Below are positions 1 through 39,434 of a stretch of DNA of 39,434 bases, in pieces. The number at the start of each line of letters is the position of its first letter. Position 1 is the stretch's first letter. The stretch comes from a virus, in the IMG/VR virus record IMGVR_UViG_3300033388_002017, positions 1-39,434 of that record. The stretch is one strand, 5' to 3'. The position numbers and the translations under genes were made by a program. The notes beneath the pieces are model-generated. The model made no database searches, was not told the DNA's origin, and was given only the letters and a program-made list of their open reading frames with translations.

Positions 1-94
1 CTTTGTGTCTTAAATACATTATGCATAGTTGCAAGATTATTAAGAACTCTGCTGCTGAAAGTAATAATACGTGTTTTTTTATTAGTGGTTTCAT
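1..94 (-). CDS. Small membrane protein, partial at left edge
   Basis: The frame opens with ATG at 94 behind a GGGAG ribosome site nine bases upstream and runs off the window at base 1. The 31 visible residues start MKPLIKKH and then form a hydrophobic helix. The nucleotide sequence is identical to part of the 302-residue gene at 37455-38363, where the same residues open its membrane domain. Here there is no upstream zinc-ribbon part, because a different gene precedes it. The full product is probably a short two-helix membrane protein. Function is unknown. Confidence 0.5.
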   Translation of the reverse strand, partial: MKPLIKKHVLLLSAAEFLIILQLCIMYLRHK

Positions 95-108
95 TGGTAT
101 ACTCTCCC

Positions 109-207
109 TTATAGGTAATGTAGATATAATAATAATGGTAAATAGATTAAAGATAACTTCAATATTAATAATGCTATCTTTAATCTATCTTCTTTTAACT
201 TATTCAT
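109..207 (-). CDS. Hypothetical 32-residue membrane peptide
   Basis: A 32-codon frame starts at ATG 207, overlapping the end of the 200-721 gene in a different frame, and stops at 109, just before the next start at 94. The N-terminus is charged (MNKLKEDRLK), followed by a leucine/isoleucine-rich stretch able to span the membrane. It fills the gap between two genes with tight overlaps, which is the main argument that it is real. Its ribosome site is weak and no family is recognised. Confidence 0.35.
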   Translation of the reverse strand: MNKLKEDRLKIALLILKLSLIYLPLLLYLHYL

Positions 208-721
208 CTTTAGTCTTTTTTCTGTACCAATCAACTAATTTATATTCACCTTCTGCAGAATAACCACTAATCAATATACCAGGTTCTCCATCAATTAATA
301 TTAACGAGTAACCTTCTTCGTCGTCATAATATTTCAAATAATATTTATACGCTTCAGTTTCTTCTCTAAGCTCATCAATAAAGTTTCCTTTTTCAATTAC
401 TTCATTTTCTAATTTTGCGTTCTCTTTTAACTTTAATTGAATACTATCTAAATGACTTTGAATAGAATTTAAATACTTACAGTCTGTATTAAATCCTAGC
501 TCTGTTAATAGAAAATCATATAACTTAACAGATATAATTTTATTGTTTAATTTATCCGCTAACTCATTTGCTTCATTAGCTTTCTCTACTAGGCCATTAA
601 CTACATCCATCAACTCAGTATTATTAATCATATCATAAGTTCCTACTACTCTATGTAGCCCAGCATAATTAATATCTCCAATTGTATTATCAATCATTTT
701 AATCATTTTATCATCTAACAT
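200..721 (-). CDS. Hypothetical early protein, coiled coil
   Basis: A 173-residue acidic protein. Residues about 35-125 are rich in Leu, Lys, Glu and Asn with heptad character, suggesting a coiled coil; the C-terminal 50 residues are mixed and Tyr-rich. The start at 721 overlaps the preceding gene's stop, and a GAGGTGA box lies about 12 bases upstream, so initiation is probably coupled. It has no counterpart between the repeat anchors on the right side of the window. No family recognised. Confidence 0.75.
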   Translation of the reverse strand: MLDDKMIKMIDNTIGDINYAGLHRVVGTYDMINNTELMDVVNGLVEKANEANELADKLNNKIISVKLYDFLLTELGFNTDCKYLNSIQSHLDSIQLKLKENAKLENEVIEKGNFIDELREETEAYKYYLKYYDDEEGYSLILIDGEPGILISGYSAEGEYKLVDWYRKKTKDE

Positions 722-980
722 GTTTACTGATCACCTCAATCCCTAAAATCACCTGTCCTTCTTTGCAGTAATCTGCATCATCTAAAATGTAATGTATTTT
801 AGCTAATACACTTTTACCAGAGAATTTTCTTGATTCATGTAAGCTTGGATTGTATTGTTTCAGATGTAACACATCTCCAAGTTTAAAATCTCTATCATTA
901 TTTCTAACCTCAAAAGGTTTAATCCCACAAGCGACATCTGTAAAGTGAGGTTCTTCCGTTTTCAATTCATGTATTTTCAT
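711..980 (-). CDS. DUF3850 / ASCH-like RNA-binding-fold protein
   Basis: An 89-residue protein with the DUF3850 pattern: MKIHELKTEEPHF near the start, then K-P-F-E-V-R-x-N-D-R-D-F, G-D-V-L-x-L, and a C-terminal I-L-G-I-E-V strand. DUF3850 belongs to the ASCH/PUA-like fold, generally thought to bind RNA or modified nucleotides; no specific role is established. The frame ends in TGA TAA. The start at 980 follows AAAGGATTC and overlaps the upstream gene (ATGA). A second, diverged copy lies at 3794-4138. Confidence 0.85.
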   Translation of the reverse strand: MKIHELKTEEPHFTDVACGIKPFEVRNNDRDFKLGDVLHLKQYNPSLHESRKFSGKSVLAKIHYILDDADYCKEGQVILGIEVISKHVR

Positions 981-1183
981 TTCTGAATCCTTTCTTTTTT
1001 ATTATGTTGTTCATCTTCTACAGTTTCCTGCCATCCACTACCAGAGTCAATAATACATTTACTACAATGACTATTTAAAACTTCTAAATTATCTACATCT
1101 CTTGAGTAAACACATTTATCTATTTTAAAAGATATAGAGCATGTGTTACAAAATTCTTTTACAAATACTTTAGTTTGATTCAT
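977..1183 (-). CDS. Hypothetical cysteine-rich small protein
   Basis: Sixty-eight residues starting at ATG 1183 (MNQTKVFV), which sits six bases after AAGGTG; a longer frame upstream lacks a ribosome site. Cysteines form C-x2-C (residues 12-15), a single Cys and a second C-x2-C (HCSKC), consistent with a small zinc ribbon. It overlaps both neighbours by a few bases, as is typical of a tightly coupled early operon. Function unknown. Confidence 0.7.
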   Translation of the reverse strand: MNQTKVFVKEFCNTCSISFKIDKCVYSRDVDNLEVLNSHCSKCIIDSGSGWQETVEDEQHNKKERIQK

Positions 1184-1400
1184 CTGACACCTTTTCATTT
1201 CTAAATGGATTAGGTTCACCGTATATTAATTTCATATAATCGTCTGACCAATAGTGTTTATCTTCTAATTTAAGTTTTTCAAGTTCTTCAACTGTCATAA
1301 TTTTAAGACCGGCAGTAAAATATTCTTCACATCTAAACTCACCATACCAACAACTAGCCTTTGAACAACTTTTACATACTTGTACTTTTTTATTCGCCAT
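1170..1400 (-). CDS. Hypothetical cysteine-rich early protein
   Basis: Seventy-six residues. The N-terminus holds C-x2-C-x4-C and a further Cys (VCKSCSKASCWYGEFRC), like a zinc knuckle; the rest is acidic and amphipathic. Start at 1400 after AGAAGGATCTA. The 38505-38720 gene on the right side of the window is introduced by the same leader AGAAGGATCTAATG, although the proteins are not obviously related. No family recognised. Confidence 0.75.
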   Translation of the reverse strand: MANKKVQVCKSCSKASCWYGEFRCEEYFTAGLKIMTVEELEKLKLEDKHYWSDDYMKLIYGEPNPFRNEKVSDESN

Positions 1401-1590
1401 TAGATCCTTCTTTCTTTAGTCCAAAATCCTGTGGTAATAATCTAGGATTCGGATTGTTTAATTTCTCACATTCGTTAAATTCATTTATAAATTTAATTCT
1501 CTGTTCTTCTGAAGTATCCGGATGCAACTTCAATGTAATTAAACCTATCAATTCTACATTAGTTCCATCTTTAAGATTATATTTTCCCAT
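1390..1590 (-). CDS. Hypothetical 66-residue early protein
   Basis: The chosen start is ATG 1590 (MGKYNLKDG); a GTG one codon upstream is possible. A central Leu/Ile strand is followed by a helix (SEEQRIKFINEFNECEKL) and a Pro/Asn-rich tail. It abuts the stop of the coiled-coil gene upstream and overlaps the next gene downstream. No known family, no transmembrane segment. Confidence 0.65.
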   Translation of the reverse strand: MGKYNLKDGTNVELIGLITLKLHPDTSEEQRIKFINEFNECEKLNNPNPRLLPQDFGLKKEGSNGE

Positions 1591-2159
1591 CACTTATCTT
1601 CTTTCTCTAGTTGTTTATTAAGAATACCATGATATAATAATTCTCTCTTTAATAATTCTTTTAACATATTGTTACCACCGTTTGACATTATTCCTTTTAT
1701 CGTCCAGCCAATCAAAGCGTCTTCTCTAAGTTCTCTAGTTTCCCAGCCTAAATTAGCTACTGTTGTAACAAGTTTGCTATATTCATTATTCAATCTAACA
1801 TTTTCTTTCTGTAACTCATTAATCTTTGCTTGATAACTACCTATTGTTACTGATGCGCCATAGTCTAAAGATTTTTCATATGCTTCAACCCTAGCCTTAA
1901 GATCATCACGTTCTTTAGCTGTTTTTCGTATCCTTTTAGTTAAGTCTAATACATTCCTTTTTTCTTGTTTTAAAGATTTTTTTAATGCATCAATTTCTAA
2001 AGGCATCACGTTCAATTCATGACGTTCAATTATTTCTTTCATAACATCACGCTCATCCTTTGCTTCTATGAGTTGATCGAGTTCTTCATTTTGTTTACTC
2101 ATATCGTGTCCTAAATCAGATTGAATTATTTTTAACCATCCTCTTATATCACCTAACAT
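1590..2159 (-). CDS. Coiled-coil early protein (left copy)
   Basis: A 189-residue protein dominated by a coiled coil from about residue 20 to 130 (KRIRKTAKERDDLKARVEAY and similar). The C-terminal 60 residues are a mixed helical part ending GILNKQLEKEDK. Start at 2159 after GAGGTGAATC. A nearly identical copy is present at the right edge (38881-39434), differing at a handful of residues but carrying a zinc-ribbon tail that this copy lacks. The match covers 1623-2056. Possibly a structural or DNA-associated early protein; function unknown. Confidence 0.8.
   Translation of the reverse strand: MLGDIRGWLKIIQSDLGHDMSKQNEELDQLIEAKDERDVMKEIIERHELNVMPLEIDALKKSLKQEKRNVLDLTKRIRKTAKERDDLKARVEAYEKSLDYGASVTIGSYQAKINELQKENVRLNNEYSKLVTTVANLGWETRELREDALIGWTIKGIMSNGGNNMLKELLKRELLYHGILNKQLEKEDK
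1623..2056. repeat. 434-bp direct repeat, left copy
   Basis: Aligned base for base with 39001-39434 without gaps and with about nine mismatches. It lies inside the coiled-coil gene. The match ends only because the window ends. Together with the 114-bp identical repeat at 1-114, it shows that the two window ends derive from the same locus or a duplicated one. Confidence 0.95.
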
Positions 2160-2295
2160 GATTCACCTCTTTACATTTACATCCATCACAGAAACCTTTT
2201 GTTATTAAAGCATCTGATACTCTACATTCGTTTTGGATCTTGAATTTAATACCTACTTTAAATATTACAAGTTCTTTGTATATGCATTTACTCAT
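2149..2295 (-). CDS. Hypothetical small cysteine-rich protein
   Basis: Forty-eight residues from ATG 2295, seven to eight bases after AAGGG, ending inside the start of the coiled-coil gene. It has a basic N-terminus and a C-terminal cluster CDGCKC that could bind a metal. The frame precisely fills a gap between two genes and overlaps the next by eleven bases. No family recognised. Confidence 0.55.
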   Translation of the reverse strand: MSKCIYKELVIFKVGIKFKIQNECRVSDALITKGFCDGCKCKEVNHVR

Positions 2296-2297
2296 GA

Positions 2298-2657
2298 TTA
2301 CATCCCTTCTGTAATATTCATTATTTTAATAGTTAGACTAAGTACTTCCATATAGTCTATATTGAATTTTCTGTATTCTTCTATCGATGCAAGTTCAAAC
2401 TCTTTGTAACCTGGTATAGTCTTCATACCTTCAAGTACTTCTATTGAGTATTTTAGTGTATCAAATTCTTCTATGCCAACTAATTCAGACATTTGCTTTC
2501 TCATTAGATTTTCAGCATATATTGTTAATTTTACACCATAGTCTACAGTTTTCTTTGTTACTTCTGTTCCTACAATTTCTTTTACTATTTGTATCTTGTT
2601 CCAGAGATTAACTTCATCTGTTGTTAGGAATTTATTTAACAGTTCTTGCATTTCCAT
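2298..2657 (-). CDS. Hypothetical helical early protein
   Basis: A 119-residue, mostly helical, acidic protein beginning MEMQELLNKFL. The start at 2657 is set by TGGAGG seven to eight bases upstream; two upstream in-frame Met codons overlap that site and are rejected. No transmembrane or metal-binding motif. The gene follows a hairpin-containing gap, so it may head a sub-operon. Function unknown. Confidence 0.7.
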   Translation of the reverse strand: MEMQELLNKFLTTDEVNLWNKIQIVKEIVGTEVTKKTVDYGVKLTIYAENLMRKQMSELVGIEEFDTLKYSIEVLEGMKTIPGYKEFELASIEEYRKFNIDYMEVLSLTIKIMNITEGM

Positions 2658-2713
2658 ATTTACCTCCAAATATCTATTTTAAACAATCTAGTGTTTCCAA
2701 CATCAAAATGCTA

Positions 2714-2731
2714 CTTCGCCACAGGCGGAAG
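2714..2731 (+). terminator. Hairpin, possible plus-strand terminator
   Basis: CTTCGCC-ACA-GGCGGAAG forms a GC-rich stem with one bulge. On the plus strand it is followed by ACTTTTTT, so it has terminator form in the direction opposite to the genes. On the minus strand there is no U run. It may block antisense transcripts or be a processing hairpin between the 2738 and 2657 genes. Confidence 0.45.
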
Positions 2732-2737
2732 ACTTTT

Positions 2738-3211
2738 TTATTTTGATAATTTTATTATCGTTTTTTCTAGTGCTAGGATTGTTTCTTGATCAGATTGTAA
2801 TTGTTCTTTAAATTCTTTGTATAGCTTTTCATTATACTCAGCTTCTATAACTGCATCAGTTTCGAACCTATCGAGTATCTTTTCTAATTCTTTGTTTTTT
2901 GTTGTTACTTCTACTATTTCCAGTTGTAATGCATTATGAAGGTTAATATTTTTATCATGTCCGATATTTATTGCGCAAGACGATTCTATCATTCCTTTTT
3001 CGCCTTCATGTACTGGCTTTGCTCCAGTTTTTACTATTTCGGCATATCTTGCGAACGTTTCAGCTGCTTCTGGTTCGTTTTGTAAGACATGTTCAGTGAG
3101 TTCTAATAATAGAAATTGATCCATTGTTAATGCTTTTTCTTTGTAATCTGCTGTAAACTTAACTTCTCTATAATATTCTAATACCTTTTCCATAAGTTTT
3201 TTATTTTTCAT
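2738..3211 (-). CDS. Hypothetical early protein, coiled-coil C-terminus
   Basis: A 157-residue protein with helical N-terminus (MKNKKLMEKVLEYYREVKF) and a C-terminal coiled-coil segment from about residue 105 (EVTTKNKELEKILDRF to the end). The start at 3211 follows the upstream gene by two bases, with GGGAGTTAATC as ribosome site. Not recognised. Confidence 0.75.
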   Translation of the reverse strand: MKNKKLMEKVLEYYREVKFTADYKEKALTMDQFLLLELTEHVLQNEPEAAETFARYAEIVKTGAKPVHEGEKGMIESSCAINIGHDKNINLHNALQLEIVEVTTKNKELEKILDRFETDAVIEAEYNEKLYKEFKEQLQSDQETILALEKTIIKLSK

Positions 3212-3213
3212 GA

Positions 3214-3579
3214 TTAACTCCCTTTTCGTATTGATGTAATGTCGTTTTCTCTTATTTTAATATCAATCTTTAATGAGTATATTTGTTCTTGGACATACTC
3301 GCCTAATAGCTTCTTAGTGTCTCTTAGCGCTTCTAAGTCACATACACTTGCTATGCCTTGCGCCATTTCTTTTGCTGTTGAGAACGGTACTGGTGCTGTT
3401 CTGTAGTTGGTCATTTCTAACCCTTCATATGAAAGGATAGCAATTTTGTTTGTTAATTCATATTTATATTTTCTGTTTAGGTCTATATACTCGCTGCCCA
3501 ACTTCTTTTTTTCTTCTACTAACTCGTTAACCTTCTTGAGCATGTTATCTCTTTGTTGTTCTAGTTGATCCAGCTCCAT
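3214..3579 (-). CDS. Hypothetical coiled-coil early protein
   Basis: A 121-residue protein with an N-terminal coiled coil (residues 1-45, MELDQLEQQRDNMLKKVNEL) and a second helical part near the end. Start at 3579 after AAGGGATAGGCT. It overlaps the upstream small membrane protein gene by about 35 bases. No family recognised. Confidence 0.75.
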   Translation of the reverse strand: MELDQLEQQRDNMLKKVNELVEEKKKLGSEYIDLNRKYKYELTNKIAILSYEGLEMTNYRTAPVPFSTAKEMAQGIASVCDLEALRDTKKLLGEYVQEQIYSLKIDIKIRENDITSIRKGS

Positions 3580-3661
3580 AGCCTATCCCTTCCTTTTTAT
3601 CTTGGTTAATAGTCCAGATGATTAAAGCAATCAATATTATTAGTATTATATAATGAGTCAT
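3545..3661 (-). CDS. Small single-helix membrane protein
   Basis: Thirty-eight codons from ATG 3661, eight bases after GGGAG. Residues 4-19 (YIILIILIALIIWTIN) form a strong transmembrane helix, followed by a basic/polar tail. The gene overlaps both neighbours (3 bases upstream, 35 downstream). Small one-helix proteins recur in this early region; function unknown. Confidence 0.55.
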   Translation of the reverse strand: MTHYIILIILIALIIWTINQDKKEGIGYGAGSTRTTKR

Positions 3662-3807
3662 TGTTTTATCTCCCAATCAGATGGTAACATTGTTGTAGAT
3701 CTTATTACTTTGCATATGTAGTGTAATTCGCATTGTTGACATATTACTTTTTTCTTACATATGCTTTTCATTTCATTAAATGCTTTTTCAATCTTATTCG
3801 CAGCCAT
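3658..3807 (-). CDS. Hypothetical 49-residue Cys-rich protein
   Basis: Start placed at ATG 3807 (MAANKIEKAF), five bases after an ATAGAGG box of the early-gene type; an upstream in-frame ATG at 3849 has that box about 19 bases away and is less likely. Cysteines form C-x8-C-x2-C-x5-C (residues about 21-38), like a zinc finger. It overlaps the DUF3850 gene by 14 bases. Confidence 0.6.
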   Translation of the reverse strand: MAANKIEKAFNEMKSICKKKVICQQCELHYICKVIRSTTMLPSDWEIKQ

Positions 3808-4138
3808 TAGTACCTCTATTTTCTCTTGTATAGCTGATTCCATCGTCACTTACACAAAGTACCTCTATCGACATAATTGCGTAACCAGCCTTTACAAATG
3901 ATCCATCACTTAGTACATAAGTTACTTTTGCTGCTATTTCTCTGCGAGTGTATTTACCTGGTGATCCTTTAATAGTACATTTTTCTGAGTCATATACTTT
4001 TGGTTTGTATTCTTGTAGTAATAGGATATCATTTATTTGAAATCCACCTCTATCATCTTTTCTTACTTCAAATTTCTTCTTTCCGTTTAATACTGAATTG
4101 AAATATTTTGGTAATGTTTTTAGATCATGTATTTTCAT
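3794..4138 (-). CDS. DUF3850 / ASCH-like protein, second copy
   Basis: A 114-residue protein sharing with 711-980 the layout MKIHDLKTLPKYF, K-K-F-E-V-R-K-D-D-R, I-N-D-I-L-L-L-Q-E-Y and the final MSIEVL strand. It carries a roughly 20-residue insert in the middle and a longer C-terminal tail. The start at 4138 follows a variant early box (AATAGAGGACGAT). The fold is presumed PUA-like and RNA- or nucleotide-binding. Two diverged paralogs in one phage suggest different partners. Confidence 0.85.
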   Translation of the reverse strand: MKIHDLKTLPKYFNSVLNGKKKFEVRKDDRGGFQINDILLLQEYKPKVYDSEKCTIKGSPGKYTRREIAAKVTYVLSDGSFVKAGYAIMSIEVLCVSDDGISYTRENRGTNGCE

Positions 4139-4180
4139 ATCGTCCTCTATTTATTCTTTATAGTGTGTTAATGTTTACCT

Positions 4181-4357
4181 CTAAAACTTGTTAGATTCGT
4201 CTGAAATTACTATTATTCCTTTACCACTAGTATTAAGCGTTTCTATGTTACCAGTTCCACAGACGATGTGTATTCCATCTTTGCACTCTTCTATTTTGAG
4301 TAGTACGCCTTGATTGGTTGTTAACTCTATGTGACCTCTTACTTTTTCAACTTTCAT
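4181..4357 (-). CDS. Hypothetical 58-residue beta-rich protein
   Basis: ATG 4357 lies just after an exact GAAAGATAGAGG box. The product MKVEKVRGHIEL continues as alternating strands with two Cys, a G-T-G-N turn and a K-G-I-I-V-I strand, consistent with a small beta barrel. No recognised family. The stop at 4181 is followed by a gap of about 40 bases before the DUF3850 gene. Confidence 0.65.
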   Translation of the reverse strand: MKVEKVRGHIELTTNQGVLLKIEECKDGIHIVCGTGNIETLNTSGKGIIVISDESNKF

Positions 4358-4366
4358 TAGATACCT

Positions 4367-4501
4367 CTATCTTTCTATTTTATTAATTCTTTTTATTTCA
4401 AAGTGTTCTTTCATTTCTTTTAGCCATTTTTCATCTTTTTTCTCTTGTTCTGTTTTTGGTGGTATTCCTTTTAATACTTGATTCCATGCCCAACCACTCA
4501 T
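4367..4501 (-). CDS. Hypothetical 44-residue basic helical protein
   Basis: ATG 4501 follows an exact early box. The product starts MSGWAWNQVLKGIPPKTEQE and continues as a charged Lys/Glu helix. Its final codons GAA AGA TAG form the early box of the next gene, so stop codon and downstream ribosome site are shared. No family recognised. Confidence 0.6.
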   Translation of the reverse strand: MSGWAWNQVLKGIPPKTEQEKKDEKWLKEMKEHFEIKRINKIER

Positions 4502-4509
4502 AACTACCT

Positions 4510-4617
4510 CTATCTTTCGTTTTTTATAGTTAACTTCATTTGCTCTATTTTGGTTCTAAGAGTTTTTATGTTGCTTTTAATGCTGTTGTGTTTTTGCTTT
4601 ATGGTTTGCTTTTTCAT
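4510..4617 (-). CDS. Hypothetical 35-residue basic peptide
   Basis: ATG 4617 follows an exact early box at 4623-4634. The peptide is Lys-rich and helical (MKKQTIKQKHNSIKSNIKTL) and ends in GAA AGA TAG, which again makes the box for the next gene. Very short, but the two boxes on either side argue for translation. Confidence 0.5.
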   Translation of the reverse strand: MKKQTIKQKHNSIKSNIKTLRTKIEQMKLTIKNER

Positions 4618-4636
4618 GTTGACCTCTATCTTTCTT

Positions 4637-5053
4637 TTATATTTCCGTGAAGTATTTTCCTACTATTTTTTTGAATTCTTTCTCATCATGATTATTACGA
4701 ATGCTTTCTATGATGAATTTTTTAATATATCCTTTCGAATGTCGTTTTATTTCTTCGTGTTGTTCTGAGATTTCTTTGACTAAATTTTTAATCGAATCAG
4801 AATTAATAAAATACATATCTCCGGCTCTGGTATTTACATTATATCTTCTTCTCATGTCAGCAGCTGGATAAACTTCGCCATAATCTAAATCACCTGAGTA
4901 TTCTCCTATTTTTTCGTGTCCATTTTTATATTTTGTTAACTCATTTGTAAATTGTTTCGCCTTTTCTATAAAGTCTTCTTCAACTTCTATTATCGCCATA
5001 TTTCTCGAATGATAATATTGACTTACTATTAAACAATACTTATATTTTTTCAT
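4637..5053 (-). CDS. Hypothetical 138-residue early protein
   Basis: Begins MKKYKYCLIVSQYYHSRN, a hydrophobic strand followed by mixed segments and a Lys/Glu-rich C-terminal helix (EQHEEIKRHSKGYIKKFIIE). The start at 5053 follows a variant box (AAGATAAAGAGGTCAAT). A soluble alpha/beta protein without recognisable motif. Confidence 0.7.
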   Translation of the reverse strand: MKKYKYCLIVSQYYHSRNMAIIEVEEDFIEKAKQFTNELTKYKNGHEKIGEYSGDLDYGEVYPAADMRRRYNVNTRAGDMYFINSDSIKNLVKEISEQHEEIKRHSKGYIKKFIIESIRNNHDEKEFKKIVGKYFTEI

Positions 5054-5088
5054 ATTGACCTCTTTATCTTATAGGTAGTTACATCCTA

Positions 5089-5259
5089 TTAACTTGCTAT
5101 TGATTCTTGATACATTAATTGATATTGAAGTTGTTCACTTTGAGATTTATACTTCTTTGCATGATTCCACATCTTTTTAATTTTCTTTGTGCTTAGTTGG
5201 AAATTGCTTGATCTTTGGATATTTTCTTCTTTATAGTGATTAAAATCATATTCGTTCAT
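5089..5259 (-). CDS. Hypothetical 56-residue helical protein
   Basis: Start set at ATG 5259 (MNEYDFNHYKEEN), ten bases after GGGAGGAATA, which lies in the last codons of the upstream gene; longer starts precede this site. The product is polar, Gln/Lys/Ser-rich and helical. Not recognised. Confidence 0.6.
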   Translation of the reverse strand: MNEYDFNHYKEENIQRSSNFQLSTKKIKKMWNHAKKYKSQSEQLQYQLMYQESIAS

Positions 5260-5264
5260 TTTTA

Positions 5265-5735
5265 TTATTCCTCCCATAAGAAGTTTTGCCCAATCATCTT
5301 GATCCATTCTTCCATGTTGTTGTTATTTAATTCTAACCAACGTCTTTGAACTTGTTTCTTAAGATTATTATTGTATGATGCGCCATCTTTTGAGTCTAAC
5401 CATGAGTGGTCTGTCCTATATACATAAATCCATAAACCGTTTAACATTGAAGTTTCTTTGTTGCATCCGCAGATGGGTTCGTGTTTATCTAAACTTTCTC
5501 CAGCGTGACCATTGAGAATGAAATAAGGTTCTTCTACATCTTGCATGATGCTTGGCATCCTCACTACTTTTTTAATCGTAGTTTTTATATAAGAACGTTT
5601 CAGAGGTTTTTGAGATTGTTTGAGCGGTGTTCTTTTCAAAGGTTTCTGAGGTTTGTTCTTAATATATGATCTCTTCAATGGTTTTGGTTGTTTCTTTTCT
5701 CTTGGTGCTGGTTTAGGTATAGGTTGTCTTTCCAT
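5265..5735 (-). CDS. HNH-like phage protein with basic repeats
   Basis: A 156-residue protein. The N-terminal 60 residues carry three copies of a basic repeat (KPLKRSYIK, KPLKRTPLK, KPLKRSYIK) behind a Pro/Lys stretch, typical of NinG/HNH-type phage proteins. The core D-K-H-E-P-I-C-G-C-N-K, then G-L-W-I-Y-V-Y and D-H-S-W-L, follows the layout of phage HNH-fold proteins (KHxIxxGxxNR...GLWVYL), though the usual Arg and second His pattern is degenerate. Start 5735 after AAGGAGTAAATC. Nucleic-acid binding is likely; catalytic activity uncertain. Confidence 0.6.
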   Translation of the reverse strand: MERQPIPKPAPREKKQPKPLKRSYIKNKPQKPLKRTPLKQSQKPLKRSYIKTTIKKVVRMPSIMQDVEEPYFILNGHAGESLDKHEPICGCNKETSMLNGLWIYVYRTDHSWLDSKDGASYNNNLKKQVQRRWLELNNNNMEEWIKMIGQNFLWEE

Positions 5736-5745
5736 GATTTACTCC

Positions 5746-5925
5746 TTACAAATCTACAAATTCTGGTTTGCTTATATATTCAGCATGTGGACATTCGATT
5801 GTTACTGTAAATGGCGTCTCTTTGTTCATTTTGTCGGTTTCTATTTCTGTATCCATCATCTCGTTTAAAAATCTACATACCTTTATATGACAACATTTTT
5901 TACACTGTTCCATACATGGGTTCAT
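5746..5925 (-). CDS. Hypothetical zinc-binding small protein
   Basis: Fifty-nine residues from ATG 5925, behind GGAGGTATTAAT. The N-terminus has a dense Cys cluster (CMEQCKKCCHIKVC), and a fifth region E-C-P-H could complete a metal site. It stops eleven bases before the start of the HNH-like gene. No family recognised. Confidence 0.65.
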   Translation of the reverse strand: MNPCMEQCKKCCHIKVCRFLNEMMDTEIETDKMNKETPFTVTIECPHAEYISKPEFVDL

Positions 5926-5965
5926 ATTAATACCTCCATATTGTGTATAAGTCTGTGGATATTGT

Positions 5966-6121
5966 TTATAACTTCATCATGCCAATTACTAAAGATTTCT
6001 TGTTTTCTTCTACTTGACGTTTTTCATAGTACTTTGTTTTCATCTTCTCGATCCATTTGTCGAGCTTTACAAGAAGATAAATGAATATTGCTACACATGT
6101 ATAAAATATCACATCGAACAT
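5966..6121 (-). CDS. Small membrane protein with basic tail
   Basis: Fifty-one residues from ATG 6121, with GGAGG inside the end of the HTH gene. Residues 4-19 are a transmembrane helix (VIFYTCVAIFIYLLVK), followed by a charged cytoplasmic-looking helix. It directly abuts the HTH gene, so the two are probably co-translated. Function unknown. Confidence 0.6.
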   Translation of the reverse strand: MFDVIFYTCVAIFIYLLVKLDKWIEKMKTKYYEKRQVEENKKSLVIGMMKL

Positions 6122-6307
6122 TTAGTCCTCCTTTGATGTACCGTACCACATTCTTTTAACTTCACTTCTTTTTATAAATCTAACGCCTGCGGGTTTGTAT
6201 GATTCAATGATTCCTTCTGCTACCCATCTTTTTATAGTTCTTAATGATACTTTTAATATTAATGCTGCACCGCTCATTGTATATCGTTCGTCTTTAAATT
6301 CTTTCAT
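6122..6307 (-). CDS. MerR/excisionase-type HTH DNA-binding protein
   Basis: Start set at ATG 6307 (MKEFKDERYTMSGAALILKV), five bases after GGAGG, giving 61 residues; longer frames extend into the promoter. The core M-S-G-A-A-L-I-L-K-V-S-x-R-T-I-K-R-W, then I-x-S-Y-K-P-A-G-V-R-F-I-K-R-S-E-V, matches the helix-turn-helix_17 / excisionase family (winged helix). It has its own terminator and consensus promoter upstream, so it is separately controlled. No integrase is present, so it is more likely a regulator than an excisionase. Confidence 0.8.
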   Translation of the reverse strand: MKEFKDERYTMSGAALILKVSLRTIKRWVAEGIIESYKPAGVRFIKRSEVKRMWYGTSKED

Positions 6308-6325
6308 ATGTCCCTCCTTTACACT

Positions 6326-6354
6326 ATTATACATCTTATCGTGTCCCTTTTCAA
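6326..6354 (-). promoter_or_regulatory. Sigma-A-type promoter for the HTH gene
   Basis: Minus strand: TTGAAA at 6354-6349, a 17-base spacer, and TATAAT at 6331-6326. The spacer and -10 overlap GATAAGATGTA (6330-6340), an 11-mer also found at the promoters at 11554-11582 and 11846-11874. It lies about 19 bases before the HTH start. Confidence 0.8.
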
Positions 6355-6391
6355 CCCTTTTTTGCATTTATTTTTATTTGTTCAACTTAAA

Positions 6392-6417
6392 ATAACGACT
6401 CTTTATAGAATCGTTAT
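6392..6417 (-). terminator. Rho-independent terminator inside early region
   Basis: An eleven-pair stem with one G-U pair on the minus strand (ATAACGATTCT / AGAGTCGTTAT), a four-base loop, then TTTT. It ends the operon carrying the methyltransferase and the 6489-6830 gene. The next promoter follows at once. The gap 6308-6488 holds only this and that promoter. Confidence 0.7.
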
Positions 6418-6488
6418 CATTAATATAGTCTTTTTATGTGCTTTTTTTGCCCTGTAGCGATATTTATATATTATCTAGTGCTATCTAT

Positions 6489-6830
6489 TCAATCTTTGTT
6501 ATATTTTGATGATGGGTAAATATCTGTTAATTCATGGGGTTCTCGAGTGAATATATACAATCCTTTGGTTTCTTTCCAATGATCCAGGTATGAATCTAAT
6601 CCCATGCGATCAATTACCTTTGCAGCTTCTTCTAATTCATATATTAATTGGTTGTCTTTGAAGAAGTGTTTTTCTAGCTTTTTAATCTCTCTTCTGATTA
6701 TATAAGCTTTTGGAATTAACATTAATTTTAAATAGATATAATCAAAGGCTTTATAGACTATATCTTCTTGCTTATTAAGTTGATCAATACGATTGTTTAA
6801 TACTACTATGTTGTTATAGTCTTTAGCCAT
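6489..6830 (-). CDS. Hypothetical 113-residue early protein
   Basis: A helical, mixed-charge protein starting MAKDYNNIVVLNNRIDQLNK, after AAAGGAATAATC. It follows the methyltransferase by twelve bases and is the last gene before a terminator. No recognised domain; C-terminus is Tyr/Pro-rich. Confidence 0.7.
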   Translation of the reverse strand: MAKDYNNIVVLNNRIDQLNKQEDIVYKAFDYIYLKLMLIPKAYIIRREIKKLEKHFFKDNQLIYELEEAAKVIDRMGLDSYLDHWKETKGLYIFTREPHELTDIYPSSKYNKD

Positions 6831-6842
6831 GATTATTCCTTT

Positions 6843-7994
6843 CTAAAATAGTGATAATTGTTGTCCGTCTTGCTTACGATCATACAAAAGATTTTCTAAC
6901 ATTTCTTCTATTACATTTACAATTACAGTATTTCCGCCTGTAAAATATAATTGAGTATCTGTTTTTCCTTTTCCACTATTCTTTGCTTTATAAAAATCAT
7001 CATCATCAAATCCATCTAGTCTATATGTTTCTAGCGGCGTTATTTTTCTTATACTACCATCTTGCATAGTACCGACATTACAAGCCGTTAAAAGAGTCAT
7101 ACTTACTTTTTTATTAACTCTACCTCTGCCCGTAGGATTATCAGAACCGAGTCTGTCTAATCTTATTGCATCACCTTCATATGCCTTTTGAAACCCTTGT
7201 TTAGTTAATGTAGGGACATATATATAACCATTTGCATATCCGTGAGTTCCAGAGCATAATGTCGGTGCTATTCTTTCTATATTATAAACCTTAGATGCTT
7301 GCGTATCTTGATTTATAAATCCTATTTGATTTCCAGATGTTATTTTAACATTGAAATTTTCTAGCATTTTGTCAGATAAAAAATATTTTTCTTCAACATG
7401 ATCTTCCAATATATCTTTAAATAAAGTTGTAAGTTTTTTTGGTTGTGGAAATTCAAATCGTTTACCACTGTCATAGATATCTTTTCTTATAGATACCACA
7501 AACACTCTTGGTCTTCCTTGTGGTATATTGAACTCGTCACCTCTTAATATTTTCCAATCATTTACGTATCCGGCAGCTTCTAAAGCTTTAAGCATATCAT
7601 TAAAATCTTTCTTCGTGTCTCCAGATGGTAGTCCTTGTACGTTTTCCATTATCGAATATTTTGCATTGCTTTGGATTAATTTTTCTAAAGAGTGATAAAA
7701 TAGCATTCCTTTTTCTATTGTAGTTCCTTCTCTTAAACCCGAAAAAGTAAATGGCTGGCACGGAGGACTCATCCAGAAAAAATCTACTGGCTTTATTTCT
7801 CTTTTCTTTGTTATATCTCCTATATTCAGTTCTTCACTTACTCCGTGTATTGCTGCAAATTGTTCTGACACATGATTTTCTATTTCTGAATACCATTGCA
7901 GTTCTGCTGAATCTCCATGCCTGTTTGCTACTCTATGTATAGCCTTTCCTAAAGCTCCTATACCTGCAAAACTTTCGCTATATCTCCAATTCAT
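6843..7994 (-). CDS. DNA (cytosine-5) methyltransferase
   Basis: A 383-residue C5-methyltransferase. Visible motifs: I, ESFAGIGALG (7-16); IV, SPPCQPF with the catalytic Cys at residue 79; VI, MENVQG with ENV at 117-119; VIII, QGRPRVFV (159-166); X, GGNTVIVNVI near the C-terminus. The start at ATG 7994 (MNWRYSES) is set by GGAGG five bases upstream; a longer frame reaches 8033. It transfers methyl groups from S-adenosylmethionine to C5 of cytosine in double-stranded DNA. No paired endonuclease is seen, so protection against host restriction is the likely role. It follows the PAPS-reductase-like gene by 26 bases. Confidence 0.95.
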   Translation of the reverse strand: MNWRYSESFAGIGALGKAIHRVANRHGDSAELQWYSEIENHVSEQFAAIHGVSEELNIGDITKKREIKPVDFFWMSPPCQPFTFSGLREGTTIEKGMLFYHSLEKLIQSNAKYSIMENVQGLPSGDTKKDFNDMLKALEAAGYVNDWKILRGDEFNIPQGRPRVFVVSIRKDIYDSGKRFEFPQPKKLTTLFKDILEDHVEEKYFLSDKMLENFNVKITSGNQIGFINQDTQASKVYNIERIAPTLCSGTHGYANGYIYVPTLTKQGFQKAYEGDAIRLDRLGSDNPTGRGRVNKKVSMTLLTACNVGTMQDGSIRKITPLETYRLDGFDDDDFYKAKNSGKGKTDTQLYFTGGNTVIVNVIEEMLENLLYDRKQDGQQLSLF

Positions 7995-8020
7995 ATATAC
8001 CTCCATATCTATGAGTGTTA

Positions 8021-8839
8021 TTAAAATCCGCAATCACACGGCATCCTTATTTGGTTTGGATCTTCTTTTAATACTCTTCTTGCTGTTTTCCAGAATGTAT
8101 ATTGGTCTACTTTTTCAGTTGCTTCAATATCTCTTTTTTTCATTTCTTCAAACTTTGGTTCTAATTCATAAAGGAATATATCTTTAATTATAGAGTGTCC
8201 CAATGATAATTCTGTTTGTTTTGCTTTTTCAAATATTTCTGGATATAGACAATAATTTAAATACCAGCTTTGCTTGCCTGCTTTAATGCAACATTTGCAA
8301 TTCGCATGTTTGTGTATTTTGTAGGTGCTTGGTTCTTGGATTCCTACGTCTTCTACTTTTTTTATATCCGTTTCTTCCCAAGTTAAAGGAAATTCCGTCA
8401 TGTAGCCTTGAGCATATAAATATTGTTTTCTATTGGTAATACGTTCCGTTTCTTCTGGATCGTAGCCATAAATTATAATAACATCATCTCTTATTTCTCC
8501 CGGTATCACTGGGTAATTTTCTTTTAACCATTTGTAGAAAGGTAATGTTTTCATATTGTATGTACAAATTGCTTTTCCTGCTTGGAATTGGAATCCACCT
8601 TTTTCTAAACATACGTCAAACTGGTCTTTATCTTCCCAATCTTCCATATTCGCATAAACGATTTCTAATCCTAGGAAAGCAGCAACCGCTTCTTTAAATC
8701 TTTGAATGTCCGAGTCTTCTACTTTTGAAGTAATATTATGATTTAGTAAAATTACATTTTCTTTTCCATATTTCATTACTACTTTTATTGCCGCCATTGC
8801 AGATGCTTTTCCACCACTAAAACAAACTATATATTTCAT
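8021..8839 (-). CDS. PAPS-reductase-like PP-loop enzyme
   Basis: A 272-residue protein of the adenine-nucleotide alpha hydrolase superfamily. It has a PP-loop SGGKASA at residues 8-14, a CTYNMKTLP motif (92-100) typical of the PAPS reductase/DndC-like branch, a Cys cluster HANCKCCIKAG (178-188) and a C-terminal C-D-C-G. The extra Cys cluster suggests an iron-sulfur or zinc site. Such phage proteins are annotated as phosphoadenosine phosphosulfate reductases, but a role in sulfate assimilation is unlikely here; sulfur transfer to nucleic acid is one inference. Its start overlaps the XRE gene stop (ATGA), and the methyltransferase follows. Confidence 0.85.
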   Translation of the reverse strand: MKYIVCFSGGKASAMAAIKVVMKYGKENVILLNHNITSKVEDSDIQRFKEAVAAFLGLEIVYANMEDWEDKDQFDVCLEKGGFQFQAGKAICTYNMKTLPFYKWLKENYPVIPGEIRDDVIIIYGYDPEETERITNRKQYLYAQGYMTEFPLTWEETDIKKVEDVGIQEPSTYKIHKHANCKCCIKAGKQSWYLNYCLYPEIFEKAKQTELSLGHSIIKDIFLYELEPKFEEMKKRDIEATEKVDQYTFWKTARRVLKEDPNQIRMPCDCGF

Positions 8840-9054
8840 TTACTCACCTTCTTAAAATAATCATCAAATTTAATATCCATTAGCTTACACATTTTTCTAA
8901 TCTTTATTTCTCCGATTGGTCCATTGTTTCTGTTTTTTAATGCTGTTATTTGGTTTCTGCTGATCTTTAATTTTTTTGCTATGTCCGATTGAGTGAGTCC
9001 CTTCTCTGCTAATAGTATTTCGAAATCTCTTTTAGGTACTGTTAATTTAATCAT
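8836..9054 (-). CDS. XRE/Cro-type HTH regulator
   Basis: Seventy-two residues with a canonical Cro/C1 helix-turn-helix: L-L-A-E-K-G-L-T-Q-S-D-I-A-K-K-L-K-I-S-R-N-Q-I, followed by two helices, and no extra domain. It overlaps both the upstream gene (eight bases) and the PP-loop gene (four bases), so it is co-expressed with the modification module and may regulate it. The target is unknown. Confidence 0.85.
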   Translation of the reverse strand: MIKLTVPKRDFEILLAEKGLTQSDIAKKLKISRNQITALKNRNNGPIGEIKIRKMCKLMDIKFDDYFKKVSK

Positions 9055-9208
9055 TTATACACCCATCTTTATCTTTATAAGGATAACCCTCTTCTATATC
9101 CATTATGTATTCATCTATTATATGTTGGTATCTTAAATAGGTTTTAGGTTCTCCATTGTAACCACTTTCTTTTAACCATCTTTTGAATGTATCGGTTATA
9201 TGTTTCAT
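9047..9208 (-). CDS. Hypothetical 53-residue early protein
   Basis: Start set at ATG 9208 (MKHITDTFKRWLKESGYNG), behind TGAGGTTAAC; an upstream frame extends to 9250 without a ribosome site. Two amphipathic helices joined by a Gly/Pro turn, acidic C-terminus. It overlaps the XRE gene. Not recognised. Confidence 0.65.
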   Translation of the reverse strand: MKHITDTFKRWLKESGYNGEPKTYLRYQHIIDEYIMDIEEGYPYKDKDGCIND

Positions 9209-9221
9209 GTTAACCTCATTC

Positions 9222-9374
9222 CTATTCTTCTTCATGATCATCACATACATCTGATTTTTGTTTTATTTTATTGAAGTTTATTCCACATAATCTGAAACCT
9301 TCTATTCTACCTAGTGTTGAGAACTCACAATTTCCACAGTTCTTTTCTTTAGTTTCTTTAGTGTCTTTTTCCAT
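9222..9374 (-). CDS. Hypothetical Cys-rich small protein
   Basis: Fifty residues from ATG 9374, six bases after an exact early box. It has C-x2-C (residues 13-16), later C at 30 and C near 43, enough for one zinc site, with a Lys/Glu-rich N-terminus and acidic C-terminus. It lies between well-supported genes and fills the gap. Confidence 0.65.
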   Translation of the reverse strand: MEKDTKETKEKNCGNCEFSTLGRIEGFRLCGINFNKIKQKSDVCDDHEEE

Positions 9375-9396
9375 GATTACCTCTATCTTTCAAATT

Positions 9397-9591
9397 TTAT
9401 AGTAACTTACCTTCTGATTTTAACTTGTCATAAACTTCTTGTGTTACTACTATATACTTATAATTTATTTGTCCAAACATCTTTAATACTTGATCTTGCA
9501 TTTCTCTTACAGATTCTTGACCTGCTGAATATCCTTTTCTATATCCATCATGGTAATCGTAAGTATATCGTTCACCTGCTAAATTTCCCAT
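9397..9591 (-). CDS. Hypothetical 64-residue early protein
   Basis: Starts MGNLAGERYTYDYHDGYRKG after an exact early box. The Tyr/Gly/Asp-rich N-terminus is followed by a helix and a strand (YKYIVVTQEVYDKLK). Small soluble protein, no family recognised. Confidence 0.7.
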   Translation of the reverse strand: MGNLAGERYTYDYHDGYRKGYSAGQESVREMQDQVLKMFGQINYKYIVVTQEVYDKLKSEGKLL

Positions 9592-9599
9592 AGCGACCT

Positions 9600-10097
9600 C
9601 TATCTTTCATATCTTAGATGTTGATTATAACTGTACGTTTCTTGTTTTTGTTCTAGGCATTTCTTTTCCAATAATACTAATCCTTTGAATCTCGGTATCA
9701 TAACAACTTCTATTTCTTTATATTTTCTCCCTAAACTTCCATCCATTTCATATGGCATTAGAAAGTTTAATTGTTCGTCCATGTCTTCATTTGTTAATTT
9801 CTTCATGTGATCACGACCGATTAGCAGCAAGAAACTTCTTTCATCTCTGTATTTGAAATAAATTTCTTCTTGCATTTTCCTATCTATCATTTCATAAACT
9901 TTGTCAAAACTGATAGTTACTTCTTTAAAGTTATTGGCTGTTATTTCTATATCTCTAACTAAATCAAATTTGTATAATAATTTAATCAATATCTTTTGCA
10001 GCCATTTTTTAAATTTTGTTTTTTGTCTTACTTTTTCCATCTTATCAATACTGCAACATTTAAGTTCTTCGTTTTCTAATGTAAAAGTTTTATACAT
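9600..10097 (-). CDS. Hypothetical 165-residue early protein
   Basis: Starts MYKTFTLENEELKCCS after an exact early box. It has a basic helical stretch (residues 20-45, KTKFKKWLQKILIKLLYKF) that could be membrane-associated, then an alpha/beta part (ATINN-like strand, GRDHMKKL). Its last codons form the box of the next gene. No known family. Confidence 0.7.
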   Translation of the reverse strand: MYKTFTLENEELKCCSIDKMEKVRQKTKFKKWLQKILIKLLYKFDLVRDIEITANNFKEVTISFDKVYEMIDRKMQEEIYFKYRDERSFLLLIGRDHMKKLTNEDMDEQLNFLMPYEMDGSLGRKYKEIEVVMIPRFKGLVLLEKKCLEQKQETYSYNQHLRYER

Positions 10098-10120
10098 ATT
10101 AATACCCTCTATCTTTCATT

Positions 10121-10309
10121 TTATAGATTCATTATCTTCTCATAGTATTTGTTTATTATTATGCCACCTGGTACATGTTCTTTTATTATTTCTAAGAGTA
10201 TTTCGTTTGCTTCTTCTTTTACAGATTCTTTATCTGTTGTAATTTCTAATACCATTAGTCTTGCTACTTTGTCCATTAAATCTGTAGTTTTTCTACTTAG
10301 TTTTTCCAT
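10121..10309 (-). CDS. Hypothetical 62-residue helical protein
   Basis: MEKLSRKTTDLMDKVARLMV continues as two amphipathic helices with a P-G-G-I-I turn. The start at 10309 follows an exact early box. A shape suited to dimerising or binding a partner, but no motif is recognised. Confidence 0.65.
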   Translation of the reverse strand: MEKLSRKTTDLMDKVARLMVLEITTDKESVKEEANEILLEIIKEHVPGGIIINKYYEKIMNL

Positions 10310-10324
10310 CAGATCCTCTATCTT

Positions 10325-10579
10325 TCATAATTTATGTACCCTTACACCTTCTTCGCAGCTTGGACATTTCACTTCATACCACGATGCCCAACCATGCCAA
10401 CCCATAAACGATTCGTCTTTTACATCAGATTTCTTGTACGTGAATTTCACTCTACATTTTTTGCAGAACGCTTTATGTTCCTTATTATCTGTATAAACTT
10501 TTATTCTTTTTTTAAAAGTTTCAATCAATTTACAAATTGCATTACACTTTTTAGGTGGATATCTTTTTATTATTTTCAT
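10325..10579 (-). CDS. Hypothetical zinc-ribbon protein
   Basis: Eighty-four residues, strongly basic. A ribbon is formed by C-K-K-C (residues 39-42 region) and C-P-S-C near the C-terminus, with the W-H-G-W-A-S-W-Y segment between. Start at 10579 after GAGAGATT. A nucleic-acid or protein-binding zinc ribbon is likely. Confidence 0.7.
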   Translation of the reverse strand: MKIIKRYPPKKCNAICKLIETFKKRIKVYTDNKEHKAFCKKCRVKFTYKKSDVKDESFMGWHGWASWYEVKCPSCEEGVRVHKL

Positions 10580-10594
10580 AATCTCTCCTATCGA

Positions 10595-11164
10595 TTAATC
10601 AAGTCTCTCAGTTGGTGTTGGTCTGTATCTTGGGTAGTCTGTTCTTTCTGTGCATATGATTGCTATTGGATCACTTCCGTATTTGAATATTATTGGACTT
10701 ATTGATTTCTTACTGTTGGTGTCTACTCTCATATCGAATCTTTGGAGATTCCAAGAGTCTTTGAATAGTTCTAAAATGTCTTGTTTTATATAAGTGTAAT
10801 CGTTTAGGTGTTCTAGTACTCTGTAGTGAGTTGTTTTCTTTGCTTGGTACTTGTGATCAATATAAATGTGTTTTGTGTCTGTGAAGCTTGTGTAGTCTCT
10901 TGATAGTTCTAAATGTTTGAACCATGCTTGTGTCATTTTAACTCTTGATGCTTGTCTTAATTCTTGATAAATTCTATGTACACCTGTTTTTGTTATTCCT
11001 TTTTCTTTTAACGCTTTGTCAATGATGATATCTATTTTAAAAAATACATATCCATTTCCAATTATTCCAGTGGCAATATCAACCATCAATCCATTTTTAG
11101 ATTTTAGCTGCCTGTTGATCCAAGACTTAACTTTCGCTTTATCAAATATTATTTTACCTATCAT
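10595..11164 (-). CDS. Hypothetical 189-residue early protein
   Basis: The largest unassigned protein near the start of the early operon. It is basic, with an N-terminal helical part (KAKVKSWINRQLKSKNG), a middle resembling winged-helix spacing (ITKTGVHRIYQELRQASRVK) and a strand-rich C-terminus. Start at 11164 after GGAGGATTC, directly downstream of the parS palindrome. Possible DNA binding is inference only. Confidence 0.7.
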   Translation of the reverse strand: MIGKIIFDKAKVKSWINRQLKSKNGLMVDIATGIIGNGYVFFKIDIIIDKALKEKGITKTGVHRIYQELRQASRVKMTQAWFKHLELSRDYTSFTDTKHIYIDHKYQAKKTTHYRVLEHLNDYTYIKQDILELFKDSWNLQRFDMRVDTNSKKSISPIIFKYGSDPIAIICTERTDYPRYRPTPTERLD

Positions 11165-11175
11165 TGAATCCTCCT

Positions 11176-11193
11176 ATGTTTCACGTGAAACAT
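11176..11193. promoter_or_regulatory. parS: Perfect parS site (ParB/Spo0J binding)
   Basis: ATGTTTCACGTGAAACAT is an 18-base perfect palindrome. Its inner 16 bases, TGTTTCACGTGAAACA (11177-11192), match the chromosomal parS consensus TGTTNCACGTGAAACA without mismatch. It sits in the 30-base gap between the first and second genes of the early operon. No parA or parB gene and no second copy are present, so it would have to use host ParB (Spo0J). It lacks the loop and U run of a terminator. Confidence 0.85.
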
Positions 11194-11194
11194 T

Positions 11195-11419
11195 CTAGTC
11201 TTTAATTACAATCAACTTTAATAATTCTTCTTCACAAAATATTGGTCTTACCGTTATGTTATCTTTTAATATTGTTTTATAATCATCATCCAATTGAATA
11301 CATTTTGTGTATACTTGGTTTTCCGAGTCCCAACCTTTTAATCCGATTAGCTTTCCATTTATATCATATAGTTCTACGTTTGAATTAATGTACCATCTAC
11401 CTCTATAATTCTTTCTCAT
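11195..11419 (-). CDS. First gene of the early operon, hypothetical
   Basis: Seventy-four residues, MRKNYRGRWYINSNVELYDI, a beta-rich sequence (VELYDINGKLIGLKG) ending in a helix. Start at 11419 after GGAGGGCAAT, about 14 bases downstream of the predicted transcript start. As the first early product it could act on host functions immediately after infection, but no family is recognised. Confidence 0.7.
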   Translation of the reverse strand: MRKNYRGRWYINSNVELYDINGKLIGLKGWDSENQVYTKCIQLDDDYKTILKDNITVRPIFCEEELLKLIVIKD

Positions 11420-11439
11420 ATTGCCCTCCTGTTTACATT

Positions 11440-11468
11440 ACAATAACATACATCACATTACATGTCAA
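11440..11468 (-). promoter_or_regulatory. Early promoter, consensus -35
   Basis: Minus strand: TTGACA at 11468-11463, a 17-base spacer and TATTGT at 11445-11440. Direct repeats of the ACATTACA type (plus strand 11434-11441 and 11455-11462) cover the spacer and -10 region and could be operator half-sites. It drives the long leftward operon. Confidence 0.75.
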
Positions 11469-11471
11469 TTA

Positions 11472-11547
11472 AAAAAAAGAAAGGCATCTGGTCGAAGGAT
11501 GCTTTTCTTTTTCATCACTACACTATTAAAATAAAGAGGTATTAAAC
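11472..11547 (-). ncRNA. Predicted short transcript A
   Basis: Expected RNA of about 75 nt from the promoter at 11554-11582 to the hairpin at 11474-11512. It contains only a 15-codon frame. Predicted purely from promoter and terminator spacing. Confidence 0.35.
11474..11512. terminator. Hairpin terminator of short unit A
   Basis: A fifteen-pair stem: AAAAAGAAAGGCATC (11474-11488) with GATGCTTTTCTTTTT (11498-11512), one wobble on the plus strand or one mismatch on the minus strand, nine-base loop. Both strands have U runs; the minus side has eight Us. It stands just upstream of the early promoter and would isolate it from upstream transcription. Confidence 0.75.
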
Positions 11548-11550
11548 AAT

Positions 11551-11606
11551 TACATCTTATCATATTTATTCATGTTGGTAAAGCTTTGTTTTTTTGCATT
11601 TAAAAA
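11551..11606 (-). repeat. Promoter-terminator cassette repeat, copy 1
   Basis: Diverged direct repeat of 11843-11900. Shared blocks on the plus strand are TACATCTTATCAT, GTTGGTAAA and TTTGCATT followed by a run of A that opens a terminator stem. The two copies are 292 bp apart, pointing to duplication of a terminator-plus-promoter cassette. Confidence 0.7.
11554..11582 (-). promoter_or_regulatory. Promoter A with extended -10
   Basis: Minus strand TTTACC (11582-11577), 17-base spacer, TAAGAT (11559-11554) preceded by TGA, an extended -10. The shared 11-mer GATAAGATGTA covers the -10. Confidence 0.55.
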
Positions 11607-11632
11607 GAGCCTATAGACTGTAGACTCTTTTT
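11602..11632 (-). terminator. Hairpin terminator of short unit C
   Basis: On the minus strand AAAAAGAGTCTA pairs fully with TAGGCTCTTTTT (one wobble) around a seven-base loop, ending in five Us. The pairing is perfect only on the minus strand. The stem sequence resembles the terminator at 36254-36278. Confidence 0.75.
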
Positions 11633-11670
11633 AAATGTTGACGTTGAAAAATTTACCTAATTAATTTGAT
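11602..11670 (-). ncRNA. Predicted short transcript C
   Basis: About 70 nt from the strongest promoter of the block (11677-11705, perfect TATAAT) to the hairpin at 11602-11632. No reading frame of note. Confidence 0.4.
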
Positions 11671-11676
11671 AACTTT

Positions 11677-11705
11677 ATTATAGCACACTTGTATTCTTTG
11701 ATAAA
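11677..11705 (-). promoter_or_regulatory. Promoter C, perfect extended -10
   Basis: Minus strand TTTATC (11705-11700), 17-base spacer ending in TGC, then TATAAT (11682-11677). The extended -10 is perfect. No gene starts before the terminator about 70 bases downstream. Confidence 0.7.
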
Positions 11706-11723
11706 GCTTTTACTTTCTTTCTA

Positions 11724-11839
11724 ATAAAAAAAGACCGCCATTCCGCAGCCTTTCTTTTATAGCACTGTATAACAGCGTGTGGTATTTACGTAAACCTTTA
11801 AAATCAACTTTACCTAGGAATTGATTACTACCACTGAAT
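11724..11839 (-). ncRNA. Predicted short transcript B
   Basis: About 115 nt from promoter B to the hairpin at 11730-11753. Internal self-complementary segments include AATCAA/TTGATT, GGTTTACGTAAATACC and CTGTTATACAG, so a folded RNA is plausible. A further possible promoter (TTTACG-17-TATACA) lies inside it. No coding frame of note. Confidence 0.4.
11730..11753 (-). terminator. Hairpin terminator of short unit B
   Basis: Minus-strand RNA AAAGGCTGC pairs with GCGGTCTTT, nine pairs including two G-U, six-base loop, followed by a run of Us. On the plus strand the same positions are mismatched, so it acts leftward. Confidence 0.75.
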
Positions 11840-11842
11840 ATA

Positions 11843-11900
11843 TACATCTTATCATACTTGTTCGCGTTGGTAAACATTTGATTTTATTTGCATTAAAAAA
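11843..11900 (-). repeat. Promoter-terminator cassette repeat, copy 2
   Basis: Diverged copy of 11551-11606, carrying the same GATAAGATGTA element and GGTAAA block, here fused to the late-operon terminator stem. Confidence 0.7.
11846..11874 (-). promoter_or_regulatory. Promoter B with extended -10
   Basis: Minus strand TTTACC (11874-11869), 17-base spacer, TAAGAT (11851-11846) with TGA before it. Same arrangement as promoter A. Confidence 0.55.
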
Positions 11901-11924
11901 TCCTTATCTTCTGACAAGGATTTT
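11897..11924 (-). terminator. Terminator of the late operon
   Basis: AAAATCCTT (11897-11905) pairs perfectly with AAGGATTTT (11916-11924) around a ten-base loop; on the minus strand it runs into six Us. It follows the last late gene and precedes the non-coding block. Confidence 0.8.
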
Positions 11925-11981
11925 GATTATATTATTTTCGATCCCATTTCGATCGCATTGGTTTATCGAGTGTTCCTGATG

Positions 11982-12128
11982 CTAAACGAATCCTGATGAA
12001 TACATTGCATTTGAATGTCGCTTATCAGATTTCTGTAATCCGTATATACAAGGAATCTTTATATTACATTCTAACTCGATCATAGAAACATATAATACAG
12101 AAAGTAAAAAGCTAATCATTAAAATCAC
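11982..12128 (-). CDS. Small membrane protein, GTG start
   Basis: Forty-eight codons starting GTG 12128, ten bases after AGGAG. The first 20 residues (ILMISFLLSVLYVSM) are hydrophobic, followed by a short region with two Cys and a polar tail. It is the last gene before the late terminator and directly follows the holin-like gene, so a lysis-related role (antiholin or spanin-like) is possible. An ATG overlapping the ribosome site gives only seven codons. Confidence 0.5.
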   Translation of the reverse strand: MILMISFLLSVLYVSMIELECNIKIPCIYGLQKSDKRHSNAMYSSGFV

Positions 12129-12174
12129 TATTCATCATCTCCTTTCAATTAATAAATCTATCATACTACTAATA

Positions 12175-12609
12175 TTATGATTTGTCTATAAATTTAATAT
12201 CTGGAACTTTAGCCACTGGATCACTTCTATAAATTAATAATTCTTCATTTAACCGTTTTTTTAATTTTCTCATATTAATTAATGTATCTACAGATTTAGT
12301 TGCAATCTGTATCAATCCGTATGGTCCTTGCGATAATATCATTGAGCAAGCTAAAATATCCACGAATAAGAATAACTTGCCTAACTCCAATGTAATACCC
12401 ATTAATAACATAAAAGATGTTACAATCCCAATACGAGCAGTAAAACCATATAGTAACCCAAAGACTACAGCTAAAGGAACTCCGAACTTTCCTTGTTTCC
12501 ATTCTTCATTTACAAAGTACTTGAATAATTTCTTAAATCCTATCACTACTGTCAATAGTACTACCGATATGACAATTAAGGTTAATAAAGGTATTAAATT
12601 TTCTTTCAT
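12175..12609 (-). CDS. Holin-like membrane protein
   Basis: A 144-residue protein with a positively charged, amphipathic C-terminus and three to four hydrophobic helices: residues 5-25 (LIPLLTLIVISVVLLTVVIG), about 45-75 (VPLAVVFGLLYGF and the next segment) and 78-105. The size, topology and position at the end of the lysis and accessory region suit a phage holin that opens the membrane for the amidase. Start at 12609 after AGGAGGAAACC. Family assignment is by layout only. Confidence 0.65.
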   Translation of the reverse strand: MKENLIPLLTLIVISVVLLTVVIGFKKLFKYFVNEEWKQGKFGVPLAVVFGLLYGFTARIGIVTSFMLLMGITLELGKLFLFVDILACSMILSQGPYGLIQIATKSVDTLINMRKLKKRLNEELLIYRSDPVAKVPDIKFIDKS

Positions 12610-12618
12610 GGTTTCCTC

Positions 12619-13077
12619 CTAGTCTACAACTTGCCAATCTTCAGCCAAACAATCACTTGTAGAAGGTGACCACATAGCTATATCATTTTGTGCTGTTTTT
12701 AATGCTAAGTATGGTCTGTATGGAACATTCTCACCAAACTCTCGTCTTGCTATTTCTGTATTTGCTGGATATGTATTACCTTCTACATAATAGAAATACA
12801 TTCCAGAACCATTCCATCCAACTCTTTGTAATTTCTTACCTTGCTTTGATAATAGGACAGCATGACCATAAGTGTAATTACCATTAGTTCTGTATGCAGC
12901 TTCAAAAGTTTCTTTCGGTGACCAGCTTATATATCCATCAGGATATTCTACTTTGTAACCTTCTTCAGAATCATCTATATGATTTTCTGTAAAATCTCTG
13001 CCTGTCTTAAAGTTTTCAAATGCTTCTTTTCTCATTGACTCTGCTTTGATTTGTTTCGTTCCTATATAATTATTCAT
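12619..13077 (-). CDS. tad2: Tad2-like (DUF2829) anti-Thoeris candidate
   Basis: A 152-residue, two-part protein. Residues 75-152 match the DUF2829/Tad2 layout: LLSKQGKKLQRVGWNGSG, a YYVEG strand, R-P-Y-L-A-L-K-T-A, M-W-S-P-S and the closing D-C-L-A-E-D-W-Q-V-V. Tad2 proteins of phages sequester the cyclic ADP-ribose-type signal made by the Thoeris ThsB protein and so block ThsA. Residues 1-62 form a separate domain ending Y-P-D-G-Y-I-S-W-S-P-K-E-T-F-E-A-A-Y, also found fused to DUF2829 in other phages. The gene is expressed with late genes (GGAGGTCTAA before ATG), which is late for a counter-defence protein. Signal binding is not shown here. Confidence 0.8.
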   Translation of the reverse strand: MNNYIGTKQIKAESMRKEAFENFKTGRDFTENHIDDSEEGYKVEYPDGYISWSPKETFEAAYRTNGNYTYGHAVLLSKQGKKLQRVGWNGSGMYFYYVEGNTYPANTEIARREFGENVPYRPYLALKTAQNDIAMWSPSTSDCLAEDWQVVD

Positions 13078-13395
13078 TTAGACCTCCGAGTCTTTTGATG
13101 AGTCTTCTGGTTGAAATACTTTTTCGTAAGTCATTTCAAAGATATCAGGCTTACAAGGATAAAATTCACCTTTTACACCTTTGATGATATAATCACCAGC
13201 ATTAGCAAGATGATCACCTTCTAGTGTTTTAATGATTAATCCTATTTCCATACCATCATCATTAACTTTGCCATTTTCATCAACATTTACTTCACCACCA
13301 TAAGAACCATCATTTATAAAATCTCTAACTTCTTTTCGAGTGTCCCATCTAAATTGCATCGCTTCAATAACTACAGGTTTCTTTCTATATTTCAT
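13078..13395 (-). CDS. Conserved phage protein (YIIKGVKGEFYPC type)
   Basis: A 105-residue protein of a widespread unnamed phage family: MKYRKKPVVIEAMQF at the start and G-D-Y-I-I-K-G-V-K-G-E-F-Y-P-C-K-P-D-I-F at residues 72-91. An acidic, Gly/Asn-rich middle is variable in such proteins. It lies directly upstream of the Tad2-like gene with the start overlapping (GGAGGTCTAAAATG pattern on both), so the two are a translational pair. Function unknown; accessory or counter-defence is inference from position. Confidence 0.75.
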   Translation of the reverse strand: MKYRKKPVVIEAMQFRWDTRKEVRDFINDGSYGGEVNVDENGKVNDDGMEIGLIIKTLEGDHLANAGDYIIKGVKGEFYPCKPDIFEMTYEKVFQPEDSSKDSEV

Positions 13396-13410
13396 TTTAG
13401 ACCTCCAAGT

Positions 13411-14037
13411 CTACCAGTGTAACCATCCTATCATAACTCTTGTTGTTCCTCTTGCCATGTTTCCGTATCTATATTGAGCTGATCCGCCTGAGTCTATACC
13501 AAATTTGTTTTTTAAAGGTAAAGGCTGCAATCTTCTGTTTAATTCGTAAATTGTCATTTTCTCAGCTGTTGCAAACATAACTAATTTTTTTGTATCATAA
13601 TTATACGCAATACCGATTCTGAATGTTTCGTAATCTAGAGAAGGAATGTTTTTTGTTTCGAATCCTTCAAATGATATTGTTGGTTCAAATGATATTCCGC
13701 CAATCGCTAATTTAATATCTGGTCTATTATACAATGTGCTTAATACTTCAATACCTACTGAGTGATCAGTATAAACAATAAACATTGCCATTGGTTCTCC
13801 ATCAAAGTTCGTTAGTATATTATTTGATAGTATTTCTCCATCAGATTTTAAAGGACTTAATGGATATGGTTTTGTTCTTGCTTTATCTTCCCACCATACA
13901 AATGTAGCATTCATAAATTTATCAAAATGTTTAAGAGCTACTTCAGCATTACCTGCAAGCAATGATCCTTTTAAACTTTCAACTTTTATTTCTTCGAAGT
14001 ATATTCCATCATAAAAATAATTGATTGGCTCTATAAC
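13411..14037 (-). CDS. NAGPA-like phosphodiester glycosidase domain (-1 frame)
   Basis: An open frame of 208 codons with no usable ATG, GTG or TTG until a TTG at 13962 whose ribosome site is too close. The C-terminal half has the NAGPA/DUF2233 pattern: F-R-I-G-I-A-Y, K-L-V-M-F-A-T-A, M-T-I-Y-E-L-N-R-R-L and the G-I-D-S-G-G-S-A-Q-Y block that corresponds to the LDGGGS signature. The family hydrolyses phosphodiester-linked sugars, and a wall or teichoic-acid substrate would fit a lysin. The frame joins the amidase frame in -1 at A AAA AAG, so it is probably its C-terminal domain. The fused product would be about 448 residues. Confidence 0.7.
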   Translation of the reverse strand, partial: VIEPINYFYDGIYFEEIKVESLKGSLLAGNAEVALKHFDKFMNATFVWWEDKARTKPYPLSPLKSDGEILSNNILTNFDGEPMAMFIVYTDHSVGIEVLSTLYNRPDIKLAIGGISFEPTISFEGFETKNIPSLDYETFRIGIAYNYDTKKLVMFATAEKMTIYELNRRLQPLPLKNKFGIDSGGSAQYRYGNMARGTTRVMIGWLHW

Positions 14038-14756
14038 TTTTTTTCAAGGTTATCAATTCTTTGAGTATTTAGTTTTACTTGATCTTCTAATAGCATATCA
14101 GTTTCACCATTAAAGATTTCTTCCATTTTTGCTTCTGCAAATGCTTTTCTTGCAGCTTGGCTTTTAGGTCCGAAATCTCCATCAATTGCACCTTTGTAGA
14201 ATCCTTCACTTTTTAATACTGATTGTTTCTCTTTGTTTGTTAACATAGTTTCCACCTCCATAGTTATAATTTCGTCTGACTCTATCATTTTAATAAATTG
14301 TTTCCAATGTGGTAATATCATTCTTGGACACTCTTTATCCGACCAATGTTTATGCGGATATATTGTCATGTTCGGGAAATATTCTAATAACTCTCTTAGG
14401 AATATTTGTGCAGTTTTTTCTGCTTCTGGTGTTTCTTCTACTTCTATAGATAGTGAGCATCTATTACCAGTTCCATGTGTCCCATCACCAGCGTGCCACG
14501 TATTGACTAGTATAGACATTTCTTGTAATACTATATTATTTCCAATGGTCCATGTCCAATCTGCATATCTAGTTGAATAATCAACATAATGCGATTGTTC
14601 TTCTGCTGTTCCTTTATTCCCCGGATTGTGTACAGTTACATAATAAGGGTCTGTTAATTTAAATCTTTTCCTACCTTTTAATGTAGCTGCTGGTATCAAG
14701 TCTTTTCTGAATGGTATACTACATTCTGTTAGAAATCCTTTTTTGTCAAATTTCAT
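14031..14756 (-). CDS. N-acetylmuramoyl-L-alanine amidase (endolysin)
   Basis: A 241-residue amidase_2 family lysin. Zinc-site residues are visible at H43 (VTVHNPGN), H88 (NTWHAGDG) and in Y-P-H-K-H-W-S-D-K-E-C-P (133-144, H137 and C143). The fold continues to about residue 155. Residues 172-210 resemble a peptidoglycan-binding module (SEGFYKGAIDGDFGPKSQAA), followed by a short coiled coil (VKLNTQRIDNLEKK) that ends at the slippery site. It cleaves the bond between MurNAc and L-Ala after holin opening. Start at 14756 after GGAGGG. Zero-frame translation stops two codons after the slippery site. Confidence 0.92.
   Translation of the reverse strand: MKFDKKGFLTECSIPFRKDLIPAATLKGRKRFKLTDPYYVTVHNPGNKGTAEEQSHYVDYSTRYADWTWTIGNNIVLQEMSILVNTWHAGDGTHGTGNRCSLSIEVEETPEAEKTAQIFLRELLEYFPNMTIYPHKHWSDKECPRMILPHWKQFIKMIESDEIITMEVETMLTNKEKQSVLKSEGFYKGAIDGDFGPKSQAARKAFAEAKMEEIFNGETDMLLEDQVKLNTQRIDNLEKKL
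14037..14043 (-). other. Slippery heptamer for -1 frameshift
   Basis: The minus strand reads A AAA AAG in the amidase frame, within GAA AAA AAG TTA TAG, the same heptamer used in E. coli dnaX. A one-base backward slip enters the 208-codon NAGPA-like frame with a seamless junction (NLEKK then VIEPINYF). Only a weak hairpin is visible downstream. Confidence 0.6.
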
Positions 14757-14797
14757 TTTTCCCTCCTTTTGTATATAAATATACCATAAATATTAAA

Positions 14798-14820
14798 AAA
14801 ATGCTCGTAAAGAGCATTTT
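14798..14820 (-). terminator. Terminator between HhH gene and amidase
   Basis: AAAATGCTC pairs perfectly with GAGCATTTT around a five-base loop; the minus strand continues with seven Us. It overlaps the stop codon of the helix-hairpin-helix gene and may reduce readthrough into the lysin. Confidence 0.8.
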
Positions 14821-15076
14821 ATCTGTAATTTCTTTTAATTGTCTTCATTCTTAACGATCCAATACTTTTGATTAAAATGATATCATCTATAGAATAATCA
14901 GGGTTAATCTTTATGTAATCTATTATTCTATTAGCGAGTACTGGACCTATATCCTCTAAGGCTATTAAGTCCTGGTAAGAAGCTTCACTCAATAGAGGTT
15001 TGTCCATTGCAGCAAAAGCAACTGATGTTATTAATAAAGCCATAACTAACAAGGTGCATATTATTTTATGTCTCAT
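14819..15076 (-). CDS. Secreted ComEA-like helix-hairpin-helix protein
   Basis: An 85-residue protein with a clear signal peptide: basic MRHK, hydrophobic ICTLLVMALLITSVAF, then A-A-M. The mature part is a helix-hairpin-helix domain like that of ComEA: S-Y-Q-D-L-I-A-L-E-D-I-G-P-V-L-A-N-R-I-I-D-Y, then I-K-S-I-G-S-L-R-M-K-T-I-K. ComEA binds double-stranded DNA outside the membrane during transformation. This position, between the holin-like gene and the amidase, is unusual. Possible roles are DNA entry or ejection, or a virion-associated role. Start at 15076 after AGGAGG. Confidence 0.8.
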   Translation of the reverse strand: MRHKIICTLLVMALLITSVAFAAMDKPLLSEASYQDLIALEDIGPVLANRIIDYIKINPDYSIDDIILIKSIGSLRMKTIKRNYR

Positions 15077-15411
15077 TTTTTCCTCCTGTCCTCCAACACT
15101 ATTTTTAATATCTCACCAGTTTTCTCGTCATTTTTTCCTAGCATTTCTAACAGTTGATCAAACGCACGTTGCCAATCTTCTTTATGTTCTTTCAATCTAG
15201 ATTCAACATGTGCTTTTTGTTCCTTCATGTTGCCATCAATTGATTCTTTGTGTTTTTCTAAATCGTTCTTAGTAATATAATCTTTTTGAATTATTTCTAT
15301 ATCACTTGAATTTTTTTTAACATTCACACTATGTTTTTTCCAAATCGCCATTATTAACCCTACTACTAAGGCTGATTCTATTAATGTAGATGCAACATTA
15401 GCTATGTCCAT
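15073..15411 (-). CDS. XhlA/holin-like membrane protein with coiled coil
   Basis: A 112-residue protein from ATG 15411 (MDIANVASTLIES), behind GGAGGATCAAGC. An N-terminal transmembrane helix (ALVVGLIMAIW, residues 13-23) is followed by a long charged coiled coil (residues 45-110). This layout resembles haemolysin XhlA or phage holin-accessory proteins. It overlaps the HhH gene by four bases. A role in lysis is likely but not shown. Confidence 0.65.
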   Translation of the reverse strand: MDIANVASTLIESALVVGLIMAIWKKHSVNVKKNSSDIEIIQKDYITKNDLEKHKESIDGNMKEQKAHVESRLKEHKEDWQRAFDQLLEMLGKNDEKTGEILKIVLEDRRKK

Positions 15412-15532
15412 GCTTGATCCTCCACTTATCAATTTTATCTCGTATTTCCGTAAATACCAGTAACACAAATAATATTACCATAAATATTAATATTGTATTA
15501 TTTACCATATAATAGATTATATCACGAATCAT
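15398..15532 (-). CDS. Small one-helix membrane protein
   Basis: Forty-four residues beginning MIRDIIYYMV at an ATGA overlap with the large internal protein gene, then a hydrophobic helix (ILIFMVILFVLLVF, residues 14-27) and a basic tail. It overlaps the next gene by 14 bases. Translational coupling replaces a strong ribosome site. Candidate holin or antiholin. Confidence 0.6.
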   Translation of the reverse strand: MIRDIIYYMVNNTILIFMVILFVLLVFTEIRDKIDKWRIKHGHS

Positions 15533-18500
15533 TTATTATCACCAATCGCTTTCTTCGCTAGTTCGTTCAGCATCTTTTGCAGTTCTCTTACTTTATCATC
15601 ATTTGCTTTGTCTGTTTGTAATAATCTTTGTTCTTTTCTGATTTTAGACATTTCTGCTGATATCTTTCTCAACTTAGCTGCTTCTTTTTCTAGTGGTGTA
15701 ACTATGTTACCTTTTCCACTAGTAATTAAATCATTTTCTCTATTATAGTCATTCGCTGCTTTTGTTGCATCATCTAACAATGTATAGAATTGATTAGCAT
15801 AATCATTTTTAAATACCGGGTCTGTTGTAAACCTTCTTTCAATTGATGCGAACGGACTACTATATCTATCAGCCGATGTAGGAATATAAACATCTCCTAT
15901 AATACCAGTGTAACTATCTAAAAGATAATCTGTTACAAATGGTGATATATTAAATATCTCACCTATTTTTTTCGCTAACTTTGAAGAGTTCATGTCGTAT
16001 TGTTGACCAGGACTATAACCTCTTACTTTTTGATCTACTATCAAACCACCAAACCAATTTGTTTCTAATGCTTCTGGATCGGCTATTTGATTCAATGCTT
16101 GTTTCAAAGGTTTGAATACATTATCTGTAGAAATCATAAAGTTTTCTTTTACAGTGTTTACAACTTCTTTCGCTGTAACTTCTTGACCTCTCGCTTTTCT
16201 TGCAGCCCAATCATATAAACTACTGAATATAACTCCAAGTTCTCTAGACTTAGGTATTCTTAAGAATTTTTGTTCGCCATTTTTATCTGTATAAGGGATT
16301 TGGAAATATAAATTTCTTTCTCTCTCTGACAAACTTTGATACGCTTCATTGTCTTTAAGTACAAAATCTTGAATCATCGTAGGCAAAGTGATTGCCATTC
16401 CTGCACCAGCTCCAAGTCTTGCCAAAGATTTAAAATTACCTCTCGTTACATCTCTTATCGTTCTACTAATACCTTGTGTTGCTGCATTAAGATATAAAAT
16501 TCCCGAATCTGCAACTTTTGTTATATTTCCATGTCTTGCAAAGTCTGTTGTTAATTCAGCAGCTTTGTACATTGCTAACGCTGGATCATTTGTTTTCTTT
16601 AATACTGCTACAAACTCTGAGAATCTTGGTAAATTCTCAACAAATCCATTTATAGCTTCAGTTGTCTGTAGTGCGCCTTTTATAGGATTACCAGCCGTTA
16701 AGTTTTCTAAAGCACTCATAGGTTTTAACGCTCCACCCTTAGTTGGTATTTTGTAATCATTTAATGATCCTATCAATCCGGCATTTGAACCACCTAATGC
16801 TTGATATTGTTTCCACTTAGGACCATTTGTTAACATTTCTTTAGCTGCTTCTGGTGCTGATTTAAACATACTTATTGCATTATCAGAACGTGCTACAGCT
16901 GTCGGAAAGTCTCTTAATGGGTTTGCGATTGCAAAACCTAAGTTATATTTAGTGATCAATGCTTTCATCGGATTCGAAATAAATTTTCTTAATACTTTTG
17001 CTGTACCAGCTACTACTGCATTCATTGCTTCTGGTTTTAATGCAGCATATAAGTTTTTATCTACTATCATTTCCATTGGTCTACCATTTTTATAGAAGTT
17101 AACTATTTGTTCATCACCTATAAGAGCTGGTGTTTCTTCTAATCGTTTACCTATAGTACTAATGTCAGTCCCTTCTTTTATTACAGTTTGTGTGCTAGCT
17201 GGTCTTACATCTATAACACCTTTTACTATCGCATCTCCAGAAGTGAATCCATCAGCTATTGTATTCATCATTTGATTTTTTTGACTATTTTTTATAAATC
17301 TTTCAGTAGCTTGTAACATAGATTGATCTAATGGTGCTAAATCACTATTTCCGCCTGTAGCTTTCTTTATAACTTGTGGTATTAGACTTTTCTTACCACT
17401 AACTACTTTTTCTATTTTCCCAACTTTTGCAGCTGGTACATAATTTTTATACATATCTTGTAAAAAGTCTGCCGTTTCTCTACTTGTAAGTCCACCAGGT
17501 ACAGCCCACTCATTTAATAGATTGTTCATATACTTTGGAATATCTTCACTTGCTTCAACTAAATGTGGGTACTCTTCAGTAAAGTTTGCTACAAATTGTC
17601 TACTATCCGCAGCTGTAACACTTTCACCAAAGATTGGTTTTCCTTGTGCCATTCTGTCAATATTGTGTCGATGGAAAGCTGATTCAAACAATATTTGTTT
17701 TTCTGTTTTCTTAACATCTTTGAATATATCATTTAACGATTTTCCAATCGATTCACCTCTCATGTTAGTTTGTGCCGTTTCAATATTTGCTTGTATTGTT
17801 CCTTGCACTCTGTTTAAGTTAGAAGATTGTGCTGCTAATGTTTGACTACCTTTTTCGATATCAGTATACTTAGAATCTATTTCTTGTAAGATTCTATCTA
17901 TTTTTCTTCCGAAAGGTTGCTTTAGTGTTGGTTCTGATTCTGTCAACACTCTCGCTACTTTAGTATCTAGTTGATTAGTTAACGGTAAATTCTTAATTGT
18001 ATCTGGTTTTGGTATCGGTGCTAATTTTCCAGATTGGGCATTTTTTATGATATCATCCAATTCTTTTGTAGTTGCTTTAGGGTTTGCACTTCCTTTCACT
18101 CTATCAAATAAACTATCAGATGATTTTACAGGCTCTTGTTTTGTTACCGCTTCTGTAGCTGGTGATACTATTTGTTTTGCAGGTGGATTTTTTAACAATT
18201 CATTAAAGTTTGTTTGTCTTCCTACATCAAATAATTCATCTATATCAATACCTGTATCTTCTTTGTATAAGTCTTTTAATGTTTTAAACTCTTCGTCTGA
18301 TACTTTACCATATGCACCACCGAAGTTTTTTGCTCTCCATTCATTAAAACTAGCAGCTATTGTTTTAGGGTCATCAAATTGTTTGTAATAATCTTCAACA
18401 TCAACAGTTCTTGCTGGTTTAGATAAAATGTCTGCATTTTTTTCTAATTCTTTTACGTATTGTTGTGCTGTAGTTCCCTCTGGCAATCCTAATTCCTGCT

Positions 18501-19572
18501 GAATAGATTTTGCTTGTTCTGGAGATGCTTGTTTAAGTGCCTTTTCAAATCCTTGTGGATCTGCATTTTTTAGTGATTTAAAAAATTCACCACCAACACC
18601 TACACCTAAGTTTATTCCGATATCAAACACTCTATTCCAGCCTATTTTGCCTATTGTGTCACCTCTCAACAATTCTTGAGGTGTTTGGATAACTGCATCT
18701 ATAAATAAATCCGCTATTTGTTCAGCACCAAACGTTGCTAATCTTCCCCCACCGAACTTTTTAGCTAATCCTGTAAAGAATGATGTTCCTTTAAGTGCTG
18801 CGCCAACGGTAGCGTATAAAGCTGCTTGTTTACCGATTTCACTCACTACTCTACCAGTTGTAAATCCTTTTTGTGTTTTAGCTTCTTCTTTTGCTATATC
18901 ACTTGCTGTTTTTCTTTCTAGTGTCGATTGTTGTGCTCCAAATTTTGCAGTAGGTTCAAAATTAAAAGTTTCACGTACACCTGTAGTGAATCCTGGTTGA
19001 TTAGAAGTTATTACATTTCTAGCTTCTAAAATTGCGTCTCTGAGTCTGTTTTGTTCTGCGAAATCAGGTTCGGCTACATTTACACCAAACTTTTGTTTAT
19101 CTTCCTCTATGAGGTTCTTTAACCGTTCCTCAGCACCTTTTAAAGTTGTTTTTCTTTTTTCTTCTTTTTCTTCTATCAATAATTGTTTTGCTTCTTTTTC
19201 TTGTCTTCTTTCAACTTGATCAAAAGCTTTCGGACCGCCTGGTTTAAAAATAGTTCCAGCTTTACCTGCTTTATCATCAATTCGAACTGTTGTATCTCTT
19301 GGTTTCGGTATTACTGTTGATAGTGCTTTGAAACTATCAAAAGGACCTGGTAGTTGTTTTGGTGCTACAGTTGTCACTTGCGATATATCTGGTAATGCAG
19401 GAGCTTCTATTTTTTTAAACGTTCTAGTAGGTCTTACAGGCTCAATTGTATCAGCAATAGCAGATGGAGCAGCACCCGAAGTACTCACCCCACCTTTTAT
19501 TCTATCGAAAAGGTTAATATTTTCATTTTCTTCTACTTCTGTTTCTCCTTTGATTCTATCAAATAAATCCAT
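15529..19572 (-). CDS. Large internal virion (ejection) protein
   Basis: A 1347-residue protein, by far the longest in the window. The motif LFDR(I/V)KG appears at residues 3-9, 21-27 and once more around residue 485. A charged, coiled-coil N-terminal third is followed by a membrane-like segment (ALYATVGAALKGTSFFTGLAKKFGGG). The C-terminal half has blocks resembling large polyvalent protein-associated domains (LPD38-like: N-P-M-K-A-L-I-T-K-Y-N-L-G-F-A-I-A-N-P-L-R-D-F). In podoviruses such proteins are packed in the capsid and ejected with DNA to cross the cell envelope. It follows the other candidate internal protein. Start at 19572 after AGGAGGTTAAT. Confidence 0.7.
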   Translation of the reverse strand: MDLFDRIKGETEVEENENINLFDRIKGGVSTSGAAPSAIADTIEPVRPTRTFKKIEAPALPDISQVTTVAPKQLPGPFDSFKALSTVIPKPRDTTVRIDDKAGKAGTIFKPGGPKAFDQVERRQEKEAKQLLIEEKEEKRKTTLKGAEERLKNLIEEDKQKFGVNVAEPDFAEQNRLRDAILEARNVITSNQPGFTTGVRETFNFEPTAKFGAQQSTLERKTASDIAKEEAKTQKGFTTGRVVSEIGKQAALYATVGAALKGTSFFTGLAKKFGGGRLATFGAEQIADLFIDAVIQTPQELLRGDTIGKIGWNRVFDIGINLGVGVGGEFFKSLKNADPQGFEKALKQASPEQAKSIQQELGLPEGTTAQQYVKELEKNADILSKPARTVDVEDYYKQFDDPKTIAASFNEWRAKNFGGAYGKVSDEEFKTLKDLYKEDTGIDIDELFDVGRQTNFNELLKNPPAKQIVSPATEAVTKQEPVKSSDSLFDRVKGSANPKATTKELDDIIKNAQSGKLAPIPKPDTIKNLPLTNQLDTKVARVLTESEPTLKQPFGRKIDRILQEIDSKYTDIEKGSQTLAAQSSNLNRVQGTIQANIETAQTNMRGESIGKSLNDIFKDVKKTEKQILFESAFHRHNIDRMAQGKPIFGESVTAADSRQFVANFTEEYPHLVEASEDIPKYMNNLLNEWAVPGGLTSRETADFLQDMYKNYVPAAKVGKIEKVVSGKKSLIPQVIKKATGGNSDLAPLDQSMLQATERFIKNSQKNQMMNTIADGFTSGDAIVKGVIDVRPASTQTVIKEGTDISTIGKRLEETPALIGDEQIVNFYKNGRPMEMIVDKNLYAALKPEAMNAVVAGTAKVLRKFISNPMKALITKYNLGFAIANPLRDFPTAVARSDNAISMFKSAPEAAKEMLTNGPKWKQYQALGGSNAGLIGSLNDYKIPTKGGALKPMSALENLTAGNPIKGALQTTEAINGFVENLPRFSEFVAVLKKTNDPALAMYKAAELTTDFARHGNITKVADSGILYLNAATQGISRTIRDVTRGNFKSLARLGAGAGMAITLPTMIQDFVLKDNEAYQSLSERERNLYFQIPYTDKNGEQKFLRIPKSRELGVIFSSLYDWAARKARGQEVTAKEVVNTVKENFMISTDNVFKPLKQALNQIADPEALETNWFGGLIVDQKVRGYSPGQQYDMNSSKLAKKIGEIFNISPFVTDYLLDSYTGIIGDVYIPTSADRYSSPFASIERRFTTDPVFKNDYANQFYTLLDDATKAANDYNRENDLITSGKGNIVTPLEKEAAKLRKISAEMSKIRKEQRLLQTDKANDDKVRELQKMLNELAKKAIGDNK

Positions 19573-19584
19573 ATTAACCTCCTG

Positions 19585-21201
19585 CTAATTTTCTTGTCCA
19601 ATTTTCTCTAATACTCTACTTCCACTTCTTCTTTCTTCTCGTTCAATTATAGCATCAATTTCTGCATCACTTATATTATATCTTGTTTTTAATCTTTCAA
19701 ATTGAACAGTGTTTGAAATCGTACCATCTCTTACTTGTTCCATTAAAGCACTTGCTACTATTTCATTAATTACTGCTAAAGGTGTATCTTCGTCTGTACC
19801 TCTTAGTCTTTGTGCAATGTTAGACGTAAATGTAGAGTCTGGATAAATATCCTCTATCGGTTCGTCTTCTGGTGCTGTAGATTCTTCAAAGTTAGGATCA
19901 ACATAACCTGTTTCAACTCCATATACTTGTGCTTCTGCTGCGGTTAATGGAATACCTCTATTCACTTTTTTATCAGCTTGTGCGAATAGTTGTGATTGAG
20001 TTGTTCCACCACCACTTGATGTAGTTCTTACAGGTTTGGTCGATCTGCTTGAACCTATTAGATCCATTTCTTCTTGACTAAGTGGAATACCTGCATTCCA
20101 TTTGCTGAAAGCTTGGTTTTTAGCATCTACTACTGATTGTGTTTCTCCTTCAGCTATTCCAGCTAATTTATTTTGTTTAGCTGTTTCAAGATAAGGAATT
20201 AGTTTATCATCTTCTGTATCAGGTGTTCCTAGTCTTCTATTTATTTCAGCTGTATAGTCATTGCTATACTGAGTTATATTTGCTAGTTGTTCATCAAAAG
20301 CTTTGTCTTCTTCTCTTGTTGCTAGGTCTTCTTGTCTTATTGTTTCTTGTCTTGCTATTGATCTATCTTCTCTTGCTATTGCTTCATCATTTTGTGCTTG
20401 GATGATTAGTTGTTCAAGTTCTTGAGAAGCTTGTGCTGCTACTGCTTGTGCTTCTTGGAATTTACCTTCACTTTCTAATCTTGCTATTTCTTTTTTTGCA
20501 TTTCCTATAACCTTTTTTTGTGCTAAATTTATTTGAGTTAATCTTTTCGCACCAGCCGTTTGAGTATCTAAGGCTGTTTGTCTTCCAATACCTCCCCTAT
20601 CCCCCTGATTAGCAGATATTTCTAATGCAGTTTTAAGTTGTTGTGCTTTCCCAACTTCTGATTCCGCTCTCAATGGATCAAATTCTCCAGGTGCATCTTC
20701 TATAATGTCTTGTTGAGTAGCTTTTCCAGCTGCTATGTATTCTCTTATTTTTGCTACTATATTCTTTGTTGCTTCTGCATTTCTTCTTTGTATTAATTCT
20801 GATATATTAGTTGTTTTAGGTGTTTCTAAAACATTAGATATTTCTTGATCACTTCCATTTCCATTTATTGCATCCTGCATAGCTATTGCATCTGCATCTC
20901 TAGTTGTTTCTGTTTCAGTTCCTATTAATGAATCATCTGTTATTGTAGCTTGCTCAGCTGCTTTTTTAGCATCTTCTGCTGCTTTGAATGCTTGACCTTC
21001 CGCATATGTTCCGGGGTCAGCAGTTGTATATGGTCTTGTTGTTAAATCACGTAGTGCTGGTGTTTCTACTGGTTTTAGTATATTTGTCGTTGGTACTGTT
21101 TTTAATTGTCCTGGTGGGTTAGGTATAACGGCATTTTTTAATTCTAAATCATCACCGAATGGATCTTTAACTATTGCAAAGTGTTGAAGATTAAATTTCA
21201 T
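19585..21201 (-). CDS. Internal virion protein, coiled-coil, candidate
   Basis: A 538-residue protein starting MKFNLQHFA, an N-terminal pattern often seen on Bacillota phage capsid proteins. It has low-complexity Ala/Gln/Glu-rich helices (AQAVAAQASQELEQL) around residues 210-330 and repeated phrase N-x-G-I-P-L-(S/T)-x-x-E. Position between tail proteins and the large internal protein suggests a second ejection protein. Start at 21201 after GGAGGGCATAAC. Confidence 0.6.
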   Translation of the reverse strand: MKFNLQHFAIVKDPFGDDLELKNAVIPNPPGQLKTVPTTNILKPVETPALRDLTTRPYTTADPGTYAEGQAFKAAEDAKKAAEQATITDDSLIGTETETTRDADAIAMQDAINGNGSDQEISNVLETPKTTNISELIQRRNAEATKNIVAKIREYIAAGKATQQDIIEDAPGEFDPLRAESEVGKAQQLKTALEISANQGDRGGIGRQTALDTQTAGAKRLTQINLAQKKVIGNAKKEIARLESEGKFQEAQAVAAQASQELEQLIIQAQNDEAIAREDRSIARQETIRQEDLATREEDKAFDEQLANITQYSNDYTAEINRRLGTPDTEDDKLIPYLETAKQNKLAGIAEGETQSVVDAKNQAFSKWNAGIPLSQEEMDLIGSSRSTKPVRTTSSGGGTTQSQLFAQADKKVNRGIPLTAAEAQVYGVETGYVDPNFEESTAPEDEPIEDIYPDSTFTSNIAQRLRGTDEDTPLAVINEIVASALMEQVRDGTISNTVQFERLKTRYNISDAEIDAIIEREERRSGSRVLEKIGQEN

Positions 21202-21212
21202 GTTATGCCCTC

Positions 21213-21536
21213 CTATCCTAAAAGTTCTAATAATCTAGCGTTTTTAATTGCCTTTTCTGCTTGTACATCAGGGTAATCTGTTAAATCTGCATCTCTTCTA
21301 TCTGCTAACCATTTTTTAAGTGTTTCTATTTCGGTTTGCTTTGATTGTGCTTGTAACTCTTCTTCCGTCAAAACAAGTTTTGATGTTATGCTAATAACTC
21401 CATTTTTCATTTTTTTATTAGCCGATTCAACTTGATATAATCTATCTTTTTGATACTGTTCTTCTTTTAATAATGGGTGCTTAACAAATTCCCATATTTC
21501 TGCACCTGTTTTCATTCCTTCGAATACAACGCTCAT
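21213..21536 (-). CDS. Hypothetical small protein beside the tail fibre
   Basis: A 107-residue, highly charged helical protein with a C-terminal D-A-D-L-T-D-Y-P-D-V-Q-A-E-K-A-I-K-N. It sits twelve bases after the tail fibre gene, where fibre chaperones or fibre-assembly proteins are often found. That role is inference from position; no family is recognised. Confidence 0.6.
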   Translation of the reverse strand: MSVVFEGMKTGAEIWEFVKHPLLKEEQYQKDRLYQVESANKKMKNGVISITSKLVLTEEELQAQSKQTEIETLKKWLADRRDADLTDYPDVQAEKAIKNARLLELLG

Positions 21537-21548
21537 ATTATTAACCTC

Positions 21549-22772
21549 CTATGGTAATAAAGTGTATGAATAGTATGTTCCACTTCCGGTAGCTTGACTA
21601 TCGAGTAATAATAAACTTGCATTAAACTTGAACATGCAAACCATTGATTCCATATCCAAACCACTTGTAACCTCAACGCCGTCTATTACAATCCTAACAA
21701 ACCTACCTCTTGCTGCACCACCATAAAACCAACCTTCTCCTGTTACATTTATTTTTTCGTTCGTTGCAGCACCTGTAGCGCTATTTGATGCAATTTTTGG
21801 AGTTGCTTCTTCAAATACATCACCTTCAACATAAAATATAGTAAATGTGTTATCGTAATCTTTATACTCAAAGCTAGATTCGTACCTAATCATTACTAAA
21901 ACGCCTGACTCATCAGCTTTGTTACAAACACTTTGTAATCCATCTCCAATTATTCCAACGCCATCAACCTTTAATGTAAAATCATCTTGTATTGCCGATG
22001 GATTTCCCAAACCAACAATCCACCCCGAACCGTTTACAATAATTCTAGAAGTAGGTGCTAGACCTTCAGGTGAAGAAGTATCTCCGACACTTGTAGTATT
22101 CAACCATTGTTCCATAGGATTCGCCCCGCCTTTAGGGGCATAGAAAAAATCCGTTTCAGAACTGTTCCATACTAATTCTGCCTTTTGAAATTTAGGTAAG
22201 TCACCTTCTTCAAGTGCTGTTGATACTCCTTCTACCCATTTTCTAATGTCTGCTATACCATTGCCATCTTCATTGATAGTAGAAGCACCTGTGTTAGCAT
22301 TAGAAGGGATGAAACTAAAAGTATTACCTTCTACTCTGCTAAACGTACCCGCTGTAGATACTACATAAGCATTAGCAGCACCTGTGTCAGTAGGTGTTAG
22401 TCTTACTATATTAAGGTTAACAAGCAATTCATTGATAGCATTTACAACACTTGTTTTAATAGTAGTTAACAATGCTGCTAGTGAACCAACTTTTACATCA
22501 TCTTTTAATTGACCATTACCAATACTATTTGCTGGTGGTATAGTTCCCGTTCCGCCTGCTTCTAAAGCTTCTGCCACTTCTTGAACAGTTTCATACGATG
22601 TACCTTCTATACCTACTTGAGATGCACCTTTTCCGTTTTCTGTTGAATAAAGTATATCTTGTATTTCTTCTATCGAACCATCAACTTGCGCTCTTATAGC
22701 TGCTTCTGATGTTGCTACTGTAGCCGAATAAGCTTCGTCTGTTAGCTTTTTTAATCTTTCATACTTTGGCAT
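21549..22772 (-). CDS. Tail fibre / receptor-binding protein candidate
   Basis: A 407-residue protein. The N-terminus is helical (KLTDEAYSATVATSEAAIRA), suited to attaching to the virion. The rest is Gly/Thr/Asn-rich beta sequence with repeated N-V-x-G-(E/N)-G-W segments (residues about 245 and 340), typical of trimeric fibre shafts and heads. The position after the tail nozzle gene supports a host-recognition role. Start at 22772 after GGAGGTATC. Confidence 0.65.
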   Translation of the reverse strand: MPKYERLKKLTDEAYSATVATSEAAIRAQVDGSIEEIQDILYSTENGKGASQVGIEGTSYETVQEVAEALEAGGTGTIPPANSIGNGQLKDDVKVGSLAALLTTIKTSVVNAINELLVNLNIVRLTPTDTGAANAYVVSTAGTFSRVEGNTFSFIPSNANTGASTINEDGNGIADIRKWVEGVSTALEEGDLPKFQKAELVWNSSETDFFYAPKGGANPMEQWLNTTSVGDTSSPEGLAPTSRIIVNGSGWIVGLGNPSAIQDDFTLKVDGVGIIGDGLQSVCNKADESGVLVMIRYESSFEYKDYDNTFTIFYVEGDVFEEATPKIASNSATGAATNEKINVTGEGWFYGGAARGRFVRIVIDGVEVTSGLDMESMVCMFKFNASLLLLDSQATGSGTYYSYTLLP

Positions 22773-22780
22773 GATACCTC

Positions 22781-24649
22781 CTATCGTATAATTCTAGTTA
22801 TTTGATATTGAAAACTCATTGAACTTATATTCATAGATTTACCTGCTTCGTCATTTGAGAACTCAACTGCAAACCATTGTATGTTTTTTAAGAATGGTTC
22901 TAGTACCCATGATGTTAATGGACCTGTAACTCCCCAAGTGAAAGCAGCCCAAGAAAATGGAAACCACGTAAATGATCCTACTACTATATTTTCTGTTTTT
23001 GGTTCTCCATCTGGTTGGTCATTTGTAAGATACCTTACTAAATGATTAGTAAGTTCATCACCTCTTACATCAACATGTCCTCTTAAAACTGAAAACTCTG
23101 ACCTTCCTTGTCCTAATTGTCTTCTCGGGTATAAATATAATGCTGGTATTCCTAGTCCGAAATCAGCAAATACCGATACTGTATTAGTCACATCAAAGAA
23201 CACTGTTTTTCCATCTAATCTACTTCCATAATACAACTTATTGTCATTTTTTACAAATGCAGCAGCATCTATATTGGTGAAATACCACCATGATAATCTC
23301 TCTGCTGATTGATCTGGGTTATATGTGTCAACATATGGACTTATATAATAATCCCATACAAACACTGTATCATTTACACACAACCAATACTTACCATCAA
23401 AATCTACCGCTGTTGCTGTTTTTAAATTTGTTTGCTTAAGTAGAATCGGATCTATATTTCTTGAACATGTAAATGCATTTCTTTGATTTTCATTCGTTGT
23501 ACCTATTAGCGTGATCACTCCTTCTACAGAATTTAACCATACTAAATTATTATTAACCGTTTTAATTGTCTGAGGACTATCACATCCATACTGTGAATTA
23601 ATGTAGTAAGATGAGAATATTCCTACAATTCCATTAAAGAAGTAAGTTACTGCCATTAAATCTCTTTGCTTAAGTACAACTAATACGTCATAATGTCTTC
23701 CAAAGCCATAGATAGGTTCATCTACATTTGCCACTATATTAAAATTATTAAACGGGAAATATGTTGGATCAACACCAGCTGTTGTAATTCCTGACCAGAA
23801 GTATTTTCCTGTTCCATTTGCACCAAAGAAGATTCTATTGTCATTCTGACCACCGAACGGCATAGCGGCTGTACAATTTAAAATAGAGTCTATATCATCT
23901 TGAACAGTTTTATATGCTTTTACTCTATACACATTTGTTCCTAATATAGGTGCTACTGAATAGGTTACTAATCCAGTTACTCTATCTACTGTAAAATCAA
24001 CACCTTCTATCATTGTGAAAGTCACACCACCATCATTAGATCCTGTTATTGCAGTTGCATCTAAATCTGTATCTGCTAAAGGATAAATAGTATCAGCACC
24101 ATTTGTAGTTAATGAAGTTATGAAACCTGGTTGTATTCTGTTAAATTCTTCATTTTTATCTCCACCACCTGCGGCTGTTTGATTAATTAATACTGTTGGG
24201 ATATATCCTTCAACTAAAGAAGCTGTGACACCATCCCACTCAATATATTTTCCAGCTTGTAAATAATAAAGATTTTGATTAAATTTGAAGAATACACCTC
24301 TTACTTCTGTTAAGCCTGTGTATATTTCTGTCGTTATTCCAGTTGTAACATCTTGCTTGTATAATTTTGTTCCTGAGTGTTTAATTATAAATCCTAAATA
24401 TAAAAACTCATAAGCTGCATGGCATACTGCTTCAACAACTTCTGATTCTAATAAATGATCTTGCCCCCACCTTTTGTCAAGTTCTCCATCATTATACCAT
24501 ACGTTTTTACAGTTTGATGTTTTACTATCAGGGAGTTTATGCTCTGGTGTTACCAAATCTAAACCACCATTGAACAGCGTATTTTTAGGAGGATGTATGT
24601 TATATGCTTGTTTTGTTGCAAATCTTGGTTTAGTGTACTTGTAAGCCAT
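22781..24649 (-). CDS. Tail nozzle / DNA stabilisation protein
   Basis: A 622-residue beta-rich protein. The N-terminal N-G-G-L-D-L-V-T-P-E-H-K-L-P-D-S-K-T-S-N and L-D-K-R-W-G-Q blocks resemble the start of podoviral tail nozzle or packaged-DNA stabilisation proteins (T7 gp12-like, with a beta-propeller core). It follows the adaptor candidate by nine bases, the usual order adaptor then nozzle. Start at 24649 after AGGAGGTAAAA. Confidence 0.7.
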   Translation of the reverse strand: MAYKYTKPRFATKQAYNIHPPKNTLFNGGLDLVTPEHKLPDSKTSNCKNVWYNDGELDKRWGQDHLLESEVVEAVCHAAYEFLYLGFIIKHSGTKLYKQDVTTGITTEIYTGLTEVRGVFFKFNQNLYYLQAGKYIEWDGVTASLVEGYIPTVLINQTAAGGGDKNEEFNRIQPGFITSLTTNGADTIYPLADTDLDATAITGSNDGGVTFTMIEGVDFTVDRVTGLVTYSVAPILGTNVYRVKAYKTVQDDIDSILNCTAAMPFGGQNDNRIFFGANGTGKYFWSGITTAGVDPTYFPFNNFNIVANVDEPIYGFGRHYDVLVVLKQRDLMAVTYFFNGIVGIFSSYYINSQYGCDSPQTIKTVNNNLVWLNSVEGVITLIGTTNENQRNAFTCSRNIDPILLKQTNLKTATAVDFDGKYWLCVNDTVFVWDYYISPYVDTYNPDQSAERLSWWYFTNIDAAAFVKNDNKLYYGSRLDGKTVFFDVTNTVSVFADFGLGIPALYLYPRRQLGQGRSEFSVLRGHVDVRGDELTNHLVRYLTNDQPDGEPKTENIVVGSFTWFPFSWAAFTWGVTGPLTSWVLEPFLKNIQWFAVEFSNDEAGKSMNISSMSFQYQITRIIR

Positions 24650-24658
24650 TTTTACCTC

Positions 24659-25627
24659 CTAATAAAGCTTTCTTCCTCTTGGTAGTGTAAACATTGTATT
24701 TCTAACGATGTTTGAACCTCTTTTAATTTTTGGATCTAAGTTTGCTAATTTTACATTATATTCATTTAATAAACGATCACCTACAACATTATTTTCATTC
24801 AGCACACACATTGCCGCTGCATATGATGGTATTAATTCTTGTGCATCGATATCAACTTCAAACTCAACATCATCACCAGTTGTTGATGTTATGTCATTTG
24901 GATATGCAAAGTATTCTATTGAGTATTCACCGACATTGTACCAGCCAATTGCTATAACATCTTGTCTTTCCCAATAGTATGCATCTGTATTGTCATAAGC
25001 TTGACCATTGAATACTTGACCTTTTAAAATAACTTTACTTAATTGATACAATTTTTCTACTGTATAAAGAACATATCTGTTATAGTCAGGTACTCTTGTT
25101 ACATCACTGAACTTCTCACCCCATAATGCTCTATTCCTATGATTATAAAGTGTATTTCCTATGAAACGTATACGAATGTTATTTTCTTCGTCTGAAGGTG
25201 TTAAAATGCCTTTGTAAGGTGTAAATACTCCAGCATTAACCAATGGATTGTTAATTGTTTCTAACACATCCCAAACATCCTCAGAAGTTTCTTCTTCTAT
25301 TAGAACTTGGCATACATCATCTACTTCAAAATAATAAGCATTTGCTGTTTTATCTACTTTATATATTTGATCATCACCATTGCTTTGTATAATGTCAAAT
25401 TGATATTTTGGATTTTCTAATTTGTTCATTGGCATTGCATGACTAATCTTTTTTGTTCTAACTATTTTCTTTACTGTTGCTATTTGTTTTTGTGCCGTAT
25501 CAAACATATAAGGCATCTTTAATAAGTAATCCTTCTGTTTAGCACCACTTGGGTCAAGAATCGTTCCTGACCTAGAGTGGCTATCTAATAATATGAAGGT
25601 TTTAGTTTGCGCTGTTAGTTGATTCAT
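24659..25627 (-). CDS. Head-to-tail adaptor protein candidate
   Basis: A 322-residue protein with N-terminal strands, a central mixed domain and a C-terminal helical end L-I-P-S-Y-A-A-A-M-C-V-L then E-Y-N-V-K-L-A-N-L-D-P-K, the type of ending seen in T7 gp11-like adaptors and other phage gateway proteins. It would ring the portal and receive the nozzle encoded next. Start at 25627 after AGGAGGTTTCA. Confidence 0.6.
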   Translation of the reverse strand: MNQLTAQTKTFILLDSHSRSGTILDPSGAKQKDYLLKMPYMFDTAQKQIATVKKIVRTKKISHAMPMNKLENPKYQFDIIQSNGDDQIYKVDKTANAYYFEVDDVCQVLIEEETSEDVWDVLETINNPLVNAGVFTPYKGILTPSDEENNIRIRFIGNTLYNHRNRALWGEKFSDVTRVPDYNRYVLYTVEKLYQLSKVILKGQVFNGQAYDNTDAYYWERQDVIAIGWYNVGEYSIEYFAYPNDITSTTGDDVEFEVDIDAQELIPSYAAAMCVLNENNVVGDRLLNEYNVKLANLDPKIKRGSNIVRNTMFTLPRGRKLY

Positions 25628-25636
25628 TGAAACCTC

Positions 25637-26458
25637 CTAATATTGTACTACGTGACCTTGAACACAGCAATAAAGAGAAGCTAACTCATTTGAATCTGCT
25701 GTTAAATCATCTTGTATAACTAATTCAAATGTATCTCCACTTCTTGCTATAAGTTCTTGTACGACTCCATTTTTATCTTTACCATTTAGAGATCTTCTAA
25801 AAGTTGTACCTCTTAATGTTCCACCAACTGCATCAGTGTAATCAACATCATACATTCTTAATTTAAAATCACCATTTGTTTTTGCATTGAATAAATTTTT
25901 CACTTTTCCATTTACTCTTCTGAATAAAGCGCCATATGTTAAAGCTGCTAAACTTCCAAATAAAGTATCTAACCCATTTGATTTGTGAACCATAGTTCCC
26001 ATGAATCTTGTTAAATGCCAATCAGTATCAACTAACCCCGCTGGTGATATACTTGCTATTATTGGATTTGCTGCCGATCCTACAAATTTAGCAAGATTCG
26101 CTTCTCTCTCTGTGCATCCACCCAATATTGTAAATGCAGCGTCCAAAGGTGAATCTAGTTCAACATCCCAATCTCCACCATTAGGAGTTACCGTTATTAT
26201 AAATCCTTGATAAAATGATTGGTTTTCTTTTAAACATACTAAGCTGCCAGCTACTGGTGCTTGTCCTGCTGCAATTGTTATAGTTCTCTGATAAAGAACT
26301 GTATCTGTCACAATCGTTATAAGTTGGATTGGTACGGATAATAACAGATCTACAACTTCTGTTGTTTGATCTTGTACATTAACATCTATAGCACCTTTCA
26401 TATCTACCGCTACTTCTCTTGGTTTATTGTCCGGGTCGTTTCCTGCTATTATATGCAT
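25637..26458 (-). CDS. Virion structural protein, unassigned
   Basis: A 273-residue, strand-rich protein beginning MHIIAGNDPDNKPREVAVDM. Hydrophobic strands (LLLSVPIQLITIVT) alternate with loops. A late-gene ribosome site (GGGGGCATAGT) and position between small tail genes suggest a tail or baseplate component. No family recognised. Confidence 0.6.
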   Translation of the reverse strand: MHIIAGNDPDNKPREVAVDMKGAIDVNVQDQTTEVVDLLLSVPIQLITIVTDTVLYQRTITIAAGQAPVAGSLVCLKENQSFYQGFIITVTPNGGDWDVELDSPLDAAFTILGGCTEREANLAKFVGSAANPIIASISPAGLVDTDWHLTRFMGTMVHKSNGLDTLFGSLAALTYGALFRRVNGKVKNLFNAKTNGDFKLRMYDVDYTDAVGGTLRGTTFRRSLNGKDKNGVVQELIARSGDTFELVIQDDLTADSNELASLYCCVQGHVVQY

Positions 26459-26459
26459 A

Positions 26460-26723
26460 CTATGCCCCCTTAACTGCTATTGCTTTCCCTGATATTTTGA
26501 TACTTTTAAATCTAAGTGGTATTGCTAAGCCAGCTAATAATACTTCACCTACCAAAGTATTACCCGTACTTTGTTCTAGATCTATTGTTGTTATAGTTGC
26601 ATCTGCTAACACTATTATTCCTACATACATTTTACCTTCGTCTGCTTCATGTAATACTGTATCTGTTATTACTTCTACTCCATTATCTGCCATACTATTT
26701 TCTATAAGTCTGTTGATATCCAT
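26460..26723 (-). CDS. Hypothetical small virion protein
   Basis: Eighty-seven residues starting at the second ATG of ATGATG (26723), four bases after GGAGG; the first ATG is too near. The sequence is beta-rich: I-T-D-T-V-L-H, Y-V-G-I-I-V-L-A-D-A-T-I-T-T-I, then S-I-K-I-S-G-K-A-I-A-V. The layout resembles small phage decoration or tail-interface proteins. It ends two bases before the 273-residue gene. Confidence 0.6.
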   Translation of the reverse strand: MDINRLIENSMADNGVEVITDTVLHEADEGKMYVGIIVLADATITTIDLEQSTGNTLVGEVLLAGLAIPLRFKSIKISGKAIAVKGA

Positions 26724-26759
26724 CATTCCTCCTACTACGTTTGCATTCGTTTTCTTTTT

Positions 26760-26921
26760 TTATGTTTGCGTTCCTACAATAGTTCCATCTAAGTCTGTAG
26801 TTAGTGTACCAGCTTTGATTCTTAATGCTCCCGTTGTATCAACTCATAAATGATATGAACCGAACATTAAATGATTTCTTAAATATGTCGAACTATCTAA
26901 TATATCTTGTGCTATTGTCAT
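26760..26921 (-). pseudogene. Small virion gene with in-frame UGA (readthrough or nonsense)
   Basis: From ATG 26921 (eleven-base leader with GGAGG) a 54-codon frame runs to TAA at 26760, interrupted only by TGA at codon 26 (26844-26846). The surrounding residues read F-G-S-Y-H-L-UGA-V-D-T-T-G-A-L-R-I-K and end D-G-T-I-V-G-T-Q. The phage pattern LWVD-x-x-G-x-L-R-I-K would put Trp at the UGA. The 25-residue part before it is too short to be useful. It is either a nonsense mutant or a gene using UGA readthrough as Trp. Confidence 0.65.
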
Positions 26922-26931
26922 ATTACGCCTC

Positions 26932-27642
26932 CTATACCTCGAATATGCCGTAAATCCAAAAGTTGCTACCTGTATACGTCAAATCGTTAGGGTTCATTTT
27001 AGAAACACCAGCCTTTTCAAATAGATAAACACCGTCATTGGGTATAACGTCTACACCAACAAAATCGTTCTTAAATTTAACTCTAGTCGTGCTGAGTCCG
27101 TGGCTTGAAATATAGGCGTTCATATCGCCACTCTTTGCATATGCTTCGCCTGTTGTAAAGTTTGGCAAATCGTACAAATCGTGATTAACCTCCATAGTCA
27201 GGCTATCAAAAGCTGTAGCACTTTGGACACCTTTTGATAACGATGCGTTTACCACATAAGAAGGGATTCCACCTCCGCTTTTTGTAATATATCCATTAAC
27301 AAAATAACTCTTGTACGCAGTTATTTTAGAAAGTGCTAATCCTACAGATGCCCCAGCACTCATGCCATTAGCCACCATTATTTCATCACAACCAACAATT
27401 AAAGTGCCAACCTTAGAAGCTGTAAAATCGTAATTGATAGTTATTTCATTTGTATCATTTGTAACAGAAGTTACACCAATGGGAGTGTGCGAACTATCGT
27501 CTATCAATTCGAACCCAGAACCCGTGTTTCTTATTACACATGCTACTATTTTGTATCTTTTGTCAGTATTGCCTACTATCATATTTTTATATAGAGAATC
27601 GAGTTCCGCAAAACTCATAACACCTTGTTGTTCCGTTGCCAT
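26932..27642 (-). CDS. Tail-associated virion protein, candidate
   Basis: A 236-residue protein starting MATEQQGVMSFAELDSLYKN. Strand-rich middle, N-D-T-N-E-I-T-I-N-Y and later G-I-P-S-Y-V-V-N, and a C-terminal Y-T-G-S-N-F-W-I-Y-G-I-F ending. Late ribosome site (AAAGGAGATTAAT). Position suggests a minor tail or fibre protein. No specific family. Confidence 0.55.
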   Translation of the reverse strand: MATEQQGVMSFAELDSLYKNMIVGNTDKRYKIVACVIRNTGSGFELIDDSSHTPIGVTSVTNDTNEITINYDFTASKVGTLIVGCDEIMVANGMSAGASVGLALSKITAYKSYFVNGYITKSGGGIPSYVVNASLSKGVQSATAFDSLTMEVNHDLYDLPNFTTGEAYAKSGDMNAYISSHGLSTTRVKFKNDFVGVDVIPNDGVYLFEKAGVSKMNPNDLTYTGSNFWIYGIFEV

Positions 27643-27643
27643 A

Positions 27644-27784
27644 TTAATCTCCTTTCGTTACATAAATAAAGTTATCAGATGTAACGTATATCTTATCATC
27701 TGTTGTCACATAAATTGACGCTATTAGTTTTTTTATAAAGTTTGCACTCCTTGCCATGTTTAATCCTAACATTAACCCTAGCAT
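27644..27784 (-). CDS. Hypothetical 46-residue protein
   Basis: ATG 27784 after AAGGTGATC. MLGLMLGLNMARSANFIKKL is followed by Y-V-T-T-D-D-K-I-Y-V-T-S-D-N-F-I-Y-V-T, a short repeat of I-Y-V-T. It ends in the ribosome site of the next gene. Spacing fits a real gene. Confidence 0.55.
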   Translation of the reverse strand: MLGLMLGLNMARSANFIKKLIASIYVTTDDKIYVTSDNFIYVTKGD

Positions 27785-27788
27785 ATGA

Positions 27789-27908
27789 TCACCTTCTCTT
27801 CATTACTGCTGCTTTTAATGTGATTGGTTTCTTTGTTTTTGGTTTAATTTTTGTTACTTTAATTGTTGGTCCTTTTTTCTTTTTAACTGTTGTTTTCTTA
27901 TAAGGCAT
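27789..27908 (-). CDS. Small very basic protein
   Basis: Thirty-nine residues, about 40 per cent Lys/Arg (PYKKTTVKKKKGPTIKVTKI). ATG 27908 follows AAAGGTGGCAATA just after the capsid-operon terminator. A nucleic-acid-binding virion peptide is plausible. It ends five bases before the next start. Confidence 0.55.
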   Translation of the reverse strand: MPYKKTTVKKKKGPTIKVTKIKPKTKKPITLKAAVMKRR

Positions 27909-27931
27909 TATTGCCACCTTTCTAATATAAA

Positions 27932-27960
27932 AAGGGTGAGCGTATTGAACACCCACCCTT
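27932..27960 (-). terminator. Terminator after the capsid genes
   Basis: An eleven-pair GC-rich stem with two G-U pairs on the minus strand (AAGGGTGGGTG with CGCTCACCCTT), seven-base loop, followed by TTTTTATATT. This is the strongest hairpin in the window. It would lower expression of the tail genes relative to the capsid genes. Confidence 0.85.
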
Positions 27961-27984
27961 CTAGAGTTTTATTACTATTTTACT

Positions 27985-28443
27985 TTACAACCATTCTATT
28001 GTTACTGATAACGATCCATTCGCATATGTTGTAGCTGCGCCTGATGCTACTATTCCTGCTAACGCTTCACCTTTTGCAAGTGATTTAGTTGCTAGAGTAG
28101 CTGATCCGAGAATAGTTACATTTGTGTTTACTGTTGATTCTAAGTCGAAAGCACTAGTTAGTACCGCTGTACCAGACCCAATAGCTGTTCCACTTGGAAT
28201 TTTTTCAACTTGCATTGTTCCAGCTTGTCCTGCCACTGTGACATGACGTTCAACTGCTGAAACAACTTTGCATGCTGCTGGTGCTATGAAGAAGATTTGC
28301 GGAATATCCGCAGCTGAGAAAGGTGAGTAAGTAACTACCTCTCTTTTACCAGGAATAAATCTTTCATCTTCCAATCCACCATCACCATTAATATCGATCA
28401 TTAATCCATACTTATAATTTGTGCCTTTAAAGTCTTTACTCAT
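27985..28443 (-). CDS. Head decoration or minor capsid protein candidate
   Basis: A 152-residue protein beginning MSKDFKGTNYKYGLMIDING, then Ala/Gly/Thr-rich strands (ILGSATLATKSLAKGEALAG). It follows the major capsid gene by eleven bases, ahead of the terminator, so it would be made at high level. Late ribosome site (GGGAGGACATT). No named family. Confidence 0.65.
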   Translation of the reverse strand: MSKDFKGTNYKYGLMIDINGDGGLEDERFIPGKREVVTYSPFSAADIPQIFFIAPAACKVVSAVERHVTVAGQAGTMQVEKIPSGTAIGSGTAVLTSAFDLESTVNTNVTILGSATLATKSLAKGEALAGIVASGAATTYANGSLSVTIEWL

Positions 28444-28454
28444 AATGTCCTCCC

Positions 28455-29420
28455 TTACTTAGGATTAGAGAATATAATACATCTCGCATCAGAGAAACCT
28501 ACTGCAAAGTCTACATATGGTACATATCTATCGATAAGCGGATTATCAAGTTCTGTTCTCATAACAGTTGGTTCAGTAATTGTAACACATTTAGCTGAAT
28601 CTTTTAACATTGTTCTATCAGCAATTGCCCATTGTTTAGCTGAGAAACCATCTTTACCGCCACCAACTACCATAAACTTTAATCCCCATACAGGGTTAGC
28701 GCCGTTTTCAGCTGTTTCTGGAAGTTTTTCTGGTGACATTTGATTATCTTTACCACAAATTTCGATTGCTTTTGGTTTTAACTCTGGAGATACAAGTAAA
28801 ATTCCATTGTCATGGAAATCAACATTTACTGGTAATCCATCAGGCGTTAAGAATCTAGCACCTAATACTTGTGCATTTGTAATTGCAGAAACTGAAAGTT
28901 TTTCTTCAATTAAGTTTGAGAATACACCTGAGTCTTCATCAATGATAGAAACACCATTCGCATCACCTTTCGATGCATTTGGATGTACTTTAGATGCCCA
29001 AGGTTGTCCATCTCCACCTTTGTATGCATCGTTAAACGCTCTACCATACATTCTTAATGTTGCCATGTATACTGTCATGAACGCAGATTGTGCAGCTCTT
29101 TTACCAGTTTTTTGTGCTTCGCCTGATTTATCAATTTTTGCATATTTGTACTTAATATCAATTGATCCAGATCTTTCTGTTGGTGTGTAGATAGTAATGA
29201 ATCCACGTGCTTGATTCAATGATACTAAAGTGTCTTCGTATTCTGGCAATTCGCCATAACCTGATGAACTAGTATCTCTGTAATCTACTGCATTAATATT
29301 TTCTTTACCCATAATTTCCATGAACTTATTCATTCTATCAGCATATTCATAATCGAATGTTTTAGTTACTAGTGGGTATAAATCTTGTTTCCAAGCTGTA
29401 TTAGTATTTGCTAATGGCAT
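28455..29420 (-). CDS. Major capsid protein
   Basis: A 321-residue protein placed after scaffold and decoration genes, the usual position. It starts MPLANTNTAWKQDLYPLVTK with no long leader. Visible blocks: R-D-T-S-S-S-G-Y-G-E-L-P, F-I-T-I-Y-T-P-T-E-R-S-G-S-I, F-N-D-A-Y-K-G-G-D-G-Q-P-W, and a C-terminal V-P-Y-V-D-F-A-V-G-F-S-D-A-R. This pattern suits a podoviral capsid of the HK97 fold; the fold is inferred, not seen. Strong ribosome site AGGAGGAATAGT. Confidence 0.8.
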   Translation of the reverse strand: MPLANTNTAWKQDLYPLVTKTFDYEYADRMNKFMEIMGKENINAVDYRDTSSSGYGELPEYEDTLVSLNQARGFITIYTPTERSGSIDIKYKYAKIDKSGEAQKTGKRAAQSAFMTVYMATLRMYGRAFNDAYKGGDGQPWASKVHPNASKGDANGVSIIDEDSGVFSNLIEEKLSVSAITNAQVLGARFLTPDGLPVNVDFHDNGILLVSPELKPKAIEICGKDNQMSPEKLPETAENGANPVWGLKFMVVGGGKDGFSAKQWAIADRTMLKDSAKCVTITEPTVMRTELDNPLIDRYVPYVDFAVGFSDARCIIFSNPK

Positions 29421-29431
29421 ACTATTCCTCC

Positions 29432-30091
29432 TTATCCTTGTTTGTTAGCATTTAAATGTAATGCTGCTGTATAGTAGCATAGACTTCTTTCGAAATCTTG
29501 ACCGTAAATTCTAAAAGGAATAGCAGCGTTAGTTGTTAAAACAACTTTGCTGATTGTTGTATCTAAATTACCTTTTTGGAATCCTGATGGTGCATAAATT
29601 TCATATACATCTCCAGCAGTATGTACTTCACCACTTGCCACTGTAAACAACTTAGTAGCTGCTGTAAAGTCTGTAACTGGATAAACAGTTCCTAAAGAAT
29701 CTGTATTTGCACTTGCATCTGTTTTAGAAATAAGTTTGATGTATCCACCATTAAAATCATCATCAGTGAATGCAGCTAAACCTGTTGCCGCCATAGTAGT
29801 AGCTGAACCACTTGTTGCTGTTGCTTGTGGTGCTGCCGCTTCATAAATTGTTGCTGGACTATCTAAAACTCTTAACTTAAGTCCGTTGTTTCTAACATTA
29901 AAGGCATCAGTGACACCTGTATGATTTTCTGTTGCTACACCTAAAATCGCTGCCGTTTCTCCGACTACAGCAACAACAACTTTATTTGCTGCTAATTTAA
30001 CAACTTGTCCTTCAGTTACAACTGTAGCTGCGGCAATTTGATAATCTTTTGTAGACGATGTTTGTGCATCAATTGCTCTACTTACTTTCAT
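29432..30091 (-). CDS. Capsid decoration protein candidate
   Basis: A 219-residue protein beginning MKVSRAIDAQTSSTKDYQIA, then E-G-Q-V-V-K-L-A-A-N and A-I-L-G-V-A-T-E-N-H-T-G. The rest is Ala/Thr-rich and strand-forming. Such small acidic proteins upstream of the capsid gene commonly decorate the capsid (DUF2190-like). The start at 30091 follows AAAGGAGAAAAT. Confidence 0.65.
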   Translation of the reverse strand: MKVSRAIDAQTSSTKDYQIAAATVVTEGQVVKLAANKVVVAVVGETAAILGVATENHTGVTDAFNVRNNGLKLRVLDSPATIYEAAAPQATATSGSATTMAATGLAAFTDDDFNGGYIKLISKTDASANTDSLGTVYPVTDFTAATKLFTVASGEVHTAGDVYEIYAPSGFQKGNLDTTISKVVLTTNAAIPFRIYGQDFERSLCYYTAALHLNANKQG

Positions 30092-30101
30092 ATTTTCTCC
30101 T

Positions 30102-30887
30102 TTACTGGTTTACAAAATCTGCTGGAGTCATTTTCATTTTTGGATAACGTTTATTCCATTCGTTCATCGTTTTTTCTTGATCAGTAGATAACTTTACGCT
30201 GCCCGATGCAGGATTGTTCTTTCCGCTACCTGTTGAACGTGACTCTGACTTTTTAAATTTTTCAGTAATACTTTGTGAAGCATCTTCCATAAATTCTTTG
30301 TAATCTTCAAATATTTCAGACAGTTCACCTTTGTGCTTAGATGCGTATTTTATGAACTTCTTGTCTCTAGTTAGAACCTTTGTATCAATATCCGGATAAT
30401 CTTTTACAAATATTCCAAACTGACGATCCCATTCATCATCTATTTCTTTTTGTTTGGCTTGTTCTTTGTTTTTTATCAATTTTTCATCTGTTACATCTTT
30501 AAGTTTTTCGTTTGCTTCTTTTGCATCTTTTTTCGCTTCTCTAAGTTCTTTAAGAATCTCAGGCGAGTGACCTGTTCTTTCTGCTTCCTCTTCTAAATCC
30601 TTTAAGTCCTTATCTGCTTTGTTTTTTGCTCTAGCAGCTTTTATAGCTACTCTTTTTTCTGCGACAGTTCCAGCAAATCCAAATCCGTCTAAATCTGCTA
30701 CGATGGCTTGAAGATCCTCATAGTCCTCAGGCTTTTCACTCTTAACTCTCTTAACTCTATCTGTTACGATTTTATCAAGTTCAGTTTGAGTAAATGTTTT
30801 CTCAACTTTTTCTTCACCTGGTACTACAGGTTTTACATCTTCTTCAATTGGCTTCACTTGTTCTCCGCCCTCTTCTTTAATTTTCAT
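30102..30887 (-). CDS. Scaffolding protein
   Basis: A 261-residue, strongly charged, almost entirely helical protein, Lys/Glu/Asp-rich from residue 15 to 200, with no hydrophobic core pattern and a C-terminal basic helix-like end (EWNKRYPKMKMTP). Composition, coiled-coil content and place just before the head shell genes are those of phage scaffolds, which guide capsid assembly and leave. Start at 30887 after TTGGAGGTAAC; a promoter precedes it. Confidence 0.8.
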   Translation of the reverse strand: MKIKEEGGEQVKPIEEDVKPVVPGEEKVEKTFTQTELDKIVTDRVKRVKSEKPEDYEDLQAIVADLDGFGFAGTVAEKRVAIKAARAKNKADKDLKDLEEEAERTGHSPEILKELREAKKDAKEANEKLKDVTDEKLIKNKEQAKQKEIDDEWDRQFGIFVKDYPDIDTKVLTRDKKFIKYASKHKGELSEIFEDYKEFMEDASQSITEKFKKSESRSTGSGKNNPASGSVKLSTDQEKTMNEWNKRYPKMKMTPADFVNQ

Positions 30888-30973
30888 GTTACCTCCAAGG
30901 TTTTAAGTCTTAGTAGACTTTTCAGTATAATACACCGAGTCTTTCCTCGTTGTCATGTTACTATTATGAAATA

Positions 30974-31002
30974 ATTGTAACACTTAATTATTAATTGTGC
31001 AA
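30974..31002 (-). promoter_or_regulatory. Internal late promoter for head genes
   Basis: Minus strand TTGCAC (31002-30997), 17-base spacer ending in TGT, TACAAT (30979-30974), with an extended -10. The 10-mer GTGTTACAAT is the same as in the -10 region of the plus-strand promoter at 35505-35533. The leader to the scaffold start is about 80 bases and contains AAGTCT-TAGT-AGACTT (30905-30920), a small hairpin. Confidence 0.7.
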
Positions 31003-31028
31003 ATTATGATCAGTACAATTATTCTTAT

Positions 31029-31352
31029 TTATAAACTTTCAAGATTAAGAAATTCTACAAACTTACAAAACTTACTCATAATTTCTACAGTTCTTTCGTT
31101 GTTAATATCATCTTGACCACTTTCTACTAAAAATGCATGTGCAATCTCATGTAATAAATCTTCTCGCATATATTCTTTAGTTTTCTTTGATTCACCTTCG
31201 AATTTTTCAATATGTCCGTGGAATTTATTAATTACTGAAATTGTTTTCTTGTTATAGTCAACCATTGCTCCGAAATCACCATCCTTCATATATGGTGTAG
31301 GTTCATCCAGATAATTAACTGCATATATGTTTCCTAATATATTCATTTTCAT
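31029..31352 (-). CDS. Small HExxH zincin-like protein
   Basis: A 107-residue protein with H-E-I-A-H at residues 68-72, followed by A-F-L-V-E-S-G-Q and a C-terminal helix with E-R-T-V-E-I-M. This is the layout of small phage metallopeptidase-like proteins related to ImmA/IrrE. A downstream Glu at about 88 could be the third ligand. It overlaps the portal stop with GGAGGGG as ribosome site. Candidates are head-protein maturation or cleavage of a host regulator; activity is unproven. Confidence 0.7.
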   Translation of the reverse strand: MKMNILGNIYAVNYLDEPTPYMKDGDFGAMVDYNKKTISVINKFHGHIEKFEGESKKTKEYMREDLLHEIAHAFLVESGQDDINNERTVEIMSKFCKFVEFLNLESL

Positions 31353-33272
31353 TTATGCCCCTCCTGCATCATTCAATATTTTTTGTAGTATAGATGGATC
31401 TGATTCTACAGCCGCTCTATCTTCTTCTGATAATTGGTTCATTATGTCTTCAACGTTAGGAATTGTTTTGTCTTCTTGTTTTATTCCCATAGTTGCATCT
31501 ATGCTGTCTTTAATAAGTTTACGTGATGGTATACCTAATAAATTAATTTGTTCTTTTACCATTTCGGCATTCTCTTTAGTTATTGGTGTCTTTGAAATTT
31601 CTTGTATCGCTTGAATACTAAACGCTTTTGATTTAACTAAGCTATCTGATACTTGAACAGTTGCATCCACTTTAGGGAAATACAATTTATCATTTTTATC
31701 TTTCAGCTGCATGCCTTCAGAAGAATACTTAAATATGATTGGTCCTTCTTCTTTATCAAGATTTTCAATAAACTCTTTTTCACCTTCGGTTTGTAATGCA
31801 TATCTTTTATTAAGTTCATCATTATCTGATCCAATGTAAATCATACGTTCTTCGTCGTAAAATTCTAGACATGTCCAATCTATCATCTCATACATTCTTT
31901 TAAATCCTGTGTTTCTATCAGCTTTTTTAATATTCTTTCTTGCATCTGCACGTTCGTTAATTTGTGCAATTCCTGATGAAGTTGTAACTCTTGCAGGCTC
32001 TTGTCCCATTGATGTATCAAAGTTTCCTACAGTTCTTTCCATTTGATTTTGTAGGAATATAACTGCATTACCTACTTCATTCATTCCAGTTGATCCTGTT
32101 TCTCTTTTGTATGTGCCTATTTTACCATTCTTGAATACATTAACCTGGAATGGTCCATTCACATAATCAGCATCATCAGCCATTGAACCTTCTTCTATGT
32201 TTATTGATCCTGCACCATTCATAGCTGTATTTAATAATCCATAAGCCATTTCTCTATCTGCTGCATCTGTTAATTCTAATATGGTTTCAATTTCTGATCT
32301 ATCCCAAAATTCGTTCTCGTCTTGTATCTTACAATAAACGATGAATGGAAATCTTTTATTTTGCATACCAGTATTTATCCAGTACTTTTCTACATGTCTA
32401 ATTTCAATACCATTTATAAGAATTGATAAAGCTATATCACCTTCATCATTACGATACCAATGTTCAAATATTTCTACATTCTCATAAGTATTATCTTGTG
32501 TTTCACTATTAAAGATATTATCTGAATTAGTTATAGTAGATGGTGACAGTGTAATTCCCAATCTTTTCAAATCTTTCTTGTAAAGTCTTGCAGCCTTTCT
32601 AATATGCATAGGATAAACATAATTGAAGTACTCACAATCATCTACAGTTAATGCTGAAGGATCTGGATAACAATGTTCAATTGCTGCATCAGTTACTTTA
32701 ACGTCTCCACCTACTTTTGTTCCTGGTACTTCTATAGATGCGTCCCAATATACTTTCCAACATGCGTTTCCTAATTTGCCAAGTCTTCTTTCATTACGTG
32801 TATTCATTCCGTTTACTTCGTTATTGTCCAATACAAATTGTACTGTATACTCTCTTTGCTTTGCTCTTAAATTATCGATATCATCATCTCGACCATTAAA
32901 CTCAAATGTCGGGATATCTGGTGTTATTTGTGATTCAACATGTAAAAATGGATCTTGTACACATGCTATTTGGAATGGTATTCCTTGTGCTTCTAAAAAT
33001 GCTTGTAATTCTATTGCAGTTCTATGATCACCGTTATAATAATCATTTAGTAATTCCCAACGGTTTTCCGTTTCACTTCTTTGACCTTGTGAGAAACTAA
33101 GTAAATACATTGCTGTATTTTCTCTTGATTTTTTTGTTGAATAGTCATACATACTTGATACTGATATATCTAGTCCTGTAAATTTAGTCTTATAACTTTT
33201 TTTATATTTATTTGTTAATTTCTTTTCTTGTCTTGCTTGCTTTTTCTTTTCTTTCTTTAACTTATCCGCCAT
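31353..33272 (-). CDS. Portal protein
   Basis: A 639-residue protein directly after the large terminase gene. The N-terminal 45 residues are Lys-rich; the body has blocks seen in podoviral (P22-like) portals: R-W-E-L-L-N-D-Y-Y-N-G, Q-R-E-Y-T-V-Q-F-V-L-D-N-N, E-R-R-L-G-K-L-G-N-A-C-W-K-V-Y-W-D, then a long C-terminal helical region (E-I-S-K-T-P-I-T-K-E-N-A-E) that would form the barrel. A dodecameric ring at one vertex passes DNA. Start at 33272 after GGGGGAACAA. Confidence 0.85.
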   Translation of the reverse strand: MADKLKKEKKKQARQEKKLTNKYKKSYKTKFTGLDISVSSMYDYSTKKSRENTAMYLLSFSQGQRSETENRWELLNDYYNGDHRTAIELQAFLEAQGIPFQIACVQDPFLHVESQITPDIPTFEFNGRDDDIDNLRAKQREYTVQFVLDNNEVNGMNTRNERRLGKLGNACWKVYWDASIEVPGTKVGGDVKVTDAAIEHCYPDPSALTVDDCEYFNYVYPMHIRKAARLYKKDLKRLGITLSPSTITNSDNIFNSETQDNTYENVEIFEHWYRNDEGDIALSILINGIEIRHVEKYWINTGMQNKRFPFIVYCKIQDENEFWDRSEIETILELTDAADREMAYGLLNTAMNGAGSINIEEGSMADDADYVNGPFQVNVFKNGKIGTYKRETGSTGMNEVGNAVIFLQNQMERTVGNFDTSMGQEPARVTTSSGIAQINERADARKNIKKADRNTGFKRMYEMIDWTCLEFYDEERMIYIGSDNDELNKRYALQTEGEKEFIENLDKEEGPIIFKYSSEGMQLKDKNDKLYFPKVDATVQVSDSLVKSKAFSIQAIQEISKTPITKENAEMVKEQINLLGIPSRKLIKDSIDATMGIKQEDKTIPNVEDIMNQLSEEDRAAVESDPSILQKILNDAGGA

Positions 33273-33282
33273 TTGTTCCCCC

Positions 33283-34704
33283 TTAGTAAAATACTTTAGA
33301 TTTAGGTTTGTGTTTATCTATTAACTTTTTACCTTTACCTTTTATTTTTGCTACATATGGTGATGGTCTTCCATCAAAGAAATATCTCATTGCATCTGGT
33401 GCATGAGTTAATTCATGTGGTTTAGCTGCAACATCATTAGGGTGCTTTTCATCTTTTTTTACTTGACTCATTGTTCTAATAAGATTTACACAGTTATCTG
33501 TTATTTGTACATTAGCTGTTAACATTCCTTGTTCGTCTTCATAAGGTTTTAACCATTCTTTAAGGTTTAACCACCCATCAATACGTCTGTTCCCTGTCTC
33601 AGTTAAACTGATACCAAAGTCTTGGAATAATTCAGCCGTTGTATGTCCTGTGTCTTTATGTCTGATTCTCATAACGTCTGGTGGTGCTAAATAATCATAT
33701 ATTTTTTCATATGTCATATCTTTTATTTTTGTTGCTGCATCAGATACTATCAAATCACTTTCATATATTTCTTTATAGAAAAATGCTTTTCCTTGATTAT
33801 TTACTGCTACCCAATAACCAGCCAACATATCGAGTCCATAATCCATTACGAAATATCTTCTCCAATCATCAGGAATTACAAACGATTCACAAACATGTAC
33901 TTCTCTACTAAATTCATGGAAGTACGTACCGCCACTTTTAATAAATCTTGCTTCTCCTAATTGCTTATACAATTCTGAATCAGTTTCTCTAAGAACTTCA
34001 ATGTTCGCTCTGTCTTGCATAGTTAAATATGGGTTGTCATGATGTGTACTTAATATTATTAACACTTTCACTGTTACTGTTTGAGGTTTTCCCTCATACT
34101 CAAATGTAGTTGTTATATGTTTCTCAAATACTTTTGGTCTTTTCGTACCAGGGAAGTAATGTAATATTTTATCCGGTACTGTTTGAATAAACATTTCATT
34201 TACAAAACAATATTCGTCTACAGGATTCATCAATATAATTAATCGTCTATCTTCTATAACTTTACCTCTTAGCTGGTGAAGTAATGCTATAAAATCTTCA
34301 TACGTTAACCATTCACCTTCCTCGACTACTATTTTTGTTACCTGGTCCAATGCTTTAACTGCTTTTTTTTGATCCTTACTCTTATAACCCATGAATAAGG
34401 CTTTATTATTGTTTAAGACGTTCGTTATAGTTGGTGGTGACGTTATACATCTGTATACAGGTCTATGCCCGAATAAATCAATCTTATCTACCATACCAGC
34501 ATAATAACCCTGAGACATGTTTTTTTCCATATCTTGAATTATTAAAAGTTTAAAATCTTTCTTTCCTCCTAGTTCTGCAACATCTTCTACTTCAGAGTTG
34601 AAACTCTTTGCCGACTTTCTACCACCTATGTGTATTATTGCATCATATTTTTTTTGAAATGCTTCATCATAATATAATGGCGTGAATTTAATTTCCCGTT
34701 CCAT
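33283..34704 (-). CDS. terL: Terminase large subunit (DNA packaging motor)
   Basis: A 473-residue terminase of the PBSX/Terminase_3 type. The Walker A-like loop is GGRKSAKS at residues 27-34, and the Walker B region K-I-V-V-E-E-G-E-W follows near 120. A coupling motif may be I-I-L-M-N-P. The C-terminal nuclease part starts with Y-F-V-M-D-Y-G-L-D, and the characteristic ending H-E-L-T-H-A-P-D-A-M-R-Y-F is present. It cuts concatemers and pumps DNA through the portal by ATP hydrolysis. Start at 34704 after AAGGTGATCAT. Confidence 0.93.
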   Translation of the reverse strand: MEREIKFTPLYYDEAFQKKYDAIIHIGGRKSAKSFNSEVEDVAELGGKKDFKLLIIQDMEKNMSQGYYAGMVDKIDLFGHRPVYRCITSPPTITNVLNNNKALFMGYKSKDQKKAVKALDQVTKIVVEEGEWLTYEDFIALLHQLRGKVIEDRRLIILMNPVDEYCFVNEMFIQTVPDKILHYFPGTKRPKVFEKHITTTFEYEGKPQTVTVKVLIILSTHHDNPYLTMQDRANIEVLRETDSELYKQLGEARFIKSGGTYFHEFSREVHVCESFVIPDDWRRYFVMDYGLDMLAGYWVAVNNQGKAFFYKEIYESDLIVSDAATKIKDMTYEKIYDYLAPPDVMRIRHKDTGHTTAELFQDFGISLTETGNRRIDGWLNLKEWLKPYEDEQGMLTANVQITDNCVNLIRTMSQVKKDEKHPNDVAAKPHELTHAPDAMRYFFDGRPSPYVAKIKGKGKKLIDKHKPKSKVFY

Positions 34705-34935
34705 ATGATCACCTTGCTTTATTTATTTTCATATTTACCCACTTTATAATATAATTTTACATTTAGGCATGGAGTTGCACCATACATATCTTGAGTTGCT
34801 CGGGACTCGTTTTAAATACTAACCGCGTAGGCTATCTCATATACTTAATTAAAACTAGCGTCTACATTCATTCACCTTAATCTTGCCCAGTGTTTTACCA
34901 TGATTCAACATGTCTTTTCCGCCACTAAATGTTTT
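34705..34935. other. Terminase intergenic region with RNA-like hairpins
   Basis: The 231 bases between the two terminase genes hold no gene of note. Three hairpins are visible: CATGG-AGTTGCA-CCATA (34768-34784, a five-pair stem with a T-loop-like 7-base loop TGCAACT on the minus strand), GAGT/ACTC (34793-34808) and GTA-GCTA/TAGC-TAC (34827-34865). The region could be a packaging site, a remnant of a mobile RNA element, or a processing region. Confidence 0.4.
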
Positions 34936-35409
34936 TTACTTTCCAAATTTAACTATTGGTATATCAAGTCCTCCTGACAATTCTTGTTTCACCTTCTCAT
35001 GCATTCCATAATTTGCTGATAAATCGAACATAATTCCTCTTGGATTCTTTACAGTATTTACCCTTTCAAGCTTTCTTTCTAAGATAATTTGTCTCGCACG
35101 TGATATCGTGTCGATGAACTCTTCTCTTTTCTCATACTCTATTAAAGTATCTCTCGTTATCGAAAGGTAGTTGCATAACCCTACAATTCCAGGTTCTTTT
35201 ACGAACTCAGTTAAGATTATAGGCTTTTTAAGATTGTCTAATACAGGTCTGTCAACGTATATATTGTTTCCTTTTTTATCTTTCATTTCCATATTTACCG
35301 ACTTTGTCAGTGGTACATCTCTTGAGATGCTGTTAAAATACCTTTGAACTTTCGATTTGAACAGTTTGTGATCTGGATATTTCTTCGGCGCACCTATTTT
35401 AATTGGCAT
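34936..35409 (-). CDS. terS: Terminase small subunit
   Basis: A 157-residue protein beginning MPIKIGAPKKYPDHKLFKSK. It has a typical small terminase HTH around residues 75-105 (G-I-V-G-L-C-N-Y-L-S-I-T-R-D-T-L-I-E-Y-E) and a C-terminal N-P-R-G-I-M-F-D-L-S-A-N-Y-G, then K-V-K-Q-E-L-S-G. It recognises the packaging site and recruits the large subunit. It is the first late gene. Start after AAAGGAGCGGATT. Confidence 0.9.
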   Translation of the reverse strand: MPIKIGAPKKYPDHKLFKSKVQRYFNSISRDVPLTKSVNMEMKDKKGNNIYVDRPVLDNLKKPIILTEFVKEPGIVGLCNYLSITRDTLIEYEKREEFIDTISRARQIILERKLERVNTVKNPRGIMFDLSANYGMHEKVKQELSGGLDIPIVKFGK

Positions 35410-35458
35410 AATCCGCTCCTTTCTTTCTCTTTTAGTGTAGTTTCCCTCATTTTTATCT

Positions 35459-35487
35459 ATTATAACACTTTTATTTGTTATTTTAAA
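35459..35487 (-). promoter_or_regulatory. Late promoter for the structural operon
   Basis: Minus strand TTTAAA (35487-35482), 17-base spacer ending in TGT, TATAAT (35464-35459): a perfect extended -10. About 50 bases precede the small terminase start. The upstream flank carries the tandem palindromes of the divergent control region. Confidence 0.75.
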
Positions 35488-35504
35488 TTATTTTCACTAT
35501 TCTA

Positions 35505-35533
35505 TGTACATTGTGTCACAATTGTGTTACAAT
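35505..35533 (+). promoter_or_regulatory. Plus-strand promoter with tandem palindromic operator
   Basis: TGTACA (35505-35510), 17-base spacer, TACAAT (35528-35533). ATTGTGTCACAAT (35510-35522, perfect palindrome around one base) and ATTGTGTTACAAT (35521-35533, one mismatch) overlap by two bases and cover spacer and -10. A bound repressor would block this promoter and could affect the late promoter 40 bases away. Confidence 0.7.
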
Positions 35534-35577
35534 GGTATTAGATAAAGAACACCACTACACTATTTAAGGAGAATATC

Positions 35578-35757
35578 ATGAAGAAAAACATTTGGGGTAC
35601 AGAATATTCATTGACTAATGGACTTGTAAATTATATAAATGACAAAACATCAGGTTTCTTTAAAGGTTTTGATGGGATCGAAGGTAGTGTTTGTGGATTT
35701 GAAGACGTATGTTGGGCGCATTACTCGCAAGTACTAGTTAAAAATAACTTAGCTTAA
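35578..35757 (+). CDS. Hypothetical 59-residue protein, plus-strand operon
   Basis: ATG 35578 after AAGGAGAATATC. MKKNIWGTEYSLTNGLVNYI continues with a Gly/Phe-rich middle, two Cys in G-S-V-C-G-F-E-D-V-C-W and an amphipathic end. It is the first gene of the only plus-strand operon. No family recognised. Confidence 0.7.
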   Translation: MKKNIWGTEYSLTNGLVNYINDKTSGFFKGFDGIEGSVCGFEDVCWAHYSQVLVKNNLA

Positions 35758-35800
35758 TCACTTGGGGATTTATTCCCCTTCCAAACTAAAGGAGATCAAT

Positions 35801-36124
35801 ATGACTTATAACGAAAGAATGATAAGAGAACACATTTCAACTTACAAGAAAATGTATTTCGATAAATTTGGTCAGATGCCTAAATCTTGGTTTACGTTTT
35901 TCAGATGGTTAGCAGATTGTACACAAGCACAAAGTTTTAATTCTAACGAATCAGCCTTAGCCATTAAATTGTTTGAGGACAAAACAGATAAGATTTTAAT
36001 TACAGCAGGATTTGACATTAGCCAAATGTCCGAAGATGAAAAAGAATATTCAATCGATATGATCAACTCGCTCGGTGGTTTAGAGCAAGCAACTAAAACA
36101 GCTATTAAGTTCTTGGAGGTATAA
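35801..36124 (+). CDS. Hypothetical 107-residue protein, plus-strand operon
   Basis: Start set at ATG 35801 (MTYNERMIREHISTYKKMYF), behind AAAGGAGATCAAT; the frame is open upstream to 35762 but without a site. The protein is helical, with F-G-Q-M-P-K-S-W-F-T-F-F-R-W and acidic C-terminal helices. It is immediately followed by the next gene (TAAATG). Unknown. Confidence 0.75.
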   Translation: MTYNERMIREHISTYKKMYFDKFGQMPKSWFTFFRWLADCTQAQSFNSNESALAIKLFEDKTDKILITAGFDISQMSEDEKEYSIDMINSLGGLEQATKTAIKFLEV

Positions 36125-36271
36125 ATGGATAATACACTTAAAGTCAGAGTCAACGAAGAATTGCTTAATTTTTACAAAGGTAATCCCGACTTAATGAAAG
36201 AAGCTCTCACCATGTTTAAGAGATCCAAAGAAAAGTTTATAGCAATATATGAAAAAGAGTCTAATCAATAG
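36125..36271 (+). CDS. Small ribbon-helix-helix-like protein
   Basis: Forty-eight residues: MDNTLKVRVNEELLNFYKGN, then D-L-M-K-E-A-L-T-M-F-K-R-S-K-E. A strand L-K-V-R-V followed by two helices is the Arc/MetJ/CopG pattern, so it may be a dimeric DNA-binding repressor, plausibly of the palindromes upstream. The stop lies inside the terminator stem. Assignment rests on pattern only. Confidence 0.6.
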   Translation: MDNTLKVRVNEELLNFYKGNPDLMKEALTMFKRSKEKFIAIYEKESNQ

Positions 36272-36278
36272 ACTCTTT
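36254..36278. terminator. Bidirectional terminator
   Basis: AAAGAGTCTA (36254-36263) pairs with TAGACTCTTT (36269-36278) around ATCAA, with T8 after it on the plus strand and a T run on the minus strand. It ends both the plus-strand operon and the early genes arriving from the right. Confidence 0.9.
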
Positions 36279-36281
36279 TTT

Positions 36282-36581
36282 TTATTCTACTTGATTGTAA
36301 TGTAGTTTACAAACTTCTCTTGCTTTACAAGTCTTATTGTCACACGGCTTATTGATTACAATGCATCCTTCTTCGATTATTTTTAACATTTCCATATCAT
36401 CTACAATGTTGACTTTTCCACTTTCTTCAATACTTTTCAACTCTGCTAAATATTTATTTTTCTTTTTTCTTTCGCGGACAACGATTCTTGCCAATTCTTT
36501 CTGACTAAATTCTTTTGCCAAGTCTTCTACTAATTTGTTATCTATCTTCTGCTGCTGTTTAAACGTTTTAACTTTTTCCAT
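36282..36581 (-). CDS. Hypothetical early protein with C-terminal Cys cluster
   Basis: Ninety-nine residues from ATG 36581 (MEKVKTFKQQQKID), behind GGAGGGAACA; a longer frame to 36611 lacks a site. Basic helices are followed by C-D-N-K-T-C-K-A-R-E-V-C, a likely zinc-binding end. It is the last gene before the bidirectional terminator. Confidence 0.7.
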   Translation of the reverse strand: MEKVKTFKQQQKIDNKLVEDLAKEFSQKELARIVVRERKKKNKYLAELKSIEESGKVNIVDDMEMLKIIEEGCIVINKPCDNKTCKAREVCKLHYNQVE

Positions 36582-36613
36582 TGTTCCCTCCAGTGTTAGT
36601 TTACGGCTCAACT

Positions 36614-36630
36614 ATTTCGTTTGACGAAAT
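36614..36630. other. Palindrome, possible operator
   Basis: ATTTCGT-TTG-ACGAAAT, a perfect seven-base inverted repeat with a three-base centre, between two small genes. The plus side has only a weak T stretch after it, so a terminator is doubtful; a protein-binding site or RNA hairpin is as likely. Confidence 0.4.
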
Positions 36631-36637
36631 TATCTTT

Positions 36638-36841
36638 TTATGAATTACTTTTTAATTCTTCTAATGCTAGATAATCCAAGTTACAAAAGTATATTCTTGA
36701 TTCTATTTGTTTTTTAACTCTCTTTAAGTCTGATATTTCATCCAATATCTTATTCTGTTTTCTTAATATTTTAATTTTTCTTTTAGTTTCTTTCAGAGAA
36801 GCTAATTGTTTTTTAACTTCTCTGATGATCATTAGTTTCAT
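36638..36841 (-). CDS. Hypothetical 67-residue coiled-coil protein
   Basis: Start at ATG 36841, five bases after AATAGAGG; a GTG two codons upstream overlaps that box. Lys/Leu-rich helices (REVKKQLASLKETKRKIKIL) make a basic coiled coil, ending in a short Cys/Tyr tail. Unknown function. Confidence 0.65.
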   Translation of the reverse strand: MKLMIIREVKKQLASLKETKRKIKILRKQNKILDEISDLKRVKKQIESRIYFCNLDYLALEELKSNS

Positions 36842-36846
36842 TCGCA

Positions 36847-36907
36847 CCTCTATTCGTTTGTTTGCGTAGTACCTCTATACTACTTTGTTTTTATGGTGTA
36901 CCTCTAT
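36847..36907 (-). repeat. Three ATAGAGG boxes, two without genes
   Basis: ATAGAGG occurs at 36847-36853, 36872-36878 and 36901-36907, spaced 25 and 29 bases. Only the first precedes a gene (start 36841). After the others come ATA or no start codon, as if tiny genes had been deleted and only their ribosome sites remain. The gap 36842-36911 holds nothing else. Confidence 0.6.
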
Positions 36908-36911
36908 TTGT

Positions 36912-37088
36912 TTATTTTTTATAGTGTTTATTTTTAAATGCTTCTTTTACTGGCACTAAAGCTTTTTCTATTTCTTCTTCATATTCTTTTCTCAATTCAC
37001 TTCCTCTATCACTGTTCATAGATAAGTATTTGTCACACTTCTCGCAATTTTCACATACCATAACGTTATACCATAGACAATCGTTCAT
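36912..37088 (-). CDS. Hypothetical Cys-rich 58-residue protein
   Basis: ATG 37088 lies nine bases after an exact early box. MNDCLWYNVMVCENCEKCDK carries four Cys (C4, then C-x2-C-x2-C), consistent with a zinc or disulfide cluster, followed by an acidic helix and a basic end. Not recognised. Confidence 0.65.
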   Translation of the reverse strand: MNDCLWYNVMVCENCEKCDKYLSMNSDRGSELRKEYEEEIEKALVPVKEAFKNKHYKK

Positions 37089-37089
37089 T

Positions 37090-37458
37090 TTAATTACCTC
37101 TATCTTTCAAAATTTGACTTACCGTTCTGCTATTTTCATATCTTTCGTATATTGATAATAGCTCTTGTAATAGTTCTACATTTGTATGATCTTTTCTTGA
37201 TGAATATCTTATTATTTCATCAGCAGCTTTGTATGCATTGTTTGAGAGGAACATTTCATCTACTTCTCTTTGTGATACATCTTTGAATATTTCTAGTTTT
37301 TCTAATGTTTCTACACAGGTTTCTTTATAATTCTGTCTTAGTTTCGTATTTCTTTTTTCTAGTTTTGATAGTGTTATTAGTTTCTTTGATATCTTAATGT
37401 TGATTATGATTAGTACTATTGTTATGAGTAATAAACATAATATTAATATTGTTTTCAT
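37090..37458 (-). CDS. Membrane-anchored early protein
   Basis: A 122-residue protein with an N-terminal anchor (ILILCLLLITIVLIIINIKI, residues 4-23) and a charged, helical, probably cytoplasmic part. Its last codons (L-K-D-R-G-N) include the early box of the next gene. Start at 37458 after a box and GGGAG. Unknown. Confidence 0.7.
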   Translation of the reverse strand: MKTILILCLLLITIVLIIINIKISKKLITLSKLEKRNTKLRQNYKETCVETLEKLEIFKDVSQREVDEMFLSNNAYKAADEIIRYSSRKDHTNVELLQELLSIYERYENSRTVSQILKDRGN

Positions 37459-37482
37459 TGGTTAGCTCTCCCTCTATCTTTC
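37097..37482 (-). repeat. Early ribosome-binding boxes (two copies)
   Basis: Exact GAAAGATAGAGG (minus strand) at 37097-37108, and GGAAAGATAGAGG at 37471-37482, before the starts at 37088 and 37458. Both lie inside the coding ends of the upstream genes, where the DNA motif is kept as the codons for K-D-R-G. Confidence 0.75.
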
Positions 37483-38363
37483 CATTCTAATACTACATCA
37501 CCTTCTTTTTGTGTAGTATCTAACCACTCTTGTTTACCTTTTTCATTTATAACTAGTCTCAGTGGATAACCTAGATCATCATATTGAATTACATTGGATC
37601 TTGTTTTTATTTCTTTTTTAATTAAAAAGTCTTTGAAGTTTTTCTTTTCATCCCAGCCTTCAACTATTTTCTTGTTTATATAATCTATTATTAGAAATAG
37701 AGCGCCATATCCCAGAGCGAAGATTATACTTATTAGTCCTAACTTAACATCTGCTAAACCTTTGTGTCTTAAATACATTATGCATAGTTGCAAGATTATT
37801 AAGAACTCTGCTGCTGAAAGTAATAATACGTGTTTTTTTATTAGTGGTTTCATTGGTATACTCTCCCTTATAGAATTCAAAGATTTGCATTTTGTGCAAA
37901 ACAAGTCTTTCGTTTGTACATGCATACCATCTTCAATTACATAAGAATCATCATAATCCGACATTTTCATAAAAAACTCACATCCGCACTTGTCACAATC
38001 TAATCCAATTTCTTGAAACATCATTTTCGTTGCTTCATAATCATCTCGTTTTGCAATATAGTTTATTTCTATATTTCTTTTTATACATCTTTCATATGTA
38101 TCACCTTGTAACATTAAGTGACCTTGTTTAATGTGCATATCTTTTAGTACGTCTTGATTAACTTCAGAAGAATTATATTTGACTTCCCAACCATCTTTAA
38201 ACCAATCCGATTTAGTCATGTTATCCATGTGATTAGTTAGGTCAGCGCCATCCTCATAATATAATGTATTTTTATACATGTGCATACTCTGATTTTTACA
38301 GAAATACTCATGAGTAACAAAATTACCTTGTTTACATGATTCTATTGCTTCTTGTAATTTCAT
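37455..38363 (-). CDS. Membrane protein with zinc ribbon
   Basis: A 302-residue, three-part protein. Residues 1-62 (LQEAIESCKQGNFVTHEYFC to DGWEVKY) have the spacing of small phage domains related to DUF2829. Residues 120-160 contain C-D-K-C-G-C and C-T-K-C, a zinc ribbon. Residues about 172-232 hold two transmembrane helices, followed by a basic cytoplasmic tail. An internal ATG at residue 171 is where the left-edge copy starts as an independent gene. Function unknown. Start at 38363 after AAGGATAAAAG. Confidence 0.7.
   Translation of the reverse strand: MKLQEAIESCKQGNFVTHEYFCKNQSMHMYKNTLYYEDGADLTNHMDNMTKSDWFKDGWEVKYNSSEVNQDVLKDMHIKQGHLMLQGDTYERCIKRNIEINYIAKRDDYEATKMMFQEIGLDCDKCGCEFFMKMSDYDDSYVIEDGMHVQTKDLFCTKCKSLNSIRESIPMKPLIKKHVLLLSAAEFLIILQLCIMYLRHKGLADVKLGLISIIFALGYGALFLIIDYINKKIVEGWDEKKNFKDFLIKKEIKTRSNVIQYDDLGYPLRLVINEKGKQEWLDTTQKEGDVVLEWKDRGRANQ
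37760..37873. repeat. 114-bp direct repeat of window start
   Basis: Identical at all 114 bases to 1-114, then diverging at 37874/115. It lies in the membrane part of the 302-residue gene. The left copy is cut by the window edge, so the true match may be longer. Confidence 0.95.
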
Positions 38364-38512
38364 CTTTTATCCTTCCATTTTACTATTTTCTTGCCATCTT
38401 GTGTTTTGATGTGTGCTTTGTGTCCTTGATATAACTTTTCGAACCAGAAGTTAATTGCTTTGTCTGTGTCTGTAAATTCTTCTACCTGGTATGGTCTGAT
38501 TAATTTAATCAT
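38360..38512 (-). CDS. Hypothetical 50-residue protein
   Basis: ATG 38512 near the stop of the upstream gene; MIKLIRPYQVEEFTDTDKAI, then a Trp/Phe helix and basic C-terminus W-K-D-K-R. It overlaps both neighbours by a few bases (ATGA at 38360-38363). No family recognised. Confidence 0.6.
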   Translation of the reverse strand: MIKLIRPYQVEEFTDTDKAINFWFEKLYQGHKAHIKTQDGKKIVKWKDKR

Positions 38513-38720
38513 GTTTTACCTTTTCAACTAATACATAACTAATTAAGTCTGATACATGGATTCTTTTAGTTTTCATTAAATCACCGCATGATATCTTGAA
38601 CATCTCTGGTACTGTTTTCTTGTTGGAGATTTCTTCAATATCCCAGATAAAGTTTTCTTCATCTTTCAATTGATTATCTTTTCTTAGTTGTTCATGGTCG
38701 ATAATCTTATTATTTTTCAT
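38505..38720 (-). CDS. Hypothetical 71-residue protein
   Basis: MKNNKIIDHEQLRKDNQLKD, acidic then mixed, ending in a strand (VSDLISYVLVEKV). Start 38720 after AAGGATCTA. The last codons of the upstream frame (through its in-frame UGA) contain this ribosome site, so the two are coupled. Unknown. Confidence 0.7.
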   Translation of the reverse strand: MKNNKIIDHEQLRKDNQLKDEENFIWDIEEISNKKTVPEMFKISCGDLMKTKRIHVSDLISYVLVEKVKHD

Positions 38721-39434
38721 TAGATCCTTCTTCCTCTAGTTGTTGTTGATGAAAATATATTAAGTCACCTTCATCGAAAGATAATTCAACAATGTAAATA
38801 CTATCAATCAGCAACTTCCAACGTTCACTTTGATTTATTTCTATAAATGCTTTTCCTGTTTTTACAACGTGTTCAAGGCATCAATCACAATACCATCTTT
38901 TATTTGAAAACGTACAACCTTCAACATCATCATCACACAACGTGCATGTGTGTTTTATTTTTAAATTACTTTCATTACCTTTTTTTAGTTGTTCATTAGT
39001 AATACCATGATATAATAATTCTCTCTTTAATAACTCTTTTAACATATTGTTACCACCGTTTGACATTATTTCTTTTATCGTCCAGCCAATCAAAGCGTCT
39101 TTTCTAAGTTCTCTAGTTTCCCAACCTAAATTAGCTACCGTTGTAACAAGTTTGCTATATTCATTATTCAATCTAACATTTTCTTTCTGTAACTCATTAA
39201 TCTTTGCTTGATAACTACCTATTGTTACTGATGCACCATAGTCTAAAGATTTTTCATATGCTTCAACCCTAGCCTTAAGAGCATCACGTTCTTTAGCTGT
39301 TTTTCGTATCCTTTTAGTTAAGTCTAATACATTCCTGTTTTCTTGTTTTAAAGATTTTTTTAATGCATCAATTTCTAAAGGCATCATGTTCAATTCATGA
39401 CGTTCAATTATTTCTTTCATAACATCACGCTCAT
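38710..39434 (-). CDS. Coiled-coil protein with zinc-ribbon tail and in-frame UGA, partial
   Basis: Right-edge copy of the 1590-2159 protein, with its N-terminus outside the window. After the shared part, a tail reads H-T-C-T-L-C, then W-Y-C-D, then TGA (38881-38883). The same frame continues with C-L-E-H-V and 55 more codons to TAA at 38710, overlapping the next start. The UGA falls inside the second Cys pair (C-D-UGA-C), so the zinc ribbon is complete only with readthrough. No start codon with a site follows the UGA. A recent nonsense mutation is the alternative. Confidence 0.6.
39001..39434. repeat. 434-bp direct repeat, right copy
   Basis: Matches 1623-2056 base for base without gaps and with about nine differences, ending at the window edge. 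Most differences are silent or conservative in the shared protein. Confidence 0.95.

Follow-up and report, generated by a model that had tools for sequence, protein, structure and literature searches.

Promoter, short RNA and terminator in close succession form the anatomy of lambda 6S RNA at pR' and of the HK022 put leaders, whereas phage morons are protein-coding autonomous units that lie between phage operons with their own promoter and terminator. To our knowledge, little is known about the functions of small RNAs (sRNAs) in Gram-positive phages. RCd22, the AbiF antitoxin RNA of the C. difficile prophage phi027 (Rfam RF03085), has a length of about 100-130 nt and was established experimentally near the lysis module (PMC12373285). 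AgvB and AsxR, anti-sRNAs of EHEC lambdoid prophages, are 51-60 nt long with a conserved 3' region, occur as convergent pairs, bind Hfq and have been shown experimentally (PMC4104026). Kayvirus lncRNA1 and lncRNA2 are non-coding RNAs of 525-570 nt and unknown function beside tRNA genes, and lncRNA2 starts from a host-type early promoter (PMC7698491).

Here, we describe a block in a phage genome that appears, with about even confidence on our part, to consist of three tandem stand-alone sRNA genes, with host sigma-A-type promoters and intrinsic terminators, at the junction of the late and early operons. Like RCd22, the predicted RNAs are phage-encoded, have a SigA promoter and a Rho-independent terminator and adjoin the lysis module; RCd22 however is single, whereas the block holds three tandem units with unrelated RNAs. 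With AgvB and AsxR they share their short length and an intergenic, moron-type position, but they have no body sequence in common and are predictions from the DNA sequence. That known sRNAs of like anatomy occur near phage lysis modules and at moron sites favours interpreting the units as sRNA genes. The Kayvirus RNAs are likewise phage non-coding transcripts, but the predicted RNAs here measure 76-114 nt and no tRNA was found in the window. In contrast to lambda 6S and the HK022 put leaders, three independent units follow each other in series and a strong promoter of its own serves the downstream operon; compared with morons, the autonomous placement between operons is alike, but the units contain no protein-coding gene.

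The window, by which we mean the whole stretch of DNA analysed, comprises a single IMG/VR virus record (39,434 bases, 32% GC) with almost all genes on the minus strand. Its ends overlap, positions 37760-37873 being identical to 1-114 and 38979-39434 being 97% identical to 1601-2056 at an offset of about 380 nt, which looks like a circularly permuted genome with a true length nearer 37.4-37.8 kb and a strain variant or indel. One structural protein shares 28% identity with its counterpart in Pagevirus (Bacillus megaterium podophages), terminase relatives at 56-65% identity are present in IMG/VR and more distant ones are located in Clostridia genome bins. The closest relative found (L087/G021) is an 8.9-kb fragment with 80% identity in one structural protein. 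On the minus strand the order runs from terminase (34704) through portal and structural genes to lysis (amidase 14756-14031) and holin-like and Tad2-like genes (to 12175), then the block, then early genes from 11419 downwards; the labels "late" and "early" are inferred from this gene order. Apparently the sole plus-strand genes form a small operon of three unannotated proteins (35578-36271), divergent from the terminase operon. The Tad2-like (Thoeris anti-defence 2-like) domain at 12619-13077 on the minus strand, adjoining the lysis module, scores 77 bits in Pfam. A brief look at an origin-of-replication reading revealed no GC-skew switch at the block.

The block sits in a 755-nt gap (12174-11420) between the lysis module and the early gene 11195-11419, and on the minus strand the gap reads T0-P1-RNA1-T1-P2-RNA2-T2-P3-RNA3-T3-P4-early gene, with the following features:

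11897-11924, minus strand: T0, intrinsic terminator of the late operon, 12-bp stem, -12.7 kcal/mol, with U-tract
11843-11900, minus strand: copy 1 of a duplicated terminator-promoter cassette, at the T0-P1 junction, beginning in the 3' arm of T0
11846-11874, minus strand: promoter P1, TTTACC(11874)-17-TAAGAT(11851), score 8.5, rank 25/4199
11727-11840, minus strand: predicted RNA1 of about 114 nt, closed by T1, body fold z -1.7
about 11757-11727, minus strand: T1, strong strand-specific hairpin with U-tract, -15.7 kcal/mol
11677-11705, minus strand: promoter P2, TTTATC(11705)-17-TATAAT(11682), score 9.6, rank 12/4199
11597-11672, minus strand: predicted RNA2 of about 76 nt, closed by T2
11637-11597, minus strand: T2, hairpin with 17-bp stem, -18.0 kcal/mol
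11551-11606, minus strand: copy 2 of the duplicated cassette, at the T2-P3 junction, 82.8% identical to copy 1 over 58 nt
11554-11582, minus strand: promoter P3, TTTACC(11582)-17-TAAGAT(11559), duplicate of P1, score 8.5, rank 24/4199
11473-11548, minus strand: predicted RNA3 of about 76 nt, closed by T3, with ACCUCUUUAU in its 5' tail
11512-11474, minus strand: T3, -11.8 kcal/mol, transcript end at about 11473
11440-11468, minus strand: early promoter P4, TTGACA(11468)-17-TATTGT(11445), rank 1 of the minus strand

Could such an arrangement arise by chance? Over 400 dinucleotide-shuffled versions of the gap, scored with our own simple models at a promoter cut-off score of at least 8, the mean was 0.66 promoters (4 observed; as many in 3/400), 0.04 terminators (3 observed; reached in 0/400) and 0.002 complete units of promoter and terminator (2 observed; reached in 0/400). 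The three tandem promoter-short RNA-terminator units that a sequence-only reading had placed here on the minus strand are indeed found, and their density, exceeding that of the shuffles, favours the interpretation as sRNA genes. This interpretation is also favoured by the concentration, within about 430 nt, of 4 of the 25 top-scoring minus-strand promoters of the 39 kb, as ranked by a sigma-A weight matrix over 4199 candidate minus-strand sites. It is weakened by the mediocre quality of P1 and P3, each matching the consensus at 4/6 positions per hexamer, and as duplicates these two are not independent in the statistics. A generic consensus scan of the wider region gave no promoter excess (18 vs 14.6). 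TG precedes the -10 element in P1, P2 and P3, and P2 has an equally good alternative reading, TTATCA-16. A further junction of terminator and promoter, at 6395-6319 on the minus strand, shares GATAAGATGTA with P1 and P3 and precedes the gene for an HTH_17 regulator.

The duplicated cassette that the sequence-only reading had noticed in two units is real: the junctions T0-P1 and T2-P3 are diverged copies with 83% identity over 58 nt. Each copy consists of a terminator 3' arm, an A-rich spacer and a promoter and ends near the predicted transcription start; the RNAs downstream of the two copies are unrelated, so that the duplication is confined to the terminator-promoter junction.

The claim that the hairpins fix the direction of the units stands for some of them. 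Folding energies on the minus and plus strand are -12.7 and -9.0 kcal/mol for T0, -15.7 and -2.2 for T1, -18.0 and -15.9 for T2, and -11.8 and -18.1 for T3. The direction is clear for T0 and T1, where wobble pairs favour the minus strand and with it the sRNA interpretation, the preference is slight for T2, and the claim fails for T3, whose better pairing on the plus strand weakens that interpretation. T2 has no U-tract after the full stem and was not called by a strict terminator scan because the U run falls within the stem. On the plus strand, a promoter-like TTGAAT-18-TATAAT lies at 11404 with T3 95 nt further on (11404-11510), so that T3 might terminate transcripts arriving from the opposite side as well; a transcript of this stretch could run antisense to the early promoter and its leader. 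T0-T3 would also insulate late from early transcription.

None of the three predicted transcripts contains an open reading frame of useful length led by a Shine-Dalgarno (SD) sequence, in agreement with the earlier description of the units as gene-free and favouring sRNA genes. However, P1, RNA1 and T1 are spanned by an open frame of 57 codons, or 55 when counted from its ATG (11877-11710), and differences between the cassette copies are partly synonymous, as would suit a real small gene in which P1 and T1 are coincidental parts. We consider this very unlikely: the frame lacks a Shine-Dalgarno sequence, whereas most genes of the window have one, by codon score it ranks with the lowest 3% of real gene segments, it has no homologue, and T1 is a strong strand-specific hairpin with a U-tract. 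We therefore treat the units as presumably non-coding and leave the 55-codon frame a slight chance. Outside the units, between the holin-like gene and T0, a 48-codon frame (11982-12128, minus strand) has a good Shine-Dalgarno sequence, a hydrophobic N-terminus and a poor codon score. The units thus have the usual marks of sRNA genes at the level of sequence, namely an own promoter and intrinsic terminator around about 50-200 nt (with the caveat of the T2 U-tract) and no protein-coding gene in the transcript, given the absence of an SD-led frame and the poor score of the 55-codon frame.

How might such RNAs act? Host RNA polymerase would make the predicted RNAs of about 114, 76 and 76 nt, which would be released at T1-T3 and act in trans. 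RNA2 and RNA3 have short, AU-rich bodies without structure, and RNA1 shows only mild structure (z -1.7, not significant), with two stem-loops one base apart. This lack of significant structure weakens the sRNA interpretation; it is more in keeping with pairing of the antisense type than with a folded ribo-element, but is compatible with meaningless transcripts, too. RNA2 and RNA3 would most likely act through their unstructured 5' tails, by base-pairing with mRNAs of the phage or the host, and RNA3 would pair with Shine-Dalgarno regions through CCUCUUU, its ACCUCUUUAU being complementary to such regions. Its best phage partner is the start of 5053-4637 (-24.9), a duplex equalled by 18/600 shuffles and 35/900 genome windows before correction for the three RNAs that were tested against phage targets. 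The second partner, the start of the plus-strand gene at 35578 (-23.3), offers 12 contiguous complementary bases beside the SD sequence; for the second-best duplex the counts are 2/600 shuffles and 17/900 genome windows. A first, smaller test of RNA3 had given 0/60 shuffles, and the larger run weakened the signal to 18/600; phage target prediction gave no signal for RNA1 or RNA2. The complementarity of RNA3 is only modestly unusual, a lead rather than evidence of function, and together with the lack of signal for RNA1 and RNA2 it weakens the sRNA interpretation.

These properties also fit a serious rival, if a somewhat improbable one, in which the units are promoter-terminator shells left by lost small early or moron genes, at most insulating and with functionless transcripts. 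The short, AU-rich, unstructured RNA2 and RNA3, a duplication that covers the terminator-promoter junction and not the RNA, and the overlap of RNA1 with an open frame that is possibly a gene remnant all speak for such shells. However, promoters and terminators are intact in all three units, and a gene-free unit recurs at the same junction in two relatives.

These relatives, G003 and G005 (terminase identity 61% and 60%), carry a single gene-free unit right after the last gene of the lysis module, which favours sRNA genes. Their promoters are strong (rank 1 and rank 5 of the plus strand, respectively), followed by 75-84 nt without an SD-led ORF and then a strong terminator; 0/400 shuffles matched these units, a descriptive figure because the sites were picked after inspection and not predicted beforehand. 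In G003, the genes beyond the unit run on the opposite strand and share its bidirectional terminator. The sRNA interpretation is weakened by the lack of detectable sequence similarity between these units and those of the window, and by the absence of a scored unit at the junction in G004, which has a terminator only, and in the Pagevirus scored; in Pageviruses the junction holds a terminator, the gene of a small membrane protein and one more gap. A gene-free unit is thus present at the junction in 2 of 3 close relatives. Scan-found units in the distant phages G006, G011, G013-G015 and G019, whose junction position is not established, were left out of the evidence. Two markers were tried and rejected: the 58-aa membrane protein encoded ahead of the G005 unit occurs in six other phages with no unit after it, and gene 13078-13395 brought in 80 phages, mostly unrelated. 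Elsewhere in G004 (IMGVR_UViG_3300020045_003524), at about 28460-28370 on the minus strand, a gene-free stretch follows a strong promoter-like sequence and has possible paired segments, CCGTAAGG...CCCTTACG, without an Rfam match at gathering thresholds.

The sequence-only reading had left two options, an array of small RNAs or an attenuation or antitermination region ahead of the early genes. In the latter, transcription from P1-P3 would end in short leaders at T1-T3, and a factor from phage or host would be needed for read-through into the early genes, comparable to lambda pR'-6S-tR' or HK022 put. A promoter, short leader and terminator ahead of a same-strand operon (early gene 11195-11419) would fit this model, as would the two adjacent stem-loops of RNA1. 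We nonetheless regard it as unlikely because P4, the best-scoring promoter, serves the early operon from directly after T3 and is followed by AGGAGG and the gene, and because the G003 unit precedes opposite-strand genes, which disfavours a leader or attenuator role there for the immediately downstream genes; in addition, the RNA1 body fold is not significant. The array of small RNAs, gene-free, non-random and recurring in two relatives, is the better supported option.

RCd22 of C. difficile phages agrees with the predicted RNAs in size, in having a SigA promoter and a terminator, and in its place at the lysis module. This raises the idea that one or more of them are RNA antitoxins whose toxin is encoded by a nearby early gene, in a toxin-antitoxin system of type III-like or AbiF-like kind. 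Such a role is highly improbable: no Abi_2 (PF07751) protein is encoded in the window, G003 or G005, the abiF RNA motif (RF03085) is not among the matches to the block up to E 10, and the first five early proteins have no toxin family in Pfam or PADLOC beyond a weak TIR-like match. The latter concerns the early protein 10595-11164 (ThsB/TIR-like, E 0.0017).

Searches with the block DNA gave no match by blastn in phage records or plasmids, by degenerate pattern scan in IMG/VR, at a meaningful E-value inside 20 relative records, or in Rfam at gathering or permissive thresholds, and protein searches of IMG/VR with the flanking genes 10595-11164 and 12175-12609 gave no relatives. We tentatively propose, as a rather doubtful extension, that the block belongs to a class of stand-alone sRNA loci, syntenic but divergent in sequence, at the late/early junction in a clade of Firmicutes podophages distantly related to Pagevirus, expanded to three here by cassette duplication and evolving fast from targeting particular hosts or rival phages.

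In conclusion, promoter and terminator anatomy, putative non-coding character, non-randomness, cassette duplication and the single units in two relatives can all be read from the DNA, and the block is probably to be filed with a known kind, phage-encoded intergenic sRNA genes. The tandem array of three with a duplicated promoter cassette is unusual, and the tandem layout together with the recurrent position is mildly new. Functionally, the units would be "RNA morons", autonomous transcription units inserted between operons. If the three RNAs are made, they would represent an RNA-only counterpart of the protein-coding moron, and looking behind the lysis module would be an easy way to detect further genes of this kind in phages whose RNA sequences have nothing in common.
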